Below are positions 1 through 64,000 of a stretch of DNA of 64,000 nucleotides, in pieces; positions within the stretch are counted from its first letter, which is position 1, and each line of letters begins with the position of its first letter. The stretch is from Mucilaginibacter conchicola (GTDB lineage Bacteria > Bacteroidota > Bacteroidia > Sphingobacteriales > Sphingobacteriaceae). The notes beneath the pieces were generated by a model that saw only the letters and a list, made by a program, of their open reading frames with translations, was not told the origin of the DNA and did not search any database. The stretch is from assembly GCF_003432115.1 (NCBI RefSeq), contig NZ_QWDC01000001.1, forward strand, positions 868,001-932,000, in the 5' to 3' direction. The position numbers were made by a program, and so were the translations under genes.

Positions 1-450
1 GGCAGTATCGGCGGTGGATACCTGTCATCCTGGTTCATCAAAAAAGGCTGGACAGTTTTCAGGGCCCGCAAAACGGCTATGTTCATTTTCGCGCTTTGTG
101 TAGTGCCAATTTTTGCTGCACGATACGCTACCAATATCTGGCAAGCCGTAGCACTTATCAGTTTGGCTGCTGCGGCGCACCAGGCATGGAGTGCAAACAT
201 ATTCACTACTGCATCAGATATCTTCCCTAAAAAAGCTGTTAGCTCAGTGGTGGGCATAGGCGGGATGGCGGGTTCAGTTGGTGGTATTTTGTTCCCGTTC
301 TTTATAGGCTGGATATTGGACTCGGCTAAAGCATCAGGAAATATCACCGCGGGATATAATGTGCTGTTCACGGTTTGTGCATGCGCATATATTGTTGCCT
401 GGCTGCTGATGCATTTCCTGGTTCCGAAACGGAAGGCTGTGGAGTTGTAA
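1..450 (+). CDS. MFS transporter, C-terminal part (hexuronate/sugar-acid type)
   Basis: The reading frame is open from the first base, so the gene begins outside the window; about 149 C-terminal residues are visible. They start with a GGYLSS segment and a basic loop (RARKT), followed by four hydrophobic helices and a basic C-terminus (PKRKAVEL). The pattern, including a GGMAGSVGG helix and FPFFIGW, resembles the last third of 12-helix anion:cation symporters such as the hexuronate transporter ExuT; this assignment is by resemblance. It would import a sugar acid across the inner membrane. A LacI-type regulator and a secreted protein follow on the same strand, which fits a sugar-acid or pectin utilisation cluster lying mostly to the left of the window. 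Confidence 0.8.
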   Translation, partial: GSIGGGYLSSWFIKKGWTVFRARKTAMFIFALCVVPIFAARYATNIWQAVALISLAAAAHQAWSANIFTTASDIFPKKAVSSVVGIGGMAGSVGGILFPFFIGWILDSAKASGNITAGYNVLFTVCACAYIVAWLLMHFLVPKRKAVEL

Positions 451-454
451 GTCG

Positions 455-563
455 TCCGTTGGCTGAAGCCAACGGCAATGATGGTTTTTGCTACAATGCT
501 CATCCTTTTCATTGCCGTCCCATTCATGGGACGGTTATCAGGAATATAGGCGGGCTTTAGCCC
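455..563. repeat. REP-like cluster of three hairpins
   Basis: Three short palindromes lie directly behind the transporter stop codon: CCGTTGGC/GCCAACGG (456-475), CCGTCCCAT/ATGGGACGG (515-534) and GGGC/GCCC (552-563). The first two are linked by an inverted CAATGA/TCATTG pair. This is the layout of bacterial REP/BIME elements. It may also end transcription of the transporter gene, although no T-run follows. Confidence 0.7.
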
Positions 564-657
564 AAATTAATCGTTTGCGTTATTATGCAAATTCCCTATT
601 CACCAAAAACTTTATATATTGGGAATGCTGATCAATAACACAGCGGTTTCACGCAGA

Positions 658-1698
658 ATGAATTTTAATCCTATCACCATACGCGATATTGCCAAAGCCC
701 TGGGTATTTCGGTATCAACGGTATCTAAAGCCTTGCGTGATAGTTACGAGATAAGCGACAAGACCAAAAAGCTGGTTAATGATTACGCCGAACAGAACAA
801 TTATCGCCCCAACCCTATTGCCCAAAGTTTAAAAAAAGGGCATAGCAAGTCTATCGGGATCGTTGTTTCCACCATCGAGAACCAGTTTTTCTCGCAAGTC
901 ATCAATGGCATCGAGTCGGTTGCTTACCAGGCAGGCTTCAATGTTATCATCACACAAACGCATGAATCTTACGAGATGGAGCTAAAGAACGTGGAGCAGT
1001 TAACACACCATGCTTTAGACGGTCTGCTCATCTCGCTCTCTACCGAAACCAAAGATGTCAGCCATCTTAAACACCTGCACCAGCAAGGTTTACCAATAGT
1101 ATTTTTTGACCGTATCACCAACGAGATTGAGACCCATAAAGTAATAGCCGATAACTTTAAAGGTGGGTATGATGCAACGAGGCAATTGCTTAATGCAGGA
1201 TATAAGAAGATAGCGCATATTACAAGTCCGCCAAATATTTCTATTACCAGCGAACGTTTTGCGGGATATGAGCACGCGTTAAAAGAGGTGGGTATGGATA
1301 TTCCATCAGCCTATATTAAACACTGTGCACATGGCGGCCGCGATATGAGCGAGATAGAAAATGCGCTGAATGAACTGCTCTCTTTGAAAGATAAACCTGA
1401 TGCAATTTTTACTACATCAGACCGTATTACCACCACAACGCTATACCTGCTCACCAAAATGGGTATCAAAATACCGGATGATATCGCGCTGGTGGGTTAT
1501 ACCAATACAACATTAGCCGATGTACTGAATCCGCCTTTAACCTCAGTTTATCAACCTGCATTTGAGATGGGCCGCAAAGCCGCAGAAATGCTTTTGAGCC
1601 TGATACTCAGCAAACACCCAGTTACCGAATTTGAGACCATCACCCTGCCAACCCAGCTTTTTGTACGGCGATCTACCCTGCCTAAAAAAGCCTTATAA
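658..1698 (+). CDS. LacI/GalR family transcriptional regulator
   Basis: A 346-residue one-domain-plus-effector regulator. The N-terminal helix-turn-helix (about residues 5-25, TIRDIAKALGISVSTVSKAL) has the classical LacI hinge layout. From about residue 60 a periplasmic-binding-protein-like domain follows (KSIGIVVS, FFSQVINGIE, DGLLISLS, IFTTSDRI, ALVGYTNT, SVYQP). Such proteins bind operator palindromes and release them on binding a sugar or its metabolite. A longer frame begins with a TTG at 619, but family members normally start only a few residues before the helix-turn-helix, so ATG 658 is preferred. It probably controls the transporter upstream and the secreted protein 12 bases downstream. 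Confidence 0.92.
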   Translation: MNFNPITIRDIAKALGISVSTVSKALRDSYEISDKTKKLVNDYAEQNNYRPNPIAQSLKKGHSKSIGIVVSTIENQFFSQVINGIESVAYQAGFNVIITQTHESYEMELKNVEQLTHHALDGLLISLSTETKDVSHLKHLHQQGLPIVFFDRITNEIETHKVIADNFKGGYDATRQLLNAGYKKIAHITSPPNISITSERFAGYEHALKEVGMDIPSAYIKHCAHGGRDMSEIENALNELLSLKDKPDAIFTTSDRITTTTLYLLTKMGIKIPDDIALVGYTNTTLADVLNPPLTSVYQPAFEMGRKAAEMLLSLILSKHPVTEFETITLPTQLFVRRSTLPKKAL

Positions 1699-1710
1699 AA
1701 TCTACCTGCT

Positions 1711-2484
1711 ATGAAGAAGACTTTATTAATTGCGCTATTTGGCTTACTCCTAACCACCGGACTAAAAGCTCAGACAGTAGCGCTCGACTACTATTTTAAC
1801 CATGAGACCCGCAAAGCAAAAGACGGTTCAGCCGAGCGTTTCCATTATACATGGGAAGATACCACACAAACAGGTTTTTCTAAATGGGGCAACGAGTTTA
1901 CAAAACTTGGTGCGAAGGTGACCTCGATTGATGCTGCGCCTACTGCCGAAAACTTATCAGGCGTTAAGGTTTATATTATTGTAGATCCGGATACCAAAAA
2001 AGAAAACCCCAGCCCTAACTACATTACCGAAACGGATGCCGACGTTATTGCCAACTGGGTTAAAAAAGGCGGCAAACTGGTAATGCTGGCTAATGACAGC
2101 GCCAATACCGAGCTACAGCATTTTAACGCACTGGCAGGCAAATTCGGGATGCATTTTAATGATGATATGCAATTGCATGTTATGGATGATGCACATTTTG
2201 AGGATGGCGCAATTCAACTATTCAATCACCTGGTATTTACAACCGCTAGAAAGATCTACTTAAAAGATGTTTGCAGCATCGGTTTAAAAGGCACTGCTAA
2301 GCCTTTATTAAAAGCTAAAAATGGAGCTGTAATAGCTGCAAAGGCTAAATATGGCAAAGGCATGGTGTTAGCCGTGGGCGACCCATGGTTGTATAACGAG
2401 TACGTAAATGGCCGCCTTCCTGCAGGTTTTGAGAACGATAAAGCCATGACCGACCTGGCAAGTTATCTTTTGAAACAACAATAA
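1711..2484 (+). CDS. Secreted DUF4350/GATase-like protein
   Basis: A 257-residue protein with a signal peptide (cleavage likely after LKAQ, residue 21). The mature part has alternating strands and helices (VYIIVDPDT, ADVIANWVKKGGKLVMLANDS, GKGMVLAVGDPWLYNEYVNGR), resembling the DUF4350 / glutamine-amidotransferase-like fold often found beside or fused to unsaturated rhamnogalacturonyl hydrolases in Bacteroidota. No catalytic triad is obvious to me. It follows the LacI-type gene by 12 bases and is probably co-transcribed. Function unproven; an accessory role in pectin or rhamnogalacturonan degradation is inferred from family context and the hexuronate-type transporter nearby. Confidence 0.6.
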   Translation: MKKTLLIALFGLLLTTGLKAQTVALDYYFNHETRKAKDGSAERFHYTWEDTTQTGFSKWGNEFTKLGAKVTSIDAAPTAENLSGVKVYIIVDPDTKKENPSPNYITETDADVIANWVKKGGKLVMLANDSANTELQHFNALAGKFGMHFNDDMQLHVMDDAHFEDGAIQLFNHLVFTTARKIYLKDVCSIGLKGTAKPLLKAKNGAVIAAKAKYGKGMVLAVGDPWLYNEYVNGRLPAGFENDKAMTDLASYLLKQQ

Positions 2485-2545
2485 ATCCGACTTCCTTTTA
2501 ATTAATATTTATAATATTTAACTCAATCAAATATCAAAAGTCTGG

Positions 2546-2595
2546 CAAATGTTAAAAACTGTGAAATTATTCCACACTGGCTTATTTAACATTTG
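2546..2595. promoter_or_regulatory. Perfect 11-bp inverted repeat in intergenic region
   Basis: CAAATGTTAAA at 2546-2556 is exactly repeated in inverse as TTTAACATTTG at 2585-2595, enclosing a 28-base loop that itself holds an imperfect palindrome around TGTGAAATTATTCCACA. It lies about 110 bases upstream of the gene starting at 2708. It may be a regulator-binding site or an mRNA leader structure; nothing shows which. Confidence 0.4.
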
Positions 2596-2707
2596 TTAGT
2601 TGCTATATTTATTTAAGCGAAGAGCATTTTGTGCAATTCGTTATTGCTGCAGATAGGAATCCCCTCCGCCCTAACGCGTTTCACCCTTATCATTTGCAAT
2701 TAACACT

Positions 2708-3880
2708 ATGACTACATCTACCCGAACACCGCTCTTAAAAGCACTTTTTGTTGCCGCTTTTGCGCTTAGCAGTTTCACGGCCAAAGCACAGCTATCCGCG
2801 GCCCTGCCTTATAAGCCCGGGCATACCGATTCTTTATCTATACCGAGTACCTATATTGATGAACAGGCGTTTACTGCACCCAAAACCACAAAAATTGCCA
2901 GCATATTTGATGATGCTAACGATAAATCGTTACAGCAAAAGGTTTCGGTAAGCTTGAATAATGCAAGCGAGCGCCGCCAACTGATGGATTACCTTAAACA
3001 ACTTGAGGTAGATGACAACAGTCTTACCGGCAACGAATCAAAAAACAAAACCCTATTTAAGTTCGCCAATCTTTTTGCCCGTTTAAAGCTTTATCCGCTG
3101 GCGATGAAGTGTTTCTTTAAAACCCTGCAAAAAGATAAAAAGCACAGAGAGAACGAAGAATCGGCGTTAATAGATACTTTGCAGGATGACGACCAGCAGG
3201 CGTTTGATCTGCCTATTGATACTAAGGATGATTCGCTGGCTTATGTGCAAAGCGTACAGGTTAAAAAAGAAAAATCGCCACGTACTACCTACGAAAATAT
3301 TTCTAAAACTTTTAACGATGGTAAACAGGCTGTAGCTTATGCATTGCTTTTCCATGTAAAGCAACCTGCCCCGGGGAAAGGCAAAGTGCATGTTTTGGCT
3401 TATACAGGGCATACTTACATTACACTTATTAAATACAATACAGATTCAACCTACGTATCCTGCTCATTTGGTTTTTACCCTAAGAAAGATCACCTGTTCT
3501 CGGCTACACCATGGTTCCCGTCAACATCATCGCAGTTTAAGGACGATGCCAGCCATAAATGGGATGAAGTGATCGGCAAATTTATCTCCAAACGAAAATT
3601 CGACAGGATACTAAAGCTAACTAAGGAGTATAACGATGTGGACTATCATCTGAGCTATAACAACTGTACTGATTTCTCATTACAAGCGGCAACGGTGGCA
3701 GGCATTAGTGTAAGTAAAACTGAGGGCAAATGGTTTATGGGCCACGGCAACAACCCCGGCACTACCGGCCAAAGCATTATCCATGGCGGTTACAGCAACA
3801 CGGACGGCGAACCTGCCGCTACAATGTTTAAGAGCCTCAATACTTCGGTAACAGATAAGGAAGTAAAAATTCAAAATTAG
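2708..3880 (+). CDS. Secreted protein with papain-like His/Cys motifs
   Basis: A 390-residue exported protein with a signal peptide ending near residue 28 (TAKAQ). Residues 30-200 are polar and mostly helical with no recognised domain. The second half contains a GHTYITLIKY segment and, about 80 residues later, YNNCTDFSLQAA followed by glycine-rich GHGNNPG. A histidine strand before an N-N-C-T helix is the arrangement of circularly permuted NlpC/P60-papain proteins and of DUF4105-type enzymes, so an amidase or acyltransferase acting in the periplasm is possible. I do not recognise the exact family. It is monocistronic, with a terminator just downstream. Confidence 0.6.
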   Translation: MTTSTRTPLLKALFVAAFALSSFTAKAQLSAALPYKPGHTDSLSIPSTYIDEQAFTAPKTTKIASIFDDANDKSLQQKVSVSLNNASERRQLMDYLKQLEVDDNSLTGNESKNKTLFKFANLFARLKLYPLAMKCFFKTLQKDKKHRENEESALIDTLQDDDQQAFDLPIDTKDDSLAYVQSVQVKKEKSPRTTYENISKTFNDGKQAVAYALLFHVKQPAPGKGKVHVLAYTGHTYITLIKYNTDSTYVSCSFGFYPKKDHLFSATPWFPSTSSQFKDDASHKWDEVIGKFISKRKFDRILKLTKEYNDVDYHLSYNNCTDFSLQAATVAGISVSKTEGKWFMGHGNNPGTTGQSIIHGGYSNTDGEPAATMFKSLNTSVTDKEVKIQN

Positions 3881-3912
3881 GAAAACAACTTCTGTTATTT
3901 GAGAGCTTCCAC

Positions 3913-3937
3913 CCACGCGTCATTGCGTGGTTTGTTT
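3913..3937 (+). terminator. Rho-independent terminator
   Basis: CCACGC (3913-3918), six-base loop, GCGTGG (3925-3930), then TTTGTTTT. It sits 33 bases after the stop codon of the secreted protein gene ending at 3880. Confidence 0.6.
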
Positions 3938-3960
3938 TAAGACTTAGAACTCAGGACTAC

Positions 3961-4713
3961 CTACTCAACCGAAGCTGCCCAAAAAATAGCATTAGTAAAC
4001 AACCTCACATAAGCCGGGTTATCGAACAGATTTGGTGAGTGCCCCATGAAGATGTAAACATTGCGGGCTTTGTATTTGGGGTTTGTCCAGATAACCGGAT
4101 GGTCGCCCATTTTGATATTGCCGTTGGGTTGGTAGCTGTTCTCATCCACGCTGGCCAACACTTTCACATTGCCGCGCGGACTTTTATCGTAAGTGTACCA
4201 CTCTTCCTGCTTCACTAAAAACTTTTGTGGTACGCCTTTCATTACGGGGTGATGCTTTTTTTCAACCTTAACCTCGCCTGAGGCAAAGGTTTCGATATAG
4301 TTTTTGAACCTGATATCGCCCATAAAACGGTAAAACCACTCCCACATCGGGAAGCCATCAAACTCACCAAGCAGTGTTGCGTGGTGGAAACCTATCCAAC
4401 CGCCCCTGCCCTGTTCAATGTATTGTTCAAAGGCTTTTACGGCTTTATCCTTCCAACCGTAAGGCGGGTAATCTAACTGGATAAATAGCTGGTATTTGCT
4501 TAGATAAGTCGAATCGATATTATCGGTATTTTGAATGTAATCAATGGTGAAACCCCGCTTTGCGGCAAGTGCGCTCAGCCATACTTTGGCGCGTTTAGAG
4601 TATTCCACATGATGACCGCCGTTCTCATAAATGGCCAGCACTTTAAAACTCTTCTTTTGCGCATGCGCAATCACGCTTGTTAAAAGCAGGCAAAGTATGA
4701 GCAGTCGTTTCAT
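3961..4713 (-). CDS. Secreted ThuA-like domain protein
   Basis: A 250-residue protein with a signal peptide (MKRLLILCLLLTSVIAHAQ). The rest matches the ThuA-like, glutamine-amidotransferase-like fold: KVLAIYENGGHHVEYS at the start, QLFIQLDYPP, GRGGWIGFHHA, the HHPV motif about residue 155, EEWYTYD, and PVIWTNPKYKARNVYIFMGHS near the end. ThuA takes part in conversion of 3-keto-disaccharides in rhizobia, and such proteins travel with DUF1080 and Gfo/Idh/MocA genes in Bacteroidota, two large sets of which occur later in this window. It lies downstream of the kinase operon with a 71-base gap and may be unrelated to it. Confidence 0.85.
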   Translation of the reverse strand: MKRLLILCLLLTSVIAHAQKKSFKVLAIYENGGHHVEYSKRAKVWLSALAAKRGFTIDYIQNTDNIDSTYLSKYQLFIQLDYPPYGWKDKAVKAFEQYIEQGRGGWIGFHHATLLGEFDGFPMWEWFYRFMGDIRFKNYIETFASGEVKVEKKHHPVMKGVPQKFLVKQEEWYTYDKSPRGNVKVLASVDENSYQPNGNIKMGDHPVIWTNPKYKARNVYIFMGHSPNLFDNPAYVRLFTNAIFWAASVE

Positions 4714-4784
4714 TTAGCAATGATTGAGAGAGTGAACGAGTGACGGATTGATTCCTAATTATAAATACTAATCTACCGTCTTCA

Positions 4785-6176
4785 TTAGAAAATCCCCAGG
4801 AATTTCTTGCGCTTCTTTTTTGGTGGAGCAGCATTGGTTGAATCAGTTACCGGCTTCTTTTTCCAAACTTTCTTTTTGGCGGCAATGGTTGCTAAACGTG
4901 CGTGCTCTACACTATCGTGGTTGTAGTTCTTAGGCACATAAGGCGGGCGAAGGTAATTTATCTCGGGCACATAAACCACATTTGGTGTACCGGATGGCTT
5001 CCGCAGGAAAGCATAGAGCGATATCGCCACAAAAACAAGCCCAACGGCTATAATAGTTGCCAGTGTTTTCTTAGGTAATATCACGTTTGATGGGTTGCGC
5101 TCGTAAATACCTTTATTGCCGTTATAACGTGCGCCTGTTTCTTTTGCAAGGACCTGCAGATCGGCTAATTGCCTGTTCTTGTCTGCCTCATCCTTTTCAA
5201 AACCCTCAACCAGCTTTCGCAAACGTTCATTCTCAGCAATTATAGCATCGTTATTGGCTTTGCTATCGCCAGAGAAGTTGGCATCAACAATGGCTTCCTG
5301 CAGTTCAACACCGCTGGCGTATCTTTCGGTCGGTTGTTTGCACAAACATTTTTCTATCACGGCAATCAACCAGCGTGGCAACTGCATTTCCTGATCGCGC
5401 TTTTCTTCTGCCCAGGTGCGGGGCAGGTTATTTTGGCGCATAATCCGCAGATCGGGCACGGGCGTTTCAATATGCGCCATCCTTACGTTATTACGGGCCG
5501 TTTCTCCGTTACCTTCAAGCGGGAAAGGCACATTGCCGGTAAGCATTTCGTAAAGGATGATGCCGTATGCATAAACGTCTGATTGTGGCAGCATGGTGCC
5601 ATCCGTTTGCTCGGGGGCCATAAATTCAATGGCACCGGCATGACGGATACTGGTGCGGCGTTCCTCATCTGTAAGAATGGCCAGCCCAAAATCAATCAGC
5701 ACATAGTTACCGGTTTGGGCATTGTATTTAACGTTATTGCTTTTTATATCCCCGTGGTTGATGCCAATTTTATGGCAATGTGCCAGTGCGCCGGCCAGTT
5801 GATAGGCCAGGCGAATGGTTTCCTTTACAGTAAAGATCCTGTCGCTTGGTGGCTGCAGCAGGTCGCAAAGGTCGGGGCCGTCAATGTATTCCATCTCAAT
5901 GTACGGCAGCGACCCACTCTCGGTAATACCCGAACTGAGGATCTTTACCACATTGGGGTTAGGTACCTCGTTCACCTTTTGCAGCTTGGCAACCTCGTTC
6001 ATAAAGTTGCGGTAGTTGCGGTCATCGGCATTTTCGGCATAAATGGGCGTTGGCAATATCTTCACCGCGGAGATAACAGGCCCCATGCGCTTGCCTTTAT
6101 AGACAGATCCCTGCCCGCCCGTTCGCAGCGCGCCCAGATTCTCTAATCCTTCGGTTATGGTGAACACTTTACTCAT
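4785..6176 (-). CDS. Membrane Ser/Thr protein kinase (paralogue 1)
   Basis: 463 residues. The kinase domain covers about residues 1-290: glycine loop GGQGSVYKG, lysine in AVKILP, catalytic loop NHGDIKSNN, DFG in LIDFGLA and MAPE. The catalytic loop has HGD instead of HRD, a non-RD kinase. A polar, probably coiled segment follows (about 305-350), one transmembrane helix at about 369-390, and a short outer tail rich in Pro, Lys and Arg. The cytosolic kinase thus senses across the membrane without PASTA repeats. The start overlaps the end of the FHA gene by 8 bases. It is closely similar to the kinase at 13778-15139, which opens the operon. Likely substrates are the FHA proteins and the glycan polymerase fusion (inferred). 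Confidence 0.95.
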   Translation of the reverse strand: MSKVFTITEGLENLGALRTGGQGSVYKGKRMGPVISAVKILPTPIYAENADDRNYRNFMNEVAKLQKVNEVPNPNVVKILSSGITESGSLPYIEMEYIDGPDLCDLLQPPSDRIFTVKETIRLAYQLAGALAHCHKIGINHGDIKSNNVKYNAQTGNYVLIDFGLAILTDEERRTSIRHAGAIEFMAPEQTDGTMLPQSDVYAYGIILYEMLTGNVPFPLEGNGETARNNVRMAHIETPVPDLRIMRQNNLPRTWAEEKRDQEMQLPRWLIAVIEKCLCKQPTERYASGVELQEAIVDANFSGDSKANNDAIIAENERLRKLVEGFEKDEADKNRQLADLQVLAKETGARYNGNKGIYERNPSNVILPKKTLATIIAVGLVFVAISLYAFLRKPSGTPNVVYVPEINYLRPPYVPKNYNHDSVEHARLATIAAKKKVWKKKPVTDSTNAAPPKKKRKKFLGIF

Positions 6177-6960
6177 TGCCTGCCGGTTGATAGCTAAACT
6201 CCAATACTGCCGATTCGCCCAGGATGATCTGGTCGCCCTCTTGTAATTGATGACCTATATGAGTAGAACTTAGTTTAATGATATCCTCACTTTTTTCTGA
6301 GCGGATCTTCACTTTATTTCTTGGCGGCACGCCGCCTTCATCGGCATAGATATAAAACTTACCAGCCTCATCGCTCCACTCGATGTGAGCATGCTGGCGG
6401 CTTACATATTTGTTAGCCTCATTGGCGGTATCGCTCGGGAAAGCAATATGGTTGGTACGGAAAAAGCCATCATCGCCTTGCGCTTTTTTATCCCTGCCGA
6501 TATGGATCTTATCCTTGCCCGATTGGATATGGTACTCCTGCTGATCGGTCTCGCCACCCAAAACACGGATGTATGCAGATGCCGATTGCTTAATAAAATT
6601 ACTGCCCGTTTTGATGAAGAATGCAGCATCAACCTTTTTGGCTGGCACGGCTTCCTCGGGTAATTCCTGATCGAATATTACATCCAGCTGCCAGGTTTGC
6701 GGCAGGTTAACGGCATAATCATCGGCAATGCGTTGTACTTCGTCTTTAAATTGCTCGGGGGCTTCTATATAAACGGCAGCCTCGTAAAGCGACTTGTCCG
6801 CCGCAGGCGCATTGATATACAGGTTAAGGCCACGGATGTTGCCACCCTCGCCACCTTCGGCCTTTTGCAGTTCATGCTTGATGAATTGCAGCAACTCGTA
6901 CCTTATACCCTTAACATCAGACGGACGGTCTGGCTTATCGCTTTTGAAAAAATTGAACAT
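6169..6960 (-). CDS. FHA-domain protein (intact phosphothreonine reader)
   Basis: 263 residues. The C-terminal half (about 150-258) is a forkhead-associated domain: IHIGRDKK, SRQHAHIEW, GKFYIYADEGG, and LQEGDQIILG. The Gly-Arg and Ser-x-x-His residues that hold phosphothreonine are present. The N-terminal half (LLQFIKHELQKA, followed by EAPEQFKDEVQRIADDYAVNL and WQLDVIFDQEL) resembles in pattern the N-terminal domain of actinobacterial FhaA; this is a tentative likeness. It precedes the kinase gene (overlap 8 bases), so it is a natural target and adaptor of that kinase. Confidence 0.9.
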   Translation of the reverse strand: MFNFFKSDKPDRPSDVKGIRYELLQFIKHELQKAEGGEGGNIRGLNLYINAPAADKSLYEAAVYIEAPEQFKDEVQRIADDYAVNLPQTWQLDVIFDQELPEEAVPAKKVDAAFFIKTGSNFIKQSASAYIRVLGGETDQQEYHIQSGKDKIHIGRDKKAQGDDGFFRTNHIAFPSDTANEANKYVSRQHAHIEWSDEAGKFYIYADEGGVPPRNKVKIRSEKSEDIIKLSSTHIGHQLQEGDQIILGESAVLEFSYQPAGNE

Positions 6961-6974
6961 TATATTGTGAATGT

Positions 6975-7041
6975 GGCGTACCTACGGCACGCAAAATCAT
7001 ATTACTTTTTTATTCTACCGATCTGATGCACCGACGGTGCA
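6975..7041. repeat. Dispersed palindromic repeat (TACGG/CCGACGG family)
   Basis: Two hairpins, GCGTACCTACGGCACGC (6976-6992) and TGCACCGACGGTGCA (7027-7041), joined by an AT-rich spacer ending in TTCTACCGA. The same pair and order recur at 42896-42961. It fills the only large gap (144 bases) inside the kinase operon and may modulate expression of the genes downstream. Confidence 0.75.
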
Positions 7042-7104
7042 TTGGATGCTTTTAACCGTAGCCCCGCTTTGATGGCGATATTTTCTTACCTATAAACCCT
7101 TGTG

Positions 7105-10100
7105 TTATTCAGTTGTTTGTTCTTCTTTATTTTCTCTGATACTTTTGATGTATCCCTTCTCTTTCAGGAACGGAATAACATGTTCGCCGGCCAGTTTAAC
7201 CGCGTCTGATGAGCCTTTTGTAGACTCGATACGGATGCAAACCACCATTGCCCCCGGCCCGTTCGCCTTCGGTGCGAAAAAAACGTACCAGCCGTCGTTT
7301 ATCTGCTGGCCCTTCCAGATACGTTCCGGTGTACCGGTTTTACCTGCAACAGCAAGGTGTAACCGCCATTCTTTAGGCGCACTTTGCTCTATCATGTACC
7401 TGCGAAGCAGTTGTGCATACCTCGGATCGTTAGTGATCTTGGTGCCCGGCTTAACTTTAGTGGTAGAGTCGCTTACTTTTAGTACGTAGCGGTTCTGCAA
7501 CATAGTGCCATTGTTGGCTATACCCGCAGCCATACGTGCCACCGCAGCCGGCGTAGCGATCAGCTCGCCCTGGCCCCACGCCATACCCGAGATACCCTTT
7601 GCCCTCGTTTTACGGATATCATTAGGATTGTAGCGTGGCTTGGTATTGAACTCTGTTTTACGCCATAGCTCGCGCCATTTCTCTTCCTGTTGGGCATTCT
7701 CCTTATCGCGGCCATAATAGTAGCCACCTACGCCATGCAGGAACATACCCGTTTTCAGATATACCGTTGCCATATCTTCCTGCAGGTGTTCCTCGTTGGC
7801 CAGCTTAATAAAGTACACGTTGTTTGATTTGGCAACTGCCGCTTCTAAAGTGATTAAACCTGTTTCATCAGGCTCAAAGCCTTTGGTACGGATACGCTCA
7901 TAACTGGCCACGTTAAATTTGCGGTTTGCTGCCGCCATACCCAGTTTATTGAACGATGCGATGGATGTTGCAAGCTTAGCTGTAGAGCCTGGCTGCGTGG
8001 CCAGGGTAAAGCCCAGATCCTGCGTGGTCATCCAGCCTGCCAGTTGGTTTTGGTCGGCGTAGCTCATGGTGAGTTTTTCCCAGTCGTGTACCGGTGGTAG
8101 CGGGTAACTGGCTGAGGTCAGCACATCGCCGGTATTTGATTCCATTACCACTACAGATACCCGGTTATCCAGCAGCGACGTATCCTGCGCTATCGAGTTT
8201 TGTATCTCGGTCTGCAGCTGCGCATCCATGGTGAGTTTAACATCACGGTTGCGCTTCTTAAATGCTTCTACTTCTTTACTGTTGATGCCTGCCAGTAGCA
8301 ACGGCGCAATGGCACCGTAATCGCGTTTTACCACGGTCATTTCCTTAACGCCGCGGGCCAGGAAGCGGTCTTCCTGGTAACGGTTGGCCGTGATGTTGAT
8401 CTTCTCCGTAGGCATCTGGAAACCGCGTAACTCAGCGGCGTGCTCGTACTCGGCAAAGTAACCATTCGGGCTGCCATTGAATACACCGGTGTTGGCATCC
8501 CCTGTCCAGAAGAACATTTGCTCATCAAACGGGTAATACCTGTCCAAGCGTTTATGCATGGCCGAATCGATATTGTAATTCCCGGCACCGGCTATCACCA
8601 GTTTACGGTGTTGTTGTTTTACTAACTCAGGGTCGCTGGTGGCCAGGAGTACTCCTTGCCTATCGTAAAGGTTACCCGCTTCCAGGCGGTTCATTAATAT
8701 GGCAATGCGCGGGTTGTAGCTGAACATCCTTGCGCCGCTTTTATCGGCTACTAATGATGGCTTTACCACCCACTTTTTATTATTGAACGAATATCTTGAT
8801 ACACTTACCGAAAGCAGCATCACACCGCTCAAAGCAGCCATCAGCGCGGGCACCAGGTTTTTATCCTGTTGGCGCGATATATAGCTCATCTGCACCGGAG
8901 TTCCTCTTACTTTTGATGCCGAGAACAAAAAGCCCGAGGCCAGTAAGTTGGCCACCAGTGATGAGCCACCATAACTTTGGAACGGCAGTGATACCCCTGA
9001 AAGTGGCAATGCCCCCGTTGAGCCACCCGCAATGAGCAGGAATTGCACAAAGGTGGACACCCCTATACCCGCACATATATAAAAGAGGAAAGGCGTACCC
9101 GTTCGCCGGCCAATGATGATGGAACGGTGCAGGTAAAGCAGAAACAGGATAAAGATACAGGTCATGCCCGCCCAGCCAAACTCTTCGCTCATGGATGGCA
9201 ATATCATATCCGTATGCGCCTCTGGAATGGTTTTGGCAAAGCCCTCTCCCACACCCTGACCTGCAACACCACCGCTCGACATGGCCCAAAGGCCGTTAGC
9301 CACCTGGTCGCCGCCATAAACTTCGTTATTCCAGGCATCCTGCCAGATGGCTTTCCTATCAACCAGTCGCTGTACCGGTCCCGGAAATAGTTTCCCAAGC
9401 AACGGCACCTGGTCTATGGTAACAAAGGCTGCCATGATCACCAGCACCATCACCGCCGATTCGCTGAGTGACCGGCGTTTGAACAACATCATGATGGCAA
9501 CCAGCGCAGCTGTTATCAATGCCGCCAGCCAAACATTTTTCACAAACCAGCTTACCAGTACATACAGTACTACGGCGATGGCCATAAACATAAAATCGCC
9601 TCGCGAAAAGGAGAATAGCACAATGAAGGTAAACAGCACCACCATTGCCGGTCCCAAATCGCCCAGGATAAGGAACAGAAACAGCGTTACTAAAATGGCT
9701 ATCAGCGCAAAGGAGAAGAATTGCCAGCGCTTGCTCCAACTGCTGTATTCGCTGATGAGCTTTTCGTTAGCGGCAAAAAATCCTGCAAGAAAAAGTATAA
9801 TGAGGTATTTAACGATCTCGCTGGGTTGAAAGCCGAACAGGTTAACCTTAACACCGCTCCCCTCGGGGCCGGTACCAAATTTGATAGTTAATGCCAACAA
9901 TGTTGCCGCCAAAACTACCCAGGGCCAGCCATCGGCAGCGCTGCGTACCTGTTTAAATACCAGCATACGGTAGATCCATGAATCGGGCGTAAAGCGGCGC
10001 AGTTTCAGGAATAACATCACCAGCATAGCGCCCAGGCCAATGCCAAGGTACATCAGCATATCCTTAGCCAAAAAGCGATCTCGCAGTGGATCCTGCAGGC

Positions 10101-11187
10101 TCAATAGTGTGATGAACGATAAGCCGGTTAAGGTCATGATGACCGGTAATATCAGCTGGTCGGCATCTTTGAAACCTATCGAAAGGACAATATGCACCAA
10201 CAGAAACGCGCCCAAAAAGCTGCCAACGATGATATAGAACCAATGGTTAAAATCATCAACGGTGCGGATGGTGAGTGATTTTTCTTTCTTAAGGATATTG
10301 AAATCCCGCGTAGAGAACAACCTGATAGTATGCGGCTGTTGTGTGAAAGTAAAGGCGGCATCGTCCTCTAACATTTGTACGCCTTGCGATGTACCGAACT
10401 GGTAGCCCGGCTGCAATGGCAATACTTTGAATGCTTTACCTGAGGGCAAATGTGTAAACTGCGCTACCCCTTGTTCGTTTGTGCGGGCATAGGCTATTAA
10501 TGCTTGTAAGCGGCGTTTGCCTGCACTATCGGGCAAAAATGTTTTAGTGAAACCGTTTCCAGCCTCTGTTACGCGTTTAATCTCTCCTATCTCCTCATCG
10601 GTGCTGATGCTATCCTGCGGCAACACCATTTGCAGGCGCACAAGTACACCGGCTACGGATTGCTTCTTGTTAACGATGTTTACAGCGATGGTTCCACTGC
10701 CCATGTTCACATTAGTTGCCTGCGGGACTTGCTTGGGATTTTCTTTCTCGCTTACAAACAGCAATGAATCGGCACCGGTGTAGCCCAACAACATCCTTGA
10801 AGCCGTAACACGGCTTTTGAATGATTTGCCACCCTGCGCAAAAGCATCATCGGCAACGATAAAATACTTGCGTTTATTCAGCTCGCCGATGTTATCTATC
10901 TGCTCTTTAGCATCCGTAGCGCTGGCAACGGTTGAGGTGATCAGATCGATATCTTTTGAGTCCTCAAAATAGTAGCCTTTGGTAAGCAAGCGTTTCAACT
11001 GACCAGCCGGATCACCTGCATTAAGGTTGATCATGGTGCCATCCTGCAGGCGTTTATCTACATCGGTAAAGCGGGTTTGCAGCACGGTATGTAGCCTCAG
11101 AAAAAGGCAAATGAACAATGCGCCTAAGAGTACAATGAAGATCCGCTCCGTCCACCTGCCGGGTGTTTGCACTTTATCTGCTTCCAT
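7105..11187 (-). CDS. FtsW/RodA-type glycan polymerase fused to a class B penicillin-binding transpeptidase
   Basis: 1360 residues. One N-terminal transmembrane helix (about 15-33) is followed by a periplasmic insert of about 270 residues. A SEDS domain with many helices occupies about 310-790. It holds the hallmark stretch GGVAGQGVGEG...PEAHTDMI...SEEFGWAG around residue 660, including the Asp of the HTD motif that is conserved and essential in RodA/FtsW polymerases. After a linker, a PBP dimerisation-type segment begins (GNLYDRQG, about 855). The transpeptidase domain has all three active-site motifs: STAK near 1067, SNN near 1119 and KTGT near 1282. One protein can therefore polymerise and crosslink peptidoglycan. 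Its start overlaps the PP2C gene by 14 bases, implying coupled translation. SEDS enzymes and their PBPs are usually separate proteins. Confidence 0.95.
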   Translation of the reverse strand: MEADKVQTPGRWTERIFIVLLGALFICLFLRLHTVLQTRFTDVDKRLQDGTMINLNAGDPAGQLKRLLTKGYYFEDSKDIDLITSTVASATDAKEQIDNIGELNKRKYFIVADDAFAQGGKSFKSRVTASRMLLGYTGADSLLFVSEKENPKQVPQATNVNMGSGTIAVNIVNKKQSVAGVLVRLQMVLPQDSISTDEEIGEIKRVTEAGNGFTKTFLPDSAGKRRLQALIAYARTNEQGVAQFTHLPSGKAFKVLPLQPGYQFGTSQGVQMLEDDAAFTFTQQPHTIRLFSTRDFNILKKEKSLTIRTVDDFNHWFYIIVGSFLGAFLLVHIVLSIGFKDADQLILPVIMTLTGLSFITLLSLQDPLRDRFLAKDMLMYLGIGLGAMLVMLFLKLRRFTPDSWIYRMLVFKQVRSAADGWPWVVLAATLLALTIKFGTGPEGSGVKVNLFGFQPSEIVKYLIILFLAGFFAANEKLISEYSSWSKRWQFFSFALIAILVTLFLFLILGDLGPAMVVLFTFIVLFSFSRGDFMFMAIAVVLYVLVSWFVKNVWLAALITAALVAIMMLFKRRSLSESAVMVLVIMAAFVTIDQVPLLGKLFPGPVQRLVDRKAIWQDAWNNEVYGGDQVANGLWAMSSGGVAGQGVGEGFAKTIPEAHTDMILPSMSEEFGWAGMTCIFILFLLYLHRSIIIGRRTGTPFLFYICAGIGVSTFVQFLLIAGGSTGALPLSGVSLPFQSYGGSSLVANLLASGFLFSASKVRGTPVQMSYISRQQDKNLVPALMAALSGVMLLSVSVSRYSFNNKKWVVKPSLVADKSGARMFSYNPRIAILMNRLEAGNLYDRQGVLLATSDPELVKQQHRKLVIAGAGNYNIDSAMHKRLDRYYPFDEQMFFWTGDANTGVFNGSPNGYFAEYEHAAELRGFQMPTEKINITANRYQEDRFLARGVKEMTVVKRDYGAIAPLLLAGINSKEVEAFKKRNRDVKLTMDAQLQTEIQNSIAQDTSLLDNRVSVVVMESNTGDVLTSASYPLPPVHDWEKLTMSYADQNQLAGWMTTQDLGFTLATQPGSTAKLATSIASFNKLGMAAANRKFNVASYERIRTKGFEPDETGLITLEAAVAKSNNVYFIKLANEEHLQEDMATVYLKTGMFLHGVGGYYYGRDKENAQQEEKWRELWRKTEFNTKPRYNPNDIRKTRAKGISGMAWGQGELIATPAAVARMAAGIANNGTMLQNRYVLKVSDSTTKVKPGTKITNDPRYAQLLRRYMIEQSAPKEWRLHLAVAGKTGTPERIWKGQQINDGWYVFFAPKANGPGAMVVCIRIESTKGSSDAVKLAGEHVIPFLKEKGYIKSIRENKEEQTTE

Positions 11188-12634
11188 TTGGCTTGGCAGG
11201 GGTTTTAGGTTTAGCGGTATCGGCCTGTGGTTTAACAGCCGGTATGCGGGTGGTTATATTCTTATCAGCGCCTAACATTAAATTGTTCTGCACCGGCAGT
11301 TTGCAATTATTGAACTGCACGTTGCACAGCGTAAGGTCGGTGTTACCGAGGTTAATAGCCACATCAAAATCCTTAAACTTTATATTCTCCAGGCCAATGA
11401 TCTTGGTATCTTTTCCCAATACCACAGCAGGGCCTTTATATGAAGTATCGCGCTGCAAAACAAAGTTACCTTTTGCTTTGATGTAAAGCGTATCCTGATC
11501 AATGTGCAGGGTATCGCTCAAAATAACAGGCTGCTTAAAAGCGGTATCGGCTAACACCAAAGTATCGCCTTTAAAGGCGTCTATTGCATCCTGCAGTTTA
11601 ACTTCGTTATCGTTACGCAATCTGGCACTATCGGCAACCGGCAGTGCCGCTTTATTAACCGACTGCCCTTTCATGAACAGCCATACGGTTGTACCTAAAA
11701 ACAACAGGCATAGCAGCCCTAATATAACGGTCAGTCCGCTGTTTCCGCTTTTGCGCATTTGGGGTTCGGGTTTTGTTTTCGGTTGGTCGGTATGTTGGTG
11801 ATGTGATCTTTCTTTTTGTTCATCATCCTCTTCTGCGCGTTTTACCTGGTTGGTTACGGGTGCCACGGCTTGCGGTTGGTTTCTTTGCTTATCATTTTGC
11901 ACCAACACCACGGTCACGTTATCGCGGCCACCGTTATTGTTGGCAGCAGTGATGAGTTCGCGGGCTTTTTCCTGCAGAGATACGTTAAGTGTCAGTATCG
12001 AGAGGATGCCTTCTTTATCCACTAAATCGGTCAAACCATCGCTGCAAAGCAGCAGCAGGTCGCCGGGCAGGAATGGCGATTCGCCGGTCTCCACAAAGCT
12101 GTCGTCAGTCTCGATCATGTTACTGAAACCTAAGGCCTTGTTGATCTCGTTACGTTTTGGATGGTTCATGGCAGCGTCCTCAGTCAAACGGCCGCTATCC
12201 TCCAGAAAACCCACAAAAGAGTGGTCTTTAGAAATCTTTACCAATGATTGATCGCGCAGCAAATACAAACGAGTGTCGCCTACGTGGGCATAATAAAAGC
12301 GGTTATTCTCCACATCGGCGATAGCCATGGTGGCTACGCAGGCCATGCTTTCCAGCTCTTTATCCTCAGCCTTTTTATCGGCGATATTACGGCTGGCTTG
12401 CTTAAAAGCCTCTATCATGCTTTCGATGATATTGGTTTGCGGGTTGCTCAATCGCTCCACAAAAACATCGTGTGCAATTTGGGCAGCCACTTCGCCGCCA
12501 TTATAACCGCCTACGCCATCGATAACGGATGCGAGCACCAGTTTATCGCGCATAATTTTGCGGGCAATAAAAGTATCCTCGTTATTGCTGCGTACGCGGC
12601 CGGTATCAGTTTGTCCAAAATAGTTTTCAGCCAT
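11174..12634 (-). CDS. Membrane PP2C-type Ser/Thr phosphatase with outer domain
   Basis: 486 residues. The PP2C domain (about 1-255) shows the metal-binding motifs GQTDTGRVRSNNED, DGVGGYNGGE, HVGDTRLYL, CSDGLTDLV and GGRDNVTVVL. A Lys/Gln-rich linker leads to one transmembrane helix (about 298-318). An outer region of about 160 residues has repeated short strands (LYIKAKGNFVL, AVVLGKDTKIIGLENIKF, DLTLCNVQFNN) reminiscent of a right-handed beta-helix. It would reverse the action of the two kinases in this operon, as PstP does in actinobacteria. The overlaps with the small ORF upstream (8 bases) and the polymerase fusion downstream (14 bases) indicate translational coupling. Confidence 0.93.
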   Translation of the reverse strand: MAENYFGQTDTGRVRSNNEDTFIARKIMRDKLVLASVIDGVGGYNGGEVAAQIAHDVFVERLSNPQTNIIESMIEAFKQASRNIADKKAEDKELESMACVATMAIADVENNRFYYAHVGDTRLYLLRDQSLVKISKDHSFVGFLEDSGRLTEDAAMNHPKRNEINKALGFSNMIETDDSFVETGESPFLPGDLLLLCSDGLTDLVDKEGILSILTLNVSLQEKARELITAANNNGGRDNVTVVLVQNDKQRNQPQAVAPVTNQVKRAEEDDEQKERSHHQHTDQPKTKPEPQMRKSGNSGLTVILGLLCLLFLGTTVWLFMKGQSVNKAALPVADSARLRNDNEVKLQDAIDAFKGDTLVLADTAFKQPVILSDTLHIDQDTLYIKAKGNFVLQRDTSYKGPAVVLGKDTKIIGLENIKFKDFDVAINLGNTDLTLCNVQFNNCKLPVQNNLMLGADKNITTRIPAVKPQADTAKPKTPAKPNGSR

Positions 12635-12725
12635 TGCGTTTACCTGATCGTTTTATATCGATAAAATGGGTAAGCAGCATTAGCCCCCCAATCACCAATA
12701 AGCCTATAGATAATATTTGTGACAT
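12627..12725 (-). CDS. Small single-pass membrane peptide, 32 residues
   Basis: An ATG at 12725, three bases after the stop of the degenerate-FHA gene, opens a 32-codon frame ending TGA at 12627. The peptide is a hydrophobic helix (ILSIGLLVIGGLMLLTHF) followed by a basic tail (DIKRSGKRNG), a one-pass membrane protein with the tail probably in the cytosol. The end overlaps the PP2C start in an ATGGCTGA arrangement. Tight spacing on both sides, a plausible membrane segment and the positive-inside tail argue that it is real and not chance. A role as a small partner of the membrane kinase, phosphatase or polymerase is a guess. Confidence 0.6.
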   Translation of the reverse strand: MSQILSIGLLVIGGLMLLTHFIDIKRSGKRNG

Positions 12726-12728
12726 GCC

Positions 12729-13694
12729 TTATGCTTTAAACAGGTTTAAGCCGATGATGCCATTGAGCAACATGCGCGAGTTAACAGGCAACTCTACCCA
12801 TTTTGGTGCGTTAATGTCGCTGCGTTCTATTTTCACTTCGTTCAATGTGGTCATCTCCCCGAACGATGCGAGGTAGAATTTACCATCAGACCGGTTATAG
12901 CGAATCTGCAAATGCGGCGCGTTAACCCAATCTGACGGGATAGTAAATATGTTGGAATCCTCGCGGGTTTCCTCGCTGCCCGATACAATGATCTCGTCAT
13001 CTTTCATCAGGTACTCCACCTTTTTACCGGCAAATTGCTGATCGGGAATAATGGTTTCCAGTTTGGCGATGCTGTCTTTTGGTAGTTTGGTTGATGTTGC
13101 AGTTGCAGCTTCCTCAGCAGCCTGCAGGTTATCTTCGTAAGGGATCTCAAAATATCCTTCGCTGTAATAGTTAAAGCCTTTCAGCACATCCTGACTCACA
13201 TCAAAGGTTTGCGCTATACCCGTTTGGCGCGGGATGAAGGTTACACGCAGGTTTTGCTCCTTTAAAGGCTCATTATTATCAGGTAATAATTTACCAATGA
13301 AACCTTTATCGCCGCGGGCATAATCGGGGTGCGACACCAAACGGAATACCCATTTAGAGCCGGATGGCTTCACGGTTTTACCCGCATCGCGATACTCTTT
13401 TAGTATCTCATAGAATTTTTCTACGGTTTCCTGTACTATCAAACCGAAAATACCTTGTTTATCGGCAATAAACTCCTTATAATCTTCGGGGTTAAAGCTG
13501 ATGATAAACTCGTGGTAAAACACCACCCTATCGGCAAAGGAAAGCTGCTTTATGGAGTCGCGAAATTTCTCCACGATATAACTGTAAACGGTATCGGGCG
13601 TAAGGGCTTTGGCTTTAGCCTTTTCGGTGGTCTCGTTGGTCAAAAACCAATCCTGTATACCTATGCGTTGCCAAAAATTAGGTGTAGATGCCAT
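12729..13694 (-). CDS. Degenerate FHA-like protein
   Basis: 321 residues, no signal or membrane segment. The C-terminal third (about 230-320) aligns by eye with the FHA domain of the 6169-6960 protein, sharing the GKFY strand and N-x-VKI spacing. However the Gly-Arg turn is replaced by SGS and the Ser-x-x-His motif by NAPH, so phosphothreonine binding is probably lost or altered. Residues 1-130 form a helical region I do not recognise (FADRVVFYHEFIISFNPEDY). Residues 120-200 hold KWVFRLVSHPDYARGD and NLRVTFIPRQ. It lies between the leading kinase (83-base gap) and the small membrane peptide (3-base gap). A scaffold in the kinase system is the likely role, by position. Confidence 0.7.
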   Translation of the reverse strand: MASTPNFWQRIGIQDWFLTNETTEKAKAKALTPDTVYSYIVEKFRDSIKQLSFADRVVFYHEFIISFNPEDYKEFIADKQGIFGLIVQETVEKFYEILKEYRDAGKTVKPSGSKWVFRLVSHPDYARGDKGFIGKLLPDNNEPLKEQNLRVTFIPRQTGIAQTFDVSQDVLKGFNYYSEGYFEIPYEDNLQAAEEAATATSTKLPKDSIAKLETIIPDQQFAGKKVEYLMKDDEIIVSGSEETREDSNIFTIPSDWVNAPHLQIRYNRSDGKFYLASFGEMTTLNEVKIERSDINAPKWVELPVNSRMLLNGIIGLNLFKA

Positions 13695-13777
13695 TTATGG
13701 TAAATTCAAAAGTCAAAATTAAAAATTCAAAATGCTCTCTTTCAAGCTATACTGAACACGGTTTGCAGGCAGATGTT

Positions 13778-15139
13778 TTACTGCTGCATTATGGTGTCAG
13801 GCTGTGTGCTTGTAGAATCGGGCTTGGTTCTTTGCGGTTCTGTAGGCTGTTGCCTAAGTACCGTGGTATCTAACCTCACCGGCGTATCAGCTTTGCTTTG
13901 TCCCTCATCAGGATATTTAGATCCATAATCTATTTTACCTGTATCTGGTTTGTTCTGTACAGAATCCTGCTTTACCTGCTGGGTTGAGCCATCTTTTTTC
14001 AGGAAAGTTGCGTATACTGAAAAGCCCATGAACACTACTATCAAAACCATCAGCGTATAGTAATATGGTTTTGACAACGAAATACGCGATTCATCCTCAA
14101 CGGGTTCGGCAGCAACAGGCTCGGGCGGCGGGCCGGTTTGCTGGTATTGTAGTAACAGGTTATGCAAACGTTCATTCTCGCTGCGCAGGGCGGCATTGCT
14201 CAAGCCGCCGTTAAAATCATGGCTTTCAGCCGATGCCAGGCTGCCACGGATAATGGCATCATGCAGTTCGGTACCGTTCTGGAACCTCAGCTCAGGGGCT
14301 TTCTGCAAACATTTGTCAATCAGCTTAAGCAGCCACTGCGGCACCTGCATTTCCTGCGCTTTCTTCTCGTCGCTCCAGGCGGCAGGCATAGCGGCTCGGC
14401 GGGCAGTAAGCAGGTCTGGTACTTTTGATTCGATATGGGCCAGCATAACGGCGTTACGGGCGTTGTCTCCTGCTCCGCTAAGCGGGAAAGGCACCTCGCC
14501 GGTCAGTAGTTCATATAAAATAATGCCATAGCTGTAGATATCGGTCTCTAACAACATCTTGCCATCGTGCTGCTCGGGTGCCATAAACTCAACCGCGCCT
14601 GCGTGGCGGATACTGGTACGGCGCTGCTCTTCTGACATGATGGCCAGTCCGAAATCCAGCAACACATAGTTGCCGGTATTAACGTTGTATTTTACGTTGT
14701 TGCTTTTAACATCGCCATGCTTTACCCCTACACGGTGGCAGTGCGCCAATGCGCTTGACAGCTGATCGGCCACGCGGATGGCCTCTTTCAGCATGAAAAT
14801 TTTATCGTGGGGATCTTTCAGGAGTTCGCAAAGATCAGGACCTTCAATGTACTCCATCTCGATGAAGGGAAATGATCCGCTATCCGTCAATCCCCAGCTT
14901 AGTATCTTAACCACATTGGGGTTAGGCTCCTCGTTTACCTTTTGCAGTTTGGTTACCTCGTTACGGAAATTGCGGTAGTTGCGGTCGTCCTCGCTCTCGT
15001 TAAGGATAGGCGTAGGCATCAGCTTGATGGCGGTAAGCACCGGCCCCATGCGGCGGCCTTTATAAACGGAACCCTGCCCGCCGGTGCTCATGGCACCCAA
15101 ATTCTCCAAACCTTCGGTTATTGTAAAAACTTTGCTCAT
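13778..15139 (-). CDS. Membrane Ser/Thr protein kinase (paralogue 2), first gene of the operon
   Basis: 453 residues, same architecture as the kinase at 4785-6176 and nearly identical at the N-terminus (MSKVFTITEGLENLG). Motifs are GGQGSVYKG, AIKLMP, KHGDVKSNN (again HGD), LLDFGLA and MAPE. A single transmembrane helix lies at about 355-380. The outer tail of about 70 residues is rich in Asp, Gln, Pro and Thr (QQVKQDSVQNKPDTGK), in contrast to the basic tail of paralogue 1. The gene starts after a 156-base region containing the terminator of the neighbouring gene, so the operon promoter should lie at about 15140-15240 on this strand. A duplication that placed one kinase at each end of the operon is apparent. 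Confidence 0.95.
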   Translation of the reverse strand: MSKVFTITEGLENLGAMSTGGQGSVYKGRRMGPVLTAIKLMPTPILNESEDDRNYRNFRNEVTKLQKVNEEPNPNVVKILSWGLTDSGSFPFIEMEYIEGPDLCELLKDPHDKIFMLKEAIRVADQLSSALAHCHRVGVKHGDVKSNNVKYNVNTGNYVLLDFGLAIMSEEQRRTSIRHAGAVEFMAPEQHDGKMLLETDIYSYGIILYELLTGEVPFPLSGAGDNARNAVMLAHIESKVPDLLTARRAAMPAAWSDEKKAQEMQVPQWLLKLIDKCLQKAPELRFQNGTELHDAIIRGSLASAESHDFNGGLSNAALRSENERLHNLLLQYQQTGPPPEPVAAEPVEDESRISLSKPYYYTLMVLIVVFMGFSVYATFLKKDGSTQQVKQDSVQNKPDTGKIDYGSKYPDEGQSKADTPVRLDTTVLRQQPTEPQRTKPDSTSTQPDTIMQQ

Positions 15140-15245
15140 TAGTAGATAGTTTACCGTTTAAGGTTAACGGCAATTTACAGACTAATGTACATTTTATACG
15201 GCCACTTTGTTGTGATATTTTATTAAGATTTTCACATCTATCCAC

Positions 15246-15276
15246 AAAAAAACCCGCCACCTTTACAGGTAACGGG
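15246..15276 (-). terminator. Rho-independent terminator of the flavin monooxygenase gene
   Basis: Read on the minus strand: CCCGTTACCT, loop TGTAA, AGGTGGCGGG, followed by seven T. It lies 20 bases after the stop codon at 15296 and separates that gene from the kinase operon. Confidence 0.8.
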
Positions 15277-15295
15277 CAACACAACACATTTAAAC

Positions 15296-16324
15296 CTATT
15301 GGTTTAAAGGCGCATAAGCCGACTTACGAATAATATCGGCAAATAGTTTTACCGAGTACATGCGCGACTGCTGATCAAATATTGGCGACGTAGCCATTAC
15401 CTCATCAACGCCGGTTTGTTCTATAAAGCTGGTTAATTTGTTCTTGATGGTTTCGGCACTGCCTACAAACAGGTAGGCCAGCATTTGCATTACGGCCTCT
15501 TGCTCGTACGGCGACCATATCGCATCCATATCTTTAACCGGTGGCGGTAACAACTGGCGGCGACCGGTCACCACACCCAAAAACATTTGCTTAAGCGATG
15601 TTGCCAAATGCTCTGCTTCTTTATCGGTATCGGCAGCTACTACGTTAACGCAAGCCATTACATAAGGCTCTTTCAGATAATCTGAGGGACGGAAGTTATC
15701 GCGATAGATCTTGATAGCTTCCATGAAGTATGTTGGTGCAAAGTGGCTGGCAAAAGCATAAGGCAAACCCATAGCGGCGGCAACCTTGGCGCTATCGGTA
15801 CTTGAACCTAACACCCAGATAGGAATATCTAAACCCTCGCCCGGGATAGCGCGTACTTTACTGGTTGCATTATCTGCCGAGAAATAGGTTTGCAGCCTGA
15901 TGATATCTTTAGGGAAATTATGAACGGCATTAAAGTTCTCGCCACGGATAGCCAAAGCGGTCAATTGATCGGTACCCGGCGCACGGCCGAGGCCCAAATC
16001 TATCCTACCCGGATAAAGTGATTCAAGCGTACCAAATTGCTCGGCAATAACCAACGGGGCATGGTTGGGCAGCATAATACCGCCCGAGCCTACACGGATC
16101 TTTGATGTTCCGCCGGCCACATAACCTATCAGTACCGACGTGGCAGAACTGGCCACACTGATCATGTTGTGATGCTCGGCAAACCAGTAACGTGTGTAGC
16201 CAACCTTCTCTGCCAGTTGGGCAACCTCAAGGCTTGCCTTAAAACTGGTGCCAGGTGTGCCGCCCTGTACCACAGGAGCCAGATCAAGAACAGAATATTT
16301 TATATCGGATAGTTTCTTTGCCAT
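15296..16324 (-). CDS. LLM-class flavin-dependent oxidoreductase
   Basis: 342 residues, a luciferase-like monooxygenase of the MsnO8/YhbW type. Visible family marks are the first strand YSVLDLAPV, the YWFAEHHN motif near residue 47, [14 protein letters not shown] near 80, [23 protein letters not shown] near 95-118 and PIWVLGSS near 160. These enzymes use reduced FMN and oxygen; the substrate cannot be told. It is a single-gene unit: its own terminator follows and a repeat-bearing gap precedes it. Confidence 0.92.
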
Positions 16325-16470
16325 AACTCAATTTTGGTTACGAGGACATGTTTTTAAAACGGATGTTTCACAAATTTACGGCGAAAGCAGCGCGTATGAA
16401 TGGCTTTTGATGTTATATGACGTTTGGAGTACATTGAGACATGAGGGTGACAGAAAGCCCTCCCATTTAA

Positions 16471-16557
16471 GAGGCCTCTCCCCATCCCCTCTCCGAGGGA
16501 GAGGGGCTTTTAATAAAGTCTCCCCTTTCGGGGGAGATTTAGAGGGGGCTTTTTCTC
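16471..16557. repeat. Dispersed G/C-rich repeat, copy 1 (family also at 25039 and 26376)
   Basis: Two linked palindromes, CCCCTCTCC-GAGG-GAGAGGGG and CTCCCC-TTTC-GGGGGAG, framed by AGGCCTCTCC and AGAGGGGGCT. The same block occurs at 25039-25131 in this orientation and at 26376-26464 inverted. Here it lies just before the HD-YitT gene; the rest of the 254-base gap (16325-16578) holds nothing else I can support. Confidence 0.8.
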
Positions 16558-16578
16558 TTAAATTAATATCTTAGCACC

Positions 16579-18039
16579 ATGATCAATAGCCCCGAAGGAC
16601 AGCATATTTTAAGCAGACTCAAAAACGAGCTGCCGGGGCATTTCCATTATCATAATGCTGATCATACTATCGATGTTTATAACGCCGCCAAAGGCATTGC
16701 CGAAAAAGAAAGCATTAATGCTGAAGATGCCCGTCTGTTATTAGTAGCTGCGCTTTATCACGATAGTGGTTATCTTAACCGTGTTAAAGAACATGAGCGT
16801 GCATCATGCGATATTGCGAGGGAGACTTTGCCTGACTTTGGTTATACTGAGGATGAGATCAACCGCATCTGCGCCATTATTATGGCCACCCAATTGCCGC
16901 AACAACCGGCGGATCATCTGGAACAAATTATCTGCGATGCCGACCTGGATTATTTGGGTCGCGCTGATTTTGTGAGTACCGGCGATAACCTGTTTGCCGA
17001 GATGAAGGCCATGGGCAGTATCCATGATAAAAAAGCATGGGATGCGCTGCAAATTACTTTTCTGGAACAGCACCGGTATTTCACCAAAACGAGTGTTGAA
17101 AACAGGGAGCCTAAAAAACAAGAAAATTTAAGAGATTTACAGAACACAATACCTATTGCCGAAATGAGTACAGCGCCAACCGCCAAATCAATCATTACCG
17201 ACACTATTTATACCATTGCAGGTATCCTGTTCTGTGGTTTTGCCTTAAAAAGTTTCCTGATACCAAATGCTTTCTTTGATGGCGGCGTTACCGGTATCTC
17301 GCTTTTGATACACGAGCTTTACCACTTCAATATTGCTTACGTTATTATCCTGGCAAATATTCCTTTCATTATTATGGGGATGTTCCAGGTGAATAAAACC
17401 TTTGCGCTGCGTACATTATTGGCCATTATAGGTTTGGGATTGTGCATTTTGTATGTACCCTATCCTGATAAGATCACTTCTGATAAACTGCTGGTATCTA
17501 TCTTTGGCGGGGTGTTTATGGGTACGGGAATCGGCATGGCTATCCGTGGTGGTTGTGCCCTCGATGGTATCGAAGTATTGGCCCTTTACACCGGCAAACG
17601 CATTAGCTTTACTATCAGCGAGATCATTCTGGGCATCAATATCGTTATCTTCCTGATAGCAGCTTTTGAGGTTGGTTTTACCACTTCTTTATACTCTATT
17701 ATCACTTACTTCACGGCCTCGCGCATGATCAACTTTGTGATAGAGGGCTTGGAAGAATACACCGGTGTTACCATCATTTCGGGCCAAAACCAAGCCATTA
17801 AAGAGATGCTGGTAATGCAACTTGGCCGCGGTATTACCATCTACAAAGGCGAACGCGGTTTTCTGAAAGAGAGCTTTGATGTGCACCATCCTGTTGATAT
17901 TGTTTTCACCGTTGTAACCCGCCTGGAACTACGCCGCTTAAAGGATATGGTGCATGAAATAGACCCCAAAGCTTTCATCTTCACCAGCATTATTAAAGAA
18001 GCTGCGGGTGGGGTGCTGAAGAGAAGAGCGAGACATTGA
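16579..18039 (+). CDS. HD-domain phosphohydrolase fused to YitT/DUF2179 membrane protein
   Basis: 486 residues. Residues 1 to about 175 form an HD domain: His in YHNADHT, HDSGY near residue 60, and the second metal Asp in CDADLDYLG near 117. After a linker, about 205-385 is a YitT-family membrane region with five or so helices (FCGFALKSFLIPNAFFDGGVTGISLL, GTGIGMAIRGGCALDGIE). The cytosolic C-terminus is DUF2179 (TIYKGERGF, FTVVTRLELRRLK). The YitT-DUF2179 half is common in many bacteria; joining it to an HD hydrolase is unusual and would link a nucleotide- or phosphate-hydrolysing head to an uncharacterised membrane carrier. The start is the first ATG of the frame. Confidence 0.85.
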   Translation: MINSPEGQHILSRLKNELPGHFHYHNADHTIDVYNAAKGIAEKESINAEDARLLLVAALYHDSGYLNRVKEHERASCDIARETLPDFGYTEDEINRICAIIMATQLPQQPADHLEQIICDADLDYLGRADFVSTGDNLFAEMKAMGSIHDKKAWDALQITFLEQHRYFTKTSVENREPKKQENLRDLQNTIPIAEMSTAPTAKSIITDTIYTIAGILFCGFALKSFLIPNAFFDGGVTGISLLIHELYHFNIAYVIILANIPFIIMGMFQVNKTFALRTLLAIIGLGLCILYVPYPDKITSDKLLVSIFGGVFMGTGIGMAIRGGCALDGIEVLALYTGKRISFTISEIILGINIVIFLIAAFEVGFTTSLYSIITYFTASRMINFVIEGLEEYTGVTIISGQNQAIKEMLVMQLGRGITIYKGERGFLKESFDVHHPVDIVFTVVTRLELRRLKDMVHEIDPKAFIFTSIIKEAAGGVLKRRARH

Positions 18040-18082
18040 TTTAAGTCTGAAGTTAGAAGTCGGGAGTCTGAAGTCACACCAT

Positions 18083-18177
18083 CCCTTTGTCATGCTGAGG
18101 AACGAAGCATCTATCAGCTGTACAGAGAACGCGGTTAGATTCTTCGCTATCCCTCAGAATGACAAGGGTCTTTTTTT
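18083..18177 (+). repeat. Dispersed GTCAT...ATGAC palindrome followed by T-run
   Basis: CCCTTTGTCAT...CTGAGG and CCTCAG..ATGACAAGGG form the outer arms (18083-18168) with an inner AGATTCTTCGC segment. The right arm runs into TCTTTTTTT, so it can act as terminator for the HD-YitT gene ending at 18039. Related to the elements at 30101, 35221, 37885 and 38430. Confidence 0.7.
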
Positions 18178-18222
18178 GACTTTTTAATTTTGACTTTTGA
18201 CTTAAGACCCCAGACTTAAAGT

Positions 18223-19269
18223 CTACTCCACTACTTCATAAGTTACAACCGGCAATGCCTTATTCTTCAGCGTAAACTCGCCATTTTCCTTGCATTGGAA
18301 TGATTCTTTGGCTTGCTGGTAAACGGCTTCAGTGATGATGATCTGGCCGGCTTTGGCAATGCCTTGCAGGCGTTGGGCAAGGTTTACAGAGTCGCCGATT
18401 ACGGTATAGTCGAGACGTTTTAGTGATGCGGAGCCGATATTGCCTGATACCATCTCGCCCGAGTTGATACCTACCGAGATCTCCGGTTTAAAGGTTTTAC
18501 CGTTACCTGCATCTATATCGGGCTCGTTAGCTAATTGCTCTCTAACAGCTAATGCGGTATCTATAGCTCTATCCAGGTGGTACTCACCTCGGAATACAGC
18601 CATGATGGCATCGCCCATAAACTTATCTACGTGGCCGCCCTGATTAATGATCTCTTTTACAATTTTATCAAACAAGCCGTTCAGCAGGTTTACAACGGTA
18701 TTGGCTGCCACGTGCTCGGTAATGGCGGTAAAGCCGCATACATCAACAAACATTACCGTAGCTTCCAGCAATTCGTTTTTCATGAGGCTATTCTCGGCCT
18801 CTTTGTGGGTCATAAAGTTGAGCACATTCTCATCTACGTACATTTTAAGGATATTGTTCTCCTTAATAGCACGCAGAGTTTCCTGCAACTGGCGCACGTG
18901 GGTGATGGTCTTTTGCATGGTGAGGTCGAGATCATCGAAATCAACCGGTTTCATCACAAAATCAAAGGCACCGCGGTTCATGGCGGTGCGGATGTTTTGC
19001 ATATCGCCATAGGCCGATACCACAACAGCTTTAACCGTTGGATTAGCCTCGGGCAGGCGCGAAAGCAGGGTAAGGCCATCCATCACCGGCATATTAATGT
19101 CAGACAGGATAATATCCAGATCGGGGTGTTCTTTGATGCGGTCTAATGCTTCGGCACCATTCTGTGCAAAAATAAATTCGTATTCGTTCTCCCTTATCTT
19201 ACGGCGAAATTTTTGCTTTACCAGGATCTCCAGATCAGCCTCATCATCTACTACCAGTATCTTGGCCAT
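18223..19269 (-). CDS. Response regulator with adenylate cyclase output domain
   Basis: 348 residues. Residues 1-120 are a receiver domain (VVDDEADLE, phosphoacceptor Asp in ILSDINMP, Lys in VMKPVDF). A short helical linker leads to a class III nucleotidyl cyclase domain (about 170-345) with both metal Asp (FVDVCGFT and FMGDAIMAVF), the base-selecting Lys in DKFMGD and Thr in DYTVIGDSVNLAQRL. A Lys/Thr pair is typical of bacterial adenylate cyclases such as CyaC, so cAMP is the expected product. Its start overlaps the stop of the CheY-like gene by one base; the histidine kinase lies next upstream. Phosphorylation by that kinase should control cyclase activity (inferred). Confidence 0.92.
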   Translation of the reverse strand: MAKILVVDDEADLEILVKQKFRRKIRENEYEFIFAQNGAEALDRIKEHPDLDIILSDINMPVMDGLTLLSRLPEANPTVKAVVVSAYGDMQNIRTAMNRGAFDFVMKPVDFDDLDLTMQKTITHVRQLQETLRAIKENNILKMYVDENVLNFMTHKEAENSLMKNELLEATVMFVDVCGFTAITEHVAANTVVNLLNGLFDKIVKEIINQGGHVDKFMGDAIMAVFRGEYHLDRAIDTALAVREQLANEPDIDAGNGKTFKPEISVGINSGEMVSGNIGSASLKRLDYTVIGDSVNLAQRLQGIAKAGQIIITEAVYQQAKESFQCKENGEFTLKNKALPVVTYEVVE

Positions 19270-19649
19270 TACTCGCTTATTGTTTTTAGTTTTTCTTTCA
19301 GTAAGTTAAAATCAAGCGGTTTGGTCAGGAAATCATTTGCTCCTTTGTCCATAGCTTGTTTATAGTTTTCTTCGTCGCCGTAGGCAGTAATCATCATTAC
19401 CACAGGTGGTGGCGGCATTGGGAAATCCTCGCGGATATGGCCAAGCAGTTCGATGCCGCTCATGCCGGGCATATTGATATCTGAAAGGATCAATACCACT
19501 TCAGAGTGTTTCTCTTTCAGGTAATCCAGTGCTTCCTCGCCCGAGCGTGCAAAATCAAGTTCTATCTCGTTATTGCGGATCTCTTTGCGGAAACGCTGCA
19601 AAAACAAGGGTTGCACATCCTCTTCATCGTCGACTACTAATATTTTCAT
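19269..19649 (-). CDS. CheY-like single-domain response regulator
   Basis: 126 residues, a receiver domain alone: acidic pocket VVDDEED, phosphoacceptor Asp in LILSDINMPGMSG, Thr in ITAYGD, Lys in FLTKPLDF. It is strongly similar to the receiver of the next gene, suggesting duplication. Having no output domain, it is likely a phosphate sink or relay between the kinase upstream and the receiver-cyclase downstream. Confidence 0.92.
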   Translation of the reverse strand: MKILVVDDEEDVQPLFLQRFRKEIRNNEIELDFARSGEEALDYLKEKHSEVVLILSDINMPGMSGIELLGHIREDFPMPPPPVVMMITAYGDEENYKQAMDKGANDFLTKPLDFNLLKEKLKTISE

Positions 19650-19689
19650 TTGCGAAAATAAATATTGATTTGTTGAATTTGAATTTTAA

Positions 19690-21000
19690 TTAGCCTAAAG
19701 GCAGAGTGATGATAAACTCCGAGCCCTCGCCCTCTTTACTGTTGATATTGATGGTACCTTTATGCGCCTTCACGATGATATCGTAGCTTAACGAAAGGCC
19801 CAAACCAGTACCCTCGCCTGCCGGCTTGGTGGTAAAAAAGGGCTGCATGATCTTGTCTTTGATAGCATCAGGGATACCGGTGCCGTTATCGCGGACGATG
19901 ATCTCTACGTTGTTACTAGGCAACACTTTTGTAGATACCTCAACCTTTGGCCTGAAATCCCCGCCAATAGTTTTTTGTTTCTGATGGACGGCGTAGAATG
20001 CGTTGGTGAACATATTCAGCAATACGCGGCCAACATCCTGCGATACCATATTTACCATCGGCAGGCTCTCATCAAAATTTGATACCAGTTCGGCGTTAAA
20101 TGATTTATCTTTTGCCCTTAAACCATGGTAAGCCAGGCGGAAATATTCATCTGCAATGGTGTTGAGGTTGGTTGGTTCTTTTACATTGCTGCTTGCGCGG
20201 CTGTGCTGTAGCATGCCTTTCACAATGCCATCGGCGCGTTTGCCGTGGTGGCGTATCTTCTCCAGGTTTTGTTTAATATCGGCAGCAATGGCGTTGGCTT
20301 CTTCCATATCGCCTTTGGCAATCTCGGCTTCCATTTCTTCCAGCAGTTCCACACTTACTTCAGAAAAATTGTTAACAAAGTTTAAAGGGTTCTGGATCTC
20401 GTGGGCAATACCTGCGGTTAATTCACCTAACGATGCCAGTTTTTCCTGCTGGATCAGTTGTGCCTGGGTGGCTTTCAATTCTTTTACGGTTTCCTGTAAC
20501 TCGTTGCGTTGCTGAGTTATCTCGGCGGTACGTGCAGCTACCAATTCCTCTAATTCGTCCTTACGTTCATTAATGCGACGAATCTCTTGCTGTTGTTTTT
20601 TAGATGTAGATACTCTTATAAATATCCATACAAAGGCAGCCATCTCTGCTGAGACAAAAAAACTGCCATTATTATCATAAAACTTAGGTACAATTAACTC
20701 AGCAATTCCGCTTAACAATACAGCGGCAATAAGCGGCAGATGCGCATTCAACAATACCATAAACGATTTAAAATCATCTTGTCGTTTAAGATATTCTATA
20801 ACTCCCAATAAATACGCAGCAGCGATAATGCTTGATACGGAATCCTCAAAATGATCGTCGCATAAAACGAACAGGCCAACAGACAGGGCCATCATTCCAT
20901 AAAGAGGCCATCTCCATTTAAGACGAAGATCTGTGAACTTTATGTTCCTGTTCAGCCTTAAAGTAAGCAGAAACACCGCGAGGAAAGGAAAAAAATGCAT
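19690..21000 (-). CDS. Membrane sensor histidine kinase
   Basis: 436 residues. About four transmembrane helices (residues 1-130) form an integral membrane sensor with no large outer domain. A coiled coil (about 135-185, rich in Glu and Gln) leads to the dimerisation domain with the phosphorylated His near residue 198 (AHEIQNPLNF). The ATPase domain has the N box NMFTNAFYAV, G1 DNGTGIP, F box PFFTTK and G2 GEGTGLGL. It is first in a three-gene operon with the CheY-like and receiver-cyclase genes. The stimulus cannot be deduced. Confidence 0.93.
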   Translation of the reverse strand: MHFFPFLAVFLLTLRLNRNIKFTDLRLKWRWPLYGMMALSVGLFVLCDDHFEDSVSSIIAAAYLLGVIEYLKRQDDFKSFMVLLNAHLPLIAAVLLSGIAELIVPKFYDNNGSFFVSAEMAAFVWIFIRVSTSKKQQQEIRRINERKDELEELVAARTAEITQQRNELQETVKELKATQAQLIQQEKLASLGELTAGIAHEIQNPLNFVNNFSEVSVELLEEMEAEIAKGDMEEANAIAADIKQNLEKIRHHGKRADGIVKGMLQHSRASSNVKEPTNLNTIADEYFRLAYHGLRAKDKSFNAELVSNFDESLPMVNMVSQDVGRVLLNMFTNAFYAVHQKQKTIGGDFRPKVEVSTKVLPSNNVEIIVRDNGTGIPDAIKDKIMQPFFTTKPAGEGTGLGLSLSYDIIVKAHKGTININSKEGEGSEFIITLPLG

Positions 21001-21090
21001 ACGTATGCTTACGGTTTAAATTTAACCTAAGGTAGCTATTTATGCTGAACCTTAATTTGTATTATTGATATTTAGTTAACCTTACCTTAA

Positions 21091-21606
21091 ATGTACACCA
21101 GCAAAGAGATAGTCCAGATCATATTTTTCTTAGGCAGCTGCCTGCTTTCGGCAAACCTGGTGAGCCTTTACAGGCATACTTTTATTTCGCCTTATGTAGT
21201 CCCTGCAATTTATATACTGACAGGTGTTGCTGGGATATGGATCTACTTTAAAAGGATGCCACAACAGCATAAGAATAAGTTAAAGGATACGTTTATAAAA
21301 CTTACTTTTTGCTTTGTTGTGGGCGGCGGCATTAGTACCTGGACTTTTATGGGGTTAAACTATTACGCTTCCGTACACCCTTTAACTGAGATATTCCATA
21401 TTGCAGAACGGGGCGGTTACATGAACGATTCGAGAACCGGCCCTAATCATTTATATGTTGCTATTAAGTACTACGGTAAACTGAAGGAAATACCATTTGA
21501 CAGCAACGACCTTAACGGCACATCAGGCTATAAACTTGTAAGAATAGAGATATCTAAAGGCTTTTTTGGCTTCGATGTATTCAAAAACGAAGCGTTAGTT
21601 GAATAA
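21091..21606 (+). CDS. Hypothetical membrane protein
   Basis: 171 residues. Three hydrophobic helices (about 7-27, 34-52 and 68-90) are followed by an outer or cytosolic tail with the strand-rich stretch HLYVAIKYYGKLKEIPF and SGYKLVRIEI. I do not recognise the family. It is divergent from the histidine kinase gene (90-base gap) and convergent with pgpA (8-base gap), so it stands alone. Confidence 0.6.
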   Translation: MYTSKEIVQIIFFLGSCLLSANLVSLYRHTFISPYVVPAIYILTGVAGIWIYFKRMPQQHKNKLKDTFIKLTFCFVVGGGISTWTFMGLNYYASVHPLTEIFHIAERGGYMNDSRTGPNHLYVAIKYYGKLKEIPFDSNDLNGTSGYKLVRIEISKGFFGFDVFKNEALVE

Positions 21607-21614
21607 CAATAACG

Positions 21615-22076
21615 CTAAAACTTCGTAAAATGCACAATCACCTGCAATACGATATTGCCATAAACACCCGCCAGCACATCATCCATCATTACACCTGTGC
21701 CACCCTTTAAGGCTTCCATTTTACGGATACCCAGAGGCTTTACAATATCAAAAAAACGAAACAGCACGAAACCTATTAACAGGTAATAAATATGAGCGGG
21801 TACAAACAGCATGGTCACCATCATGCCCGATACTTCATCTATCACCACACGGTAGCTATCCTTGCCCCAAAAAGGTTCAACTTTATCGCCTACATAAACG
21901 CCTAACAGCGTAACAACAACGGTTGCCAATACCAGCCATATAGGGTTTACCGCCCATGGCTGCAACCATAGCAAATAAATAAACGGACAGGTTACCAGCG
22001 CGGCCAGCGTACCGCCACCCTTTACATACCCTATACCAAAGATGGATGCAATTAGCTTATTTACAGTACTATTCAT
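21615..22076 (-). CDS. pgpA: Phosphatidylglycerophosphatase A
   Basis: 153 residues, the usual length for PgpA. Family marks are GIGYVKGGGTLAAL near the start, the acidic VIDEVSGMM motif at about residue 78 and DDVLAGVYGN near the C-terminus. Four membrane helices are apparent. The enzyme removes the phosphate from phosphatidylglycerol phosphate in phospholipid synthesis. It is the last gene of the Ter operon, overlapping the TerC-family gene by one base, an unusual place for a lipid-synthesis gene and a hint that the operon serves the membrane. Confidence 0.9.
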   Translation of the reverse strand: MNSTVNKLIASIFGIGYVKGGGTLAALVTCPFIYLLWLQPWAVNPIWLVLATVVVTLLGVYVGDKVEPFWGKDSYRVVIDEVSGMMVTMLFVPAHIYYLLIGFVLFRFFDIVKPLGIRKMEALKGGTGVMMDDVLAGVYGNIVLQVIVHFTKF

Positions 22077-22903
22077 CAGCTTTTATCTAAAACATCTTCG
22101 GCAGCTTCGGCTACTTCGGGCTCAATTAAGTTTTTTTTTGGAAAGTTGAAGAATATTGAGGTCAGCACCGGGATAATGAATACTGCTACCGTGAAGATAG
22201 ATACTGCGGCGTCAGCAACTTCACTTTTAAGAAACAATCCGATCTCTGAATTTGGAGCAAAATGCTCAAACAGGGAAGCAGTGAGCTTAATACCCAAAAC
22301 ACCTATCACCATAAAAGCAACGGTTTCCAGGAAACTGAATTTTTCCATCAGTTTAACAAATGCTTGCGCCACAAAACGCATGGCCAATATACCGATGAAC
22401 ACACCAGTGTAGATCAAAAACTTATGATCGGTAAAGGCTACGGCGGCAAATACGTTATCGATAGAGAAAGCAAGGTCCATCAGCTCTACCAGGGCAACAG
22501 TCGCCCAAAAGTTGCCTATTAAGCCAACGGTTGATTTATACAGCCAGTTCTTGTTCTTGTCTACAGATTCCTCTTCGCCTTCTTCTCCTTCTTTCTTTTT
22601 AGAAAGTTTGCCTTTGAAATAATCAAATGCGAGGTACATGAGGTATAAACCACCAAGCGGTTTTAGCCACCAGATAGTTACCAGCCAGGCTGCTAAAAAC
22701 AAACACAAACCACGCAATACGTAAGCGCCTATTATACCATAGCGTAAAGCACGGGCACGTTGCTCTTTTGGCAGATCGAGCACCATGGTTGCCAGTACGG
22801 CAGCGTTATCTACAGATAAAAGGCTTTCGATGACAATTAAGTTAAGAATGATAAGCAGGCCGGCCTTAATGTCTTCGCCAAGCAGCGTGTGTAAAATATC
22901 CAT
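22076..22903 (-). CDS. terC: TerC/DUF475 family integral membrane protein
   Basis: 275 residues, about eight transmembrane helices. Conserved acidic membrane motifs are present: ESLLSVDNAAVLA near residue 25 and ELMDLAFSIDNVFAAVA near 140, typical of TerC proteins and thought to bind metal ions. A charged cytosolic loop (KKKEGEEGEEE) lies between. TerC is the membrane part of the Ter stress system; members have been linked to tellurite resistance and to manganese export or metal supply to secreted proteins. The gene follows an unknown protein by 8 bases and precedes pgpA with a one-base overlap. Confidence 0.9.
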   Translation of the reverse strand: MDILHTLLGEDIKAGLLIILNLIVIESLLSVDNAAVLATMVLDLPKEQRARALRYGIIGAYVLRGLCLFLAAWLVTIWWLKPLGGLYLMYLAFDYFKGKLSKKKEGEEGEEESVDKNKNWLYKSTVGLIGNFWATVALVELMDLAFSIDNVFAAVAFTDHKFLIYTGVFIGILAMRFVAQAFVKLMEKFSFLETVAFMVIGVLGIKLTASLFEHFAPNSEIGLFLKSEVADAAVSIFTVAVFIIPVLTSIFFNFPKKNLIEPEVAEAAEDVLDKS

Positions 22904-22911
22904 TGGTGGGT

Positions 22912-23874
22912 TTAAATAATATCTGTATTTAACATTGTTTTTAAAATATTGGCCTGAACGTCAAAAGCATTGATATGCTCCAGGAAATTCACATCTGATA
23001 TCTTTTTATAGTTATCAGCCAGCAGGGCCGTAATATTTTCGGGCAGGTTGGTTTTTATTAAACCGGCCTTGCCCGTTAGCTGTATGTTCTTGTCGCGCAG
23101 TTCACGCATCATACGTTCGCGTTTGCTGATGGTGTTTTTAAGATCTAAATCTCCCAGTTTGGCTATATCGCAAAACAGCAGCACGTTATTAAGCGGCGAA
23201 AATATAAAATGCCGGTTAACATCGGCAAACTTATATACCTCAAGCACCAGGTCGTTGGCCCGTAGGCCCGCATAAAACTCAATTTTAAAATCGTACTTGC
23301 AAAGCGTCCCCATCAGCTTGCGCCCTATGGTTGCATACTCGTTGCTGTACACATCAGCCGCATCATAAGCCAGCAGCTCATAAACCAGCTCAGTCGAGAT
23401 ATTAAAAAAGTAATCGCCCGAGTAATGCAGACTAAACTTATTGATGTTACCCGTAAAGGGATAATCTGAAGCATTATCTGACAGTACCTGGAACAACTTC
23501 CTTAACGACTGGCTCATTTTCAAAGCCTGCCTTTGCTTGTCGTTGATAAAAGTATGCTCCGTATAAGCCGAATCTTCCATCTGCTCTATCAGCTGGTTAT
23601 TCAGCGATACCTCATCAAGCAACAGGTCGGCGTTGGCCTCGTTGCCTTTTTTGATCTTTTTGAGCAGGTCTATCAAGGTTTGTGTAAACTGGAGATGAAA
23701 CATCTCCAGTTGGTTAATATCAAGCTCGGGATTGGTCTGAAAAAGCTGGTGAAGCACTTGTGTGCGCAGGTAGATCTTATAAATAACGTCGTTATTAAAA
23801 AATACTGATAGCAGCTGTAGTTTGCTGATTATCCGTGTCGACGCATTTAATATTTCTAACCTGTTCTCATCCAT
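22912..23874 (-). CDS. Unknown cytosolic protein of the Ter operon
   Basis: 320 residues, no signal peptide or membrane segment, mostly helical with many Leu, Asn and Asp. The N-terminal half has helices such as LSVFFNNDVIYKIYLRTQVLHQL. The second half has FIFSPLNNVLLFCDIAKLGDLDLKN and ISKRERMMRELRDKNIQL. I cannot assign a family. It is locked between telA (7-base gap) and the TerC gene (8-base gap), so it is almost certainly a working part of the Ter system, perhaps an adaptor between the TelA/TerD complex and the membrane. Confidence 0.7.
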   Translation of the reverse strand: MDENRLEILNASTRIISKLQLLSVFFNNDVIYKIYLRTQVLHQLFQTNPELDINQLEMFHLQFTQTLIDLLKKIKKGNEANADLLLDEVSLNNQLIEQMEDSAYTEHTFINDKQRQALKMSQSLRKLFQVLSDNASDYPFTGNINKFSLHYSGDYFFNISTELVYELLAYDAADVYSNEYATIGRKLMGTLCKYDFKIEFYAGLRANDLVLEVYKFADVNRHFIFSPLNNVLLFCDIAKLGDLDLKNTISKRERMMRELRDKNIQLTGKAGLIKTNLPENITALLADNYKKISDVNFLEHINAFDVQANILKTMLNTDII

Positions 23875-23881
23875 ATTTTAA

Positions 23882-25021
23882 TTAACGTGTATTCGTCACG
23901 TTCTTTTTCAGCTCGGTCTCTAAATTCTGTAATTCAGTATTTAGCACCTTCCTGTTCTGTGTACCCTCATCATGGATACGTTTAACCTCGTTAAGGGTTT
24001 CAATTAATGATGATGTTGTACGTTTAAGCGTATCTATAGAAACAACGGTTTTCTCGTTCTCCCTGGCAACATCAATACTGTTTTGCTTTAATAGCTCGGC
24101 GTTTTTCTGCAAAATGGTATTGGTGGTATCCGATACCTTCTTCTGCATCTCAACGTTAGCCTTTTGCCTGTTTAAAGCAACTGCTAAGGTAAGCTGATTT
24201 TTCCAAACAGGAATAGTGGTTGATACAATTGACTGTGCTTTTTCTGCAATGGTGGTATTGTTATTTTGCACCACGCGGATCTGCGCCAATGATTGCAGCA
24301 TAATGAAACGCACAACCTTCAAATCGGCAAGGCGTTTATCCAGGCGGTTCACATAATCGCGCAGGTCGGCAATTTCGTAATCTTCGTAGCCTGATGGGTT
24401 GCCATCCATTACGGCCAGCTTCTCGTTCAGCTCGTTGTATTTTAACTGACCGGCTATGATCAGTTCTTCCATCTGCTTAATATAATCCACGTTGTTATCA
24501 AACATGGTTTGCAGCGAAGCATTATCTTTCAACGAGTTTACACGACCGGCTTTTATTTTGTTTACGATCTTATCAACGTTGTTTACTACCAGGTCATACT
24601 TGGCAAAGATCTTTTTGGTATCCATTACCAAAGTGCGGATAAGCGGTATGCGCGATAGCACACGCACAAAAGCGTTCTGATCAAGCTCATCCACATCAAT
24701 GTAGTTAAGCTCGTGCAGCAAGTCGGTTATCAGCGTACCTACTTCGCCGGCATCAAACGTACGTACTGATGACAGGAAGCTGTTGCTATAACGCTCCATA
24801 TTCTGCTGAAGATCTGAGCCATAGTTAAGGATCGAGTTCACATCGCCCGGATTAAGGTCTTTGCTTTTCTCGCCATATTTGGCAACTTCTGCCGTGGTGA
24901 TGTTGCTCAGGTCAACATTACCTTCTTTATCTAATTTAACCGGAGTGGCTGCATTAACCGGCGCAGGTGTTGGCGCAGGGTTAGTTAGTTCAGCTCCGTC
25001 GTTAATTGGGTTAGTTTCCAT
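23882..25021 (-). CDS. telA: TelA-like toxic anion resistance protein
   Basis: About 379 residues, largely helical and coiled-coil, with the TelA family run from about residue 60 (DVNSILNYGSDLQQNMERYS) through IPLIRTLVMDTKKIF, the long coiled coils near 165-240, and TTIPVWKNQLTLAVAL near 270. A longer frame begins at 25081, but its first 20 codons simply translate the G/C-rich intergenic repeat (KPLSLGEGFGERPL); ATG 25021 (METNPIND) is therefore chosen. TelA proteins act with TerD and TerC in the Ter stress response; their biochemical action is poorly known. Confidence 0.9.
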   Translation of the reverse strand: METNPINDGAELTNPAPTPAPVNAATPVKLDKEGNVDLSNITTAEVAKYGEKSKDLNPGDVNSILNYGSDLQQNMERYSNSFLSSVRTFDAGEVGTLITDLLHELNYIDVDELDQNAFVRVLSRIPLIRTLVMDTKKIFAKYDLVVNNVDKIVNKIKAGRVNSLKDNASLQTMFDNNVDYIKQMEELIIAGQLKYNELNEKLAVMDGNPSGYEDYEIADLRDYVNRLDKRLADLKVVRFIMLQSLAQIRVVQNNNTTIAEKAQSIVSTTIPVWKNQLTLAVALNRQKANVEMQKKVSDTTNTILQKNAELLKQNSIDVARENEKTVVSIDTLKRTTSSLIETLNEVKRIHDEGTQNRKVLNTELQNLETELKKNVTNTR

Positions 25022-25038
25022 GGTTGTTTTTGGGTTTA

Positions 25039-25131
25039 GAGGCCTCTCCCCAAACCCCTCTCCGAGGGAGAGGGGCTTCAAGAGTATTCTTTCCTTAAGT
25101 CTCCCCTTTCGGGGGAGATTTAGAAGGGGCT
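25039..25131. repeat. Dispersed G/C-rich repeat, copy 2
   Basis: Same two-palindrome block as at 16471-16557, same orientation, between telA and terD. It generates a false in-frame upstream start for telA. Together with the inverted copy at 26376-26464 it brackets the two terD genes. Confidence 0.85.
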
Positions 25132-25141
25132 CAAGTTTTTC

Positions 25142-25756
25142 TTACAAGAAATTACGTTCTACAGTGTTTACTGTCTCTTCCAGTTTGCGGTCTTTGGTTG
25201 GTTCGCCAAGGGCGTTAAACTTCCATTCGCCGTTCTTTTGGTAGAAAATACCCATCACCATTGATACGTGGCCTTTAAAGGTTGAGTCATGGGCGATATC
25301 GTATTTGGCAAACACTTCAGTTACGCGTTTAGGCGTACCCTCATAAATGCGGATAGATGCAAACGGGATAGTACCAAAATCATGACCACGGAAACTGTTC
25401 AAAACGAAAGCTACGTGCTTTACTTTCGGATCGAGTTTAGCCAAATCAACGGTGATCACCTCGTTATCCAGGCCATCATCGCCGCCCATATCGCCGGTAA
25501 GGTCATCACCGCTGTGGCGGATAGCACCGTCTTTTGATTTAAGGTGGCCAAAGTATACCACATCTATCAAATTCTTGTCATCATCAAACAACGCACAGCT
25601 GGCATCTAAGTCAACCGCCTCTTTTGATGAGCCAAAACCAAACAGGCCTTTCTTTTCGATAGCGCCCCAGTTAATGCCCACACAAACGTTCTGCAGCTTG
25701 TTGCCATTTTCTTTCTCCAGGCTTATGCGTTGCCCTTTTTGCAAGTTAATTGCCAT
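25142..25756 (-). CDS. terD: TerD family protein (TerZ-like)
   Basis: 204 residues. Begins MAINLQKGQR like its neighbour, then GINWGAIE, the calcium-binding type acidic stretch DLDASCALFDDD, HSGDDLTGDMGGDDGLDNE, and the beta-strand end of the fold (ASIRIYEG, GIFYQKNGEWKFNALGEPT). TerD domains bind two calcium ions through such Asp clusters and form assemblies in stress responses including tellurite resistance. An insertion (FGFGSSKEAV) distinguishes it from the second copy and is reminiscent of TerZ. It is 19 bases downstream of the other terD gene. Confidence 0.95.
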   Translation of the reverse strand: MAINLQKGQRISLEKENGNKLQNVCVGINWGAIEKKGLFGFGSSKEAVDLDASCALFDDDKNLIDVVYFGHLKSKDGAIRHSGDDLTGDMGGDDGLDNEVITVDLAKLDPKVKHVAFVLNSFRGHDFGTIPFASIRIYEGTPKRVTEVFAKYDIAHDSTFKGHVSMVMGIFYQKNGEWKFNALGEPTKDRKLEETVNTVERNFL

Positions 25757-25775
25757 AATATTATGTTTTAAGGTA

Positions 25776-26330
25776 TTAGTTGTATTTGTTTAAGTAATCC
25801 TGTAAGCCACCCTTCATACCGGCGCCAACTGCTTCAAATTTCCATTTGCCATCGCGTTTATAGATGCGACCAAACTCTACTGCTGTCTCGATAGAGAAAT
25901 CTTCTTCCAGTTCGTATTTCAGGATATCGGCATTGGTTACAGGGTCAAAAATGCGAACGAAAGAGTTACGCACCTGCCCAAAGTTTTGCCTGCGGCTTTC
26001 GGCCTCGTGAATGGTTACCACCACGCAGATCTCGGTAACACGAGGGTCGATCTTGGTTAGATCTATTTTGATCTGCTCATCATCGCCATCGCCGGCACCG
26101 GTAAGGTTATCGCCTGTGTGCTCAACAGCTTCATCAGGGCTTTTTAAGTTGTTATAAAAAACAAAGTATTCATCAGCAATAAGCTTTTTGTTATCGCCCA
26201 TTACAAATACCGAAGCATCTAAGTCGAAAGCAGAACCGGTTGATGATGCATTGGTATCCCAACCCAATCCTATAGTAAATTTAGGTGCGTCAATTGCTTC
26301 ACGCTGACCTTTTTGCAGATTAATTGCCAT
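25776..26330 (-). CDS. terD: TerD family protein (TerE/TerD-like)
   Basis: 184 residues, close to the typical 190. Motifs: MAINLQKGQR, FTIGLGWDTN, FDLDASVFVMGDN, EHTGDNLTGAGDGDDE, FVRIFDP and FGRIYKRDGKWKFEAVG. The acidic residues for two calcium sites are intact. Paralogue of the next gene, identical over the first ten residues. Cytosolic part of the Ter complex. Confidence 0.96.
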   Translation of the reverse strand: MAINLQKGQREAIDAPKFTIGLGWDTNASSTGSAFDLDASVFVMGDNKKLIADEYFVFYNNLKSPDEAVEHTGDNLTGAGDGDDEQIKIDLTKIDPRVTEICVVVTIHEAESRRQNFGQVRNSFVRIFDPVTNADILKYELEEDFSIETAVEFGRIYKRDGKWKFEAVGAGMKGGLQDYLNKYN

Positions 26331-26375
26331 ATTGTACGAGTTTATAATTATCTAAATTAAAAGTTTTTCACCTAA

Positions 26376-26464
26376 AAGCCCCCTCTAATCTCCCCGCCAG
26401 CTGGCGGGGAGACTTTTTTTAAAACCCCTCTCCCTCGGAGACGGGTTTGGGGAGAGGCCTTTTT
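26376..26464. repeat. Dispersed G/C-rich repeat, copy 3 (inverted)
   Basis: Reverse-orientation copy of the block at 16471 and 25039. Its first palindrome here is a perfect 22-base one, CTCCCCGCCAG/CTGGCGGGGAG (26390-26411), with seven T behind it on the plus strand. Lies between terD and the phosphoribosyltransferase gene in the Ter operon. Confidence 0.85.
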
Positions 26465-26470
26465 AAGTTC

Positions 26471-27319
26471 TCAAATACTCAACGCCTTCTGTTGAGGCGA
26501 TTCTAAAAGTAAAAGTTTTTTTATAAAGCCAAGGTTTTGCTGATAAGCTTCAATGGTATGGTAACCATTACCCAAAGCCATGTTATACATCTCCTCTAAA
26601 AACGCGGTCGACTGGTCTTCAATAAACACCCTAAACTGATCATGATCGTAGTTGAGGATATACTTAACCAACCTTGTGTTGATACAGAAACTGCTATCAT
26701 TAATGATCTTGTGCAGGTCAAATATCGATTTCACCTCATGGTAATTCAAGTAGTTCTCAATGTTTGGGTGGATGTTGTTATTCACCAGTTCGGCAAAGTA
26801 GAGCATGTAGATATCGCTTCTTAAGCCGTAAGCATCTACCATTTTCATGATCATACGCTCGTGGCTACCTGTGATGCGGATATCATCCAGAAAGATCAAG
26901 GTCTTGCCTTCCAAAAACGCTTTATCGATATGGAAACTATCGTTACCTATCAGCTTCATGCGTTGCTCAGCATCCAGCTCGCCGTAATCTTCTTTGTAGG
27001 TAATGGTACGGTGTACTTTAGTCTCCTGCACCACAGGTAAACCATACTCTGCCAGCCAATGGTTAAGTGTGTACACAAACCAGTTCTTCATGGCGAAGGT
27101 GGCTGTTGGGATGAATGAGTACGGGCTGGAGATCACTACCAGTTGTTTTATATTTTCGGCTTGCGCCAGATGTTTTTCAATAAAACCGTTGGCCAGCGCC
27201 ACGCCAAAATCGCGCGATACTATGCCATCGCCAAACTTAAAGCGACTATAATCCGCAGCCTCGAAACCGAAATGGGTTTCGCTGTTAATATGATGGAGTG
27301 AATAGGTTAGTGCTTTCAT
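26471..27319 (-). CDS. Phosphoribosyltransferase-like protein of the Ter system
   Basis: 282 residues. The PRPP-binding signature LIFLDDIRITGSHE is at about residue 141-154, preceded by a hydrophobic strand (IKQLVVISSPYSFIPT) and followed by helices typical of the Ter-associated phosphoribosyltransferases. In comparative-genomic work on Ter systems such enzymes form part of a proposed biosynthetic module, together with HAD phosphatases and ATP-grasp ligases, that would make a nucleoside-like compound. The HAD gene is 14 bases upstream; no ATP-grasp gene is in this window. Confidence 0.85.
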   Translation of the reverse strand: MKALTYSLHHINSETHFGFEAADYSRFKFGDGIVSRDFGVALANGFIEKHLAQAENIKQLVVISSPYSFIPTATFAMKNWFVYTLNHWLAEYGLPVVQETKVHRTITYKEDYGELDAEQRMKLIGNDSFHIDKAFLEGKTLIFLDDIRITGSHERMIMKMVDAYGLRSDIYMLYFAELVNNNIHPNIENYLNYHEVKSIFDLHKIINDSSFCINTRLVKYILNYDHDQFRVFIEDQSTAFLEEMYNMALGNGYHTIEAYQQNLGFIKKLLLLESPQQKALSI

Positions 27320-27333
27320 AGGTGTGAGATATA

Positions 27334-28032
27334 TTAGCCAATAAGGCTCAAAATTGTTTGCTGATTTGAATTAATTAGCGCTGCCTTAAGGCCCATCGCC
27401 TCGGCCGCAGCCACATCGTTCTTGGGGTTATCGCCTACATGCAAAATACCGTTGCGCGGGATGTCCTTACCCACATTGCAGATGTCGATATTCTTTAGCA
27501 TTACCTCAAAAAATTCGGGGTTGGGTTTTGACATACCTGCCTCATCAGAGTACAGCTGAAAGTCAAAAAAAGTATCCAGTTGGTAAAGTGCAAGCACCTT
27601 ACGCAAGGTTTTTCCGATGATGTATCCTGTATTGCTCAACAAACTAAAAGTTGCTCCGCTTTTTTCTTTTAGACTGATGAGGGTATTATATGTTACATCC
27701 GAATATAGTTGAGGCGGATGTTTAAAAAGTAATACTTCCATATCGTTATGGAGTTGCTGATAATCAATTTCATCAATATCAAGGCTATTGCCGTTAATGA
27801 GGTGGATCACCATCAGGTACATCTCGTCGGCATCGATATTTTTGCCGCTTTTTTCGTTCACGGCGTTGCACATCAGATCAACCTGCCGGAATATCAGGGC
27901 TATTTCGTCAACAGACTTACCTGATTTATTAAAATGTTGGTGGAAATATCTGGCACGCTCGGGCTTAAATTGCGGATCGGATTTAATGAGCGTTAACCAA
28001 AGGTCGAACGAATAGTGTTGATAATAAGGCAT
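27334..28032 (-). CDS. HAD-superfamily hydrolase of the Ter system, atypical motif I
   Basis: 232 residues. HAD motifs: I, FDLWLTL at residues 9-15; II, Ser in LLSNTG near 133; III, Lys in SKPNPEFF near 168; IV, GDNPKNDVAAA near 204. The nucleophile Asp10 is present, but the acid/base position two residues later is Trp12 instead of Asp. Family phosphatases have DxD; dehalogenase-like members have DxY. The reaction may therefore not be ordinary phosphate hydrolysis. First gene of the Ter operon. Confidence 0.88.
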   Translation of the reverse strand: MPYYQHYSFDLWLTLIKSDPQFKPERARYFHQHFNKSGKSVDEIALIFRQVDLMCNAVNEKSGKNIDADEMYLMVIHLINGNSLDIDEIDYQQLHNDMEVLLFKHPPQLYSDVTYNTLISLKEKSGATFSLLSNTGYIIGKTLRKVLALYQLDTFFDFQLYSDEAGMSKPNPEFFEVMLKNIDICNVGKDIPRNGILHVGDNPKNDVAAAEAMGLKAALINSNQQTILSLIG

Positions 28033-28102
28033 TAGATCTTGATAGATGTCAGTTAAAAAGCCTTTTTACAGGCTAAACAAGACCACAAGATATAAAATAA
28101 TG

Positions 28103-28119
28103 CTTATTAGTTTAATAAG
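28103..28119. promoter_or_regulatory. Perfect 7-3-7 inverted repeat before the Ter operon
   Basis: CTTATTA-GTT-TAATAAG, 71-87 bases upstream of the HAD start codon and 26 bases beyond the amidase gene end. Either an operator for the Ter operon or, less likely, a weak A/T-rich hairpin. Confidence 0.35.
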
Positions 28120-28144
28120 TTAAGATGAAATTTATGTAAACAGC

Positions 28145-28963
28145 TTACCTGCTGCTTAACACGCTGCGGTAAGTTGTTATAGAGCGAATAATAGACTGCA
28201 CAATGGCTGTTTGCCCTTCGTCAGAGTTCAGATATTCTTCCTCATCGGGGTTATTGATAAAGCCTGTTTCAATCAGCACAGATGGCATGGCACTGTTGGC
28301 TAAAACGTATACACCCTGCTCGCGCACCCCTAATGATGTACGGCCATCGGTATCGGTAAACTCTCGCATCAGGTAATCGCCAAACATGATACTTTGCCTG
28401 CGGTATTTTTTAGTAAAGGCATCAAGGATGATCGCATTAGAAGGATCACTATCATCAAGCGCCTGGTAGTTTTGCTGGTAGTTTTTCTCCTCAAAGATGG
28501 AAGCATTTTCGCGCATGGCCTCTGCCTGCTCTTTGGCTCGGTGCAAACCGTAAACCAATACCATTACGCCGCTTTGCTTGTGCGCACGGTAAGCTGTTCC
28601 CTCAGCAGACGAGTTGCAGTGGATAGAAATAAACAAATTCCCTTTTGATTGATTGGCAATAGCCGAGCGGCGGCGCAACTCGATAAAAGTATCATCGCTG
28701 CGGGTAAGTACCGTTGTAAGATCGGGCAGTTGGGCGTGGATGGCGGCATCCAGCTTTTTGGCGATAGCAAGCGTTACATTTTTCTCGTACGAGAAAGTAC
28801 CGCGGGCACCTGCATCCTTACCGCCATGGCCGGCATCAATAATAATGTTCTTGATTTTATAGCCGCCGGTAACGATGGTATCTGCCGGTGTGAACGAACA
28901 AAACAAGATATAGAAACATAAAACGCCGATGCTGAACAGCGGCCCTAAGTATTTTTGTTGCAT
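28145..28963 (-). CDS. N-acetylmuramoyl-L-alanine amidase (Amidase_3)
   Basis: 272 residues. An N-terminal hydrophobic segment (about 10-27) exports or anchors it. The Amidase_3 domain fills the rest: zinc ligands His in IIIDAGHGG (about 46) and Glu in YEKN, His in SIHCNSS (about 115), and catalytic Glu in LIETGFINN near 237. It cuts the bond between muramic acid and L-Ala in peptidoglycan. The protein has no AMIN or SPOR domain. It lies 140 bases after the Fur-family gene on the same strand, with a Fur-box-like palindrome between them. Confidence 0.93.
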   Translation of the reverse strand: MQQKYLGPLFSIGVLCFYILFCSFTPADTIVTGGYKIKNIIIDAGHGGKDAGARGTFSYEKNVTLAIAKKLDAAIHAQLPDLTTVLTRSDDTFIELRRRSAIANQSKGNLFISIHCNSSAEGTAYRAHKQSGVMVLVYGLHRAKEQAEAMRENASIFEEKNYQQNYQALDDSDPSNAIILDAFTKKYRRQSIMFGDYLMREFTDTDGRTSLGVREQGVYVLANSAMPSVLIETGFINNPDEEEYLNSDEGQTAIVQSIIRSITTYRSVLSSR

Positions 28964-29086
28964 TGAATTAATCAGAGAGACACAAATTTATCTACCACAC
29001 ATCAAACTGCAAACGCAAATTAAGGTTTGCTATTGTTTGCTTTTTTGACGGTAATACGGGGCAATGGATTAACAGGTTTTAAATTT

Positions 29087-29101
29087 TGCAATACTGTTGC
29101 A
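29087..29101. promoter_or_regulatory. Candidate Fur-family box 2
   Basis: TGCAATA-C-TGTTGCA, a 7-1-7 inverted repeat with 6 of 7 paired positions, flanked to give TTTGCAA/TTGCAAA. Its half-sites resemble those of the box at 30039-30053. It lies directly after the Fur-family stop codon and 124 bases before the amidase start, so it could regulate the amidase or merely form a hairpin. Confidence 0.4.
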
Positions 29102-29103
29102 AA

Positions 29104-29553
29104 TTAATTGGCCATTACGTTGCTCTTTTTGCTGCATTTAGGGCAAAGGCCCGATGCATAAAGCGTAAAGCTCTCAGCCTTAAAGCCATCGGGCAAGGTT
29201 AGCCGTGGCATGTGCAGGTCATCAAGGCAATACACGTTTTTGCAATTGGTGCAGTTAAAATGCAGGTGCTCGTCGTGGTGGTGGTTTTCGCCGCAATCCG
29301 AGTGGCAAACGGCATAATTGGCCGTGCCGTTAAGGTCAAAAACTTTATGGATAATACCTTTTTCCTCAAACACGTTAAGGATACGGTAAAGGGTAACGCG
29401 GTCAATATCACTCATCACGCTTTCCAGATCGGGCTGTGAAGTAGCCGTATTTTTTGAATACATCATAGAAAGTACGCGCAGGCGGGCACCGGTCTTTTTA
29501 AGATGGTGCTTATCCAGCAGTTCCTCGAAACGAAAATTCTTTGTCTGTGCCAT
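29104..29553 (-). CDS. Fur-family metalloregulator (Zur-like)
   Basis: 149 residues. The winged helix holds TGARLRVLSMM and DRVTLYRILNVFEEKGIIHKV (about 50-70). A His-rich metal site follows (ENHHHDEHLHFNC), then two CxxC pairs (CTNC near 103 and CPKC near 139) that bind structural zinc. Such proteins repress metal-uptake or metal-handling genes when loaded with metal; the neighbour merC-like gene and the overall pattern favour zinc, but iron or peroxide sensing is not excluded. It follows the MerC-type gene by 27 bases, and a 7-1-7 operator candidate precedes both, implying autoregulation. Confidence 0.9.
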   Translation of the reverse strand: MAQTKNFRFEELLDKHHLKKTGARLRVLSMMYSKNTATSQPDLESVMSDIDRVTLYRILNVFEEKGIIHKVFDLNGTANYAVCHSDCGENHHHDEHLHFNCTNCKNVYCLDDLHMPRLTLPDGFKAESFTLYASGLCPKCSKKSNVMAN

Positions 29554-29580
29554 TTAAATCCAAATTTAAGTAAAATTCAG

Positions 29581-30018
29581 TTAAGCAGCTTGTTTATTAT
29601 CGTGTTTGTGTGGGTGTTTAAGGTGCAGGAAGCTCTCGCCGGCATCACAAGAACCGGCCAGTTTGTAGTTGATAAAATGCGCAGCTGCTATAGTAAGGCC
29701 GCCAAGCGGGGCAACAATGGCCTCAACCCAGTTATGCAGAAACAGATGCCCGCCAATGATTAACGCGAAACCCACAACCAGCATCACTAAAGGCAAAGCG
29801 TTACGATGGTTTTTATACTCTCCGCCAATTGACCATACGCCTATTACCAACGCAAAAACGATCATGCCCCAATCTAACCATGGGTTGGCCAAAAAACTCA
29901 ATCCCAACAAAGGTAAACTGGTAAAAAACACCGGCACAGCAGCACAATGTATAGCACAAAGTGTAGAGGCGGTCATACCAATATTGTCAAGCTTAAAGGC
30001 TTTACGGGGTGATAACAT
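29581..30018 (-). CDS. MerC-domain membrane protein
   Basis: 145 residues, four transmembrane helices. The MerC signature is near the N-terminus: CAIHCAAVPVF, with two Cys of the metal site at about residues 21 and 25. The His-rich C-terminus (HLKHPHKHDN) can bind metal in the cytosol. MerC proteins move mercury in some plasmids, but chromosomal members next to Fur-family regulators are more likely to handle zinc or another transition metal (inference). Start ATG at 30018 with an operator candidate 21 bases upstream. Confidence 0.88.
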   Translation of the reverse strand: MLSPRKAFKLDNIGMTASTLCAIHCAAVPVFFTSLPLLGLSFLANPWLDWGMIVFALVIGVWSIGGEYKNHRNALPLVMLVVGFALIIGGHLFLHNWVEAIVAPLGGLTIAAAHFINYKLAGSCDAGESFLHLKHPHKHDNKQAA

Positions 30019-30038
30019 GCTGCAAAGATAAACATAAA

Positions 30039-30053
30039 TGCAACATTATTACA
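30039..30053 (-). promoter_or_regulatory. Candidate Fur/Zur operator before merC-fur
   Basis: TGCAACA-T-TATTACA is a 7-1-7 inverted repeat (half-sites TGCAACA and TGTAATA, 5 of 7 paired), the format bound by Fur-family dimers. It lies 21-35 bases upstream of the MerC start codon, where it would block transcription. Confidence 0.55.
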
Positions 30054-30100
30054 TTTAGATTTGTTTATGTTTTGTCAGGAATGAGCGACACTATTAGTAG

Positions 30101-30220
30101 ATGTCATTTCGAACGATAGTGAGAAATCTTGTTATTCCAGAAAAGCGACCATGCTGTAATAACAAGATTTCTCGTCGCCCCTTTCCACCATCCCGCCCTT
30201 CTGCTCGCTCGAAATGACAC
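30101..30220. repeat. Long imperfect palindrome (GTCATTTCGA family)
   Basis: Outer arms GTCATTTCGA (30103-30112) and TCGAAATGAC; inner arms GAGAAATCTTGTTATT and AATAACAAGATTTCTC. Related palindromes with other inner arms occur at 35221, 37885 and 38430. It occupies the divergent gap between merC and the SGNH gene. Confidence 0.8.
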
Positions 30221-30241
30221 GATGATTTATTGTTTTCTCTT

Positions 30242-30356
30242 CCTCACCCTCTTTTCGCGCAGCGAAGAGAGGGTCGCGCACGAAGTGCCGCGGGGTGAGT
30301 AAAATCGCAGAGCGACTCACCCCCATCCCCTTTCTGCTTCGCAAAGAGGCGAGCTT
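30242..30356. repeat. Second palindromic repeat in the 30019-30454 gap
   Basis: CTCACCC and GGGGTGAG frame an inner hairpin CTCTTTTCGC/GCGAAGAGAG, followed by another ACTCACCCCCATCCCC block and GCTTCGCAAAG. It looks like a mosaic of REP-type pieces. Beyond this and the neighbouring palindrome, the 436-base gap holds only the merC operator and, at its right end, the presumed promoter of the SGNH gene. Confidence 0.55.
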
Positions 30357-30454
30357 TCCTGCTTTATCTCAACACAAGTAAAAAATCATCTTAATCCTAA
30401 AATCAATAAAATCAGCGGTCAGCTTTTTGTACATTTAGCTGCCAATTATTTTTT

Positions 30455-31141
30455 ATGAAGAAGTTTTTCCTGCTGATGTTGCTGCTGCCGGCCATTGCCC
30501 GCGCACAGCAAAGCCCAACCAATCAAAACCTGTTTGATACTATTCCTTTTATTCCTGATCATACTGTGGCCCGATTAAAAGTATTTGCATCGCAGCCGGT
30601 AAAACAGGTGAACACCATTTTCTTTGGCGATAGCATCACCGAGATGGGTAACTGGGGCAGCTTGCTTGGCGATACTACCGTACTTAACCGCGGCATAGGC
30701 GGTGATATTACTTACGGGGCCTTAAAACGCGTGGACGATATCATTGCCCGCCAGCCTAAAAAATTATTCATTCTTCTTGGCATCAATGATATCGGCAAGG
30801 ATATTCCTGACGCCGTAATTGCCGATAATTACTTTAAGATCATCAAACGCGTGCATGCTAAAAGCCCGCAGACCAGCATCTATGTGCAAAGCGTTTTGCC
30901 GGTTGATGCTACCCACGCGCACTTCCCGCAGCATTATGATAAAGGCCAGCATGTGCCGGCAGTTAACAAGTTACTGAAAGCCAAAGCACAAGAACTCAAT
31001 TTTACCTGGGTGGATATTGCGCCACTCTTTACCGATAAACGCGGATTACTGGACAGCCGCTACACACTTGAGGGTTTGCACTTAAATGCCGATGCTTACA
31101 AAGTTTGGGTAGCTTATCTTAAAAAAATGAACTACCTGTAA
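30455..31141 (+). CDS. Secreted SGNH/GDSL hydrolase
   Basis: 228 residues with a signal peptide (cut after ARAQ, about residue 18). The SGNH blocks are complete: FFGDSITEMG (Ser nucleophile, about 53), RGIGGD (Gly), LGINDIG (Asn) and GLHLNADAY (His, about 211). It would remove acyl groups such as acetyl from sugars in the periplasm. First of a four-gene run with a GH3 glycosidase, a Gfo/Idh/MocA dehydrogenase and a NagB-like deaminase, so de-esterification before glycoside cleavage is a reasonable role. Confidence 0.92.
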   Translation: MKKFFLLMLLLPAIARAQQSPTNQNLFDTIPFIPDHTVARLKVFASQPVKQVNTIFFGDSITEMGNWGSLLGDTTVLNRGIGGDITYGALKRVDDIIARQPKKLFILLGINDIGKDIPDAVIADNYFKIIKRVHAKSPQTSIYVQSVLPVDATHAHFPQHYDKGQHVPAVNKLLKAKAQELNFTWVDIAPLFTDKRGLLDSRYTLEGLHLNADAYKVWVAYLKKMNYL

Positions 31142-31142
31142 C

Positions 31143-33368
31143 ATGAGAAAGACGTTTACCGGCCTTGCCCTGCTCCTTTTGGTTTGTGTATCGGCATCGG
31201 CACAACAAACATCCATCAGTAAAAAGGTTGAGGTATTGTTAGCCAAAATGACTTTGGACGAAAAGGTTGGCCAGCTAAACCAGCTAAGCGGCGATTGGGA
31301 AGCTACCGGCCCTGTTACCAAAAATACGGGCGATAAACTGCAACAGGTACGCGATGGCAAAATTGGTTCGGTGCTTAATATTATGGGCGAGAACCATACC
31401 CGTACTTTCCAGGATGCAGCTATGAAATCTCGCCTGAAGATCCCGCTGCTTTTTGGGCAGGATGTGATACACGGTTACAGCATTACTTTTCCTATTCCGC
31501 TGGCAGAGGCGGCAAGCTGGGATCTGCCGGCCATTGAACGTTCGGCCCGCATTGCCGCCACCGAGGCATCTGCCGCAGGCATCAACTGGACGTTTGCACC
31601 CATGGTTGATGTAGCGCGCGACCCGCGCTGGGGCCGCGTAATGGAAGGTGCCGGCGAGGATACTTATTTAGGATCACTGATAGCCGCAGCACGCGTGCGT
31701 GGTTTCCAGGGCCGTGGCATTGGCAGTACTGATGCGGTAATGGCCTGCGTTAAACATTTTGCAGGTTACGGTGCAGCTATAGGCGGCCGGGATTACAACA
31801 GTGTGGATATGAGCCTGCACGCTCTTTGGCAAACCTATTTGCCGCCATTTAAAGCTGCGCTTGATGCAGGTGCAGCCACCTTTATGAATGCTTTTAACGA
31901 TTTGAACGGCACACCTGCCACCGGCAACGCCTACCTGCAACGCGATATACTAAAAGGTAAATGGGGCTTTAAAGGCCTCGTGGTAAGCGACTGGAATTCC
32001 ATCGGCGAGATGATACCGCACGGTTATGCCAAAGACTTGAAACAGGCCGCCGAAACAGCCATTAAAGCAGGCAACGATATGGATATGGAAAGCCGCGCCT
32101 ACATCGGCCATCTGGCGGTTTTGGTGCGCGAAGGCAAGGTACCCATTGCAACAGTAAACGAAGCTGTTCGCCGTATCCTCACCAAAAAATTTGAACTGGG
32201 TTTGTTTGATAATCCTTACAAGTTCATCAATGCTGCGCATGAGAAAGCCACGCTCAACCAACCAAAGAATATTGAAGCCGCACGCGATATGGGTCGCAAG
32301 AGTATTGTGCTGTTAAAGAACGAGAAGAACCTGCTGCCGTTATCAAAAGATGTAAAAACCATCGCACTGATTGGCCCGCTGAGTAAAGAGAAATGGTATT
32401 TGAAAGGTGCATGGTCAACCAATGTAGATCCCAACGACAATGTGGTTAATATATATGAAGGCCTGCAAAATCACGCCCCTAACGCTAAGATACTTTATGC
32501 CCAGGGTTGCAACATAACCGACAGCGTGGCTACTGATTTTAAAGAAGCCGTAGAGACCGCCCAAAAAGCCGACGTAGTGGTAATGGCTGTTGGTGAAGAC
32601 ATCTTCATGACCGGCGAGGCACGCAGCAAAGCCAACATCCATATCCCCGGCGTGCAGGAAGATCTGATAAAAGCTGTTGTTGCTACAGGCAAACCCGTTG
32701 TGGTATTGCTGATGGCCGGCCGCCCAATGATATTCAACTGGACGGCAGAGCACGCCCCCGCCATTGTTTATACATGGTGGCTGGGCAGCCAGATGGGTAA
32801 TTCTGTTGCAGATGTGTTGTTTGGCGACTATAATCCTTCCGGCAAATTGCCGATGACCTTCCCGCGCAGCGAGGGCCAGATACCGCTTTACTACAATTAC
32901 ATGAACACCGGCAGGCCCGCAACCGGCGACAATGATGCCTTTTATCGCTCATCATATCTGGATGTGCCTAACACGCCGCAGTATGCCTTTGGTTTTGGCT
33001 TAAGCTACACTACTTATAGCTACAGCAATATCAGCATCAGCAAAACGGCCATCCGTAAAGATGAAACCATTACCGTTTCCTTCGACCTGAAAAATACCGG
33101 TAATGTTGCCGGAGAAGAGGTGGCACAATTATATATTCGCGATATGGTGGCGCAGCCTTTGCGGCCGGTTAAGGAGCTTAAAGATTTTGCAAAAGTGAAA
33201 CTGGCTCCCGGCGAAAGTAAGCGCATCAGCTTCAAACTGGACAAGGAAAAACTCTCATTTTATAATGATAAGCTGGAATGGATAACGCAGCCCGGCGATT
33301 TTAAAGTGATGATAGGCCCGGCATCAAACAATATTAAACTGGAGAAAACATTTCAATTGATAAACTAA
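31143..33368 (+). CDS. bglX: Periplasmic GH3 beta-glucosidase
   Basis: 741 residues, the usual BglX length, with a signal peptide (cut near SASAQ, residue 21). The TIM-barrel part contains LFGQDVIHGY, KHFAGYG and the nucleophile Asp in VVSDWNS at about residue 283. The alpha/beta sandwich follows (SIVLLKNEKNLLPL, then a GEDIFMTGEARSK loop) and a C-terminal fibronectin-III-like domain (VSFDLKNTGNVAGEEVAQLYI). It hydrolyses terminal beta-linked glucose or a related sugar. Starts one base after the SGNH stop codon, so co-transcribed. Confidence 0.94.
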   Translation: MRKTFTGLALLLLVCVSASAQQTSISKKVEVLLAKMTLDEKVGQLNQLSGDWEATGPVTKNTGDKLQQVRDGKIGSVLNIMGENHTRTFQDAAMKSRLKIPLLFGQDVIHGYSITFPIPLAEAASWDLPAIERSARIAATEASAAGINWTFAPMVDVARDPRWGRVMEGAGEDTYLGSLIAAARVRGFQGRGIGSTDAVMACVKHFAGYGAAIGGRDYNSVDMSLHALWQTYLPPFKAALDAGAATFMNAFNDLNGTPATGNAYLQRDILKGKWGFKGLVVSDWNSIGEMIPHGYAKDLKQAAETAIKAGNDMDMESRAYIGHLAVLVREGKVPIATVNEAVRRILTKKFELGLFDNPYKFINAAHEKATLNQPKNIEAARDMGRKSIVLLKNEKNLLPLSKDVKTIALIGPLSKEKWYLKGAWSTNVDPNDNVVNIYEGLQNHAPNAKILYAQGCNITDSVATDFKEAVETAQKADVVVMAVGEDIFMTGEARSKANIHIPGVQEDLIKAVVATGKPVVVLLMAGRPMIFNWTAEHAPAIVYTWWLGSQMGNSVADVLFGDYNPSGKLPMTFPRSEGQIPLYYNYMNTGRPATGDNDAFYRSSYLDVPNTPQYAFGFGLSYTTYSYSNISISKTAIRKDETITVSFDLKNTGNVAGEEVAQLYIRDMVAQPLRPVKELKDFAKVKLAPGESKRISFKLDKEKLSFYNDKLEWITQPGDFKVMIGPASNNIKLEKTFQLIN

Positions 33369-33377
33369 CACCTATTT

Positions 33378-34469
33378 ATGAACAGAACTAAAGTGGCCAT
33401 CATTGGCGCAGGTTTTATATCAGACATCCACCTCGAATCGTACCACCGCTTTGTACCCGAAGCCGAGGTTGTGGCCGTTTATGCCCGTAATATTGATAAG
33501 GCAAAAGCTTTCGCCGATAAATATCATATCGCAACATGGTTCAATGACGTTGACCAGCTCTTAGCCCAAACCGATGCTGAAGTGATAGATATCTGCGTAC
33601 CCAATTACCTGCACGCCGAAGTTTGCATTAAAGCAGCAAAAGCAAAAAAGCATATCATTATTGAAAAACCGCTGGCCGTTACCATTGAGGAAGCCGACGA
33701 GATGATAGCTGTTTGTAAAGCCAACAACGTTAAACTGATGTACGCCGAAGAACTGTGCTTCGCCCCAAAATATGAGCGTGCCCGCAGCCTGGTTACCGAG
33801 GGTGCCGTTGGCGAAGTGTACATGCTAAAGCAAGCCGAAAAACATTCAGGCCCGCATACCGACTGGTTCTATGATATTGACCTGGCAGGTGGTGGTGTTT
33901 TGATGGACATGGGTTGCCATGCCCTGGGCTGGTTCCGCTGGGTGTTGAACCACGCCAAAGTGAAAGATGTTTACGCTACTATGAGCACTGTTCTGCATAA
34001 AGAACGTACCAAGGGCGAGGATAATGCAGTAGTGATAGTGGAGTTTGAGAACGGTGTTACCTGCGTCGCCGAAAGCAGCTGGGCCAAACATGGCGGCATG
34101 GACGACCGCTGCGAAATATACGGCACCGGCGGTGTAGTTTACGCTGATCTGTTTATGGGCAACTCGGCCCTTACCTACAGCAAAGAGGGTTATGGCTACG
34201 CGATGGAAAAGGTAGATAGCTCTGCCGGCTGGACGTTCACTATTTTCGAGGAAGCGTTTAACCAGGGATATCCGCAAGAATTAAAACATTTCATCGAGTG
34301 CGTACGCGAGGACAAAACGCCTATCGTTACCGGCGAGGATGGCCGTGTGGTATTGGAGATAATTTACGCGGCTTATGCTTCAGCCGGTCTGGGCAAAAAG
34401 GTAGCCCTGCCTTTTACCCCTAAAGTTGAAAAACCTGTAGATCTTTGGTTAAACCCGCAACAAAACTAA
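33378..34469 (+). CDS. Gfo/Idh/MocA family dehydrogenase (cytosolic)
   Basis: 363 residues without a signal peptide. Rossmann motif AIIGAGFISDIH at the N-terminus, the EKPLAV motif near residue 95 with the catalytic-type Lys, and MDMGCHALGW near 178 matching the D-x-G-x-H pattern of the active site. These NAD(P)-dependent enzymes oxidise or reduce sugar hydroxyls, often giving or using 3-keto sugars. Nine bases after the GH3 gene and 7 before the NagB-like gene. Confidence 0.93.
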   Translation: MNRTKVAIIGAGFISDIHLESYHRFVPEAEVVAVYARNIDKAKAFADKYHIATWFNDVDQLLAQTDAEVIDICVPNYLHAEVCIKAAKAKKHIIIEKPLAVTIEEADEMIAVCKANNVKLMYAEELCFAPKYERARSLVTEGAVGEVYMLKQAEKHSGPHTDWFYDIDLAGGGVLMDMGCHALGWFRWVLNHAKVKDVYATMSTVLHKERTKGEDNAVVIVEFENGVTCVAESSWAKHGGMDDRCEIYGTGGVVYADLFMGNSALTYSKEGYGYAMEKVDSSAGWTFTIFEEAFNQGYPQELKHFIECVREDKTPIVTGEDGRVVLEIIYAAYASAGLGKKVALPFTPKVEKPVDLWLNPQQN

Positions 34470-34476
34470 AAGCATA

Positions 34477-35205
34477 ATGGAAGTAAAAATATATAGCAAT
34501 TACGACGAAATGTCAAAAGCAGCCGCCGAACTGGTTGCTGGTCAATTAGCCGAAAAACCTGAATCAGTTTTGGTTTTCCCTTCCGGCGATTCACCGACCG
34601 GCACCCTCAACTGCTTAGTTGACTGGGCGAACGATGGCCGCATTGATCTTACCCAAGCCTTCATCATCGGTCTGGATGAGTGGGTTGGTATGGATGAGAA
34701 CGATAAAGGGAGCTGCAAATACTATCTTAAAAATACCTTTTTCGATAAGCTGAATACTAAGCTTACCAACGTCACCCTTTTCAATGCCAAAGCTGATGAT
34801 CTGGAAGCAGAATGCGAGCGCATGAATAACTTTATTGCCTCAAAAGGCGGCTTAGATATCATGATGGTTGGCATCGGCATGAATGGTCACCTGGGTTTAA
34901 ATGAGCCGGGCACACCGTTCAACCTTTACGCCCACCCTTCTGAGCTGGATCCTGTCACAGTTGAGGTCGGCCAGAAATATTTTGATACAGCAACGCCACT
35001 TACCGGCGGCATTACGCTGGGCCTGCAACACCTGGCCGAGGCCGGCAAAGCTGTCCTGATCGCATCAGGCGCTAAAAAAGCAGATATCATTGCCAAAAGC
35101 CTGCAAGGCGAATTAAGCACTGCGGTACCTGCATCTATCCTGCAAACATTGGATAATGCAGTGGTTTTGTTGGATGAGGATGGAGCTGGGAAATTGAATA
35201 AATAG
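34477..35205 (+). CDS. nagB: Glucosamine-6-phosphate deaminase-like protein
   Basis: 242 residues, NagB/6-phosphogluconolactonase fold. Motifs: VLVFPSGDSPTGTL (phosphate loop), IGLDEWVG (active-site Asp), MVGIGMNGHLGLNEPGTPF (the His/Glu region of NagB) and LTGGITLGLQHL. NagB would convert glucosamine-6-phosphate to fructose-6-phosphate and ammonia. Its link with the GH3, SGNH and dehydrogenase genes suggests an amino sugar or a related phosphorylated sugar as end product; the sequence is shorter than the E. coli enzyme and lacks its allosteric end, so a sugar isomerase of the same fold is possible. Confidence 0.85.
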   Translation: MEVKIYSNYDEMSKAAAELVAGQLAEKPESVLVFPSGDSPTGTLNCLVDWANDGRIDLTQAFIIGLDEWVGMDENDKGSCKYYLKNTFFDKLNTKLTNVTLFNAKADDLEAECERMNNFIASKGGLDIMMVGIGMNGHLGLNEPGTPFNLYAHPSELDPVTVEVGQKYFDTATPLTGGITLGLQHLAEAGKAVLIASGAKKADIIAKSLQGELSTAVPASILQTLDNAVVLLDEDGAGKLNK

Positions 35206-35220
35206 ACGTTCTCTCCATAA

Positions 35221-35313
35221 CGTCATTGCGAGCGATATCGTGGCAATCCCCGACTTACAGAACGGCTCTGCAAATCGGGGATTGCCACGTCGCTGTCGCT
35301 CCTCGCAATGACG
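35221..35313. repeat. Long palindrome (GTCATTGCGAGC family)
   Basis: Nearly perfect hairpin: CGTCATTGCGAGCGA with TCGCTCCTCGCAATGACG, and GTGGCAATCCCCGA with TCGGGGATTGCCAC. It contains an ATG (35308) that opens a false extension of the following GMC gene. Confidence 0.85.
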
Positions 35314-35373
35314 TACTTTAGTTTGTCACATCAATTATTTATCGCATCTTTAGTTACCAATTACAAACTAAAA

Positions 35374-37098
35374 ATGCTTACTGATACGCCTGAAAACAAA
35401 GCAGCGGCTTCTGCTGCGCAAACTTTCGATGCAATAGTTATAGGATCCGGGATAAGTGGTGGATGGGCTGCAAAGGAGCTTTGCGAAAAAGGCCTTAAAA
35501 CGCTGGTTCTGGAACGTGGCCGTGATGTTAAACACCTTAAGGATTACCCTACCGCCACCAAAGCGCCATGGGAATTTCCGTATCGCGGGCGCATCAATCT
35601 GAAGCAACAGAAAGAGAACCCGCTCATCAGCAAGGCAGCCGGCTATGGCGATGATTGCGACCATTTCTTCGTTAAAGACGCCGACCATCCCTACGTTCAG
35701 GAAAAACCTTTTGATTGGATACGCGGGTACCAGGTTGGTGGTAAATCGCTTACCTGGGGACGTGCCACACAACGCTGGAGCGATTTTGAATTTACTGCAC
35801 CTCATCGTTACGGATATGGTATTGAATGGCCTATCGGTTACAAAGATGTGGCCCCATGGTATTCGCACGTGGAAAAATTCATTGGCATCTGCGGCAGCAA
35901 AGATGGCTTGGAAGCTATGCCCGATGGCGAGTTCCTGCCACCATTCGAGATGAGTGCCCCTCTGAAATTTATGCGCGATAACATTAAGCAGAATTTCGGC
36001 AGGCATTTGGTACACGCGAGATGGGCGCATTTAACCGAGCCAAAACAGATACACCTTGATCAGGGCCGCGGCAAATGCCAGGCACGTAATATGTGTATGC
36101 GTGGCTGTCCGTTCGGCGGTTATTTCAGTTCGGTGAGTTCTACCCTGCCCTGGGCGGAGAAGACGGGCAACTTAACTATCCGCCCGCATTCGGTAGTACA
36201 TTCTATTATTTATGATGAGCAAACCGGCAAGGCATCGGGCGTAAGAGTTATTGATGCTCAAACCAAAGAGACTATCGATTTTCACGCAAAGGTGATCTTC
36301 ATGAACGCCTCGGCTTTAAATACTAACCTTATCCTGCTCAACTCCAAATCAAAGCGTTTCCCTAATGGTTTGGGTAACGATAACGGTTTACTGGGCAAAT
36401 ACATCGCGTTCCATAACTACCGCGCATCGGTAAGTGGCACGCTGGATGGCTACGAGGATAAATATTATTTCGGCCGCAACCCTACAGATCTTATCCTGGT
36501 GAACTATAAAAACCTACACAAGCGGGAAACAGATTACTTTGGCGGATACACTACTTTCCTGAATGCCTATCGCCCGCAACACCCTGAAGATACTGCCAAC
36601 GGGCAGGTTGGTGCAGCATACAAAGATGGCCTTTCAGAACCCGGCGGCTGGCATGTGTTTGCTTACCTGCAGGGCGAGACCGTTCCTGTTGAGGAAAACC
36701 ATGTGCGCTTAAGCGATACCGAAAAAGACCAGTGGGGCATCCCGCTGTTGGTTACTTCGGTAGCCTATCATCCAAACGACGATAAAATGACCGAGGACTT
36801 CCTGAAAGAAACCGCAGCCATGTTCGAGAAAGCCGGTGTAAAAAACATCGACACCAATAATAACAAACAAGCCCCGGGACTTGATATTCACGAGATGGGT
36901 GGCGTACGCATGGGTAAAGACCCTAAAACATCGTTACTGAACGAGTGGAACCAGTTACACCTTTGCCAGAATGTTTTTGTAACCGATGGTGCCTGCATGA
37001 CCAGTACCGGTAATCAAAGTCCGTCTATATTATATATGGCATTAACCGCAAGGGCCGCTAACTATGCGGCAGAGCAGGTGAAAGAAGGCAAATTATAA
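35374..37098 (+). CDS. GMC-family FAD dehydrogenase with Fe-S motif (glucoside 3-dehydrogenase type), orphan copy
   Basis: 574 residues. FAD-binding GSGISGGWAAKEL near residue 25 and the ADP-ribose-side Glu in LVLERGRD. The motif C-x5-C-x3-C at Cys235, Cys241, Cys245 followed by PFGG matches the iron-sulfur site of FAD glucose and glucoside 3-dehydrogenases. The C-terminus holds HEMGGVRMG and GNQSP, the His/Asn pair of GMC catalysis. No signal peptide: relatives are carried out by a Tat-tagged small subunit. No such subunit is adjacent; copies lie at 54052 and 59688. The frame opens at 35308 inside a repeat, but homologous N-termini begin near MLTDTPENK, so ATG 35374 is chosen. A DUF1080 gene follows by 12 bases. 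Confidence 0.9.
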   Translation: MLTDTPENKAAASAAQTFDAIVIGSGISGGWAAKELCEKGLKTLVLERGRDVKHLKDYPTATKAPWEFPYRGRINLKQQKENPLISKAAGYGDDCDHFFVKDADHPYVQEKPFDWIRGYQVGGKSLTWGRATQRWSDFEFTAPHRYGYGIEWPIGYKDVAPWYSHVEKFIGICGSKDGLEAMPDGEFLPPFEMSAPLKFMRDNIKQNFGRHLVHARWAHLTEPKQIHLDQGRGKCQARNMCMRGCPFGGYFSSVSSTLPWAEKTGNLTIRPHSVVHSIIYDEQTGKASGVRVIDAQTKETIDFHAKVIFMNASALNTNLILLNSKSKRFPNGLGNDNGLLGKYIAFHNYRASVSGTLDGYEDKYYFGRNPTDLILVNYKNLHKRETDYFGGYTTFLNAYRPQHPEDTANGQVGAAYKDGLSEPGGWHVFAYLQGETVPVEENHVRLSDTEKDQWGIPLLVTSVAYHPNDDKMTEDFLKETAAMFEKAGVKNIDTNNNKQAPGLDIHEMGGVRMGKDPKTSLLNEWNQLHLCQNVFVTDGACMTSTGNQSPSILYMALTARAANYAAEQVKEGKL

Positions 37099-37110
37099 AC
37101 ATCATACCTC

Positions 37111-37863
37111 ATGAAAAAACTATCGTTTCTACCAATTTCGTTATTGGCGCTGGCAGCATGTCAGTCGCCTGCTAAAAAAGCCACGGGTGATAGTGTTGCC
37201 GCTACCGACAGCGTAGTTAAAGACAGTTCGGCATCGGCATTTGTACCCCTGCTTACGGATAGCACTATGAGCAACTGGCATAATTACGGCAAAACCGGCA
37301 TAGGCAAAGCCTGGCATTTAAAAGATGGCGTGCTGCATCTGGATGCCTCTAAAAAAGCCGACTGGCAGAGCAATGGTGGTGGCGACATTGTTAGCAATGA
37401 TGAATACGAGAACTTCGACCTTAAGGTAGAGTGGAAAATATCACGTGCGGGTAACAGCGGCATTATGTTTTACGTGCACGAGGATACTACCAAATACAAG
37501 TATCCTTGGCAAACCGGCCCCGAAACACAAATTGCCGATAACAAAGAGAATGAAGATGGCAAACTGATCAAACACCGAGCAGGCGACCTTTATGATCTGA
37601 TATCTATCTCCAAAGAAGTAATTAAACCAGCCGGCGAGTGGAACAAAACCGAGGTAGTAGCTAACAACGGCAAACTCGACATTTTAGTGAATGACGAAAA
37701 AGTACTATCAACCACGATGTGGGATGAGAACTGGAAAAAGCTTGTGGCTGGCAGCAAATTTAAAGAATGGCCGGGCTTTGGCACCTTTAAAAAAGGCCAC
37801 ATAGCCTTACAGGATCATGGCGCTGATGTGTGGTTCAGAAATGTGGAGATAAAGAAATTATAG
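37111..37863 (+). CDS. DUF1080 (3-keto-disaccharide hydrolase) lipoprotein
   Basis: 250 residues. Lipobox LAAC (Cys16) after a basic signal, then a Ser/Asp/Thr-rich tether. The DUF1080 concanavalin-like fold fills 45-250: FVPLLTDSTMSNWHNYG, WHLKDGVLHLD, IVSNDEYENFDLKVEWKIS, GNSGIMFYVHED, and GHIALQDHGADVWFRNVEI at the end. The family cleaves 3-keto-glycosides made by C3 oxidation. Its position right behind a GMC dehydrogenase fits an oxidise-then-cleave pair on the periplasmic side. Confidence 0.92.
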   Translation: MKKLSFLPISLLALAACQSPAKKATGDSVAATDSVVKDSSASAFVPLLTDSTMSNWHNYGKTGIGKAWHLKDGVLHLDASKKADWQSNGGGDIVSNDEYENFDLKVEWKISRAGNSGIMFYVHEDTTKYKYPWQTGPETQIADNKENEDGKLIKHRAGDLYDLISISKEVIKPAGEWNKTEVVANNGKLDILVNDEKVLSTTMWDENWKKLVAGSKFKEWPGFGTFKKGHIALQDHGADVWFRNVEIKKL

Positions 37864-37884
37864 AACATAATACCATCCAAACAA

Positions 37885-37962
37885 TTGTCATTCTGATAGA
37901 GGGAAAATCTGTCCGACTAAATAGTAAGCGGACAGATTCTCCGCTATCGCTCAGAATGACAA
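37885..37962. repeat. Palindrome (GTCATTCTGA family)
   Basis: Outer arms TTGTCATTCTGA and TCAGAATGACAA, inner arms AATCTGTCCG and CGGACAGATT. Related in layout to the element at 18083. Follows the DUF1080 stop codon and may act as a terminator-like structure. Confidence 0.8.
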
Positions 37963-38019
37963 AATTTAAGAGATGATCAGCCACTGACGTCCGTCACATT
38001 TTATTCGCTGTACAATCCT

Positions 38020-38027
38020 TAACTTTG
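38020..38027 (+). promoter_or_regulatory. Bacteroidota -7 promoter element candidate
   Basis: TAACTTTG matches the Bacteroidota -7 consensus TAnnTTTG and ends five bases before the ATG at 38032. If used, the mRNA would be leaderless or nearly so. No convincing -33 TTG is seen at the proper distance. Confidence 0.35.
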
Positions 38028-38031
38028 CCTT

Positions 38032-38424
38032 ATGCAGGCACAACAGGACATCTTATCGCTCGCGGATATCAAATTACTGGTAGATACTTTTTATAGCCGC
38101 ATCCAAAAGGATGAACTGCTGGGCCCGATATTCAACGGGCGCATAAAAGATAACTGGCCCGAGCATCTGGACAAGATGTACCGTTTCTGGCAAACTGTTC
38201 TGCTCGAGGAATACACCTACAATGGCCGGCCTTTTCCCCCGCATGCGCAACTACCGATAGACGCTAAGCATTTTGATCAGTGGCTTACACTTTTCACTCA
38301 AACAATTGATGAACTGTTTACCGGCGATAAGGCCACCGAAGCTAAATGGCGCGCCAATAAAATGGCAACCATGTTCCAAAGTAAACTGGCTTATTTTAGG
38401 GAGAATCCGTTTAATATAATTTAA
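38032..38424 (+). CDS. Group III truncated hemoglobin
   Basis: 130 residues, a 2-on-2 globin. Marks of group III are the DTFYSRIQKDELLGPIF segment (helices A/B), the FWQTVLLEEYTYNG stretch, and HAQLPIDAKHFDQWLTLF containing the proximal His. It binds heme and oxygen or NO in the cytosol; the physiological role of group III members is unclear. Single-gene unit between two palindromic repeats. Confidence 0.92.
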   Translation: MQAQQDILSLADIKLLVDTFYSRIQKDELLGPIFNGRIKDNWPEHLDKMYRFWQTVLLEEYTYNGRPFPPHAQLPIDAKHFDQWLTLFTQTIDELFTGDKATEAKWRANKMATMFQSKLAYFRENPFNII

Positions 38425-38429
38425 CTAAT

Positions 38430-38522
38430 TGTCATTTCGAGCGAGGTACGAGGAGAAATCTTCTGTGAGCGATACTTGCGGTGTAGAAGATTTCTCCTCG
38501 CTGTCGCTCGTTCGAAATGACA
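38430..38522. repeat. Long palindrome (GTCATTTCGAGCGAG family)
   Basis: TGTCATTTCGAGCGAG pairs with CTCGTTCGAAATGACA, and GAGGAGAAATCTTCT with AGAAGATTTCTCCTC. Sits between the ends of two convergent genes (38424 and 38534), where a hairpin could end transcription on both strands. Confidence 0.85.
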
Positions 38523-38533
38523 GAGGTTTAAAC

Positions 38534-38923
38534 CTACAACGTCTCTATCTCTTCCGGATGCTTTGGGTGCCATATTGCGTAGTAGAACGCCAGGCAAAAC
38601 ACACCTAACAGAAAAGGGATCAGTGCAAGGTGTTTGTAGGTGAACCAGCCGTGGATAGTAAGGTGGTCAAAGTTCATAAACTCGCTTATCATCCAGTACG
38701 AGTTGGCGCTTATCCAAAAGGTGATGGCCAGGTTGTGGCAAAGTTCAGACATCAGCTGCCTTGTGCGCCAGGCAATCACAATAGAGATCACCAGTGTAGG
38801 GATGATCATAATGATGCCCAGCGGTTTCCATATCATACACCAGCCAATATCTTTAAACAACCAGAAAACGATATGGAGATTCTCCATTTTGCGGTACTTG
38901 AGCGGGATGATATACTGTGACAT
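38534..38923 (-). CDS. Hypothetical four-helix membrane protein
   Basis: 129 residues with four predicted membrane helices (about 17-37, 38-52, 66-85 and 100-118) and several Trp residues (FWISANSYWMISEF). No family recognised. It stands alone on the minus strand, followed by the palindrome at 38430. ATG 38923 is the first of the frame; a later Met at residue 12 is an alternative start. Confidence 0.6.
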   Translation of the reverse strand: MSQYIIPLKYRKMENLHIVFWLFKDIGWCMIWKPLGIIMIIPTLVISIVIAWRTRQLMSELCHNLAITFWISANSYWMISEFMNFDHLTIHGWFTYKHLALIPFLLGVFCLAFYYAIWHPKHPEEIETL

Positions 38924-38954
38924 GCGTAGCTAAAATAAAAAAATTCGCGGGTTT

Positions 38955-39770
38955 TTAAAACGCATCGGTAAGGCCAGTATACCAGTTATCGATCTGATAC
39001 TGATAACCCAATACAGACGGTACATTCCTGCTTTCCACTATCTTCCAGTTGTCCAGTTTCAAAATAAAACCAGGTAAGGCTAAGCCGGCTTTGTCTGTTG
39101 CTTGGGTATAAAAATCGGCACGGGTTGGGTGGTGTGGGGCCACGGCATTAAAAGTATGTCCGTAAGCTTCACCATCTATAATACTTTGGGTGATGCCGAT
39201 GCAATCGTCCAGATGGATAAGGTTAATGGGTGCCAGTCCGTTAGCAATATCCTGCTTACCGGCAAAGAAACGGCCCGGATGCCGCTCTGGCCCTACTAAT
39301 CCCGCAAAGCGGATAATGGTTGTTTTAAGATCAGTTTGATTGCGGAACAGCTCCTCAGCCTCAAATAATATTTTGCCCGCTGCGGTATCCGGTTCGGGTG
39401 GTATATCTTCGTTCACAACGCAATTTCTATCAGCATAAACCCCTGTTGAGCTGATGAGGATAACACGTTTTATCTGGTGTCTGCGGATGCGTTCTACAAC
39501 CTTTTGCAATTTAGACAGGTACTCTGCTCCCTCTGCCGAACGGCTTTTTGGCGGTATGGCGATGATAAGCAGATCGGTATCAAAAAACAGATCGGGAAAG
39601 GTGGCTTCTTCTGCCGAAAGATTTATAAGAAAAGGTTCAACGCTGGCTTCTTCCAAAAGCGTCAGTTTATCAACAGATGTGGTGCTGCCTTTAACTTTAT
39701 GTTTATCGTTTACCAATGCCTTCGCCAGAGGTAAACCATACCAGCCGCAGCCTAAAATACTTATTGTCAT
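38955..39770 (-). CDS. NAD(P)-binding epimerase/dehydratase-like protein (YeeZ type)
   Basis: 271 residues. Atypical Rossmann motif at the N-terminus (SILGCGWYGLPLAKAL), then LIIAIPP, VILISSTGVYAD (strand with the Ser-Thr of the SDR active-site region), IIRFAGLVGPERHPGRFFAGK and INLIHLDDCIGI. This is the layout of YeeZ-type extended SDR proteins of unknown substrate. Divergently transcribed from the YceH gene; a palindrome at 39797 lies in the shared 46-base promoter gap. Confidence 0.85.
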   Translation of the reverse strand: MTISILGCGWYGLPLAKALVNDKHKVKGSTTSVDKLTLLEEASVEPFLINLSAEEATFPDLFFDTDLLIIAIPPKSRSAEGAEYLSKLQKVVERIRRHQIKRVILISSTGVYADRNCVVNEDIPPEPDTAAGKILFEAEELFRNQTDLKTTIIRFAGLVGPERHPGRFFAGKQDIANGLAPINLIHLDDCIGITQSIIDGEAYGHTFNAVAPHHPTRADFYTQATDKAGLALPGFILKLDNWKIVESRNVPSVLGYQYQIDNWYTGLTDAF

Positions 39771-39796
39771 AATCGCGGCTTAAAGATAATATAAAT

Positions 39797-39813
39797 GCAA
39801 ATAATATATTTGC
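39797..39813. promoter_or_regulatory. Perfect 7-3-7 palindrome overlapping a -7 element, divergent promoter
   Basis: GCAAATA-ATA-TATTTGC is an exact inverted repeat. It overlaps TATATTTG (39805-39812), a match to the -7 consensus TAnnTTTG, five bases before the YceH start at 39817. It lies 27 bases upstream of the divergent YeeZ-type start, so one bound regulator could affect both genes. Confidence 0.45.
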
Positions 39814-39816
39814 TGT

Positions 39817-40464
39817 ATGGATACGCCGCAAACTTTACCCGTTTTAACCGATACTGAACTAAGGGTATTAGGTTCACTGATGGAAAAAAGCAAAACTACG
39901 CCCGATTATTACCCCATGACCGTTAACGGCCTTACCGCTGCCTGCAACCAAAAAACAGCACGCAAACCGGTGGTAGAGTACGACGAGCAAACGGTTATAC
40001 TTGCTTTAGATACGCTTAAACGTAAAGGTTTGATATCAACGGCAACAGGCGGCTCCAGCCGTGCTATCAAGTATAAGCATAACTTTGGCATTGTATTTCC
40101 GGTAGTTCCGTCTGAAGTGGCAGTTATTTGTTTGCTGATACTGCGCGGACCACAAACACCCGGCGAGATCAATACCAACTCGGGCCGTTTGTATGAATTT
40201 GAAAACCTTGATGAGGTTACTGAAATGCTGGATAAACTGGCAGGCGGCGACTTACCATATATTGAACAAATGGCTAAACGCCCCGGCCAGAAAGAAGTGC
40301 GCTACCGCCATCTGTTAGGCGGTACGGTGCCCGAAGATGATACCTACGATGAACCGCAACGCCGTTCATCAAACAGCGAACTGGAAGAGCGCCTGAGCAA
40401 ACTGGAAACAGACTTCGCCGAACTGAAAGAAGCCTTTGATAAGCTGATGAAAGAATTGTCTTAA
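39817..40464 (+). CDS. YceH-family (DUF480) winged-helix protein
   Basis: 215 residues. The family run is clear: LTDTELRVLGSLMEKSKTTPDYYPMTVNGL at the start, ALDTLKRKGLI near 65, VPSEVAVICLLILRGPQTPGEI near 110 and KRPGQKEVRYRHLLGG near 165, ending in a coiled coil (LEERLSKLETDFAELKEAF). Two winged helices in tandem suggest DNA binding, but the role is unknown. Confidence 0.95.
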   Translation: MDTPQTLPVLTDTELRVLGSLMEKSKTTPDYYPMTVNGLTAACNQKTARKPVVEYDEQTVILALDTLKRKGLISTATGGSSRAIKYKHNFGIVFPVVPSEVAVICLLILRGPQTPGEINTNSGRLYEFENLDEVTEMLDKLAGGDLPYIEQMAKRPGQKEVRYRHLLGGTVPEDDTYDEPQRRSSNSELEERLSKLETDFAELKEAFDKLMKELS

Positions 40465-40497
40465 GCTACCGGCTATATCGCTCTCGGTTACTTATTA

Positions 40498-41943
40498 TTA
40501 AAGCTTTACGTTGATATTGAAGATATCTTTCAAGGCGCGTTTTGCCGCGTTATAGCCACACATACCATGCACACCACCGCCTGGCGGCGTAGAGGCCGAG
40601 CAGATGTACAAACCTTTCTCAGACGTTTTATAAGGCGACATCCGCAATGCCGGCCGCGTAAACAGCTGCCCTAAGTCGATAACACCGCCGTTGATATCGC
40701 CGCCTATGTAATTGGGGTTGTACTCCTGCATTTCGGCAGTGTTTAATGTATGTTTGGCAAGGATGGTATCTTTAAAACCAGGCGCGTAACGCTCTATCTG
40801 TTTCTCGATGGCTTCACTCATATTTTTAGTTGAACCATTAGGCACATGACAATAAGCCCAGGCAGTATGTTTACCTTCGGGAGCGCGTGTTGTATCGAAA
40901 AGGCTTTGCTGAGCCAGCAGTACAAATGGCTTATCAGGATGCTTACCTGTCCAGGTTTGTTGCTCGGCGTCACGGATCTCGTTAAGGGTATTGCCTATAT
41001 GCACCGTCCCCGCTTTGCGACAGGCTTCGGGGATGAATGGGATGGCTTCGCTTAAGGCAAAATCCATTTTAAATACACCCATACCATAGCGATAGCGTTC
41101 CAGCTGCCATTTGTATATTGATGAAAATTTATGCCCGGCTATCTCCAGCAATTGCTTAGGTGTAACATCAAATAGTACCGCATGTGCCGATGGCAATTGC
41201 TCCAATGACGTTACATAAGTATTGGTCTCTATCTTACCGCCTATCGATACAAAATAACCTGCCAGCGCATCAGCAATACTTTGCGAACCACCTTTTGGTA
41301 CGGGCCAGCCCTGCAAATGCCCCGCGGCCATCAGCACTAATGTAATAGCCGATGTAGCTGTATTGGTAAGCGGCTGCATACTATGCGCTGCCATGCCCGC
41401 CAATAAAGCTTTGGTTTGTCTGGTTTTAAATTGTTTGGCCAACATGGTAGCCGGTTTCATGGCATCTAATCCAAATGCTGCAAGCGCCAGCGGGTGTTGG
41501 GGTATATGCAATGGACCGAGCACATCAGCGTCTATCAAAGGCCAGTTTTTGGTAACCGATGTCATCAGCTTTATATAGGCTTCCTCATCAGCGCCCAAAT
41601 GTTGTGCAGTAAGGTTAATATCCCTGCATAAAACTGCAGAATTATGATGTTCTAAAGGGTGTGCGGCATCTATCTCCGGATAAATATACTCAAGGCCGTA
41701 TTGTGCCAGCGGCATGGTTTTAAAGTACGGCGATGCTGCAGCCAGCGGATGCACGGCCGAGCACACATCGTGCTTAAAGCCGGGCAAAGTAAGTTCTTTG
41801 GTACGCAGGCCGCCACCAATGGTATCCTTAGCTTCGAGCACCAATACCGAAAGGCCCTGCTGCTGCATCAGAATAGCAGCTGCCAGTCCGTTTGGGCCAC
41901 TGCCCACTATAATTGCATCGTAATCGCGTTTTTCAAGCGCCAT
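40498..41943 (-). CDS. Phytoene dehydrogenase-like FAD oxidoreductase
   Basis: 481 residues. FAD/NAD motif DAIIVGSGPNGLAAAILM followed by LEAKDTIGGGLRT at the N-terminus, and a C-terminal FAD-contact block with YICSASTPPGGGVHGMCGYNAA. This is the NAD(P)/FAD-dependent family related to carotenoid desaturases and CrtI-like isomerases; no carotenoid genes are nearby, so the substrate is open. It follows the NIPSNAP gene by 10 bases and probably shares its transcript. Confidence 0.9.
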   Translation of the reverse strand: MALEKRDYDAIIVGSGPNGLAAAILMQQQGLSVLVLEAKDTIGGGLRTKELTLPGFKHDVCSAVHPLAAASPYFKTMPLAQYGLEYIYPEIDAAHPLEHHNSAVLCRDINLTAQHLGADEEAYIKLMTSVTKNWPLIDADVLGPLHIPQHPLALAAFGLDAMKPATMLAKQFKTRQTKALLAGMAAHSMQPLTNTATSAITLVLMAAGHLQGWPVPKGGSQSIADALAGYFVSIGGKIETNTYVTSLEQLPSAHAVLFDVTPKQLLEIAGHKFSSIYKWQLERYRYGMGVFKMDFALSEAIPFIPEACRKAGTVHIGNTLNEIRDAEQQTWTGKHPDKPFVLLAQQSLFDTTRAPEGKHTAWAYCHVPNGSTKNMSEAIEKQIERYAPGFKDTILAKHTLNTAEMQEYNPNYIGGDINGGVIDLGQLFTRPALRMSPYKTSEKGLYICSASTPPGGGVHGMCGYNAAKRALKDIFNINVKL

Positions 41944-41953
41944 AGGCTATTTT

Positions 41954-42742
41954 TCAATAGTCGGAATAAGCGGTTGGGTAAAGAAATATAATATCTCCTT
42001 TTGATACGTTGTTCTTATACTGCGCGTCGCCCGTTAATCCTTTCCACTGTGCATCCGCATCAAAAGCCTTCCAGTGCTCGTCCCGGCTTTGTTTATCATT
42101 AAACGTTGTGAGGTACATTAGGTTAGGCATCCTACCACCTGCAATAACGCTGCCATAAAATACCGGGTTAAAGCCAAGGCGCTCAAAAATATCGGTCTCG
42201 CCACTGTTAAACATCTTTACTTTGCTGTAATGATAGGCTTCTGTAGGGCTTTCGTAACTACGCAATTCGTAAACACGTTTACTACGATCACCTGTGAGTT
42301 TGGGCAACATCAAATGCGGGCGGGTGATGAACGGACTGAGCCAAATGGTCTCGATACGCGAGTATGGTGCATCATTATAAACTGCTGATGCATAATCTTT
42401 ATTTTCAGGTGTAACAACAACCGGTTTCCCGGCCGATACATTGTCCGGTTCGGCATCTTTCCATGATGCGTAAGGGATCAATAAGTAGATCTTCCTGTCA
42501 GCGGTATCCGCCTCAATCGGTTTAAAAACGCCTATGTTTTTGATGCCTTTTTTATGCAGAGCCGGTACAAAGCTTTTCTGCAGATACGCATCAAGTACAG
42601 CTTCTTGTTTTTCGGTTTTATAGTGATAGATCTTTATCTGATAATAATCGCCTTTAATGGTTTGCGCGAAGATATCACAACTAAAAATTGCTAACGCAGC
42701 GATAAAAACGGCTGTAAGCGTACGTTTTTGTGGGATAGACAT
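41954..42742 (-). CDS. Secreted NIPSNAP-family protein
   Basis: 262 residues with a signal peptide (cut after IFAQ, about residue 27). Two NIPSNAP ferredoxin-like repeats are visible: YYQIKIYHYKTEKQEAVLDAYL at 33-54 and VYELRSYESPTEAYHYSKVKMF at about 160-181, the latter followed by GFNPVFYGSVIAGGRMPNLMYLTTF. Bacterial NIPSNAP proteins have no settled function. First gene of a two-gene unit with the FAD oxidoreductase. Confidence 0.9.
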   Translation of the reverse strand: MSIPQKRTLTAVFIAALAIFSCDIFAQTIKGDYYQIKIYHYKTEKQEAVLDAYLQKSFVPALHKKGIKNIGVFKPIEADTADRKIYLLIPYASWKDAEPDNVSAGKPVVVTPENKDYASAVYNDAPYSRIETIWLSPFITRPHLMLPKLTGDRSKRVYELRSYESPTEAYHYSKVKMFNSGETDIFERLGFNPVFYGSVIAGGRMPNLMYLTTFNDKQSRDEHWKAFDADAQWKGLTGDAQYKNNVSKGDIIFLYPTAYSDY

Positions 42743-42816
42743 TCCTTTAGGGTTTACCGGCTAATTTAACGCGAAAAAAGGAATAAACAATGGAGACGCG
42801 GAGGGTAAAAAGCAGC

Positions 42817-42961
42817 GCTCCGTAGGAGCTTAAGGTCGGTAGAAACAATCCAACAATTAAAATTCGCTCCGTTAGGTGCGATACCTGTTAGAGTTGCATA
42901 CCTACGGCATGCTATTGTTACGAATTGTAATTTCTACCGACCTTTTGCACCGATGGTGCAA
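42817..42961. repeat. Composite palindromic repeat (second copy of the 6975 family)
   Basis: An exact 14-base inverted pair, AAGGTCGGTAGAAA (42832-42845) and TTTCTACCGACCTT (42931-42944), encloses GCATACCTACGGCATGC-type hairpin sequence (42896-42912). TTGCACCGATGGTGCAA follows (42945-42961). The order of the last parts is the same as at 6975-7041. It fills the 280-base gap 42743-43022, in which I see nothing else but a promoter for the NIPSNAP gene to be expected. Confidence 0.8.
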
Positions 42962-43022
42962 TCGTCTCTCACATTCCGAGATTGCATTCCGAGACGCGAA
43001 GTATCGCATCTCTACAAAAAAA

Positions 43023-46000
43023 TCATGATACCGCTTTACTGCCGTCAAACGCCACCAGCGTATCCATCAGCTCCTGCAATTTAAGGGGTTTGCTCAGGTA
43101 GGCATCCATACCGGCGGCAAGGCATTCCTCTTTATCCTCAACCATGGCATTGGCCGTCATGGCAACTATAGCCGGCTGGTATTCCATATTCTTACGGATA
43201 AAACGGGTTGCCTCGAGGCCATCCATCTCCGGCATTTGCACGTCCATTAGGATGAGGTTGTAACGTTTGTTCACCATGGCGTTCAGTGCTTCGTGGCCGT
43301 TACCCGCAATATCTGGCTTATAGCCCATTTTATTGAGGATGTATTTGGCCAACTTTTGGTTAATGGCATTATCCTCGGCAATCAGGATATTCATTGGGTG
43401 ATGACGGGCAAAATCTTCAGAGAACGGTGTCTGTACAGGCACTACCTCAGCGCTTGGCTCAGTACTTAGTTTTAATTGTTCGATGATATGCTTGTATAGC
43501 ACCTGGTGCTTAGTCGGCTTAGACAGCGCCACATTGAACAGGTGTGTGTACTTTTTACTCTGCTCGTTACCCATTGATGTAAGCAGTATGATAGGCACCT
43601 GGCTATTAGCGCGTATTTTACCGGCAAGGCCCACGCCGTCCAATTCAGGCATGTTCATGTCTGATATCACCAGGTCTACCTTGTCTGCGCCTGATAAAAT
43701 ATTCAAAGCTTCTTCGCCGGATGCTGCAACGGCCGGTATAAAGTTCCACTGGCGCAGTTGCTCTTCCAATATCTCGCGGTTGGTGGCATTATCATCAACC
43801 ACCAGTACGCGTTTGTTCTTCACTTCTTCGGTGTTCAGGTGTACATAATTGCGTTGCGACCTGATGCCTTCTTTTGCTTTTATGGTGAACGAGAAGGTAC
43901 TGCCCTGCCCTATTTTACTTTCCACGCCAATTTCGCCGCCCATCAGTTCAACCAGTTTCTCGCTGATGGCCAGCCCAAGGCCTGTACCGCCATATCTGCG
44001 CGTAGTGCTTGAGTCTACCTGCGAGAAGGCTTTAAACAGTTTGTTGATCTTATTATGCGGAATGCCTATACCGGTATCGCGTACCTCAAAAAGCAGTTCA
44101 AGTTTATCATCTGTGCTGCCTTTTAGTTTTACGCAGATAAACACCTCACCACGGGCGGTAAACTTCACTGCATTACCTACCAAATTAATGAGGATCTGCC
44201 TCAGCCTGTAAGCATCGGCAATGATCTGGGCCGGTATCTTGTGGTCTACCTGGTAAACCAGATCCAGGTTGGCGCGGGCGGCACGTTCTGCAAAAACATC
44301 CAATACGCCCTCAATACAATCGCGCAGGTCAAAATCGTGTTCATCCAGCTCCATGTTGCCCGATTCTATTTTGGAGAAATCCAAAATATCGTTGATCACA
44401 TTCAGCAAGCTGTCACCACAATTTCTGATGGTTTCCGTGTACTCCCGCTGCTCATTGCTGAGGCTGGTATTGGCAAGCAAAGTGGCCATACCCATTACGC
44501 CGTTCATAGGCGTACGGATCTCGTGACTCATGGTAGCCAGGAATATACTTTTGGCTTTGTTGGCTTTCTCGGCTTCCTCACGGGCTTTTTCGGCATCCTG
44601 GCGCAATACGCGTTCATCATTGCTCATTTTGGCCAGTTGAACGGTACGGTCTTCTACCTGCCGCTCAAGTATAGCTTTCTGTGCCTTTATTGATCTTACC
44701 CTCAGAATAAACACCAGGTAAACCAGCCCTGCTATAAACAGCACTGTTAGTGTTTTAAACCACCAGGTAAGCCACCAGGGCGGCGTAGTGGTGATCACCA
44801 ATGCCTCAGTAACCGGCGACCAAAAGCCTGCCGAGTTTTGATATTTTATCTTCAGCGTGTAAGAACCGGCAGGCAGGTTGGTGAACGTTGCCGAATTGCG
44901 GTTGCCTATGTAGTTCCATTTTTTATCAAAGCCTTCCAAAAAATAGGCGTAGTTCTTTTTATCCTTAGATGTAAAATCGAGCGCGGCGAAATCAAACGAA
45001 ATAACCGATTGCTTGTGGCTAAGCGTTATGGCGTGGGTATCAGATATCTCATCCTTTAACGGCGATTTATCATGCTTATCGCGCGCCGGCAATACGGTCT
45101 GGTTAAACAGCCTGAAAGCCGTTACCACAAGCGGCGAAAAACCCTCGGGTTTTAATATCTGTTTAGGGGTAAATGCATTAAAACCGTTTATCCCCCCAAA
45201 ATACAACCGGTTGCCATTTCCTTTGAATGCCGAATGTGATTTAAACTCGATATCCTGCAAGCCATCCTCAATGGTAAAATTGCGGAATTGGAGTTTCTCA
45301 GGATCAAACCTCGATAGGCCTTTGTTGGTGCTTACCCAAAGTACACCTTGCTCATCCTCGCGTACGGCATAGATCACATCGCTGGGCAGTCCATCTCTTT
45401 TACGGTAAACGGTAAAACGGCGGGTAACCGGGTCAAACTTATCCAAACCCGAGAATGTACTTAGCCAGATAAAACCCTTACTGTCTTCAAACATATCGGG
45501 TATGTTATCATTGCTCACGCTGTTTTTGGCAGGGTTATAGGTAAAGCGGGTAAACTTATTGGTCTTTCTGTCCAATAGGTTAAGGCCGCCGTCAAAAGTG
45601 CCCACCCAAAGGTTACCGCGCTTATCTTCCAGTACAGAATACACCCTATCGCTGCTGAGGCTGTTAGGGTCGTTGGCAGCGTAACGGTAATTTACAAACT
45701 TTCCCGTTTTTTTATCGAAATGGCTTAAGCCTGTATTGTAAGTGCCTATCCAGGCTGTTTGATCACGCGAGAGGGTAAGCGCATAAATATTATTGCCCGG
45801 CAGGCTGTTGGCATTATCAGGGATGTTGGTGTAATTGCTGAACCTGTTCGTTTTGGGATCAAATATGCTTAAGCCATCGGCCCAGGTACCCATCCAGTAA
45901 TTGCCTTCGGCATCCTGCGTAACCGTTAACACGTAGTTACCTGTAATGCCACTGTTATTTTTAGTATAAGCATTAAACTCGCCGGTTTTTCGGTTAAAAT

Positions 46001-47174
46001 GGTTAAGTCCGCCGCCGTCGGTTCCTATCCAGATATCTTGTTTCTTGTCTTCAAAAAGAGCCAGCACAAAATCGTTTGAGAGGCTCCCCGGTTTGGCGTT
46101 GTGCCTGTAATGCGTAAAGCTTTCGGTACTGCGTTTATAGAGATTTATGCCGCCGCTGTATGCACCCAGCCACATGTTGCCCACCCTGTCGCGGCAAATA
46201 GCGTTAACTGTGTTACCGATAATGCTGTTCTTGTCTACATCATCGTGCTGGTAATCTATCACCTTATTGGTTTTAGGGTCGAGGATGCAAAGCCCGCCGT
46301 TATCGCTGCCTATCCACAGCTTACCGTTAAGATCCATGTTTAAGCAGTAGATGTTGTTACTGCTAAGCGATGCCGCCCCAAGCGCCTTATCATTACGATA
46401 ATGAATAAATTTACCTGCCCTGCGGTCAAAATAATCCAATCCGGCATCAATTGTGCCCACCCAAAGGCGTTTATCAGTATCCTCAAAAATACAGCTTACA
46501 CCGTTGCTTGTTATGGTTTGCGTGTTTTGTACATCGTGCTTGTAAACTGTAAAAGTACCGGCAGCTTTGTTCAATAAAGATAAACCACCCGACGCGGTAC
46601 CCACCCAGATCTGGTTGCCCGAGTCGCGGTAAACAAAACTTACATTATTATCGGGCAGGCAGCCGGGTTTACCATTGTATGCGTAATGGGTAATGTGGCC
46701 GCTGCTTATCTCCATGTAATCCAACCCGCCCTGGCTTGCTATCCAGATGTTGTTCTTCTCATCAATCACCAGTTTGTTAAGGATATTATTGGCGATGGAA
46801 TTGCGGTTCTTATCACTATGGATAAACCTGATGATATTACCGGTTTTACGCTCAATTTTATTGAGGCCGATGATGGTGGCTACCCAAATGTTGCCATCCT
46901 TATCTTCAACCATATCAGATATCATGTTACTGCTTATGGTAGCGGGGGCGGCTTCATCGTGCTTGTAGTTGGTAAAGTTGTAGCCGTCGTATTTGTTGAG
47001 GCCCTCGCGGGTACCTATCCACATAAAGCCCAGCTTATCCTGCAGGATACAGGATACGTTTATTTGCGATAAACCGTCGGCCGTGCCAATATGCTCAAAC
47101 TTAAGGCTTTCGTTTTGCCCAAAGCTCAGCGTAGCGTACAGCAGTGTAATTAAAGTGCAAATGTACTTATGCAT
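43023..47174 (-). CDS. Hybrid two-component sensor kinase with periplasmic propeller, no DNA-binding domain
   Basis: 1383 residues. Signal peptide (1-19), then 12-14 Reg_prop blades forming two beta-propellers (about 25-670; repeated WIGT..GGL motifs), a Y_Y_Y domain (about 715-785) and a transmembrane helix near 810-830. A coiled coil leads to HisKA with the phosphorylated His near 883 (MSHEIRTPMNG) and an HATPase domain. Two receivers follow: Asp near 1170 in LVISDMNMP and Asp near 1310 in LILMDVQMP. Classical HTCS regulators of polysaccharide loci end in one receiver plus an AraC domain; here a second receiver takes its place, so output must pass to another protein. It likely senses an oligosaccharide. 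Confidence 0.95.
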   Translation of the reverse strand: MHKYICTLITLLYATLSFGQNESLKFEHIGTADGLSQINVSCILQDKLGFMWIGTREGLNKYDGYNFTNYKHDEAAPATISSNMISDMVEDKDGNIWVATIIGLNKIERKTGNIIRFIHSDKNRNSIANNILNKLVIDEKNNIWIASQGGLDYMEISSGHITHYAYNGKPGCLPDNNVSFVYRDSGNQIWVGTASGGLSLLNKAAGTFTVYKHDVQNTQTITSNGVSCIFEDTDKRLWVGTIDAGLDYFDRRAGKFIHYRNDKALGAASLSSNNIYCLNMDLNGKLWIGSDNGGLCILDPKTNKVIDYQHDDVDKNSIIGNTVNAICRDRVGNMWLGAYSGGINLYKRSTESFTHYRHNAKPGSLSNDFVLALFEDKKQDIWIGTDGGGLNHFNRKTGEFNAYTKNNSGITGNYVLTVTQDAEGNYWMGTWADGLSIFDPKTNRFSNYTNIPDNANSLPGNNIYALTLSRDQTAWIGTYNTGLSHFDKKTGKFVNYRYAANDPNSLSSDRVYSVLEDKRGNLWVGTFDGGLNLLDRKTNKFTRFTYNPAKNSVSNDNIPDMFEDSKGFIWLSTFSGLDKFDPVTRRFTVYRKRDGLPSDVIYAVREDEQGVLWVSTNKGLSRFDPEKLQFRNFTIEDGLQDIEFKSHSAFKGNGNRLYFGGINGFNAFTPKQILKPEGFSPLVVTAFRLFNQTVLPARDKHDKSPLKDEISDTHAITLSHKQSVISFDFAALDFTSKDKKNYAYFLEGFDKKWNYIGNRNSATFTNLPAGSYTLKIKYQNSAGFWSPVTEALVITTTPPWWLTWWFKTLTVLFIAGLVYLVFILRVRSIKAQKAILERQVEDRTVQLAKMSNDERVLRQDAEKAREEAEKANKAKSIFLATMSHEIRTPMNGVMGMATLLANTSLSNEQREYTETIRNCGDSLLNVINDILDFSKIESGNMELDEHDFDLRDCIEGVLDVFAERAARANLDLVYQVDHKIPAQIIADAYRLRQILINLVGNAVKFTARGEVFICVKLKGSTDDKLELLFEVRDTGIGIPHNKINKLFKAFSQVDSSTTRRYGGTGLGLAISEKLVELMGGEIGVESKIGQGSTFSFTIKAKEGIRSQRNYVHLNTEEVKNKRVLVVDDNATNREILEEQLRQWNFIPAVAASGEEALNILSGADKVDLVISDMNMPELDGVGLAGKIRANSQVPIILLTSMGNEQSKKYTHLFNVALSKPTKHQVLYKHIIEQLKLSTEPSAEVVPVQTPFSEDFARHHPMNILIAEDNAINQKLAKYILNKMGYKPDIAGNGHEALNAMVNKRYNLILMDVQMPEMDGLEATRFIRKNMEYQPAIVAMTANAMVEDKEECLAAGMDAYLSKPLKLQELMDTLVAFDGSKAVS

Positions 47175-47301
47175 TCAAATACCGGTGGTTAATCGTAAAT
47201 TTTAATTAATAGGTGTAATTGGTAATAAGTACTTATACGGGAGCACTTTACAATAAGTTCATAATTTAGTAAAACAAATGATGATAGCGTTGGCTAAAAA
47301 C

Positions 47302-47334
47302 AAAAAAAGCCCGCTTTTTAAGCGGGCTTTTTTT
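47302..47334 (-). terminator. Strong rho-independent terminator (bidirectional)
   Basis: AAAAAAAGCCCGCTT, loop TTT, AAGCGGGCTTTTTTT: a perfect 15-base inverted repeat with A- and T-runs. It closes the seven-gene unit ending with the DUF1080 gene (stop at 47352). Confidence 0.93.
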
Positions 47335-47351
47335 ATCTGATTAAAGATGAG

Positions 47352-48119
47352 TTATTTAATTTCTCTCACCCAAATATTGCGGAAGCTAAGCGGCTCGCTT
47401 TTATCGCCGTGAGCCTGCAATTTAATAGGGCAATCGCCGTGTGCCTTTCTGTAACCCGGTTTGCCAATATATTGGGTTGGGCCAAGCAGTTCAATATTAT
47501 TCTCAACTAAAACGCCGTTGAAAATTACAGTTACACGTGCAGGGGTTTTAACCTGGTCGCCATCAAAAGTTGGCGCAGTCCAGATCACGTCATACACGTT
47601 CCAGGTGCCCGGTGGGCGGGTTGGGTTAGCTAATGGTATAAACTGCTTGTAAATACTGCCAGCCATACCGTTGGTGTAGGTTTTGTTATTGTATGAATCT
47701 AACACCTGTAGTTCATAACCATCATCGCCTTTACCTGTTGATGCCAAAAACACACCGCTGTTACCGCGGCCCTGGCCTTCGCCGGTGATGTTTGCAGGCA
47801 CTTTCCACTCGATGTGTAACTGGTAGCTGCCAAATTTCTTCTTGGTTTGGATGTTACCCGATTTTTTGTTCACGGTCAGTACATCGCCTTTAACATCCCA
47901 TTTTGCAGCATCGCCACTGGCAACGTCTTCCCATTCAGAAAGGCCTGATTTACCATTGAATAACACGATGGCATCAGACGGTGCTTCGCCCATTACTTTG
48001 CCGGCAGTTACTACGGGCGGTACAGGCTCCCATTTTTCGGTATCCTCGGGTTTGCTTTGTGCGTTTGCCATATAAATGCCTCCGCTAAGCAAAGCGGTTA
48101 AAATCAGTTTATGTTTCAT
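47352..48119 (-). CDS. Secreted DUF1080 (3-keto-disaccharide hydrolase) protein
   Basis: 255 residues, signal peptide cut after MANAQ (about 21). DUF1080 fold: IVLFNGKSGLSEWEDV, WDVKGDVLTVNKKSGNIQTKKKFGSYQLHIEWKVP, GRGNSGVFLAST, YELQVLDSYNN, GTWNVYDVIWTAP and CPIKLQAHGDKSEPLSFRNIWV. Expected to cleave a 3-keto glycoside in the periplasm. Unlike the copy at 37111 it has no lipobox. Last gene of the unit 53929-47352, where dehydrogenase and isomerase genes precede it. Confidence 0.94.
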   Translation of the reverse strand: MKHKLILTALLSGGIYMANAQSKPEDTEKWEPVPPVVTAGKVMGEAPSDAIVLFNGKSGLSEWEDVASGDAAKWDVKGDVLTVNKKSGNIQTKKKFGSYQLHIEWKVPANITGEGQGRGNSGVFLASTGKGDDGYELQVLDSYNNKTYTNGMAGSIYKQFIPLANPTRPPGTWNVYDVIWTAPTFDGDQVKTPARVTVIFNGVLVENNIELLGPTQYIGKPGYRKAHGDCPIKLQAHGDKSEPLSFRNIWVREIK

Positions 48120-48140
48120 TTTTTAGTTAATTGGTGCCGT

Positions 48141-49019
48141 TTATAAATACAGTTTAGTTTTTAGATAGGTAGCGCTTTTTGCAATACTTACATAAGGGTC
48201 TATATTGGTGAAGTTTTCCTGCTCAACAATATAGTGTTTGATGCCAGCCAGCTTAGCCTGACCAAGGATAGTTTTGTAATCGATACCGCCACTACCTATC
48301 TCGGTGTTCAACTCGTGGTTGCCTTTGTCCATGTCTTTAACGTGTACTAATGCAAAGCGACCCGGATGTTTTTTGAAGATCTGGATAGGATCCTGACCAG
48401 CACGTACTACCCAGTAAATATCCATTTCCATGGCAACCAGTTTAGGGTCGGTATATTTTAAAACGGTATCGTAGAAAGTAGTACCGCCTACATCCTGCCA
48501 CTCAAAGTTGTGATTGTGATAGCCCAGTTTTAAACCGTGCTGTTTGCAGATAGCAGCAGCCTTGTTCATTTTCTCGGCAATTGATTTACAATCCTCGGCC
48601 GTTTTAATAAAATCGTGGTTAAGACCCGGAATAACAATATAGGTTTGGCCTAAGATCTTAGCCGCCTCGATGTAACTGTTCAACTCGTCCATTTTACCTG
48701 TACCGAAGTATTCATCGATACCATAATGGCCGCTCGGGCTTTTTAAGCCATGTTTTTTAAGCAAAGCAGCAAATTCCTGCGCGCTTAAGCCCCAAAAGCC
48801 ACCTTGTTTTGAGTAGCCAAAGGTTTCAACTTCTTTATAGCCGGCTTTTGCAACCTCGGCAATAACGCCTTTAACATCTTTAGGTAACTGATCGCGCAGC
48901 GAATAAAGCTGCAGGCCTACGCCGTTTGCGCTTTTTGCCGATGCCAGTTTTGGTGCAAGCATAATACCTGCCGCAGCCATACCGGCCTGCGCTAAGAAAG
49001 TTCTTCTGGTAGTAGTCAT
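48141..49019 (-). CDS. Tat-exported sugar isomerase/epimerase-like TIM barrel
   Basis: 292 residues. Twin-arginine signal TTTRRTFLAQAG at residues 2-13. The AP-endonuclease-2/xylose-isomerase-like barrel follows: VGLQLYSLRDQL, GYKEVETFG, GYHNHNFEW (metal His and Glu), LVAMEMDIYWV, FALVHVKDMDKGN and HYIVEQENF. These residues bind a divalent metal and catalyse keto-sugar isomerisation, epimerisation or beta-elimination. 21 bases before the DUF1080 gene; likely acts on the same 3-keto sugar in the periplasm. Similar in type to the protein at 60316. Confidence 0.93.
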   Translation of the reverse strand: MTTTRRTFLAQAGMAAAGIMLAPKLASAKSANGVGLQLYSLRDQLPKDVKGVIAEVAKAGYKEVETFGYSKQGGFWGLSAQEFAALLKKHGLKSPSGHYGIDEYFGTGKMDELNSYIEAAKILGQTYIVIPGLNHDFIKTAEDCKSIAEKMNKAAAICKQHGLKLGYHNHNFEWQDVGGTTFYDTVLKYTDPKLVAMEMDIYWVVRAGQDPIQIFKKHPGRFALVHVKDMDKGNHELNTEIGSGGIDYKTILGQAKLAGIKHYIVEQENFTNIDPYVSIAKSATYLKTKLYL

Positions 49020-49073
49020 GTTAGATTTATAAAAGTTTTATTGCCGTTATAGACCAGCTACAACGGCAATAGT

Positions 49074-49958
49074 TTAAACATCGCATATATGCACCGCTTT
49101 ACGAAGCGATGCCAGCTTATCTTTTTGTTTAGGAATAAACTCCTGTGCTACGAAGCCTTTATGGCCCACCTCGAGCACGGCACGCATAATTGCGGGGTAA
49201 AACAATTCCTGCGTTTCATCAATTTCGTTACGGCCAGGTACACCACCTGTGTGGTAGTGGGCAATGTACTGGTGATAGGTACGAATGTTACGGATCACAT
49301 CGCCTTCATCTATCTGCATGTGATAAATATCATATAGCAGTTTAAAGTTCTCTGATCCCAAACGTTTGCAAAGTTCGGCACCCCAGGCTGTGTGATCGCA
49401 CTGGTAGTCTTTGTGGTCTATCTTGCTGTTCAGCAATTCCATCACCAAAACTACGCCGTGTTTCTCGGCCAGTTGTACCATTGGTTTAAGGCCTTCCACG
49501 CAGTTTTTCCATCCTTCCTCGTCAGTTTTGCCACGGCGGCTACCGCTAAAGCAGATGAGGTTTTTATAACCTGCAGCTGCAACTTTCGGTATCATATCCG
49601 TGTACTGCTTATGCAGTTGCGCATGGAATTGTGTATCGCCAAAACCATCGGTCAGGTTAATCTCCGCACCGTTGCACATTGATGAGTACAAACCATACTT
49701 TTTCAAAGTAGGCCAATCTTCGGGGCCAACCAGGTCGATACCTTTTATGCCTATCTCTTTGGCAGCTTTACAAAGCTCCTCAACCGAGATACTATCATAA
49801 CACCAGCGGCAAACCGCATGGTTAATGTTGCCTTTGAGTTTATCGCTCATTTGTTCTGTTGGGTCGGCTTTATAAGATGACAAAACGCCGCCTGCGCCAA
49901 TAGCCGCAGTGCCTGCAATAATGCCCTTAATAGCCGATCTTCTGTTAGTGCCTGCCAT
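49074..49958 (-). CDS. Tat-exported hydroxypyruvate isomerase-like TIM barrel
   Basis: 294 residues. The frame is open to 50021, but the codons before ATG 49958 lie inside the end of the upstream transporter gene, while MAGTNRRSAIKGIIAG is a clear twin-arginine start; that ATG is chosen, 4 bases after the transporter. The barrel has CRWCYDSISVEELCKAAKEIG, GIDLVGPEDW, LICFSGSR, VVLVMELLNS (metal Glu), LLYDIYHMQIDEGD (metal Asp/His) and GFVAQEFIP, the pattern of Hyi/hydroxypyruvate isomerase-type proteins. Substrate probably a keto sugar or keto acid of this pathway. Confidence 0.92.
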   Translation of the reverse strand: MAGTNRRSAIKGIIAGTAAIGAGGVLSSYKADPTEQMSDKLKGNINHAVCRWCYDSISVEELCKAAKEIGIKGIDLVGPEDWPTLKKYGLYSSMCNGAEINLTDGFGDTQFHAQLHKQYTDMIPKVAAAGYKNLICFSGSRRGKTDEEGWKNCVEGLKPMVQLAEKHGVVLVMELLNSKIDHKDYQCDHTAWGAELCKRLGSENFKLLYDIYHMQIDEGDVIRNIRTYHQYIAHYHTGGVPGRNEIDETQELFYPAIMRAVLEVGHKGFVAQEFIPKQKDKLASLRKAVHICDV

Positions 49959-49962
49959 AATA

Positions 49963-51192
49963 TTAAGCCTTTGCTTCAACAGCTGTTTTCTTCTCGTTAA
50001 ATAACAAGATGAACAATACAAATACTACTGCTGCAATACCCGCCGGGGTTAGCCATACCATATTCCAGTTATGACCGTCAGCTGTTTTGTACGCATCAGA
50101 TATTTTACCTGCTACAAAGAAGCCGATCAACATACCTACACCGTAAGTTGCCAGAGTGATCATACCCTGAGCAGCGCTTTTGTATTGCTCGCCCGCTTTT
50201 GAGTCGGTATAGATCTGGCCTGATACGAAAAAGAAATCGTAACATACACCATGTAATGCAATACCTATCAGCAGCATAAAGCTTAAATCGCCTGCGTTAC
50301 CGTAAGCGAACAAAGTATAACGTACTGCCCACGCTAACATACCTACCAATATTGTCCATTTGAAACCAAATTTCTTGAAGAAGATTGGAATACATAGCAG
50401 GAACAATACTTCTGATACCTGGCCAATGGTCATTTTACCGGTCGGGTTATCCATCTTAACCTCGGTTAAGAACTGGCTTGCATTTTGGTAATAGAAAGCC
50501 AAAGGGATACAGATAAGGATAGATGCTATGAAGAAGATAAGGAAGTTTTTATCCTTCAATAACTTCAATGCATCTAAACCAAGCATTTTAGATACGCTTA
50601 CTTTACCCTCAGTAGCCGTTGGCGGTGTTGCAGGTAATGTAAAGCTGAATACACCTAAAATTGCAGAAGCAATGCCCGACATCAGGAATGTTTTTTGCAA
50701 TGCACCTGCTGCTATACCTTCAGGAGAATCCCAATGGAAAATGAAACTAATTATTAAACCTGCGATGATCCAGCCGATAGTACCGAAAATACGGATTGAA
50801 GAAAACTCTTTCTCCGGATCGCCCATCTGGTTAAATGATACCGAGTTTACCAATGCCAGCGTTGGCATGTAAATGATCATGTATCCTAAAACATAAGGAT
50901 AAAACACTGTAATATCAGTTGCCTTATACATCTGGTACATCAGTATTGCACCAACAATATGCAACACACCCAGTATCTTCTCTGCGTTAAAATAACGGTC
51001 GGCTATCAAGCCAATAATGAATGGTGCGATGATAGCACCCCATGATTGTGTAGAAAAAACTTCGCCTGATTGTGCACCGGATGCCTTTAATGTTGCAGCC
51101 AGGAATGGGCCGAGCGTTACAAACCATCCACCCCAGATAAAAAACTCCAGGAACATCATGGTTGATAGTTTAACGCGTGTTGTTACGTTCAT
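49963..51192 (-). CDS. MFS sugar/nucleoside importer (NupG type)
   Basis: 409 residues, 12 membrane helices. The N-terminus (MNVTTRVKLSTMMFLEFFIWGGWFVTLG) and the stretch SFNQMGDPEKEFSSIRIFGTIGWI are typical of the nucleoside:H+ symporter family (NupG/XapB). Members in Bacteroidota sugar loci probably carry sugars rather than nucleosides. It sits between the cytochrome c gene and the TIM-barrel gene and would take the released sugar or keto sugar into the cytosol. Confidence 0.92.
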   Translation of the reverse strand: MNVTTRVKLSTMMFLEFFIWGGWFVTLGPFLAATLKASGAQSGEVFSTQSWGAIIAPFIIGLIADRYFNAEKILGVLHIVGAILMYQMYKATDITVFYPYVLGYMIIYMPTLALVNSVSFNQMGDPEKEFSSIRIFGTIGWIIAGLIISFIFHWDSPEGIAAGALQKTFLMSGIASAILGVFSFTLPATPPTATEGKVSVSKMLGLDALKLLKDKNFLIFFIASILICIPLAFYYQNASQFLTEVKMDNPTGKMTIGQVSEVLFLLCIPIFFKKFGFKWTILVGMLAWAVRYTLFAYGNAGDLSFMLLIGIALHGVCYDFFFVSGQIYTDSKAGEQYKSAAQGMITLATYGVGMLIGFFVAGKISDAYKTADGHNWNMVWLTPAGIAAVVFVLFILLFNEKKTAVEAKA

Positions 51193-51235
51193 AATTAGTA
51201 TTGGTTTAAATTAGTTTGGGTTGGTTAGCAAGTAC

Positions 51236-51673
51236 TTATTTTACGGTTAAAATGTATTTAACCATTTCTTTAGCGTCGTCTAATGAAAGGTCAGGGTGAG
51301 CTGTCATAGGTACAGTGCCCCAGTTACCGCTGCCACCTGCAATAACTTTTTTAGCAAGTGTTTCTACGTCGCTTTCTTTGTATTTTTTTGCGATATCAAC
51401 CAAAGCAGGGCCAATTACTTTGCTCTCTGCATTGTGGCAGGTGTTACAGTCAGCAGCAGCCATTAGCTCTTCGCCTTTGTTACCGGTTGTACCACTGTTG
51501 CTATCAGTACCAATTTTATTTGCTGATGTATCGTTAGCAGCGTTTGTTTGTTGTGCTACCGCGCTGTTATTGCTTGATGATGCACTATCTGCGTCAGCTG
51601 GTTTATTGCTACCGCCGCCACAAGCTGTTAAGAAGGCTACGCTGATACCTAATATGAAGAATACTTTTTTCAT
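51236..51673 (-). CDS. Lipoprotein monoheme cytochrome c
   Basis: 145 residues. Lipobox LTAC (Cys18), a tether rich in Asn, Ser, Thr and Asp (about 20-68), heme-binding CNTCH at Cys76-Cys79-His80, and an axial Met in TVPMTAHP near 121. The GNWGTVPM context is that of small c-551/c-type domains. Placed among sugar dehydrogenase genes, it is the obvious electron acceptor for the GMC enzymes at 56122 and 57970, as in bacterial glucoside 3-dehydrogenase systems. Confidence 0.94.
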   Translation of the reverse strand: MKKVFFILGISVAFLTACGGGSNKPADADSASSSNNSAVAQQTNAANDTSANKIGTDSNSGTTGNKGEELMAAADCNTCHNAESKVIGPALVDIAKKYKESDVETLAKKVIAGGSGNWGTVPMTAHPDLSLDDAKEMVKYILTVK

Positions 51674-51709
51674 GATGCGTTTGTTGTTGTATTATTAGTT
51701 TTTAATAGA

Positions 51710-52762
51710 TTATAGTCCTAAAAGTGATCTGTTAAATGCTTCGTCGCTGCCTGATGCTGCAAAATCGTCAAAAGCTTTGTCAGTTACGCGGATGATGTGG
51801 TCTTTGATGAACTGAGCACCTTCGCGTGCGCCATCTTCAGGGTGCTTTAATGCACACTCCCACTCCAGTACTGCCCAGCCTTTGTAATCGTACTGTGTCA
51901 GTTTGCTGAATACCGATTTAAAATCAACCTGACCATCGCCCAATGAACGGAATCGGCCGGCACGCTCAACCCAGCCACTGTAACCGCCATAAACTCCCTG
52001 CCTGCCGGTTGGGTTAAACTCAGCATCCTTAACGTGGAACATTTTGATGCGTTCGTGGTAAATATCGATGTACTCCAGGTAATCCATAGCCTGCAGTACA
52101 AAGTGCGATGGATCGTAAAGCAAACAAGCACGTTTGTGATTGTTTACCGCCTCAAGGAAACGCTCGTAGCTTACGCCATCGTGTAGGTCCTCACCAGGAT
52201 GGATCTCGTAGCAAAGGTCGATACCGTGCTCATCGTAATAGTTAAGGATAGGTTCCCAGCGTTTAGCCAGTTCGCCAAAAGCGGTTTCAACCAAACCTGC
52301 AGGCCGTTGCGGCCACGGGTAAACCATGTGCCATATCAGCGCACCACTAAAGGTTACCGAGGCATTTAAGCCCAGGTTTTGCGAAGCCTTAGCAGCAGCC
52401 TTAACCTGCGATACTGCCCACTCCTGCCTTGCAGCAGGGTTGTTCTTGTAAGCCTCGGGCGCAAAAGCGTCAAACAGCGTATCATAAGCCGGATGCACTG
52501 CTACCAACTGGCCTTGCAGGTGCGTAGAAAGTTCGGTGATCTCTAAACCTGCTTCAGCTACTATGCCTTTAATTTCATCGGCATAAGTTTTACTGTCTGC
52601 AGCTTTTTGAACATCTATAAAACGAAGGTCGTTTGTTGGCAGTTGCACACCTTTGTAACCTAAACCTGCTGCCCACTGGCAAATAGATTTAAGATCATTA
52701 AAAGGGGCTGTATCGCCAATAAACTGGGCTAAGAAAATAGCCGGGCCTTTAATCGTATTCAT
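51710..52762 (-). CDS. Cytosolic sugar phosphate isomerase/epimerase-like TIM barrel
   Basis: 350 residues, no signal peptide. Barrel motifs: GPAIFLAQFIGD, GYKGVQLPTND, ITELSTHLQGQLVAVHP, DLCYEIHPGEDLHDG (metal Glu and His), ACLLYDPSHFVLQ (Asp/His), KMFHVKDAEF and AVLEWECAL. The long form of 350 residues is the one that usually pairs with Gfo/Idh/MocA dehydrogenases; here the gene for such an enzyme abuts it with no gap. Expected to isomerise the keto sugar made by that partner. Confidence 0.93.
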   Translation of the reverse strand: MNTIKGPAIFLAQFIGDTAPFNDLKSICQWAAGLGYKGVQLPTNDLRFIDVQKAADSKTYADEIKGIVAEAGLEITELSTHLQGQLVAVHPAYDTLFDAFAPEAYKNNPAARQEWAVSQVKAAAKASQNLGLNASVTFSGALIWHMVYPWPQRPAGLVETAFGELAKRWEPILNYYDEHGIDLCYEIHPGEDLHDGVSYERFLEAVNNHKRACLLYDPSHFVLQAMDYLEYIDIYHERIKMFHVKDAEFNPTGRQGVYGGYSGWVERAGRFRSLGDGQVDFKSVFSKLTQYDYKGWAVLEWECALKHPEDGAREGAQFIKDHIIRVTDKAFDDFAASGSDEAFNRSLLGL

Positions 52763-53929
52763 TTAGATAGTATATTTTGTCCACTTCTCGTTGCTCTCGT
52801 TTGAGGCAACTACGTTGTTTATAAATGCCATACCGCGTATACCGTCATCAACAGATGGAAAATCGATCCACTCAGGTACTTCGCGGCCTTCAATTTTAGC
52901 GCTAAGCGCCAAAGCGAAGTTGCGGTAAAGGTTACCGAAAGCTTCTAAATAGCCTTCAGGGTGGCCACCAGGTGTACGGCAGTTTGAAGTTGCAGCAGCA
53001 GATAAATGACCTGTGTAACCTGCACCTGCGCGTAAGATCTCGGCAGGCTTATCCAGCCATCTAACGATAAGAGTGTTTGGTTCCATCTGGTTCCACTCCA
53101 GGCCGCCATTCTCTCCGTATACACGAATTTTCAAAGCGTTCTCCTCACCTGCTGCAATTTGCGATGCAGTAAGGGTGCCGGTTGCGCCCTGGTCAAAACG
53201 AAGCAATACAGCACCGTCATCATCAAGCATACGGCCATCAACAACGATGTTTAAAGCCGCGCTAAGCTCGCTGATCTTCTGACCAGAGATATACTCGGCT
53301 AAGTGAGCTGCGTGCGTACCGATATCGCCCATGGCACCTGCTTTACCCGATTTTGACGGGTCGGTACGCCATGAGGCCTGTGCATTACCTTCGCGTTCTG
53401 AAAGACGGCTTAACCAGCCCTGCAGATACTCAACATATATTTTTCTTACTTTACCTAAAGCGCCGCTTTTTACAACTTCGCGTGCCTCTTTTACCATAGG
53501 GTAGCCGGCATAGGTGTGGGTAAGCAATAGCATCAAACCTGTTTCCTCAACTTTAGCTTTCAGTTGCTTAGCTTCTTCAAGCGTAAAAGTTATAGGTTTT
53601 TCAATTACTACGTTAAAACCATTCTCAAGCGCCTGCATTGCCGGGGCAAAGTGTGCAAAGTTTGGCGTAACGATGGTTACAAAATCCATACGGTCATCAG
53701 CCGGGCGTTGTGCCTCGGCTTTAAACATTTCATCGTAGGTATTGTAAGTACGATCAGGGGATAAAAAAAGCATACGGCCGCTTTCTTGCGCAACATCGGG
53801 GTGCATGCTTAAAGCACCACAAACCAGTTCAACCTGACCATCCATGTTGGCAGCAATACGGTGGATAGCGCCAATAAATGCATCTTTACCACCGCCTATC
53901 ATGCCCATGCGTAATTTTCTGTTACTCAT
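52763..53929 (-). CDS. Gfo/Idh/MocA dehydrogenase (cytosolic), first gene of the lower unit
   Basis: 388 residues without export signal. Rossmann start RMGMIGGGKDAFIGAIHRIA, the EKPITF motif near residue 113, and GDIGTHAAHLAEY (active-site D-x-G-x-H) near 205. C-terminal GGHPEGYLEAFGNLYRNF is shared by a subgroup common in inositol and sugar loci. It should oxidise or reduce a sugar with NAD(P). A terminator at 53998-54025 ends the unit upstream, so a promoter is expected in 53930-53997. Confidence 0.93.
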   Translation of the reverse strand: MSNRKLRMGMIGGGKDAFIGAIHRIAANMDGQVELVCGALSMHPDVAQESGRMLFLSPDRTYNTYDEMFKAEAQRPADDRMDFVTIVTPNFAHFAPAMQALENGFNVVIEKPITFTLEEAKQLKAKVEETGLMLLLTHTYAGYPMVKEAREVVKSGALGKVRKIYVEYLQGWLSRLSEREGNAQASWRTDPSKSGKAGAMGDIGTHAAHLAEYISGQKISELSAALNIVVDGRMLDDDGAVLLRFDQGATGTLTASQIAAGEENALKIRVYGENGGLEWNQMEPNTLIVRWLDKPAEILRAGAGYTGHLSAAATSNCRTPGGHPEGYLEAFGNLYRNFALALSAKIEGREVPEWIDFPSVDDGIRGMAFINNVVASNESNEKWTKYTI

Positions 53930-53997
53930 AATTGCTAAAAAAGTATAACCGGAACACGCCCGGAATAACCTTTGTTTTTAAGATTAGATAAATGTGT

Positions 53998-54025
53998 AAA
54001 AACCGCTCCGTTGTTAACGGAGCGG
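53998..54025 (-). terminator. Rho-independent terminator
   Basis: Minus strand: CCGCTCCGTT, loop AAC, AACGGAGCGG, then TTTTT. Lies 27 bases behind the small-subunit gene ending at 54052 and divides the sugar-oxidation locus into two transcription units. Confidence 0.88.
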
Positions 54026-54051
54026 TCGCTGTTTAATTTTAAACGTGTTTT

Positions 54052-54624
54052 TTATGATAAAGCCCAGGCTTTGTCACCCTTTTTGTAAGGGTAATCGCCA
54101 ATGTATTTGCCCGGAACAGGCAGATATCTAAGAGCTTTGGTTGCACCTGGTTCTGAGGTAAAGAAACCTAACAGCGTAAGCTGTTTTATCATAGTGAAGT
54201 AGTGGTTAGGATCTTCAGGTTTTTTATTTTTTGAATACTCCTTAGCCTCTTTGTCTAACTCGGTAAGTAACTCGGTGCGTTGTTTTGCATCAGCTTCCAT
54301 AAAGCCTTTGTTATACTTTTTCTTTGATGCATCATTAAGGTCTGTTAAACCCTTTTTGAAGATCTTTTGATCTGCATCAACATAACAATCGCGCACCATT
54401 ACAGCCATAAAGGCACCCACTTTAGCAGCTTTTGCACCCGGGGTTGAGGTTTCAGGCAAGATGGTTTCTGCTACTTCGTCCATGTAAGCTGTAGTATCAG
54501 CATTGAACAGGTCTTCGGTATTTACCGACCCGCCCGATTTACAGCCAGACATGAAGAACTCGGCACCGATAACGGCACCACCAAGTATCAAACCCACTCT
54601 GCCTATCGCGTCTCTTCTATTCAT
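54052..54624 (-). CDS. GMC dehydrogenase small subunit (gluconate 2-dehydrogenase subunit 3 family), copy 1
   Basis: 190 residues. Twin-arginine start MNRRDAIGRVG with a hydrophobic stretch and a possible lipobox (MSGC, Cys28), i.e. a Tat-exported lipoprotein. The family core follows: EVAETILPETSTPGAKAAKVGAFMAVMVRDCY (about 51-82) and TLLGFFTSEPGATKALRYLPVPGKYIGDYPY near the end. Such subunits fold with the FAD subunit in the cytosol and carry it through the Tat pore. Last gene of the unit GMC (56122) - Gfo/Idh/MocA (54667) - this gene. Confidence 0.93.
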   Translation of the reverse strand: MNRRDAIGRVGLILGGAVIGAEFFMSGCKSGGSVNTEDLFNADTTAYMDEVAETILPETSTPGAKAAKVGAFMAVMVRDCYVDADQKIFKKGLTDLNDASKKKYNKGFMEADAKQRTELLTELDKEAKEYSKNKKPEDPNHYFTMIKQLTLLGFFTSEPGATKALRYLPVPGKYIGDYPYKKGDKAWALS

Positions 54625-54666
54625 TGTTTTATAGAATTAATGAGTTAATTTTTTAATTATTTAATG

Positions 54667-56097
54667 TTACGCTTTCAGCTCAAAACCCGCAGGGTATTGG
54701 CGTTTAACGTATTGGTTAACCTCGTCAAAGTTGGTAACCTTCATGGCTTTATTATCCCATGTGTATTTGAACGCACCATTTTTAAGGTCGTGGCCGCGTA
54801 CAGCAAGGTTAGCCATTAATAATGCCTCGGTAAGCGGGCCTGCAACTTCAAACGGAGAGCTTACTTCCATTTTACCGTAACCTGCCAAACATGCCTCAAC
54901 CCACTGCGCGTAGTGGCCGCTTGCACCGCCCGGAACGCGTTTGTATTTCTGCGGAGCTTTAGCATCTTTAGTGCGCTCTTTTGGTAACAAGGTAGCAGCA
55001 TCAGAATAAGTGCTGGCGTACATTTTACCTTTTGTACCGATAAATAATGTACCGTTACCGTCTTCGCCGCCCCATTTCTCGTTAGGGCCAAGCTCCTCTG
55101 GTCTCTCCGGCTGTATGCCACCGTCCATCCAGTGAAGGGTAACATCACCTTTTGTTTTAGCAGTTTTAGGGAATGTTAACGTGATGTGGCTTGACGGAGG
55201 GCAGCTCTCAGGGAACACACCTTTCTTAAACTCATCAACAAATACGCTACCTACACTTGCCTGTACATCTTTAACATACTGAAGGCCTAACACGCGGAAA
55301 GGTGCTTCAACAAGGTGGCAACCCATATCGCCTAATGCGCCGGTACCGTAATCCCACCAGCCGCGCCAGTTAAACGGAACCAGTTTATCTACGTAATCTT
55401 TACGCGGTGCTGTACCTAACCACAGGTCCCAATCCAGCTCTTTCGGGATCTCGGCCTTAGTGGTTGGCCACTGGATACCTTGCGGCCATACAGGGCGGTT
55501 TGTCCAGCAATAAATGCTTTCTACATCGCCAATAAGGCCTGCATCATACCACTCTGCCATTAAGCGGGTACCATCGTTTGATGCACCCTGGTTACCCATC
55601 TGCGTAACTACTTTAAATTTCTTAGCAGCTTCGGTCAATAAACGTGCTTCCCAGATATCATGCGTAAGTGGTTTTTGCACGTAAACGTGTTTACCCAATT
55701 GCATAGCATGGTAAGCTATAACAGCGTGGTTATGGTCTGGTGTTGATACTGATACAGCATCGAAATTCTTATGATCTTTTTCTAAAAGTTCGCGCCAGTC
55801 TTTAACGTACTTAGCCTTAGGGAAAGATTTTCTTGAGTTAGCTGCACGACGGTCGTCAACATCACACAAGTAAGCAATATTAGCTTTACCGCTTTTTGCA
55901 AAAGCAGCAATATCGCTTTCACCTTTACCACCGGCACCAATGCCGGCAACATTCAGCATATCGCTTGGTGCAATAAAGCCTTTGCCGCCCAGCACATGGC
56001 GTGGTACGATCATAATTCCGGCAGCAGCAACAGAAGTTGATTTAAGGAAATCCCTTCTCGAGGCGCCGTTTGCAGTTGTTTCTTTTTTTTCAGTCAT
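54667..56097 (-). CDS. Tat-exported Gfo/Idh/MocA dehydrogenase
   Basis: 476 residues. Twin-arginine motif ASRRDFLKSTSVAAAG near residue 13. Rossmann fold AGIGAGGKGESDIAAF near 50, VSVSTPDHNHAVIAYHAMQLGKHVYVQKPLTHD (K of the catalytic motif) and GDMGCHLVEAPFRVL near 260. The N-terminal export signal indicates that the protein works in the periplasm, where free NAD is scarce, so the cofactor must be bound tightly and recycled on the enzyme, as described for some secreted members of this family. Co-transcribed with the GMC dehydrogenase upstream (24-base gap). Confidence 0.93.
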   Translation of the reverse strand: MTEKKETTANGASRRDFLKSTSVAAAGIMIVPRHVLGGKGFIAPSDMLNVAGIGAGGKGESDIAAFAKSGKANIAYLCDVDDRRAANSRKSFPKAKYVKDWRELLEKDHKNFDAVSVSTPDHNHAVIAYHAMQLGKHVYVQKPLTHDIWEARLLTEAAKKFKVVTQMGNQGASNDGTRLMAEWYDAGLIGDVESIYCWTNRPVWPQGIQWPTTKAEIPKELDWDLWLGTAPRKDYVDKLVPFNWRGWWDYGTGALGDMGCHLVEAPFRVLGLQYVKDVQASVGSVFVDEFKKGVFPESCPPSSHITLTFPKTAKTKGDVTLHWMDGGIQPERPEELGPNEKWGGEDGNGTLFIGTKGKMYASTYSDAATLLPKERTKDAKAPQKYKRVPGGASGHYAQWVEACLAGYGKMEVSSPFEVAGPLTEALLMANLAVRGHDLKNGAFKYTWDNKAMKVTNFDEVNQYVKRQYPAGFELKA

Positions 56098-56121
56098 TGG
56101 TAGTCGAATTTCAATACTGTA

Positions 56122-57801
56122 TTATAGGTTACCTTTTTTAAGTTCTTCAACAGCGTGGTTCGCAGCACGTGCGGTAAGCGCCATGTAAGTTAATGACGGG
56201 TTTTGGCAAGCGGCAGAAGCCATTGCAGCACCATCGGTAACAAACACGTTCTTAGCATCCCAAACCTGGTTCCACTCGTTCAGAACTGATGATTTTGGAT
56301 CGCGGCCCATACGTGCAGTACCCATCTCGTGAATACCACGGCCCAACACAGGGTCTGATGTATACGTTTGTACATCTTTAACACCTGCATTTTCCAGCAT
56401 CTCTTTTGCATCGTTCATCATATCGATACGCATTTTGCGCTCGTTTTCTTTACACTCCGCATCAATAGCCAGGATAGGCAAGCCCCATTTATCTTTCTTG
56501 GTTTTATCCAGGTAAACACGGTTCTCGTGGTAAGGAAGCGTTTCACCGAAACCACCCATACCAAAGCTCCAGCTGCCTGGTTCTGATAATGCATCTTTAA
56601 AGTCGCCACCGATGTTAAGCTCGGCAATATCACGGCTCCAGCTTGCGCGGCTGCCGCCACCCTGATAACCAAAACCACGGATATAATCGCGTTTTTCGCC
56701 GTTTAAGTTACGATAACGAGGGATGTAGATACCATTAGCACGACGGCCAAATGTGTATTTATTTTCAAAACCCTCAATACGGCCGCCTGCACCTACACCT
56801 AAGTGGTGGTCCATAACGTTGTGGCCTAACTGGCCGCTGCTGCTGCCTAAGCCGCCTTCCCAAACGTCGGTAGCCGAGTTCATTAACACCCATGCACTGT
56901 TTAGTGCCGATGCGTTAACGAAAACGATCTTAGCGAAGAACTCATAAGTTTTGTTGGTTTCAGCATCAAGTATTTCTACACCTTTTGCTTTCTTGGTATC
57001 TTTATCGTAAATGATCTTAGTTACGATTGACCATGGGCGAACGGTTAAGTTACCGGTTGCCATAGCTGCAGGCAAAGTAGCCGACTGCGTGCTGAAGTAT
57101 GCACCAAACGGACAGCCTAACCAACACTTGTTACGGTACTGGCAGTTTGTACGGTTGTTATGCGGTACGGTGATATTAGCTGTACGGCCAATAACGAAGT
57201 GCCTTGCATCTTTATAAAATTCTTTAAAGCGTTTTTGAACGTCTTTTTCTACGATGTTCATATCCATTGGTGGCATAAAATCGCCATCAGGAAGGATCGG
57301 AACGCCATCGCGGTTACCAGAGATACCCGCAAATTTCTCTGCATGGCTGTACCATGGAGCAAGGTCTTTGTAACGGATAGGCCAGTCAGTTCCTATACCA
57401 TCTTTTAAGTTTGCTTCAAAGTCGGTATCATGCCAACGGTATGATTGTCTGCCCCACATTAACGAACGACCACCCATGTGATAACCACGGAACCAGTCGA
57501 AACGTTTAATTTCGGTGTACGGGCTTTCTTTTTCGTTGGTCCAATAGTCAAGGTTGGTCTCATTCAGAGGGTAATCGCGCTTCAATACGGGATAATCCTC
57601 GATCATTTTTTGCGTGCGACCGCCACGGTGTTCAAATTCCCACGGACCTTTGTTGGCGTTAACATAGTCTTTGATGTGTTCTATGTTTTTACCACGCTCC
57701 AACATGATGGTTTTTAAACCCTTCTCAGTCAGTTCCTTTGCAGCCCAGCCGCCAGAGATACCTGAACCAATGACTATCGCGTCATAAGTGTTATTAGACA
57801 T
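56122..57801 (-). CDS. GMC-family FAD dehydrogenase with Fe-S motif (glucoside 3-dehydrogenase type), copy 2
   Basis: 559 residues. FAD motif VIGSGISGGWAAKEL starts at residue 10, with LERGKNIEH after it. C-x5-C-x3-C at Cys220, Cys226, Cys230 followed by PFGAYF marks an iron-sulfur site. The C-terminus has GIHEMGTARMG (His) and CQNPS (Asn). No signal sequence; export is expected by piggy-back on the Tat-tagged small subunit at 54052. It oxidises a sugar or glycoside, probably at C3, and passes electrons to the lipoprotein cytochrome at 51236 (inference from family and context). First gene of its unit. Confidence 0.92.
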   Translation of the reverse strand: MSNNTYDAIVIGSGISGGWAAKELTEKGLKTIMLERGKNIEHIKDYVNANKGPWEFEHRGGRTQKMIEDYPVLKRDYPLNETNLDYWTNEKESPYTEIKRFDWFRGYHMGGRSLMWGRQSYRWHDTDFEANLKDGIGTDWPIRYKDLAPWYSHAEKFAGISGNRDGVPILPDGDFMPPMDMNIVEKDVQKRFKEFYKDARHFVIGRTANITVPHNNRTNCQYRNKCWLGCPFGAYFSTQSATLPAAMATGNLTVRPWSIVTKIIYDKDTKKAKGVEILDAETNKTYEFFAKIVFVNASALNSAWVLMNSATDVWEGGLGSSSGQLGHNVMDHHLGVGAGGRIEGFENKYTFGRRANGIYIPRYRNLNGEKRDYIRGFGYQGGGSRASWSRDIAELNIGGDFKDALSEPGSWSFGMGGFGETLPYHENRVYLDKTKKDKWGLPILAIDAECKENERKMRIDMMNDAKEMLENAGVKDVQTYTSDPVLGRGIHEMGTARMGRDPKSSVLNEWNQVWDAKNVFVTDGAAMASAACQNPSLTYMALTARAANHAVEELKKGNL

Positions 57802-57904
57802 AAAAGTATAGCGTTTATATTAGTTTTTAACAATTGGTTGTCTCGCCTAATGTATGAATAAAATTGTTTTTACAAGCATTTTTTCATTGTGTTTTTTTTA
57901 CACA

Positions 57905-57974
57905 TTTAGCCCCCTATCCCCCTAAAGGGGGTAATCCCTATTTTGCTCCCCCTTCAGGGGGTTGGGGGGCTAAA
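57905..57974. repeat. Palindromic repeat supplying a stop codon
   Basis: TTTAGCCCCC (57905-57914) is inverted at the right end as GGGGGGCTAAA (57964-57974). Inside are CCCCCT-AA-AGGGGG and CCCCCTTCAGGGGG. The right end contains the TAG stop codon (57970-57972, minus strand) of the GMC gene. Lies in the 168-base gap between two GMC genes. Confidence 0.85.
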
Positions 57975-59685
57975 TATTCCCCTTCTTCATCTCTCCTACC
58001 GCGTGGTCAACTGCGCGGGCGGTAAAGGCCATATAGGTAAGCGATGGGTTCTGGCATGAGGTTGATGTCATGCTGGCGCCATCGGTTACATAAACATTAG
58101 GGCAGGCGTGTAAACGATGCCATTTATCTAACATTGATGTTTTAGGATCTTTACCCATACGCACACCGCCCATCTCATGGATATCTAATCCCGGAGCGCG
58201 TTTGTCTGAGCGTGTTTGTATATTGGTGAAGCCCGCCGAGGTGAACATCTCTGTCATCTGCTCAAGGTAATCCTTCTTCATTTTCTCGTCGTTATCATCA
58301 TAATCAACCGAGATCTTTAACTGAGGGATACCCCAAGGGTCTTTCAAATTCTTATCAAGCGTAACGTAATTACTCTCTTTAGGGATGGTTTCGCCCATCA
58401 TGTGCGAACCAACGTGCCAGCCGCTCAGCTCTTTTTTAACCAGGTTATCTTTCAATTCCTGCCCTATGCCATCGCCGCTTTGCATGCGGCCACGGTAAGC
58501 GTAGAAACCGGCAGCGTATCCGCGAAGGAAATCAGTCTCCTGCTTATATACGTTCCTGAAGCGAGGGATATAACCACCGCCTGCCGGGTTACGGCCATCG
58601 GTAGTCCATTCTTTAGCGCCATCATACTCTGCACTTATACCTGCCGAATAGTTATGGAAGGCCACGTATTTACCCAGCGTACCACTATCATTACCCAAAC
58701 CATTAGGAAAACGGCTTGAGGTTGAGTTAAGCAGTACCAAGTTACTGTTCAACGCAGCAGCGTTCACGAAGATCACCGGTGCGTAGTATTCAATAGCTTC
58801 TTTGGTTTGTGCATCAATAACGCGCACACCGGTCGCTTTGCCTTTTTTATCATCATAGATAATAGATTCCACCACCGAATGCGGCCTTAAAGTACAAAGT
58901 CCTGTTTTTAACGCCCACGGGATGGTTGACGAGTTGGCGCTGAAATAGCCACCAAACGGACAGCCGCGCTGGCAAAGCGTACGCTCCTGGCACTGCCCCC
59001 TACCCTGATCCAGATGGATCTGGTTTGGTTTAGACAAGTGTGCACAACGCGCACTTATCACGTGCCTGTTCTTATACTTTTCCTTAACGTGATTTTTAAA
59101 ATAGGTTTCTACTGCATTTAACGGAAATGCGGGCAGGAACTCACCATCAGGCAGTTCTGCCAAACCATCGTGATTGCCTGAGATGCCTGCAAATTTCTCT
59201 ACATAGCTATACCATGGCGCAATATCTGCGTAACGGATAGGCCAGTCGACCGCGAAACCGTCACGGGCGGGGCCTTCAAAATCAAATTCGCTCCAGCGCT
59301 GGGTTTGGCGTGCCCAAAGCAATGATTTACCACCGGTTTGGTAGCCACGGATCCAATCGAAAGGTTTTTCCTGTACATAAGGGTGCTCGGCATCTTTCAC
59401 AAAAAAGTGTGCCGCATCTTCGCCGAAGGCATAACAACGGTTTACTATCGGATTGGCTTTCTGCACTTCATCGGGCAAAACACCGTGGTGCGGAAACTCC
59501 CATGGATACAGGTTAGTGGTTGGATAATCTTTTAAGTGTTTAACATCGCGACCACGCTCTAAAACCAGGGTTTTAAGTCCTTTGCCGGTAAACTCTTTGG
59601 CAGCCCAGCCACCACTCATGCCCGAGCCTATTACAATGGCATCAAACGTGCGCTCTTTTATACTATCTATATTTAAGTTTGCCAT
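57970..59685 (-). CDS. GMC-family FAD dehydrogenase with Fe-S motif (glucoside 3-dehydrogenase type), copy 3
   Basis: 571 residues. FAD motif VIGSGMSGGWAAKEF near residue 18, LVLERGRDVKHLKDYP, and C-x5-C-x3-C at Cys232, Cys238, Cys242 followed by PFGG. HEMGGVRMG and CQNPS form the catalytic His/Asn pair. More similar to the orphan at 35374 (shared RGRDVKHLKDYPT and VRVIDAQTKE) than to its neighbour at 56122. No signal peptide; the small-subunit gene at 59688 is directly upstream (2-base gap), the expected Tat carrier. Its stop codon lies in the repeat at 57905-57974. Confidence 0.93.
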   Translation of the reverse strand: MANLNIDSIKERTFDAIVIGSGMSGGWAAKEFTGKGLKTLVLERGRDVKHLKDYPTTNLYPWEFPHHGVLPDEVQKANPIVNRCYAFGEDAAHFFVKDAEHPYVQEKPFDWIRGYQTGGKSLLWARQTQRWSEFDFEGPARDGFAVDWPIRYADIAPWYSYVEKFAGISGNHDGLAELPDGEFLPAFPLNAVETYFKNHVKEKYKNRHVISARCAHLSKPNQIHLDQGRGQCQERTLCQRGCPFGGYFSANSSTIPWALKTGLCTLRPHSVVESIIYDDKKGKATGVRVIDAQTKEAIEYYAPVIFVNAAALNSNLVLLNSTSSRFPNGLGNDSGTLGKYVAFHNYSAGISAEYDGAKEWTTDGRNPAGGGYIPRFRNVYKQETDFLRGYAAGFYAYRGRMQSGDGIGQELKDNLVKKELSGWHVGSHMMGETIPKESNYVTLDKNLKDPWGIPQLKISVDYDDNDEKMKKDYLEQMTEMFTSAGFTNIQTRSDKRAPGLDIHEMGGVRMGKDPKTSMLDKWHRLHACPNVYVTDGASMTSTSCQNPSLTYMAFTARAVDHAVGEMKKGNI

Positions 59686-59687
59686 TG

Positions 59688-60254
59688 TTATGCCATTGCT
59701 TTTTTAGCCGGATACATGGCATTATACCTGCCCGGCACCAGTTCATAAACTACCTGCTTGGTCATGAAATATTTAGATGTGGTATATCCAAATATGGTTT
59801 GGCCTTTCACCATCTGGTAAAACGCCAGCGACTTCGCATTATCCTTATAATTCTTGTCTTTGCTGTGCTGCTCCATTTGGGTTACAAAAGCAGTACGCTC
59901 TTTATCAGTACCTTCGGCAAATGGTTTGCCCATTTGTTTTTTCGCTTCATCCGCAAAGCCGGCAAGGCCGGTTATAAAGTCGGCCTGCTGCTCTTTGCTT
60001 GTACAATCATCAAGCATTTTAAACACAAAAAGGTTAATACCCAGCTCAGCAGCGCCGGGGGTATCTGTTTTTGGCAAAATGGTTTCAGTAAGGCTGTTCA
60101 CCAGTTTTTCTTGGTCGGCATCTATTTTAAGATGCTTCAGCTCTACAACTGCTTTGCCCTTATCATCGTGCAGGCATGATGGCAATACCACTGCACTACC
60201 CATTATGAGTGCCATGTTGCGGATAGCCGCCCGCCGGTTCATGTTTAAATTCAA
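59688..60254 (-). CDS. GMC dehydrogenase small subunit (gluconate 2-dehydrogenase subunit 3 family), copy 2
   Basis: 188 residues. Twin Arg at 7-8 (NMNRRAAIRN), hydrophobic segment and LPSC as possible lipobox. Core: LVNSLTETILPKTDTPGAAELGINLFVFKMLDDC (about 50-83) and GQTIFGYTTSKYFMTKQVVYELVPGRYNAMYP at the end. Met5 is an alternative start that brings the Arg pair closer to the N-terminus. Paired with the GMC gene downstream. Confidence 0.92.
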   Translation of the reverse strand: MNLNMNRRAAIRNMALIMGSAVVLPSCLHDDKGKAVVELKHLKIDADQEKLVNSLTETILPKTDTPGAAELGINLFVFKMLDDCTSKEQQADFITGLAGFADEAKKQMGKPFAEGTDKERTAFVTQMEQHSKDKNYKDNAKSLAFYQMVKGQTIFGYTTSKYFMTKQVVYELVPGRYNAMYPAKKAMA

Positions 60255-60315
60255 CGTATTTTAAGTTTATAATTGTTAGAAATACAATTGCAAGGGTTAA
60301 GGTATGCTTTACTCC

Positions 60316-61230
60316 TTAATATCCCCATTTTTTCATGGTTTGTAAATCAATTTTTACACAATCCATTGGGTCGAGGCCTTGATATGACTCCTGCTCAATG
60401 ATCAGGTAAACCGTTCCGCCAATCTTTTTCGCCACTTTCAACGTCTCCTTAACCGGCAATACACCTTTACCTAAAATGGTACTCTCGTAACCGGTGCCTT
60501 CGGTATTGGTAGCGCTTTTCACCTCGTCCTTAACGTGCATTGAGATAAAGCGCCCAGGGTATTTTTCTATCAGGGAGATGGCGTTGTTCTCGCGGCCGTA
60601 CATGTTACCGATATCTAACTGCTGTGATACCTTGTCAGGATCGGTGTTCTGCATAATATAATCGAACAAACGCATATCGCCCACCATGGTGGTAAATTCA
60701 AAATCGTGGTTGTGGTAACCAAACTTCATGTTATACTTTTGGCACAGCTCGCCGCTTTTGTTAAACTGATCCATAGTGCGTTTCAGCAGATCTGTATCAT
60801 GGCGAACTTTTTCATCCATCCATGGGCTTATCACAAACTTTTGGCCCATGTAGGCAGCATCCTCAACAGTTGCTTTCCATGCATCGGTAAAATCGTTGGT
60901 GGCGGCATCCCAATGGGTTGGCAGCATTACGGTGTGGCCGCTTGGCATTTGTAAACCCAGGTCATCCAGTACCTTTTTAAATTCTTTGGCTGTCCATCCG
61001 TAAAATTTACGGTTAACATAGTTGGCATGTTCTACTGTTGTGTAGCCCATGTCTGCCAGTTTCTTAAGAGTTGCCATCGGGTCTTTACCCATCGCATCGC
61101 GTACCGAATATAACTGTAAACCTACACGCTGCATTTTAGCAGGTTCGGCAAACAAGCTGTTTGGCAAAAGAGCGGTTGCGGCAACGGCTACAGCGCTGTT
61201 TTTTAAAAAGGTTCTTCTGGATGATGTCAT
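60316..61230 (-). CDS. Tat-exported sugar isomerase/epimerase-like TIM barrel
   Basis: 304 residues. Twin-arginine signal TSSRRTFLKNSA at residues 2-13. Barrel: RVGLQLYSVRDAMG, GYTTVEHANY, KFGYHNHDFEF (metal His/Glu), KVSQQLDIGNMYG, FISMHVKDEV and VYLIIEQESYQG. Paralogue of the 48141 protein. First gene behind the propeller protein and 61 bases before the small-subunit gene, so part of the same upper transcription unit. Acts on the product of periplasmic sugar oxidation (inferred). Confidence 0.92.
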   Translation of the reverse strand: MTSSRRTFLKNSAVAVAATALLPNSLFAEPAKMQRVGLQLYSVRDAMGKDPMATLKKLADMGYTTVEHANYVNRKFYGWTAKEFKKVLDDLGLQMPSGHTVMLPTHWDAATNDFTDAWKATVEDAAYMGQKFVISPWMDEKVRHDTDLLKRTMDQFNKSGELCQKYNMKFGYHNHDFEFTTMVGDMRLFDYIMQNTDPDKVSQQLDIGNMYGRENNAISLIEKYPGRFISMHVKDEVKSATNTEGTGYESTILGKGVLPVKETLKVAKKIGGTVYLIIEQESYQGLDPMDCVKIDLQTMKKWGY

Positions 61231-61253
61231 CTTATTGAGATTTAGTTGATTGT

Positions 61254-62789
61254 TTAGTTTTTACTTAAAGGATACACCGGAAACAACAGATCGGTATTAC
61301 TCACAAAGGCAATATGCTTGCTATCCGGCGACCATGACGGCGTGTTGATAGTGCCCTGCCCACCATATAAATAGGCCACCACTTTTGCAGGCCCGCCACC
61401 AATTGGCATTACGCGGATGTACACATGCTTATAAAAAGGATGATCGCCTGCAGCTACCTCGTTTTTAAGGAAAGTGATGAATACGATCTGCTTACCATCG
61501 GGTGAGATATGCGGGAACCAGTTGTTGTTATCGTCGTTAGTGATCTGCGTTTGTTCTGAGCCATCAGCTTTCATGCGCCATATCTGCATCAGGCCGCTGC
61601 GTACCGAGTTAAAGTAGATGTACTGACCATCGGGGGTGTACTCGGGGCCATCGTCAAGGCCGGGGGTATTGGTGAGGCGCTCTTCCTGGCCGCCCTCTGC
61701 CGGGATGCGGTAAACATCGTATTCTTTATTACGTTCGCCACAAAATACCAGCCACTTACCATCCGGCGACCAGCCATGCATGTATGATGCACCTTTACCC
61801 AACTGTGTAACCCTGCGGGCTTTGCCGCCATCAATTGGTACAACGTAACCAATTGATGGGCCACCATCGCCGCTGCTGATGGTTAACCACTTGCCATCAA
61901 ATGATATCACGTGGTCGTTATTATTATTCTTAGCCGGATCAGTATTTAATGCGGTTGGCTTGTTGGTTGCAAGGTTAAATTTGTAAAGTGTACCATCGCT
62001 ATTGTAGATAAGCGATTTATTGTCGGTAGTCCAGTTTGGGGCCTGCAGCGATTTTGGGGATTGGTAAACCACGCGGCTGTTTTGCGTGCCCATATCCAAC
62101 AGTTCGATATTACTACCTAAGTATTGTTTATAAGCCACCAGATCAACCGGGGCTGGCTTTACTATACGAACGTTCCTGAAAACGGCTGTCTCGGTAACAT
62201 CGGAGTTATGCGAACAGACAAAGATGCCTACATATACATCATCACCCAGAGCAATATCTACCTTTTCTTCAGGGCCGAACACATCACCATTGCGCGCCGC
62301 CGACATGGTATAGGTATTTCCGCGTCTTTCTAACTGGATGACATCGGCACCGGTAACGGCTAGCTTTTGTTCGCGGGTGCTATCGGCTTCGGCTTTACGG
62401 TATTGTAACGAGGTTAAACCGTCGCCGTGCACAACTGCACTTGCATGGGCAGATTTTGCATCGAGCGATTTACGCACCATTAACCCAAACTTGCGATGCG
62501 CCTCAACACCCTTACCTAAAAAAGCAGCATTGGTACGCAGAATAAAATCACCTTTGATCTTTCTCCATGCAAAATGGATATCATCGGCACTGAACCACAT
62601 ATTGCCGCCCGCGCTTTTTACGGTGTACTGCTGTGAAGTGGAATTATAAACAATGCTGCCTTTGCTTTTTGATTTGCCAACATCGGTACTTCCTTCAAAA
62701 ATACCGGTAGCTGATTGGGCAAAAACACTTGCAGCAGCAAGCATATTCACCAGCGTTACAGCGAGCAAACAAACCTTAATTTTAGGCAT
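61254..62789 (-). CDS. Secreted TolB-like propeller with N-terminal lectin-like domain
   Basis: 511 residues. Signal peptide cut after SVFAQ (about 25). Residues 25-210 have the concanavalin-like strands of DUF1349 (NMWFSADDIHFAWRKIKGDFIL, FGLMVRKSLD, VYVGIFVCSHN). Residues 225-505 form a TolB/WD40-like six-blade propeller with repeated SPDGK(W/Q) motifs (SFDGKWLTI, SPDGKWLVF, TPDGQYIYF, SPDGKQIVF, SPDSKHIAF). Probably a periplasmic sugar- or ligand-binding protein of the locus; no enzymatic residues recognised. First gene of the upper unit; upstream gap 62790-62924 should hold the promoter. Confidence 0.85.
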   Translation of the reverse strand: MPKIKVCLLAVTLVNMLAAASVFAQSATGIFEGSTDVGKSKSKGSIVYNSTSQQYTVKSAGGNMWFSADDIHFAWRKIKGDFILRTNAAFLGKGVEAHRKFGLMVRKSLDAKSAHASAVVHGDGLTSLQYRKAEADSTREQKLAVTGADVIQLERRGNTYTMSAARNGDVFGPEEKVDIALGDDVYVGIFVCSHNSDVTETAVFRNVRIVKPAPVDLVAYKQYLGSNIELLDMGTQNSRVVYQSPKSLQAPNWTTDNKSLIYNSDGTLYKFNLATNKPTALNTDPAKNNNNDHVISFDGKWLTISSGDGGPSIGYVVPIDGGKARRVTQLGKGASYMHGWSPDGKWLVFCGERNKEYDVYRIPAEGGQEERLTNTPGLDDGPEYTPDGQYIYFNSVRSGLMQIWRMKADGSEQTQITNDDNNNWFPHISPDGKQIVFITFLKNEVAAGDHPFYKHVYIRVMPIGGGPAKVVAYLYGGQGTINTPSWSPDSKHIAFVSNTDLLFPVYPLSKN

Positions 62790-62869
62790 GGGCGTTTATG
62801 TTTTATAATTGGGTTCACTAAGTTATTATTTCATTTGATAAAAACGCAGCCTAAAACGGTTTTTTAAAC

Positions 62870-62905
62870 AAAAAAGGCGCATACCGTAATGGTATGCGCC
62901 TTTTT
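62870..62905 (-). terminator. Rho-independent terminator of the desaturase gene
   Basis: GGCGCATACC (62876-62885), loop of five, GGTATGCGCC (62891-62900), framed by A6 and T5. Perfect ten-base stem, 19 bases after the desaturase stop codon. Confidence 0.93.
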
Positions 62906-62924
62906 GATGAAATTTATATAAGGA

Positions 62925-64000
62925 TTATTCTGTCGCAAATATTTGCTTACCGGTTACCGGGCAAAAAACAGGCTCCACAATATTTTTAATATCGGGCCTT
63001 ACATAGTCTTTATAAAACTGTGGTTTGGCATCATGGTAATGACTTACCGCGCCAATAAAGCTCATAAACTTTATGTAGTACCAGGCACTATCAACCTGGT
63101 AAGGTTTAAAACCCGAGCGTGCACTTTTTGGATAAAGGTGATGGTTATTATGCCACTCGCCTGCTACGATGCCCGGCCAAACCTGGTTTATCGACATATC
63201 CTTCTTATTGTAGTCTACCCCCTCGCGGCGCTTATCTTCGCCTTTGCCATGGCCTTCGTAATTAAAAGTACGCACACCAACAGCCCAAACGCCTGCCGCA
63301 CCAAATATGGCACAAACCAAACCAATGCCGCCCAACAGATAAAATACAGCAAACCAAAATGCCCAATTGGCAATTACACCCAATATCATGTGAAACGGAT
63401 GTGCAATTGAACCCCATTTCTGGTATTGTTTGTAGTTATTAGTAGTTACGCCGGTGTGTTTCATCAGTTTAACACAACGCTCAAAATGTTTTTCGCTAAG
63501 GCTACGGTTTACAGGCTGATGATTAGCATCGGCCAGGAAACAATAAAGAAAACCGCCCTGCGCGTTGTAAGGGTCGCCCGGGGTATCTGAAAGGGCATGA
63601 TGCACGTGGTGCGATATAGCATAGATCTCCTCAGGAATGATCTTTAGCGTAAGATTTTGCGTAACAAAGCGCCAAAAGTTATTACTGAATTTGTATGCGC
63701 CATGAGTACAGTAACGATGGTACCAAATGGTACCGTGCGTGCCCATTACCATCATGCTATACACAAAAGCGATGATCAAACCGGTTAAACTAAAATACTT
63801 GAATATAAAGAGATAAAGGAACGGAGCCAGGGCTACTACCATCATCCAGGCGGTAAAAGACAACCAGTTCTTTTTATTTTTAAAGATGTTTAATCGTGAT
63901 GTAAATTCCTTGAAAATTTGTTTGTTGGTTGGCTGGGATAATTCGCCATCAGCGTTCTTCCAGCCGTAAGATGGTGCCTCAAGCACATCGTGTATAAATG
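62925..64000 (-). CDS. Acyl-CoA/fatty acid delta-9-type desaturase, 5' end outside the window
   Basis: Membrane di-iron desaturase. The three His boxes are present: HRYCTH, HHVHH and HNNHH. Hydrophobic helices flank them. A GTG at 63986 could start a 353-residue form, but the frame stays open to the window edge (FIHDVLEAPSYGW) and the residues before it look like protein, so the true start is probably a little beyond base 64000. It introduces a double bond into acyl chains, with electrons from ferredoxin or a similar donor, and so tunes membrane fluidity. Single gene with its own terminator. Confidence 0.93.
   Translation of the reverse strand, partial: FIHDVLEAPSYGWKNADGELSQPTNKQIFKEFTSRLNIFKNKKNWLSFTAWMMVVALAPFLYLFIFKYFSLTGLIIAFVYSMMVMGTHGTIWYHRYCTHGAYKFSNNFWRFVTQNLTLKIIPEEIYAISHHVHHALSDTPGDPYNAQGGFLYCFLADANHQPVNRSLSEKHFERCVKLMKHTGVTTNNYKQYQKWGSIAHPFHMILGVIANWAFWFAVFYLLGGIGLVCAIFGAAGVWAVGVRTFNYEGHGKGEDKRREGVDYNKKDMSINQVWPGIVAGEWHNNHHLYPKSARSGFKPYQVDSAWYYIKFMSFIGAVSHYHDAKPQFYKDYVRPDIKNIVEPVFCPVTGKQIFATE

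Follow-up and report, generated by a model that had tools for sequence, protein, structure and literature searches.

An operon of Mucilaginibacter conchicola that couples a SEDS-transpeptidase fusion to Ser/Thr kinases, FHA proteins and a PP2C phosphatase: a probable phosphorylation-switched peptidoglycan synthase

The window analysed here, i.e., the whole stretch of 64,000 nucleotides from the Mucilaginibacter conchicola genome, carries an operon of six minus-strand genes at positions 4785-15139, which combines a SEDS-transpeptidase fusion with two kinases (K1 and K2), a membrane PP2C phosphatase, an FHA protein and a divergent relative of the latter (dFHA). This operon probably encodes an accessory, phosphorylation-switched peptidoglycan synthase. 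Further, its wall-building SEDS component is, by sequence comparison, kin to the actinobacterial growth machinery and not to the two standard machines of its own host.

Gene content, conservation and genomic setting

The genes are transcribed in the order K1, dFHA, PP2C, fusion, FHA and K2 (Table 1), with overlaps of 14 bp between the PP2C and fusion genes and 8 bp between the FHA and K2 genes, and gaps of 83, 94 and 144 bp at the remaining junctions. A preliminary description of the locus had counted seven genes where there are six; its coordinates, strand and gene contents are borne out by the ORF coordinates, Pfam matches, predicted transmembrane (TM) segments and motifs.

Table 1. Coordinates of the genes and domains of the operon within the window
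Feature	Position	Strand	Description	Basis
K1	13778..15139	-	Hanks-type Ser/Thr kinase	Pfam Pkinase 1.8e-34
dFHA	12729..13694	-	divergent FhaA-like protein	profile match and FHA fold
PP2C phosphatase	11174..12634	-		Pfam PP2C 8e-16
PP2C extracytoplasmic domain	11174..11659	-	predicted short beta-helix-like solenoid	model
SEDS-transpeptidase fusion	7105..11187	-	1360 aa	Pfam FTSW_RODA_SPOVE 1.5e-43, Transpeptidase 8.8e-25
Fusion N-terminal extracytoplasmic region	10252..11073	-	residues ~39-312	CarboxypepD_reg domain seen in relatives
Fusion SEDS domain	8872..10233	-	residues 319-772	H-T-D at 658-660, tree
Fusion TM and transpeptidase region	7138..8871	-	residues 773-1350	S1068-x-x-K, S1121-N-N, K1283-T-G, tree
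FHA protein	6169..6960	-		Pfam FHA 6.1e-5
K2	4785..6176	-	second Hanks-type kinase	Pfam Pkinase 1.4e-37

Sufficient flanking sequence for an assessment of gene order was available for 61 of 68 relatives, and in every one of these the dFHA, PP2C, fusion and FHA genes occur in constant order and on the same strand with at least one linked kinase. Given these 61 conserved loci, the arrangement is beyond chance. The prospect raised earlier, that relatives might never have the wall gene and the kinase genes as neighbours, is contradicted by the same count (neighbours in 61/61). The positions of the kinase genes differ from lineage to lineage: a kinase lies downstream of the fusion in 46 of the 61, the type to which the operon of the window belongs, and in the Spirosoma-type loci the kinases are placed between PP2C and the fusion. 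The immediate neighbours of the operon are variable among the relatives, and one Spirosoma copy sits on a plasmid.

Inspection of the M. conchicola genome as a whole places its sole PP2C_2 match and its sole Pfam FHA match within the operon, along with the two strongest of four Pkinase matches (K1 and K2); the other two, at 57 and 36 bits, are weaker yet above the Pfam cut-off. FtsW-like and RodA-like proteins are encoded elsewhere in the genome, and hence the fusion is its third SEDS protein. Across the phylum the distribution of the fusion is patchy (15 of 395 Bacteroidota genomes sampled), which means that the phylum as a whole can do without this machine.

Domains and motifs of the encoded proteins

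The fusion of the polymerase parts recognised in the preliminary description is evident from the occurrence of the SEDS and transpeptidase domains in one ORF, in place of separate rodA and pbpA genes. The H-T-D positions of SEDS and the S-x-x-K, S-x-N and K-x-G positions of the transpeptidase are invariant in an alignment of 19 fusions, and the catalytic motifs are found in at least 65 of 66 fusions. By these domains and motifs it is a SEDS-bPBP peptidoglycan synthase, with its activity being predicted. The transthyretin-like CarboxypepD_reg domain was matched in 16 of the 19 aligned fusions at E up to 1, above the cut-off in those of two relatives (L099 and L101), and was not detected in the fusion of the window itself. 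PBP_dimer_2, which is present in Nocardia PbpA and in the PBP of Monoglobus, was matched in none of the 19 at E up to 1.

K1 displays an N-terminal catalytic domain with the motifs HGDVKSNN, DFG, APEQ and AIK, a single predicted TM segment (~359-382) and a short extracytoplasmic tail. K2, its paralogue in the kinase tree, also has one predicted TM segment (~365-385), and catalytic motifs are present in at least 110 of 111 kinases. As noted earlier, neither kinase has a Pfam match to PASTA; the NCBIfam PASTA-kinase model gives 144 and 155 bits for the two, as against a cut-off of 450. In the kinase tree both fall outside the PknA/PknB-PASTA group, and for this reason their regulation need not copy the mycobacterial wiring.

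The PP2C protein shares the architecture of PstP, with a cytoplasmic catalytic domain (motifs DGVGG, GDTR, SDGLTD and DNVT) and one TM segment (~296-323). The catalytic motifs occur in 63/63 PP2Cs, and its score against NCBIfam Stp1/IreP is 210.6 bits, slightly below the cut-off of 230. The extracytoplasmic domain, modelled with a mean pLDDT of 84.5, retrieves weak matches from the PDB (best E 0.09), and its beta-helix-like form makes it a candidate sensor. In one relative (L102), the PP2C domain is found within one ORF together with SEDS and transpeptidase, a triple fusion seen in a single genome that might start at an internal ATG.

The FHA protein is cytoplasmic and has its motif residues intact (G-R at 155-156 and S-R-Q-H at 187-190), with all 23 aligned members of its type matching FHA at E up to 10. 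The dFHA of the window, which has no Pfam hit, comprises an N-terminal alpha/beta domain and a C-terminal FHA fold, the latter adopted by residues ~205-321 of the model (Z 11-14 among the matches listed). This fold has lost the S-R-x-H pattern, which is missing in all 63 near relatives, and in most relatives the G-R as well, so that the original characterisation of one FHA protein as intact and the other as degenerate is upheld. A dFHA profile matches distant FhaA_N-FHA proteins with an E of 2e-12 over 260 columns, and its N-terminal part alone yields a match at E 1.8e-5, equalled by none of 60 shuffles. The Pfam FhaA_N model has no match in the window-type proteins and the profile link is indirect, via distant Bacteroidota homologues. 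These distant relatives of the locus carry FhaA_N, which was found in only four of the 395 genomes of the phylum, every one among the 15 with the fusion.

Ancestry of the SEDS domain and origin of the operon

In the SEDS tree, with 22 other SEDS rows for contrast, 14 fusions, six actinobacterial RodA proteins and the FHA-linked RodA of Monoglobus form one group with a support of 100/99, which is unchanged upon removal of the long rows. Alternative placements of the fusion SEDS with Bacteroidota RodA (AU p 6e-5), with Bacteroidota FtsW (AU p 9e-5) and with a nine-row group of canonical RodA (AU p 0.003) were rejected. The union of the fusions with actinobacterial RodA alone has a short branch (0.034) and a support of 96/87, or 88/86 minus three problem rows. 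The stem of the fusion clade is long (1.2), and therefore some long-branch pull is possible; the clade is not nested within actinobacterial RodA and shows long divergence inside Bacteroidota. For the transpeptidase, grouping with PbpA (p 0.215) and with the PBP2 group (p 0.439) were both retained, and its best non-fusion match is the Monoglobus PBP at 126 bits. The best tree for PP2C inclines towards Firmicutes Stp, with unstarred support values of 90/81 and 93/81; a union with the complete PstP group gave p 0.363, or 0.141 without long rows, and p 0.018 when one row nested in the PstP group was omitted. Among the domain trees, which had been proposed as a check, that of SEDS shows kinship with actinobacterial RodA, and that of the kinases places them outside the PknA/PknB group.

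Of the two origins suggested in the preliminary description, convergent assembly would have unrelated SEDS-PBP fusion, kinase, FHA and PP2C genes gathering separately in Bacteroidota, with the likeness being mere resemblance. The position of the kinases outside the PknA/PknB group, the absence of the PbpA dimerisation domain from all 19 fusions and the variation of kinase positions between lineages are consistent with this. However, fully convergent assembly is unlikely, because the tree and the tests place SEDS beside FHA-linked RodA and away from both canonical RodA and Bacteroidota FtsW, because the core, earlier held to be in a different order, is instead collinear with fhaA-fhaB-pstP-rodA-pbpA-pknA-pknB, and because FhaA_N occurs in distant Bacteroidota relatives, each also with the fusion. 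The relationship of dFHA to FhaA-like proteins of distant Bacteroidota likewise argues against it. In the most direct form of the other suggestion, old transfer, Bacteroidota would have received a complete actinobacterial or clostridial operon that later underwent gene fusion and PASTA loss. The SEDS grouping, the collinear order, the plasmid-borne Spirosoma copy with the variable neighbours, and the PP2C results (the lean to Stp and the non-rejection of the PstP grouping) agree with such an event, but the separate kinases, the lack of nesting and the long divergence within Bacteroidota render it rather unlikely. Old transfer with change and deeper common descent are both possible origins, since more than one placement was retained for PP2C and for the transpeptidase, the kinases lie outside PknA/PknB and the fusions lack the dimerisation domain of PbpA.

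These results suggest that the FHA-linked type arose early among SEDS proteins and extends beyond actinobacteria alone. It is quite possible, by extension, that it represents a third SEDS lineage, in addition to FtsW and canonical RodA, found in Actinobacteria, Clostridia and Bacteroidota and wired to phospho-threonine signalling, which became a single-chain polymerase-cross-linker in Bacteroidota and was joined in one lineage by the phosphatase to yield a self-resetting wall synthase.

Predicted function and comparison with known systems

As a phosphorylation-switched synthase, the fusion would polymerise glycan by means of SEDS and cross-link it by means of the transpeptidase in one chain, beside the ordinary RodA-like and FtsW-like machines of the genome. 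K1 and K2 would phosphorylate a member of the complex, be it the fusion, a kinase or an FHA partner; the intact FHA protein could then read phospho-threonine to recruit or gate the synthase, with dFHA serving as a possible phospho-independent scaffold and the membrane PP2C resetting the switch. In place of PASTA, the outer domains of PP2C (beta-helix-like) and of the fusion (transthyretin-like) are likely to be the sensors. What these proteins catalyse, which way the switch acts, which protein is the phospho-target and what signal is sensed are all inferred here.

Alternatively, the fusion could be a constitutive backup synthase, e.g., one more tolerant of beta-lactams or damage to the wall, with the kinase, FHA and PP2C genes serving other targets and merely co-travelling. 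Its patchy, accessory distribution and the weak matches that PBP2a-type models give for the transpeptidase, well under the cut-off, would fit such a role; however, the strict linkage in 61/61 relatives, the sharing of an ORF by PP2C and synthase in L102 and the restriction of the genome's PP2C_2 and Pfam FHA matches to the operon make it improbable. Kinase-FHA-PP2C triads are also known from type VI secretion systems (T6SS), and PADLOC's kinase models for PD-T4-6 and mad6 match both kinases (E ~1e-46 at best), as would be expected were the triad part of a T6SS or an anti-phage system. This is exceedingly improbable in view of the strict link to a wall synthase: unlike the PpkA-PppA-Fha triad of T6SS, there is no match in the genome to the sheath gene TssC (VipB), the one T6SS gene searched, and PADLOC finds nothing in the fusion, FHA and dFHA at E 0.001, and PP2C only weakly.

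The control of mycobacterial growth by PknA/PknB, PstP and the Fha proteins has been much studied. One account counts 18 Ser/Thr kinases in M. smegmatis and describes PknA and PknB as essential (PMC6554272); hence, the role of the FHA-RodA-PbpA wiring is hard to isolate there. The operon presents an accessory version of the actinobacterial gene set in a soil genus, in a genome with two further, weaker Pkinase matches, no additional match to PP2C_2 or Pfam FHA, and separate FtsW-like and RodA-like proteins. It could thus be amenable to gene-by-gene deletion and rebuilding where it should be dispensable, and the one-chain synthase would fix the ratio of polymerase to cross-linker.

The canonical RodA-PBP2 (elongasome) and FtsW-FtsI (divisome) pairs of the same genome likewise combine SEDS with a class B PBP; unlike them, the fusion has linked kinase, FHA and PP2C genes. 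A plasmid of Rhodococcus sp. WAY2 encodes another natural SEDS-transpeptidase fusion (L118), but this one has a PBP_dimer domain, takes other positions in the SEDS and transpeptidase trees, where it sits on long branches, and has no kinase among its annotated neighbours. In the clostridial Monoglobus pectinilyticus (L187), whose SEDS belongs to the shared 100/99 group, an FHA gene lies directly ahead of RodA and a class B PBP; however, these are separate genes, the PBP has PBP_dimer_2, and PP2C and a PASTA kinase are on another record (L122). The closest counterpart in content is the actinobacterial locus, and comparison with the actual Nocardia locus supports the correspondence of the two functional sets claimed at the outset. 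The Bacteroidota operon differs in the fused SEDS and transpeptidase, the extra N-terminal extracytoplasmic domain, the absence of PBP_dimer_2 and PASTA, the lost dFHA motif, the kinases outside the PknA/PknB group, an extra upstream kinase and a second FHA protein ahead of the downstream kinase. Both have, all in the same orientation, FHA proteins, a membrane PP2C, SEDS, a transpeptidase and a pair of kinases, with the FHA-PP2C-SEDS-transpeptidase-kinase core collinear with the loci of Nocardia farcinica (L117), Tsukamurella and Actinomyces (the order comparison used L117, L184 and L186), and in mycobacteria the corresponding gene set acts in growth and cell-wall control, according to two reports (PMC6554272, PMC11898655).

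Composition, conservation and distribution of the operon

The minus-strand gene set had been put forward in the preliminary description as a seven-gene kinase-FHA-PP2C-SEDS/PBP operon; the contents are as described, but the genes number six, transcribed in the order K1, dFHA, PP2C, fusion, FHA and K2. Gaps of 83, 94 and 144 bp separate K1 from dFHA, dFHA from PP2C and the fusion from FHA, respectively. Pfam models detect Pkinase in both K1 and K2, a PP2C domain in the phosphatase, FHA in the 263-aa FHA protein, and FTSW_RODA_SPOVE together with Transpeptidase within the single 1360-aa ORF of the fusion, with no match above chance in the 321-aa dFHA protein and no PASTA domain in the operon. 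By hydropathy, the kinases each have a single transmembrane segment, which follows the catalytic domain; the PP2C likewise has one and the fusion many, and the FHA proteins lack any. The window proteins carry the catalytic motif patterns, as do at least 110/111 kinases, 63/63 PP2Cs and 65/66 fusions among near relatives; the S-x-N expression used in this count is loose and can match anywhere, and better evidence comes from an alignment of 19 fusions, which shows no variation at the main SEDS and transpeptidase positions. The fusion also has a conserved, presumably cytoplasmic linker at about residues 757-780, with T763 kept in 56/67 rows. A Bacteroidota promoter pattern gave 4 matches against a shuffle mean of 3, none of them before K1.

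A contig search with the fusion as query recovered 68 loci, dominated by Mucilaginibacter and Pedobacter, with other Sphingobacteriaceae and some Chitinophagaceae. The order dFHA-PP2C-fusion-FHA, on one strand and with at least one kinase, is found in all 61 loci whose flanks reach 4.2 kb or more ahead of the fusion and 3.5 kb or more behind it (the other 7 being too short), as judged by gene-class models that were built on the same loci and of which the fusion model covers 66/68. A kinase stands first in 53 of these 61 loci and last in 46, and genes overlap at the PP2C/fusion junction in 36/66 loci and at the FHA/kinase junction in 36/48. The immediate neighbours in the window are rarely kept (ThuA homologue in 10/68 loci, luciferase-like gene homologue in 13/68, counts bounded for farther genes by the 10-kb flanks), and hence it is the block rather than the region that is conserved. 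Since the 68 near relatives were picked by the fusion itself, deeper loci weigh more: L103, in genome G298, retains the order K-dFHA-PP2C-fusion-FHA-K, and a Spirosoma oryzicola plasmid (L030) and two further loci (L104, L105) show dFHA-PP2C-K-K-fusion-FHA.

With presence scored at E <= 1e-60, the fusion occurs in 11/31 relatives, all 11 among the 19 genomes of the same genus (some of them incomplete), in 77/301 genomes of the family (7/25 genera) and in 15/395 genomes of the phylum sample (8/170 genera); at least 20 own-genus genomes in the family sample are without it. The fusion is accessory. A FastTree tree of 67 fusions and 3 outgroup rows unites Sphingobacteriaceae as one group (98), within which Pedobacter rows fall at two places among those of Mucilaginibacter. 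In the window genome, which is 99.87% complete, the only protein detected by the PP2C_2 model and the only one detected by the FHA model are those of the operon. The Pkinase model detects four, the strongest being K2 (131 bits) and K1 (121 bits), and the remaining two, outside the operon, are weaker yet above the Pfam cut-off (57 and 36 bits). FtsW-like and RodA-like proteins are encoded elsewhere in the genome, making the fusion a third SEDS protein. A type VI secretion reading was set aside, with no TssC match in the genome, as was a defence reading, the PADLOC matches being kinase models for K1 and K2 plus one weak match for the PP2C.

Coordinates of the operon and of related features in other loci
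Locus	Positions	Feature
Window, minus strand	4785-15139	Six-gene operon
Window	16579-18039	One ORF, by eye, presumably an HD phosphohydrolase fused to a YitT-type membrane protein
L040	4422-5810	Additional tandem kinase copies inside the locus
L067	15465-20885	Additional tandem kinase copies inside the locus
L065 (Segetibacter MAG)	8190-12482	Fusion present as two ORFs with 12 bp between them, owing either to an assembly error or to a genuine split
L101 (G060)	11935-13305	HEPN_Swt1 domain, then FHA domain, adjoining the fusion
L102 (G209)	11979-13253	HEPN_Swt1 domain, then FHA domain, adjoining the fusion
L102 (G209)	4449-6653	Lytic transglycosylase (four LysM stretches) encoded a short way upstream of both the FhaA-like gene and the triple fusion
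L183	1854-3554	HEPN_Swt1 just below cut-off, adjoining an FhaA-like gene and PP2C
L118 (Rhodococcus sp. WAY2 plasmid)	9077-11902	Separate natural SEDS-PBP_dimer-transpeptidase fusion; annotated neighbours without kinases
L182 (G161)	5165-9088	SEDS-transpeptidase fusion, the second and more divergent one of its genome

Ancestry of the synthase, phosphatase and kinases

In a SEDS tree of 43 rows, 14 fusions form one clade (100/100), which joins 6 actinobacterial RodA proteins (96/87; five seen beside fha genes, the sixth from Embleya) and then a Monoglobus RodA whose gene follows an FHA gene (100/99). The 22 other FtsW/RodA/SpoVE rows, the genome's own two included, fall apart from this group; labels such as "own RodA" were assigned from neighbours, annotation and the tree. 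Removal of three long or partial rows leaves the larger group at 100/99 and lowers the tie to actinobacterial RodA alone to 88/86; further, caution is due as only a short branch links the two and the fusions sit on a long stem. Alternative placements of the fusion SEDS domain with Bacteroidota RodA (AU 6.1e-5), with Bacteroidota FtsW (AU 8.6e-5) or with the nine-row canonical RodA group (AU 0.003) were all rejected. The Rhodococcus plasmid fusion of L118 and two further Rhodococcus plasmid matches are annotated only as FtsW/RodA/SpoVE family proteins, and a kinase gene lies about 4 kb upstream of the second fusion of L182.

The transpeptidase tree likewise recovers the fusions as one clade (100/100), Embleya PbpA having yielded no row. 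The tests reject neither a grouping with PbpA and Monoglobus (p 0.215) nor one with all six rows of the PBP2 group (p 0.439), and the slight preference for PbpA therefore carries no meaning. Bacteroidota PBP3 is rejected as a partner (p 5.5e-4). PBP_dimer_2 is absent in 19/19 fusions, and PbpA did not stand out when PDB entries were ranked against the fusion profile.

All 12 locus PP2Cs, those of G060, G209 and a G161 contig included, form one clade (100/99) that leans to Firmicutes Stp (90/81; 93/81 in a second tree). In this tree L197, L209 and L212 are without a domain match, and L199/L203 and L200/L204 are pairs of overlapping loci, each pair from a single genomic place. In the kinase tree, from which matches shorter than 180 residues were dropped, 13/20 locus kinases come together in one clade (98/93) and 6 of Spirosoma type in another (100/100), with one of L103 falling elsewhere; the PknA/PknB-PASTA group (100/98) contains none. 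Tandem copies within loci are often mutual nearest kin, and the extra copies in L040 and L067 suggest that the kinases have been locally expanded. The synthase, PP2C and FHA proteins would then look like the stable core, and the kinases like its exchangeable part.

FHA proteins and outer domains

The Pfam FhaA_N model matches neither of the two FHA-type proteins of the window nor their aligned relatives. In the phylum sample it is found in 4/395 genomes (3 above the Pfam cut-off), all among the 15 fusion carriers and adjoining the fusion; three of the four belong to one genus, leaving about two independent cases. The dFHA profile matches these FhaA_N-FHA proteins of distant Bacteroidota over 260 columns (E 2e-12), and its N-terminal part alone does so at E 1.8e-5; the distant proteins in turn match actinobacterial FhaA_N at E 5.5e-4, neither of the latter two values being equalled in 60 column shuffles. 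The direct comparison of dFHA with actinobacterial FhaA_N is weak (E 0.028, 0/60 shuffles as good). On these profile comparisons dFHA is taken to be FhaA-like. An AlphaFold2 model has its residues about 205-321 adopting the FHA fold, and the VIA-align rows span residues about 200-321. In near relatives the S-R-x-H pattern is missing in 63/63 and the G-R pattern in 55/63, and so dFHA has probably lost the ability to read phospho-threonine. For the intact FHA protein, a comparison with its N-terminal part gave no match.

In L101 the FhaA-like protein, PP2C, fusion and HEPN_Swt1-FHA protein are encoded by separate consecutive genes. L102 has the PP2C domain, SEDS and transpeptidase in one open frame of 1384 codons, suggesting a phosphatase that acts on the synthase or together with it; this is one genome, and the parts could be separated by an internal ATG. 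Two outer domains are candidate sensors: that of the PP2C, predicted from a structural model to be beta-helix-like (pLDDT 84.5) and matching no PDB entry down to E 0.001, and the transthyretin-like domain of the fusion (CarboxypepD_reg in 16/19 fusions at E <= 1). Most likely, the operon would make a phospho-switched accessory peptidoglycan synthase.

Relationship to the actinobacterial wall-growth locus

Convergent assembly of the whole set, unrelated to the actinobacterial locus, is quite improbable, as both the SEDS tree and the presence of FhaA_N in distant Bacteroidota relatives speak against it. Transfer of a complete actinobacterial or clostridial operon into Bacteroidota, followed by change, is unlikely as well, although it draws some support from the phosphatase: grouping of the locus PP2Cs with the whole PstP group is not rejected once L119, which is nested in that group, is counted in (p 0.363; p 0.141 without long rows; p 0.018 in the test omitting L119).

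PMC6554272 describes the locus as conserved across Actinobacteria, with some of the Firmicutes carrying the pknB-fhaA cluster, and PMC11898655 describes FhaA and FhaB as phospho-threonine readers encoded in the actinobacterial operon. The searches made here, covering titles and the beginnings of abstracts, returned no report on the Bacteroidota operon. In Nocardia farcinica (L117), genes for FhaA_N-FHA, FHA, PP2C, SEDS, PbpA (with PBP_dimer_2), a kinase and a kinase with four PASTA stretches follow one another on one strand; the Actinomyces oris locus matches this order, as does that of Tsukamurella, where the phosphatase is missing from the annotation but a PP2C frame is present.

The gene order had been described as differing from the actinobacterial one; instead, the core is collinear, running FHA-PP2C-SEDS-transpeptidase-kinase in both, as fhaA-fhaB-pstP-rodA-pbpA-pknA-pknB in Actinobacteria and dFHA-PP2C-SEDS-transpeptidase-FHA-K in Bacteroidota. 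Unlike the actinobacterial locus, the Bacteroidota operon is without PASTA, without PBP_dimer_2 and without separate rodA and pbpA genes, and by several tested features it is not a member of that locus. The actinobacterial wall-growth locus has in this operon a real, conserved and collinear relative among Bacteroidota, one whose SEDS and transpeptidase are naturally joined in a single chain, and we infer that the operon works in outline like its actinobacterial counterpart.
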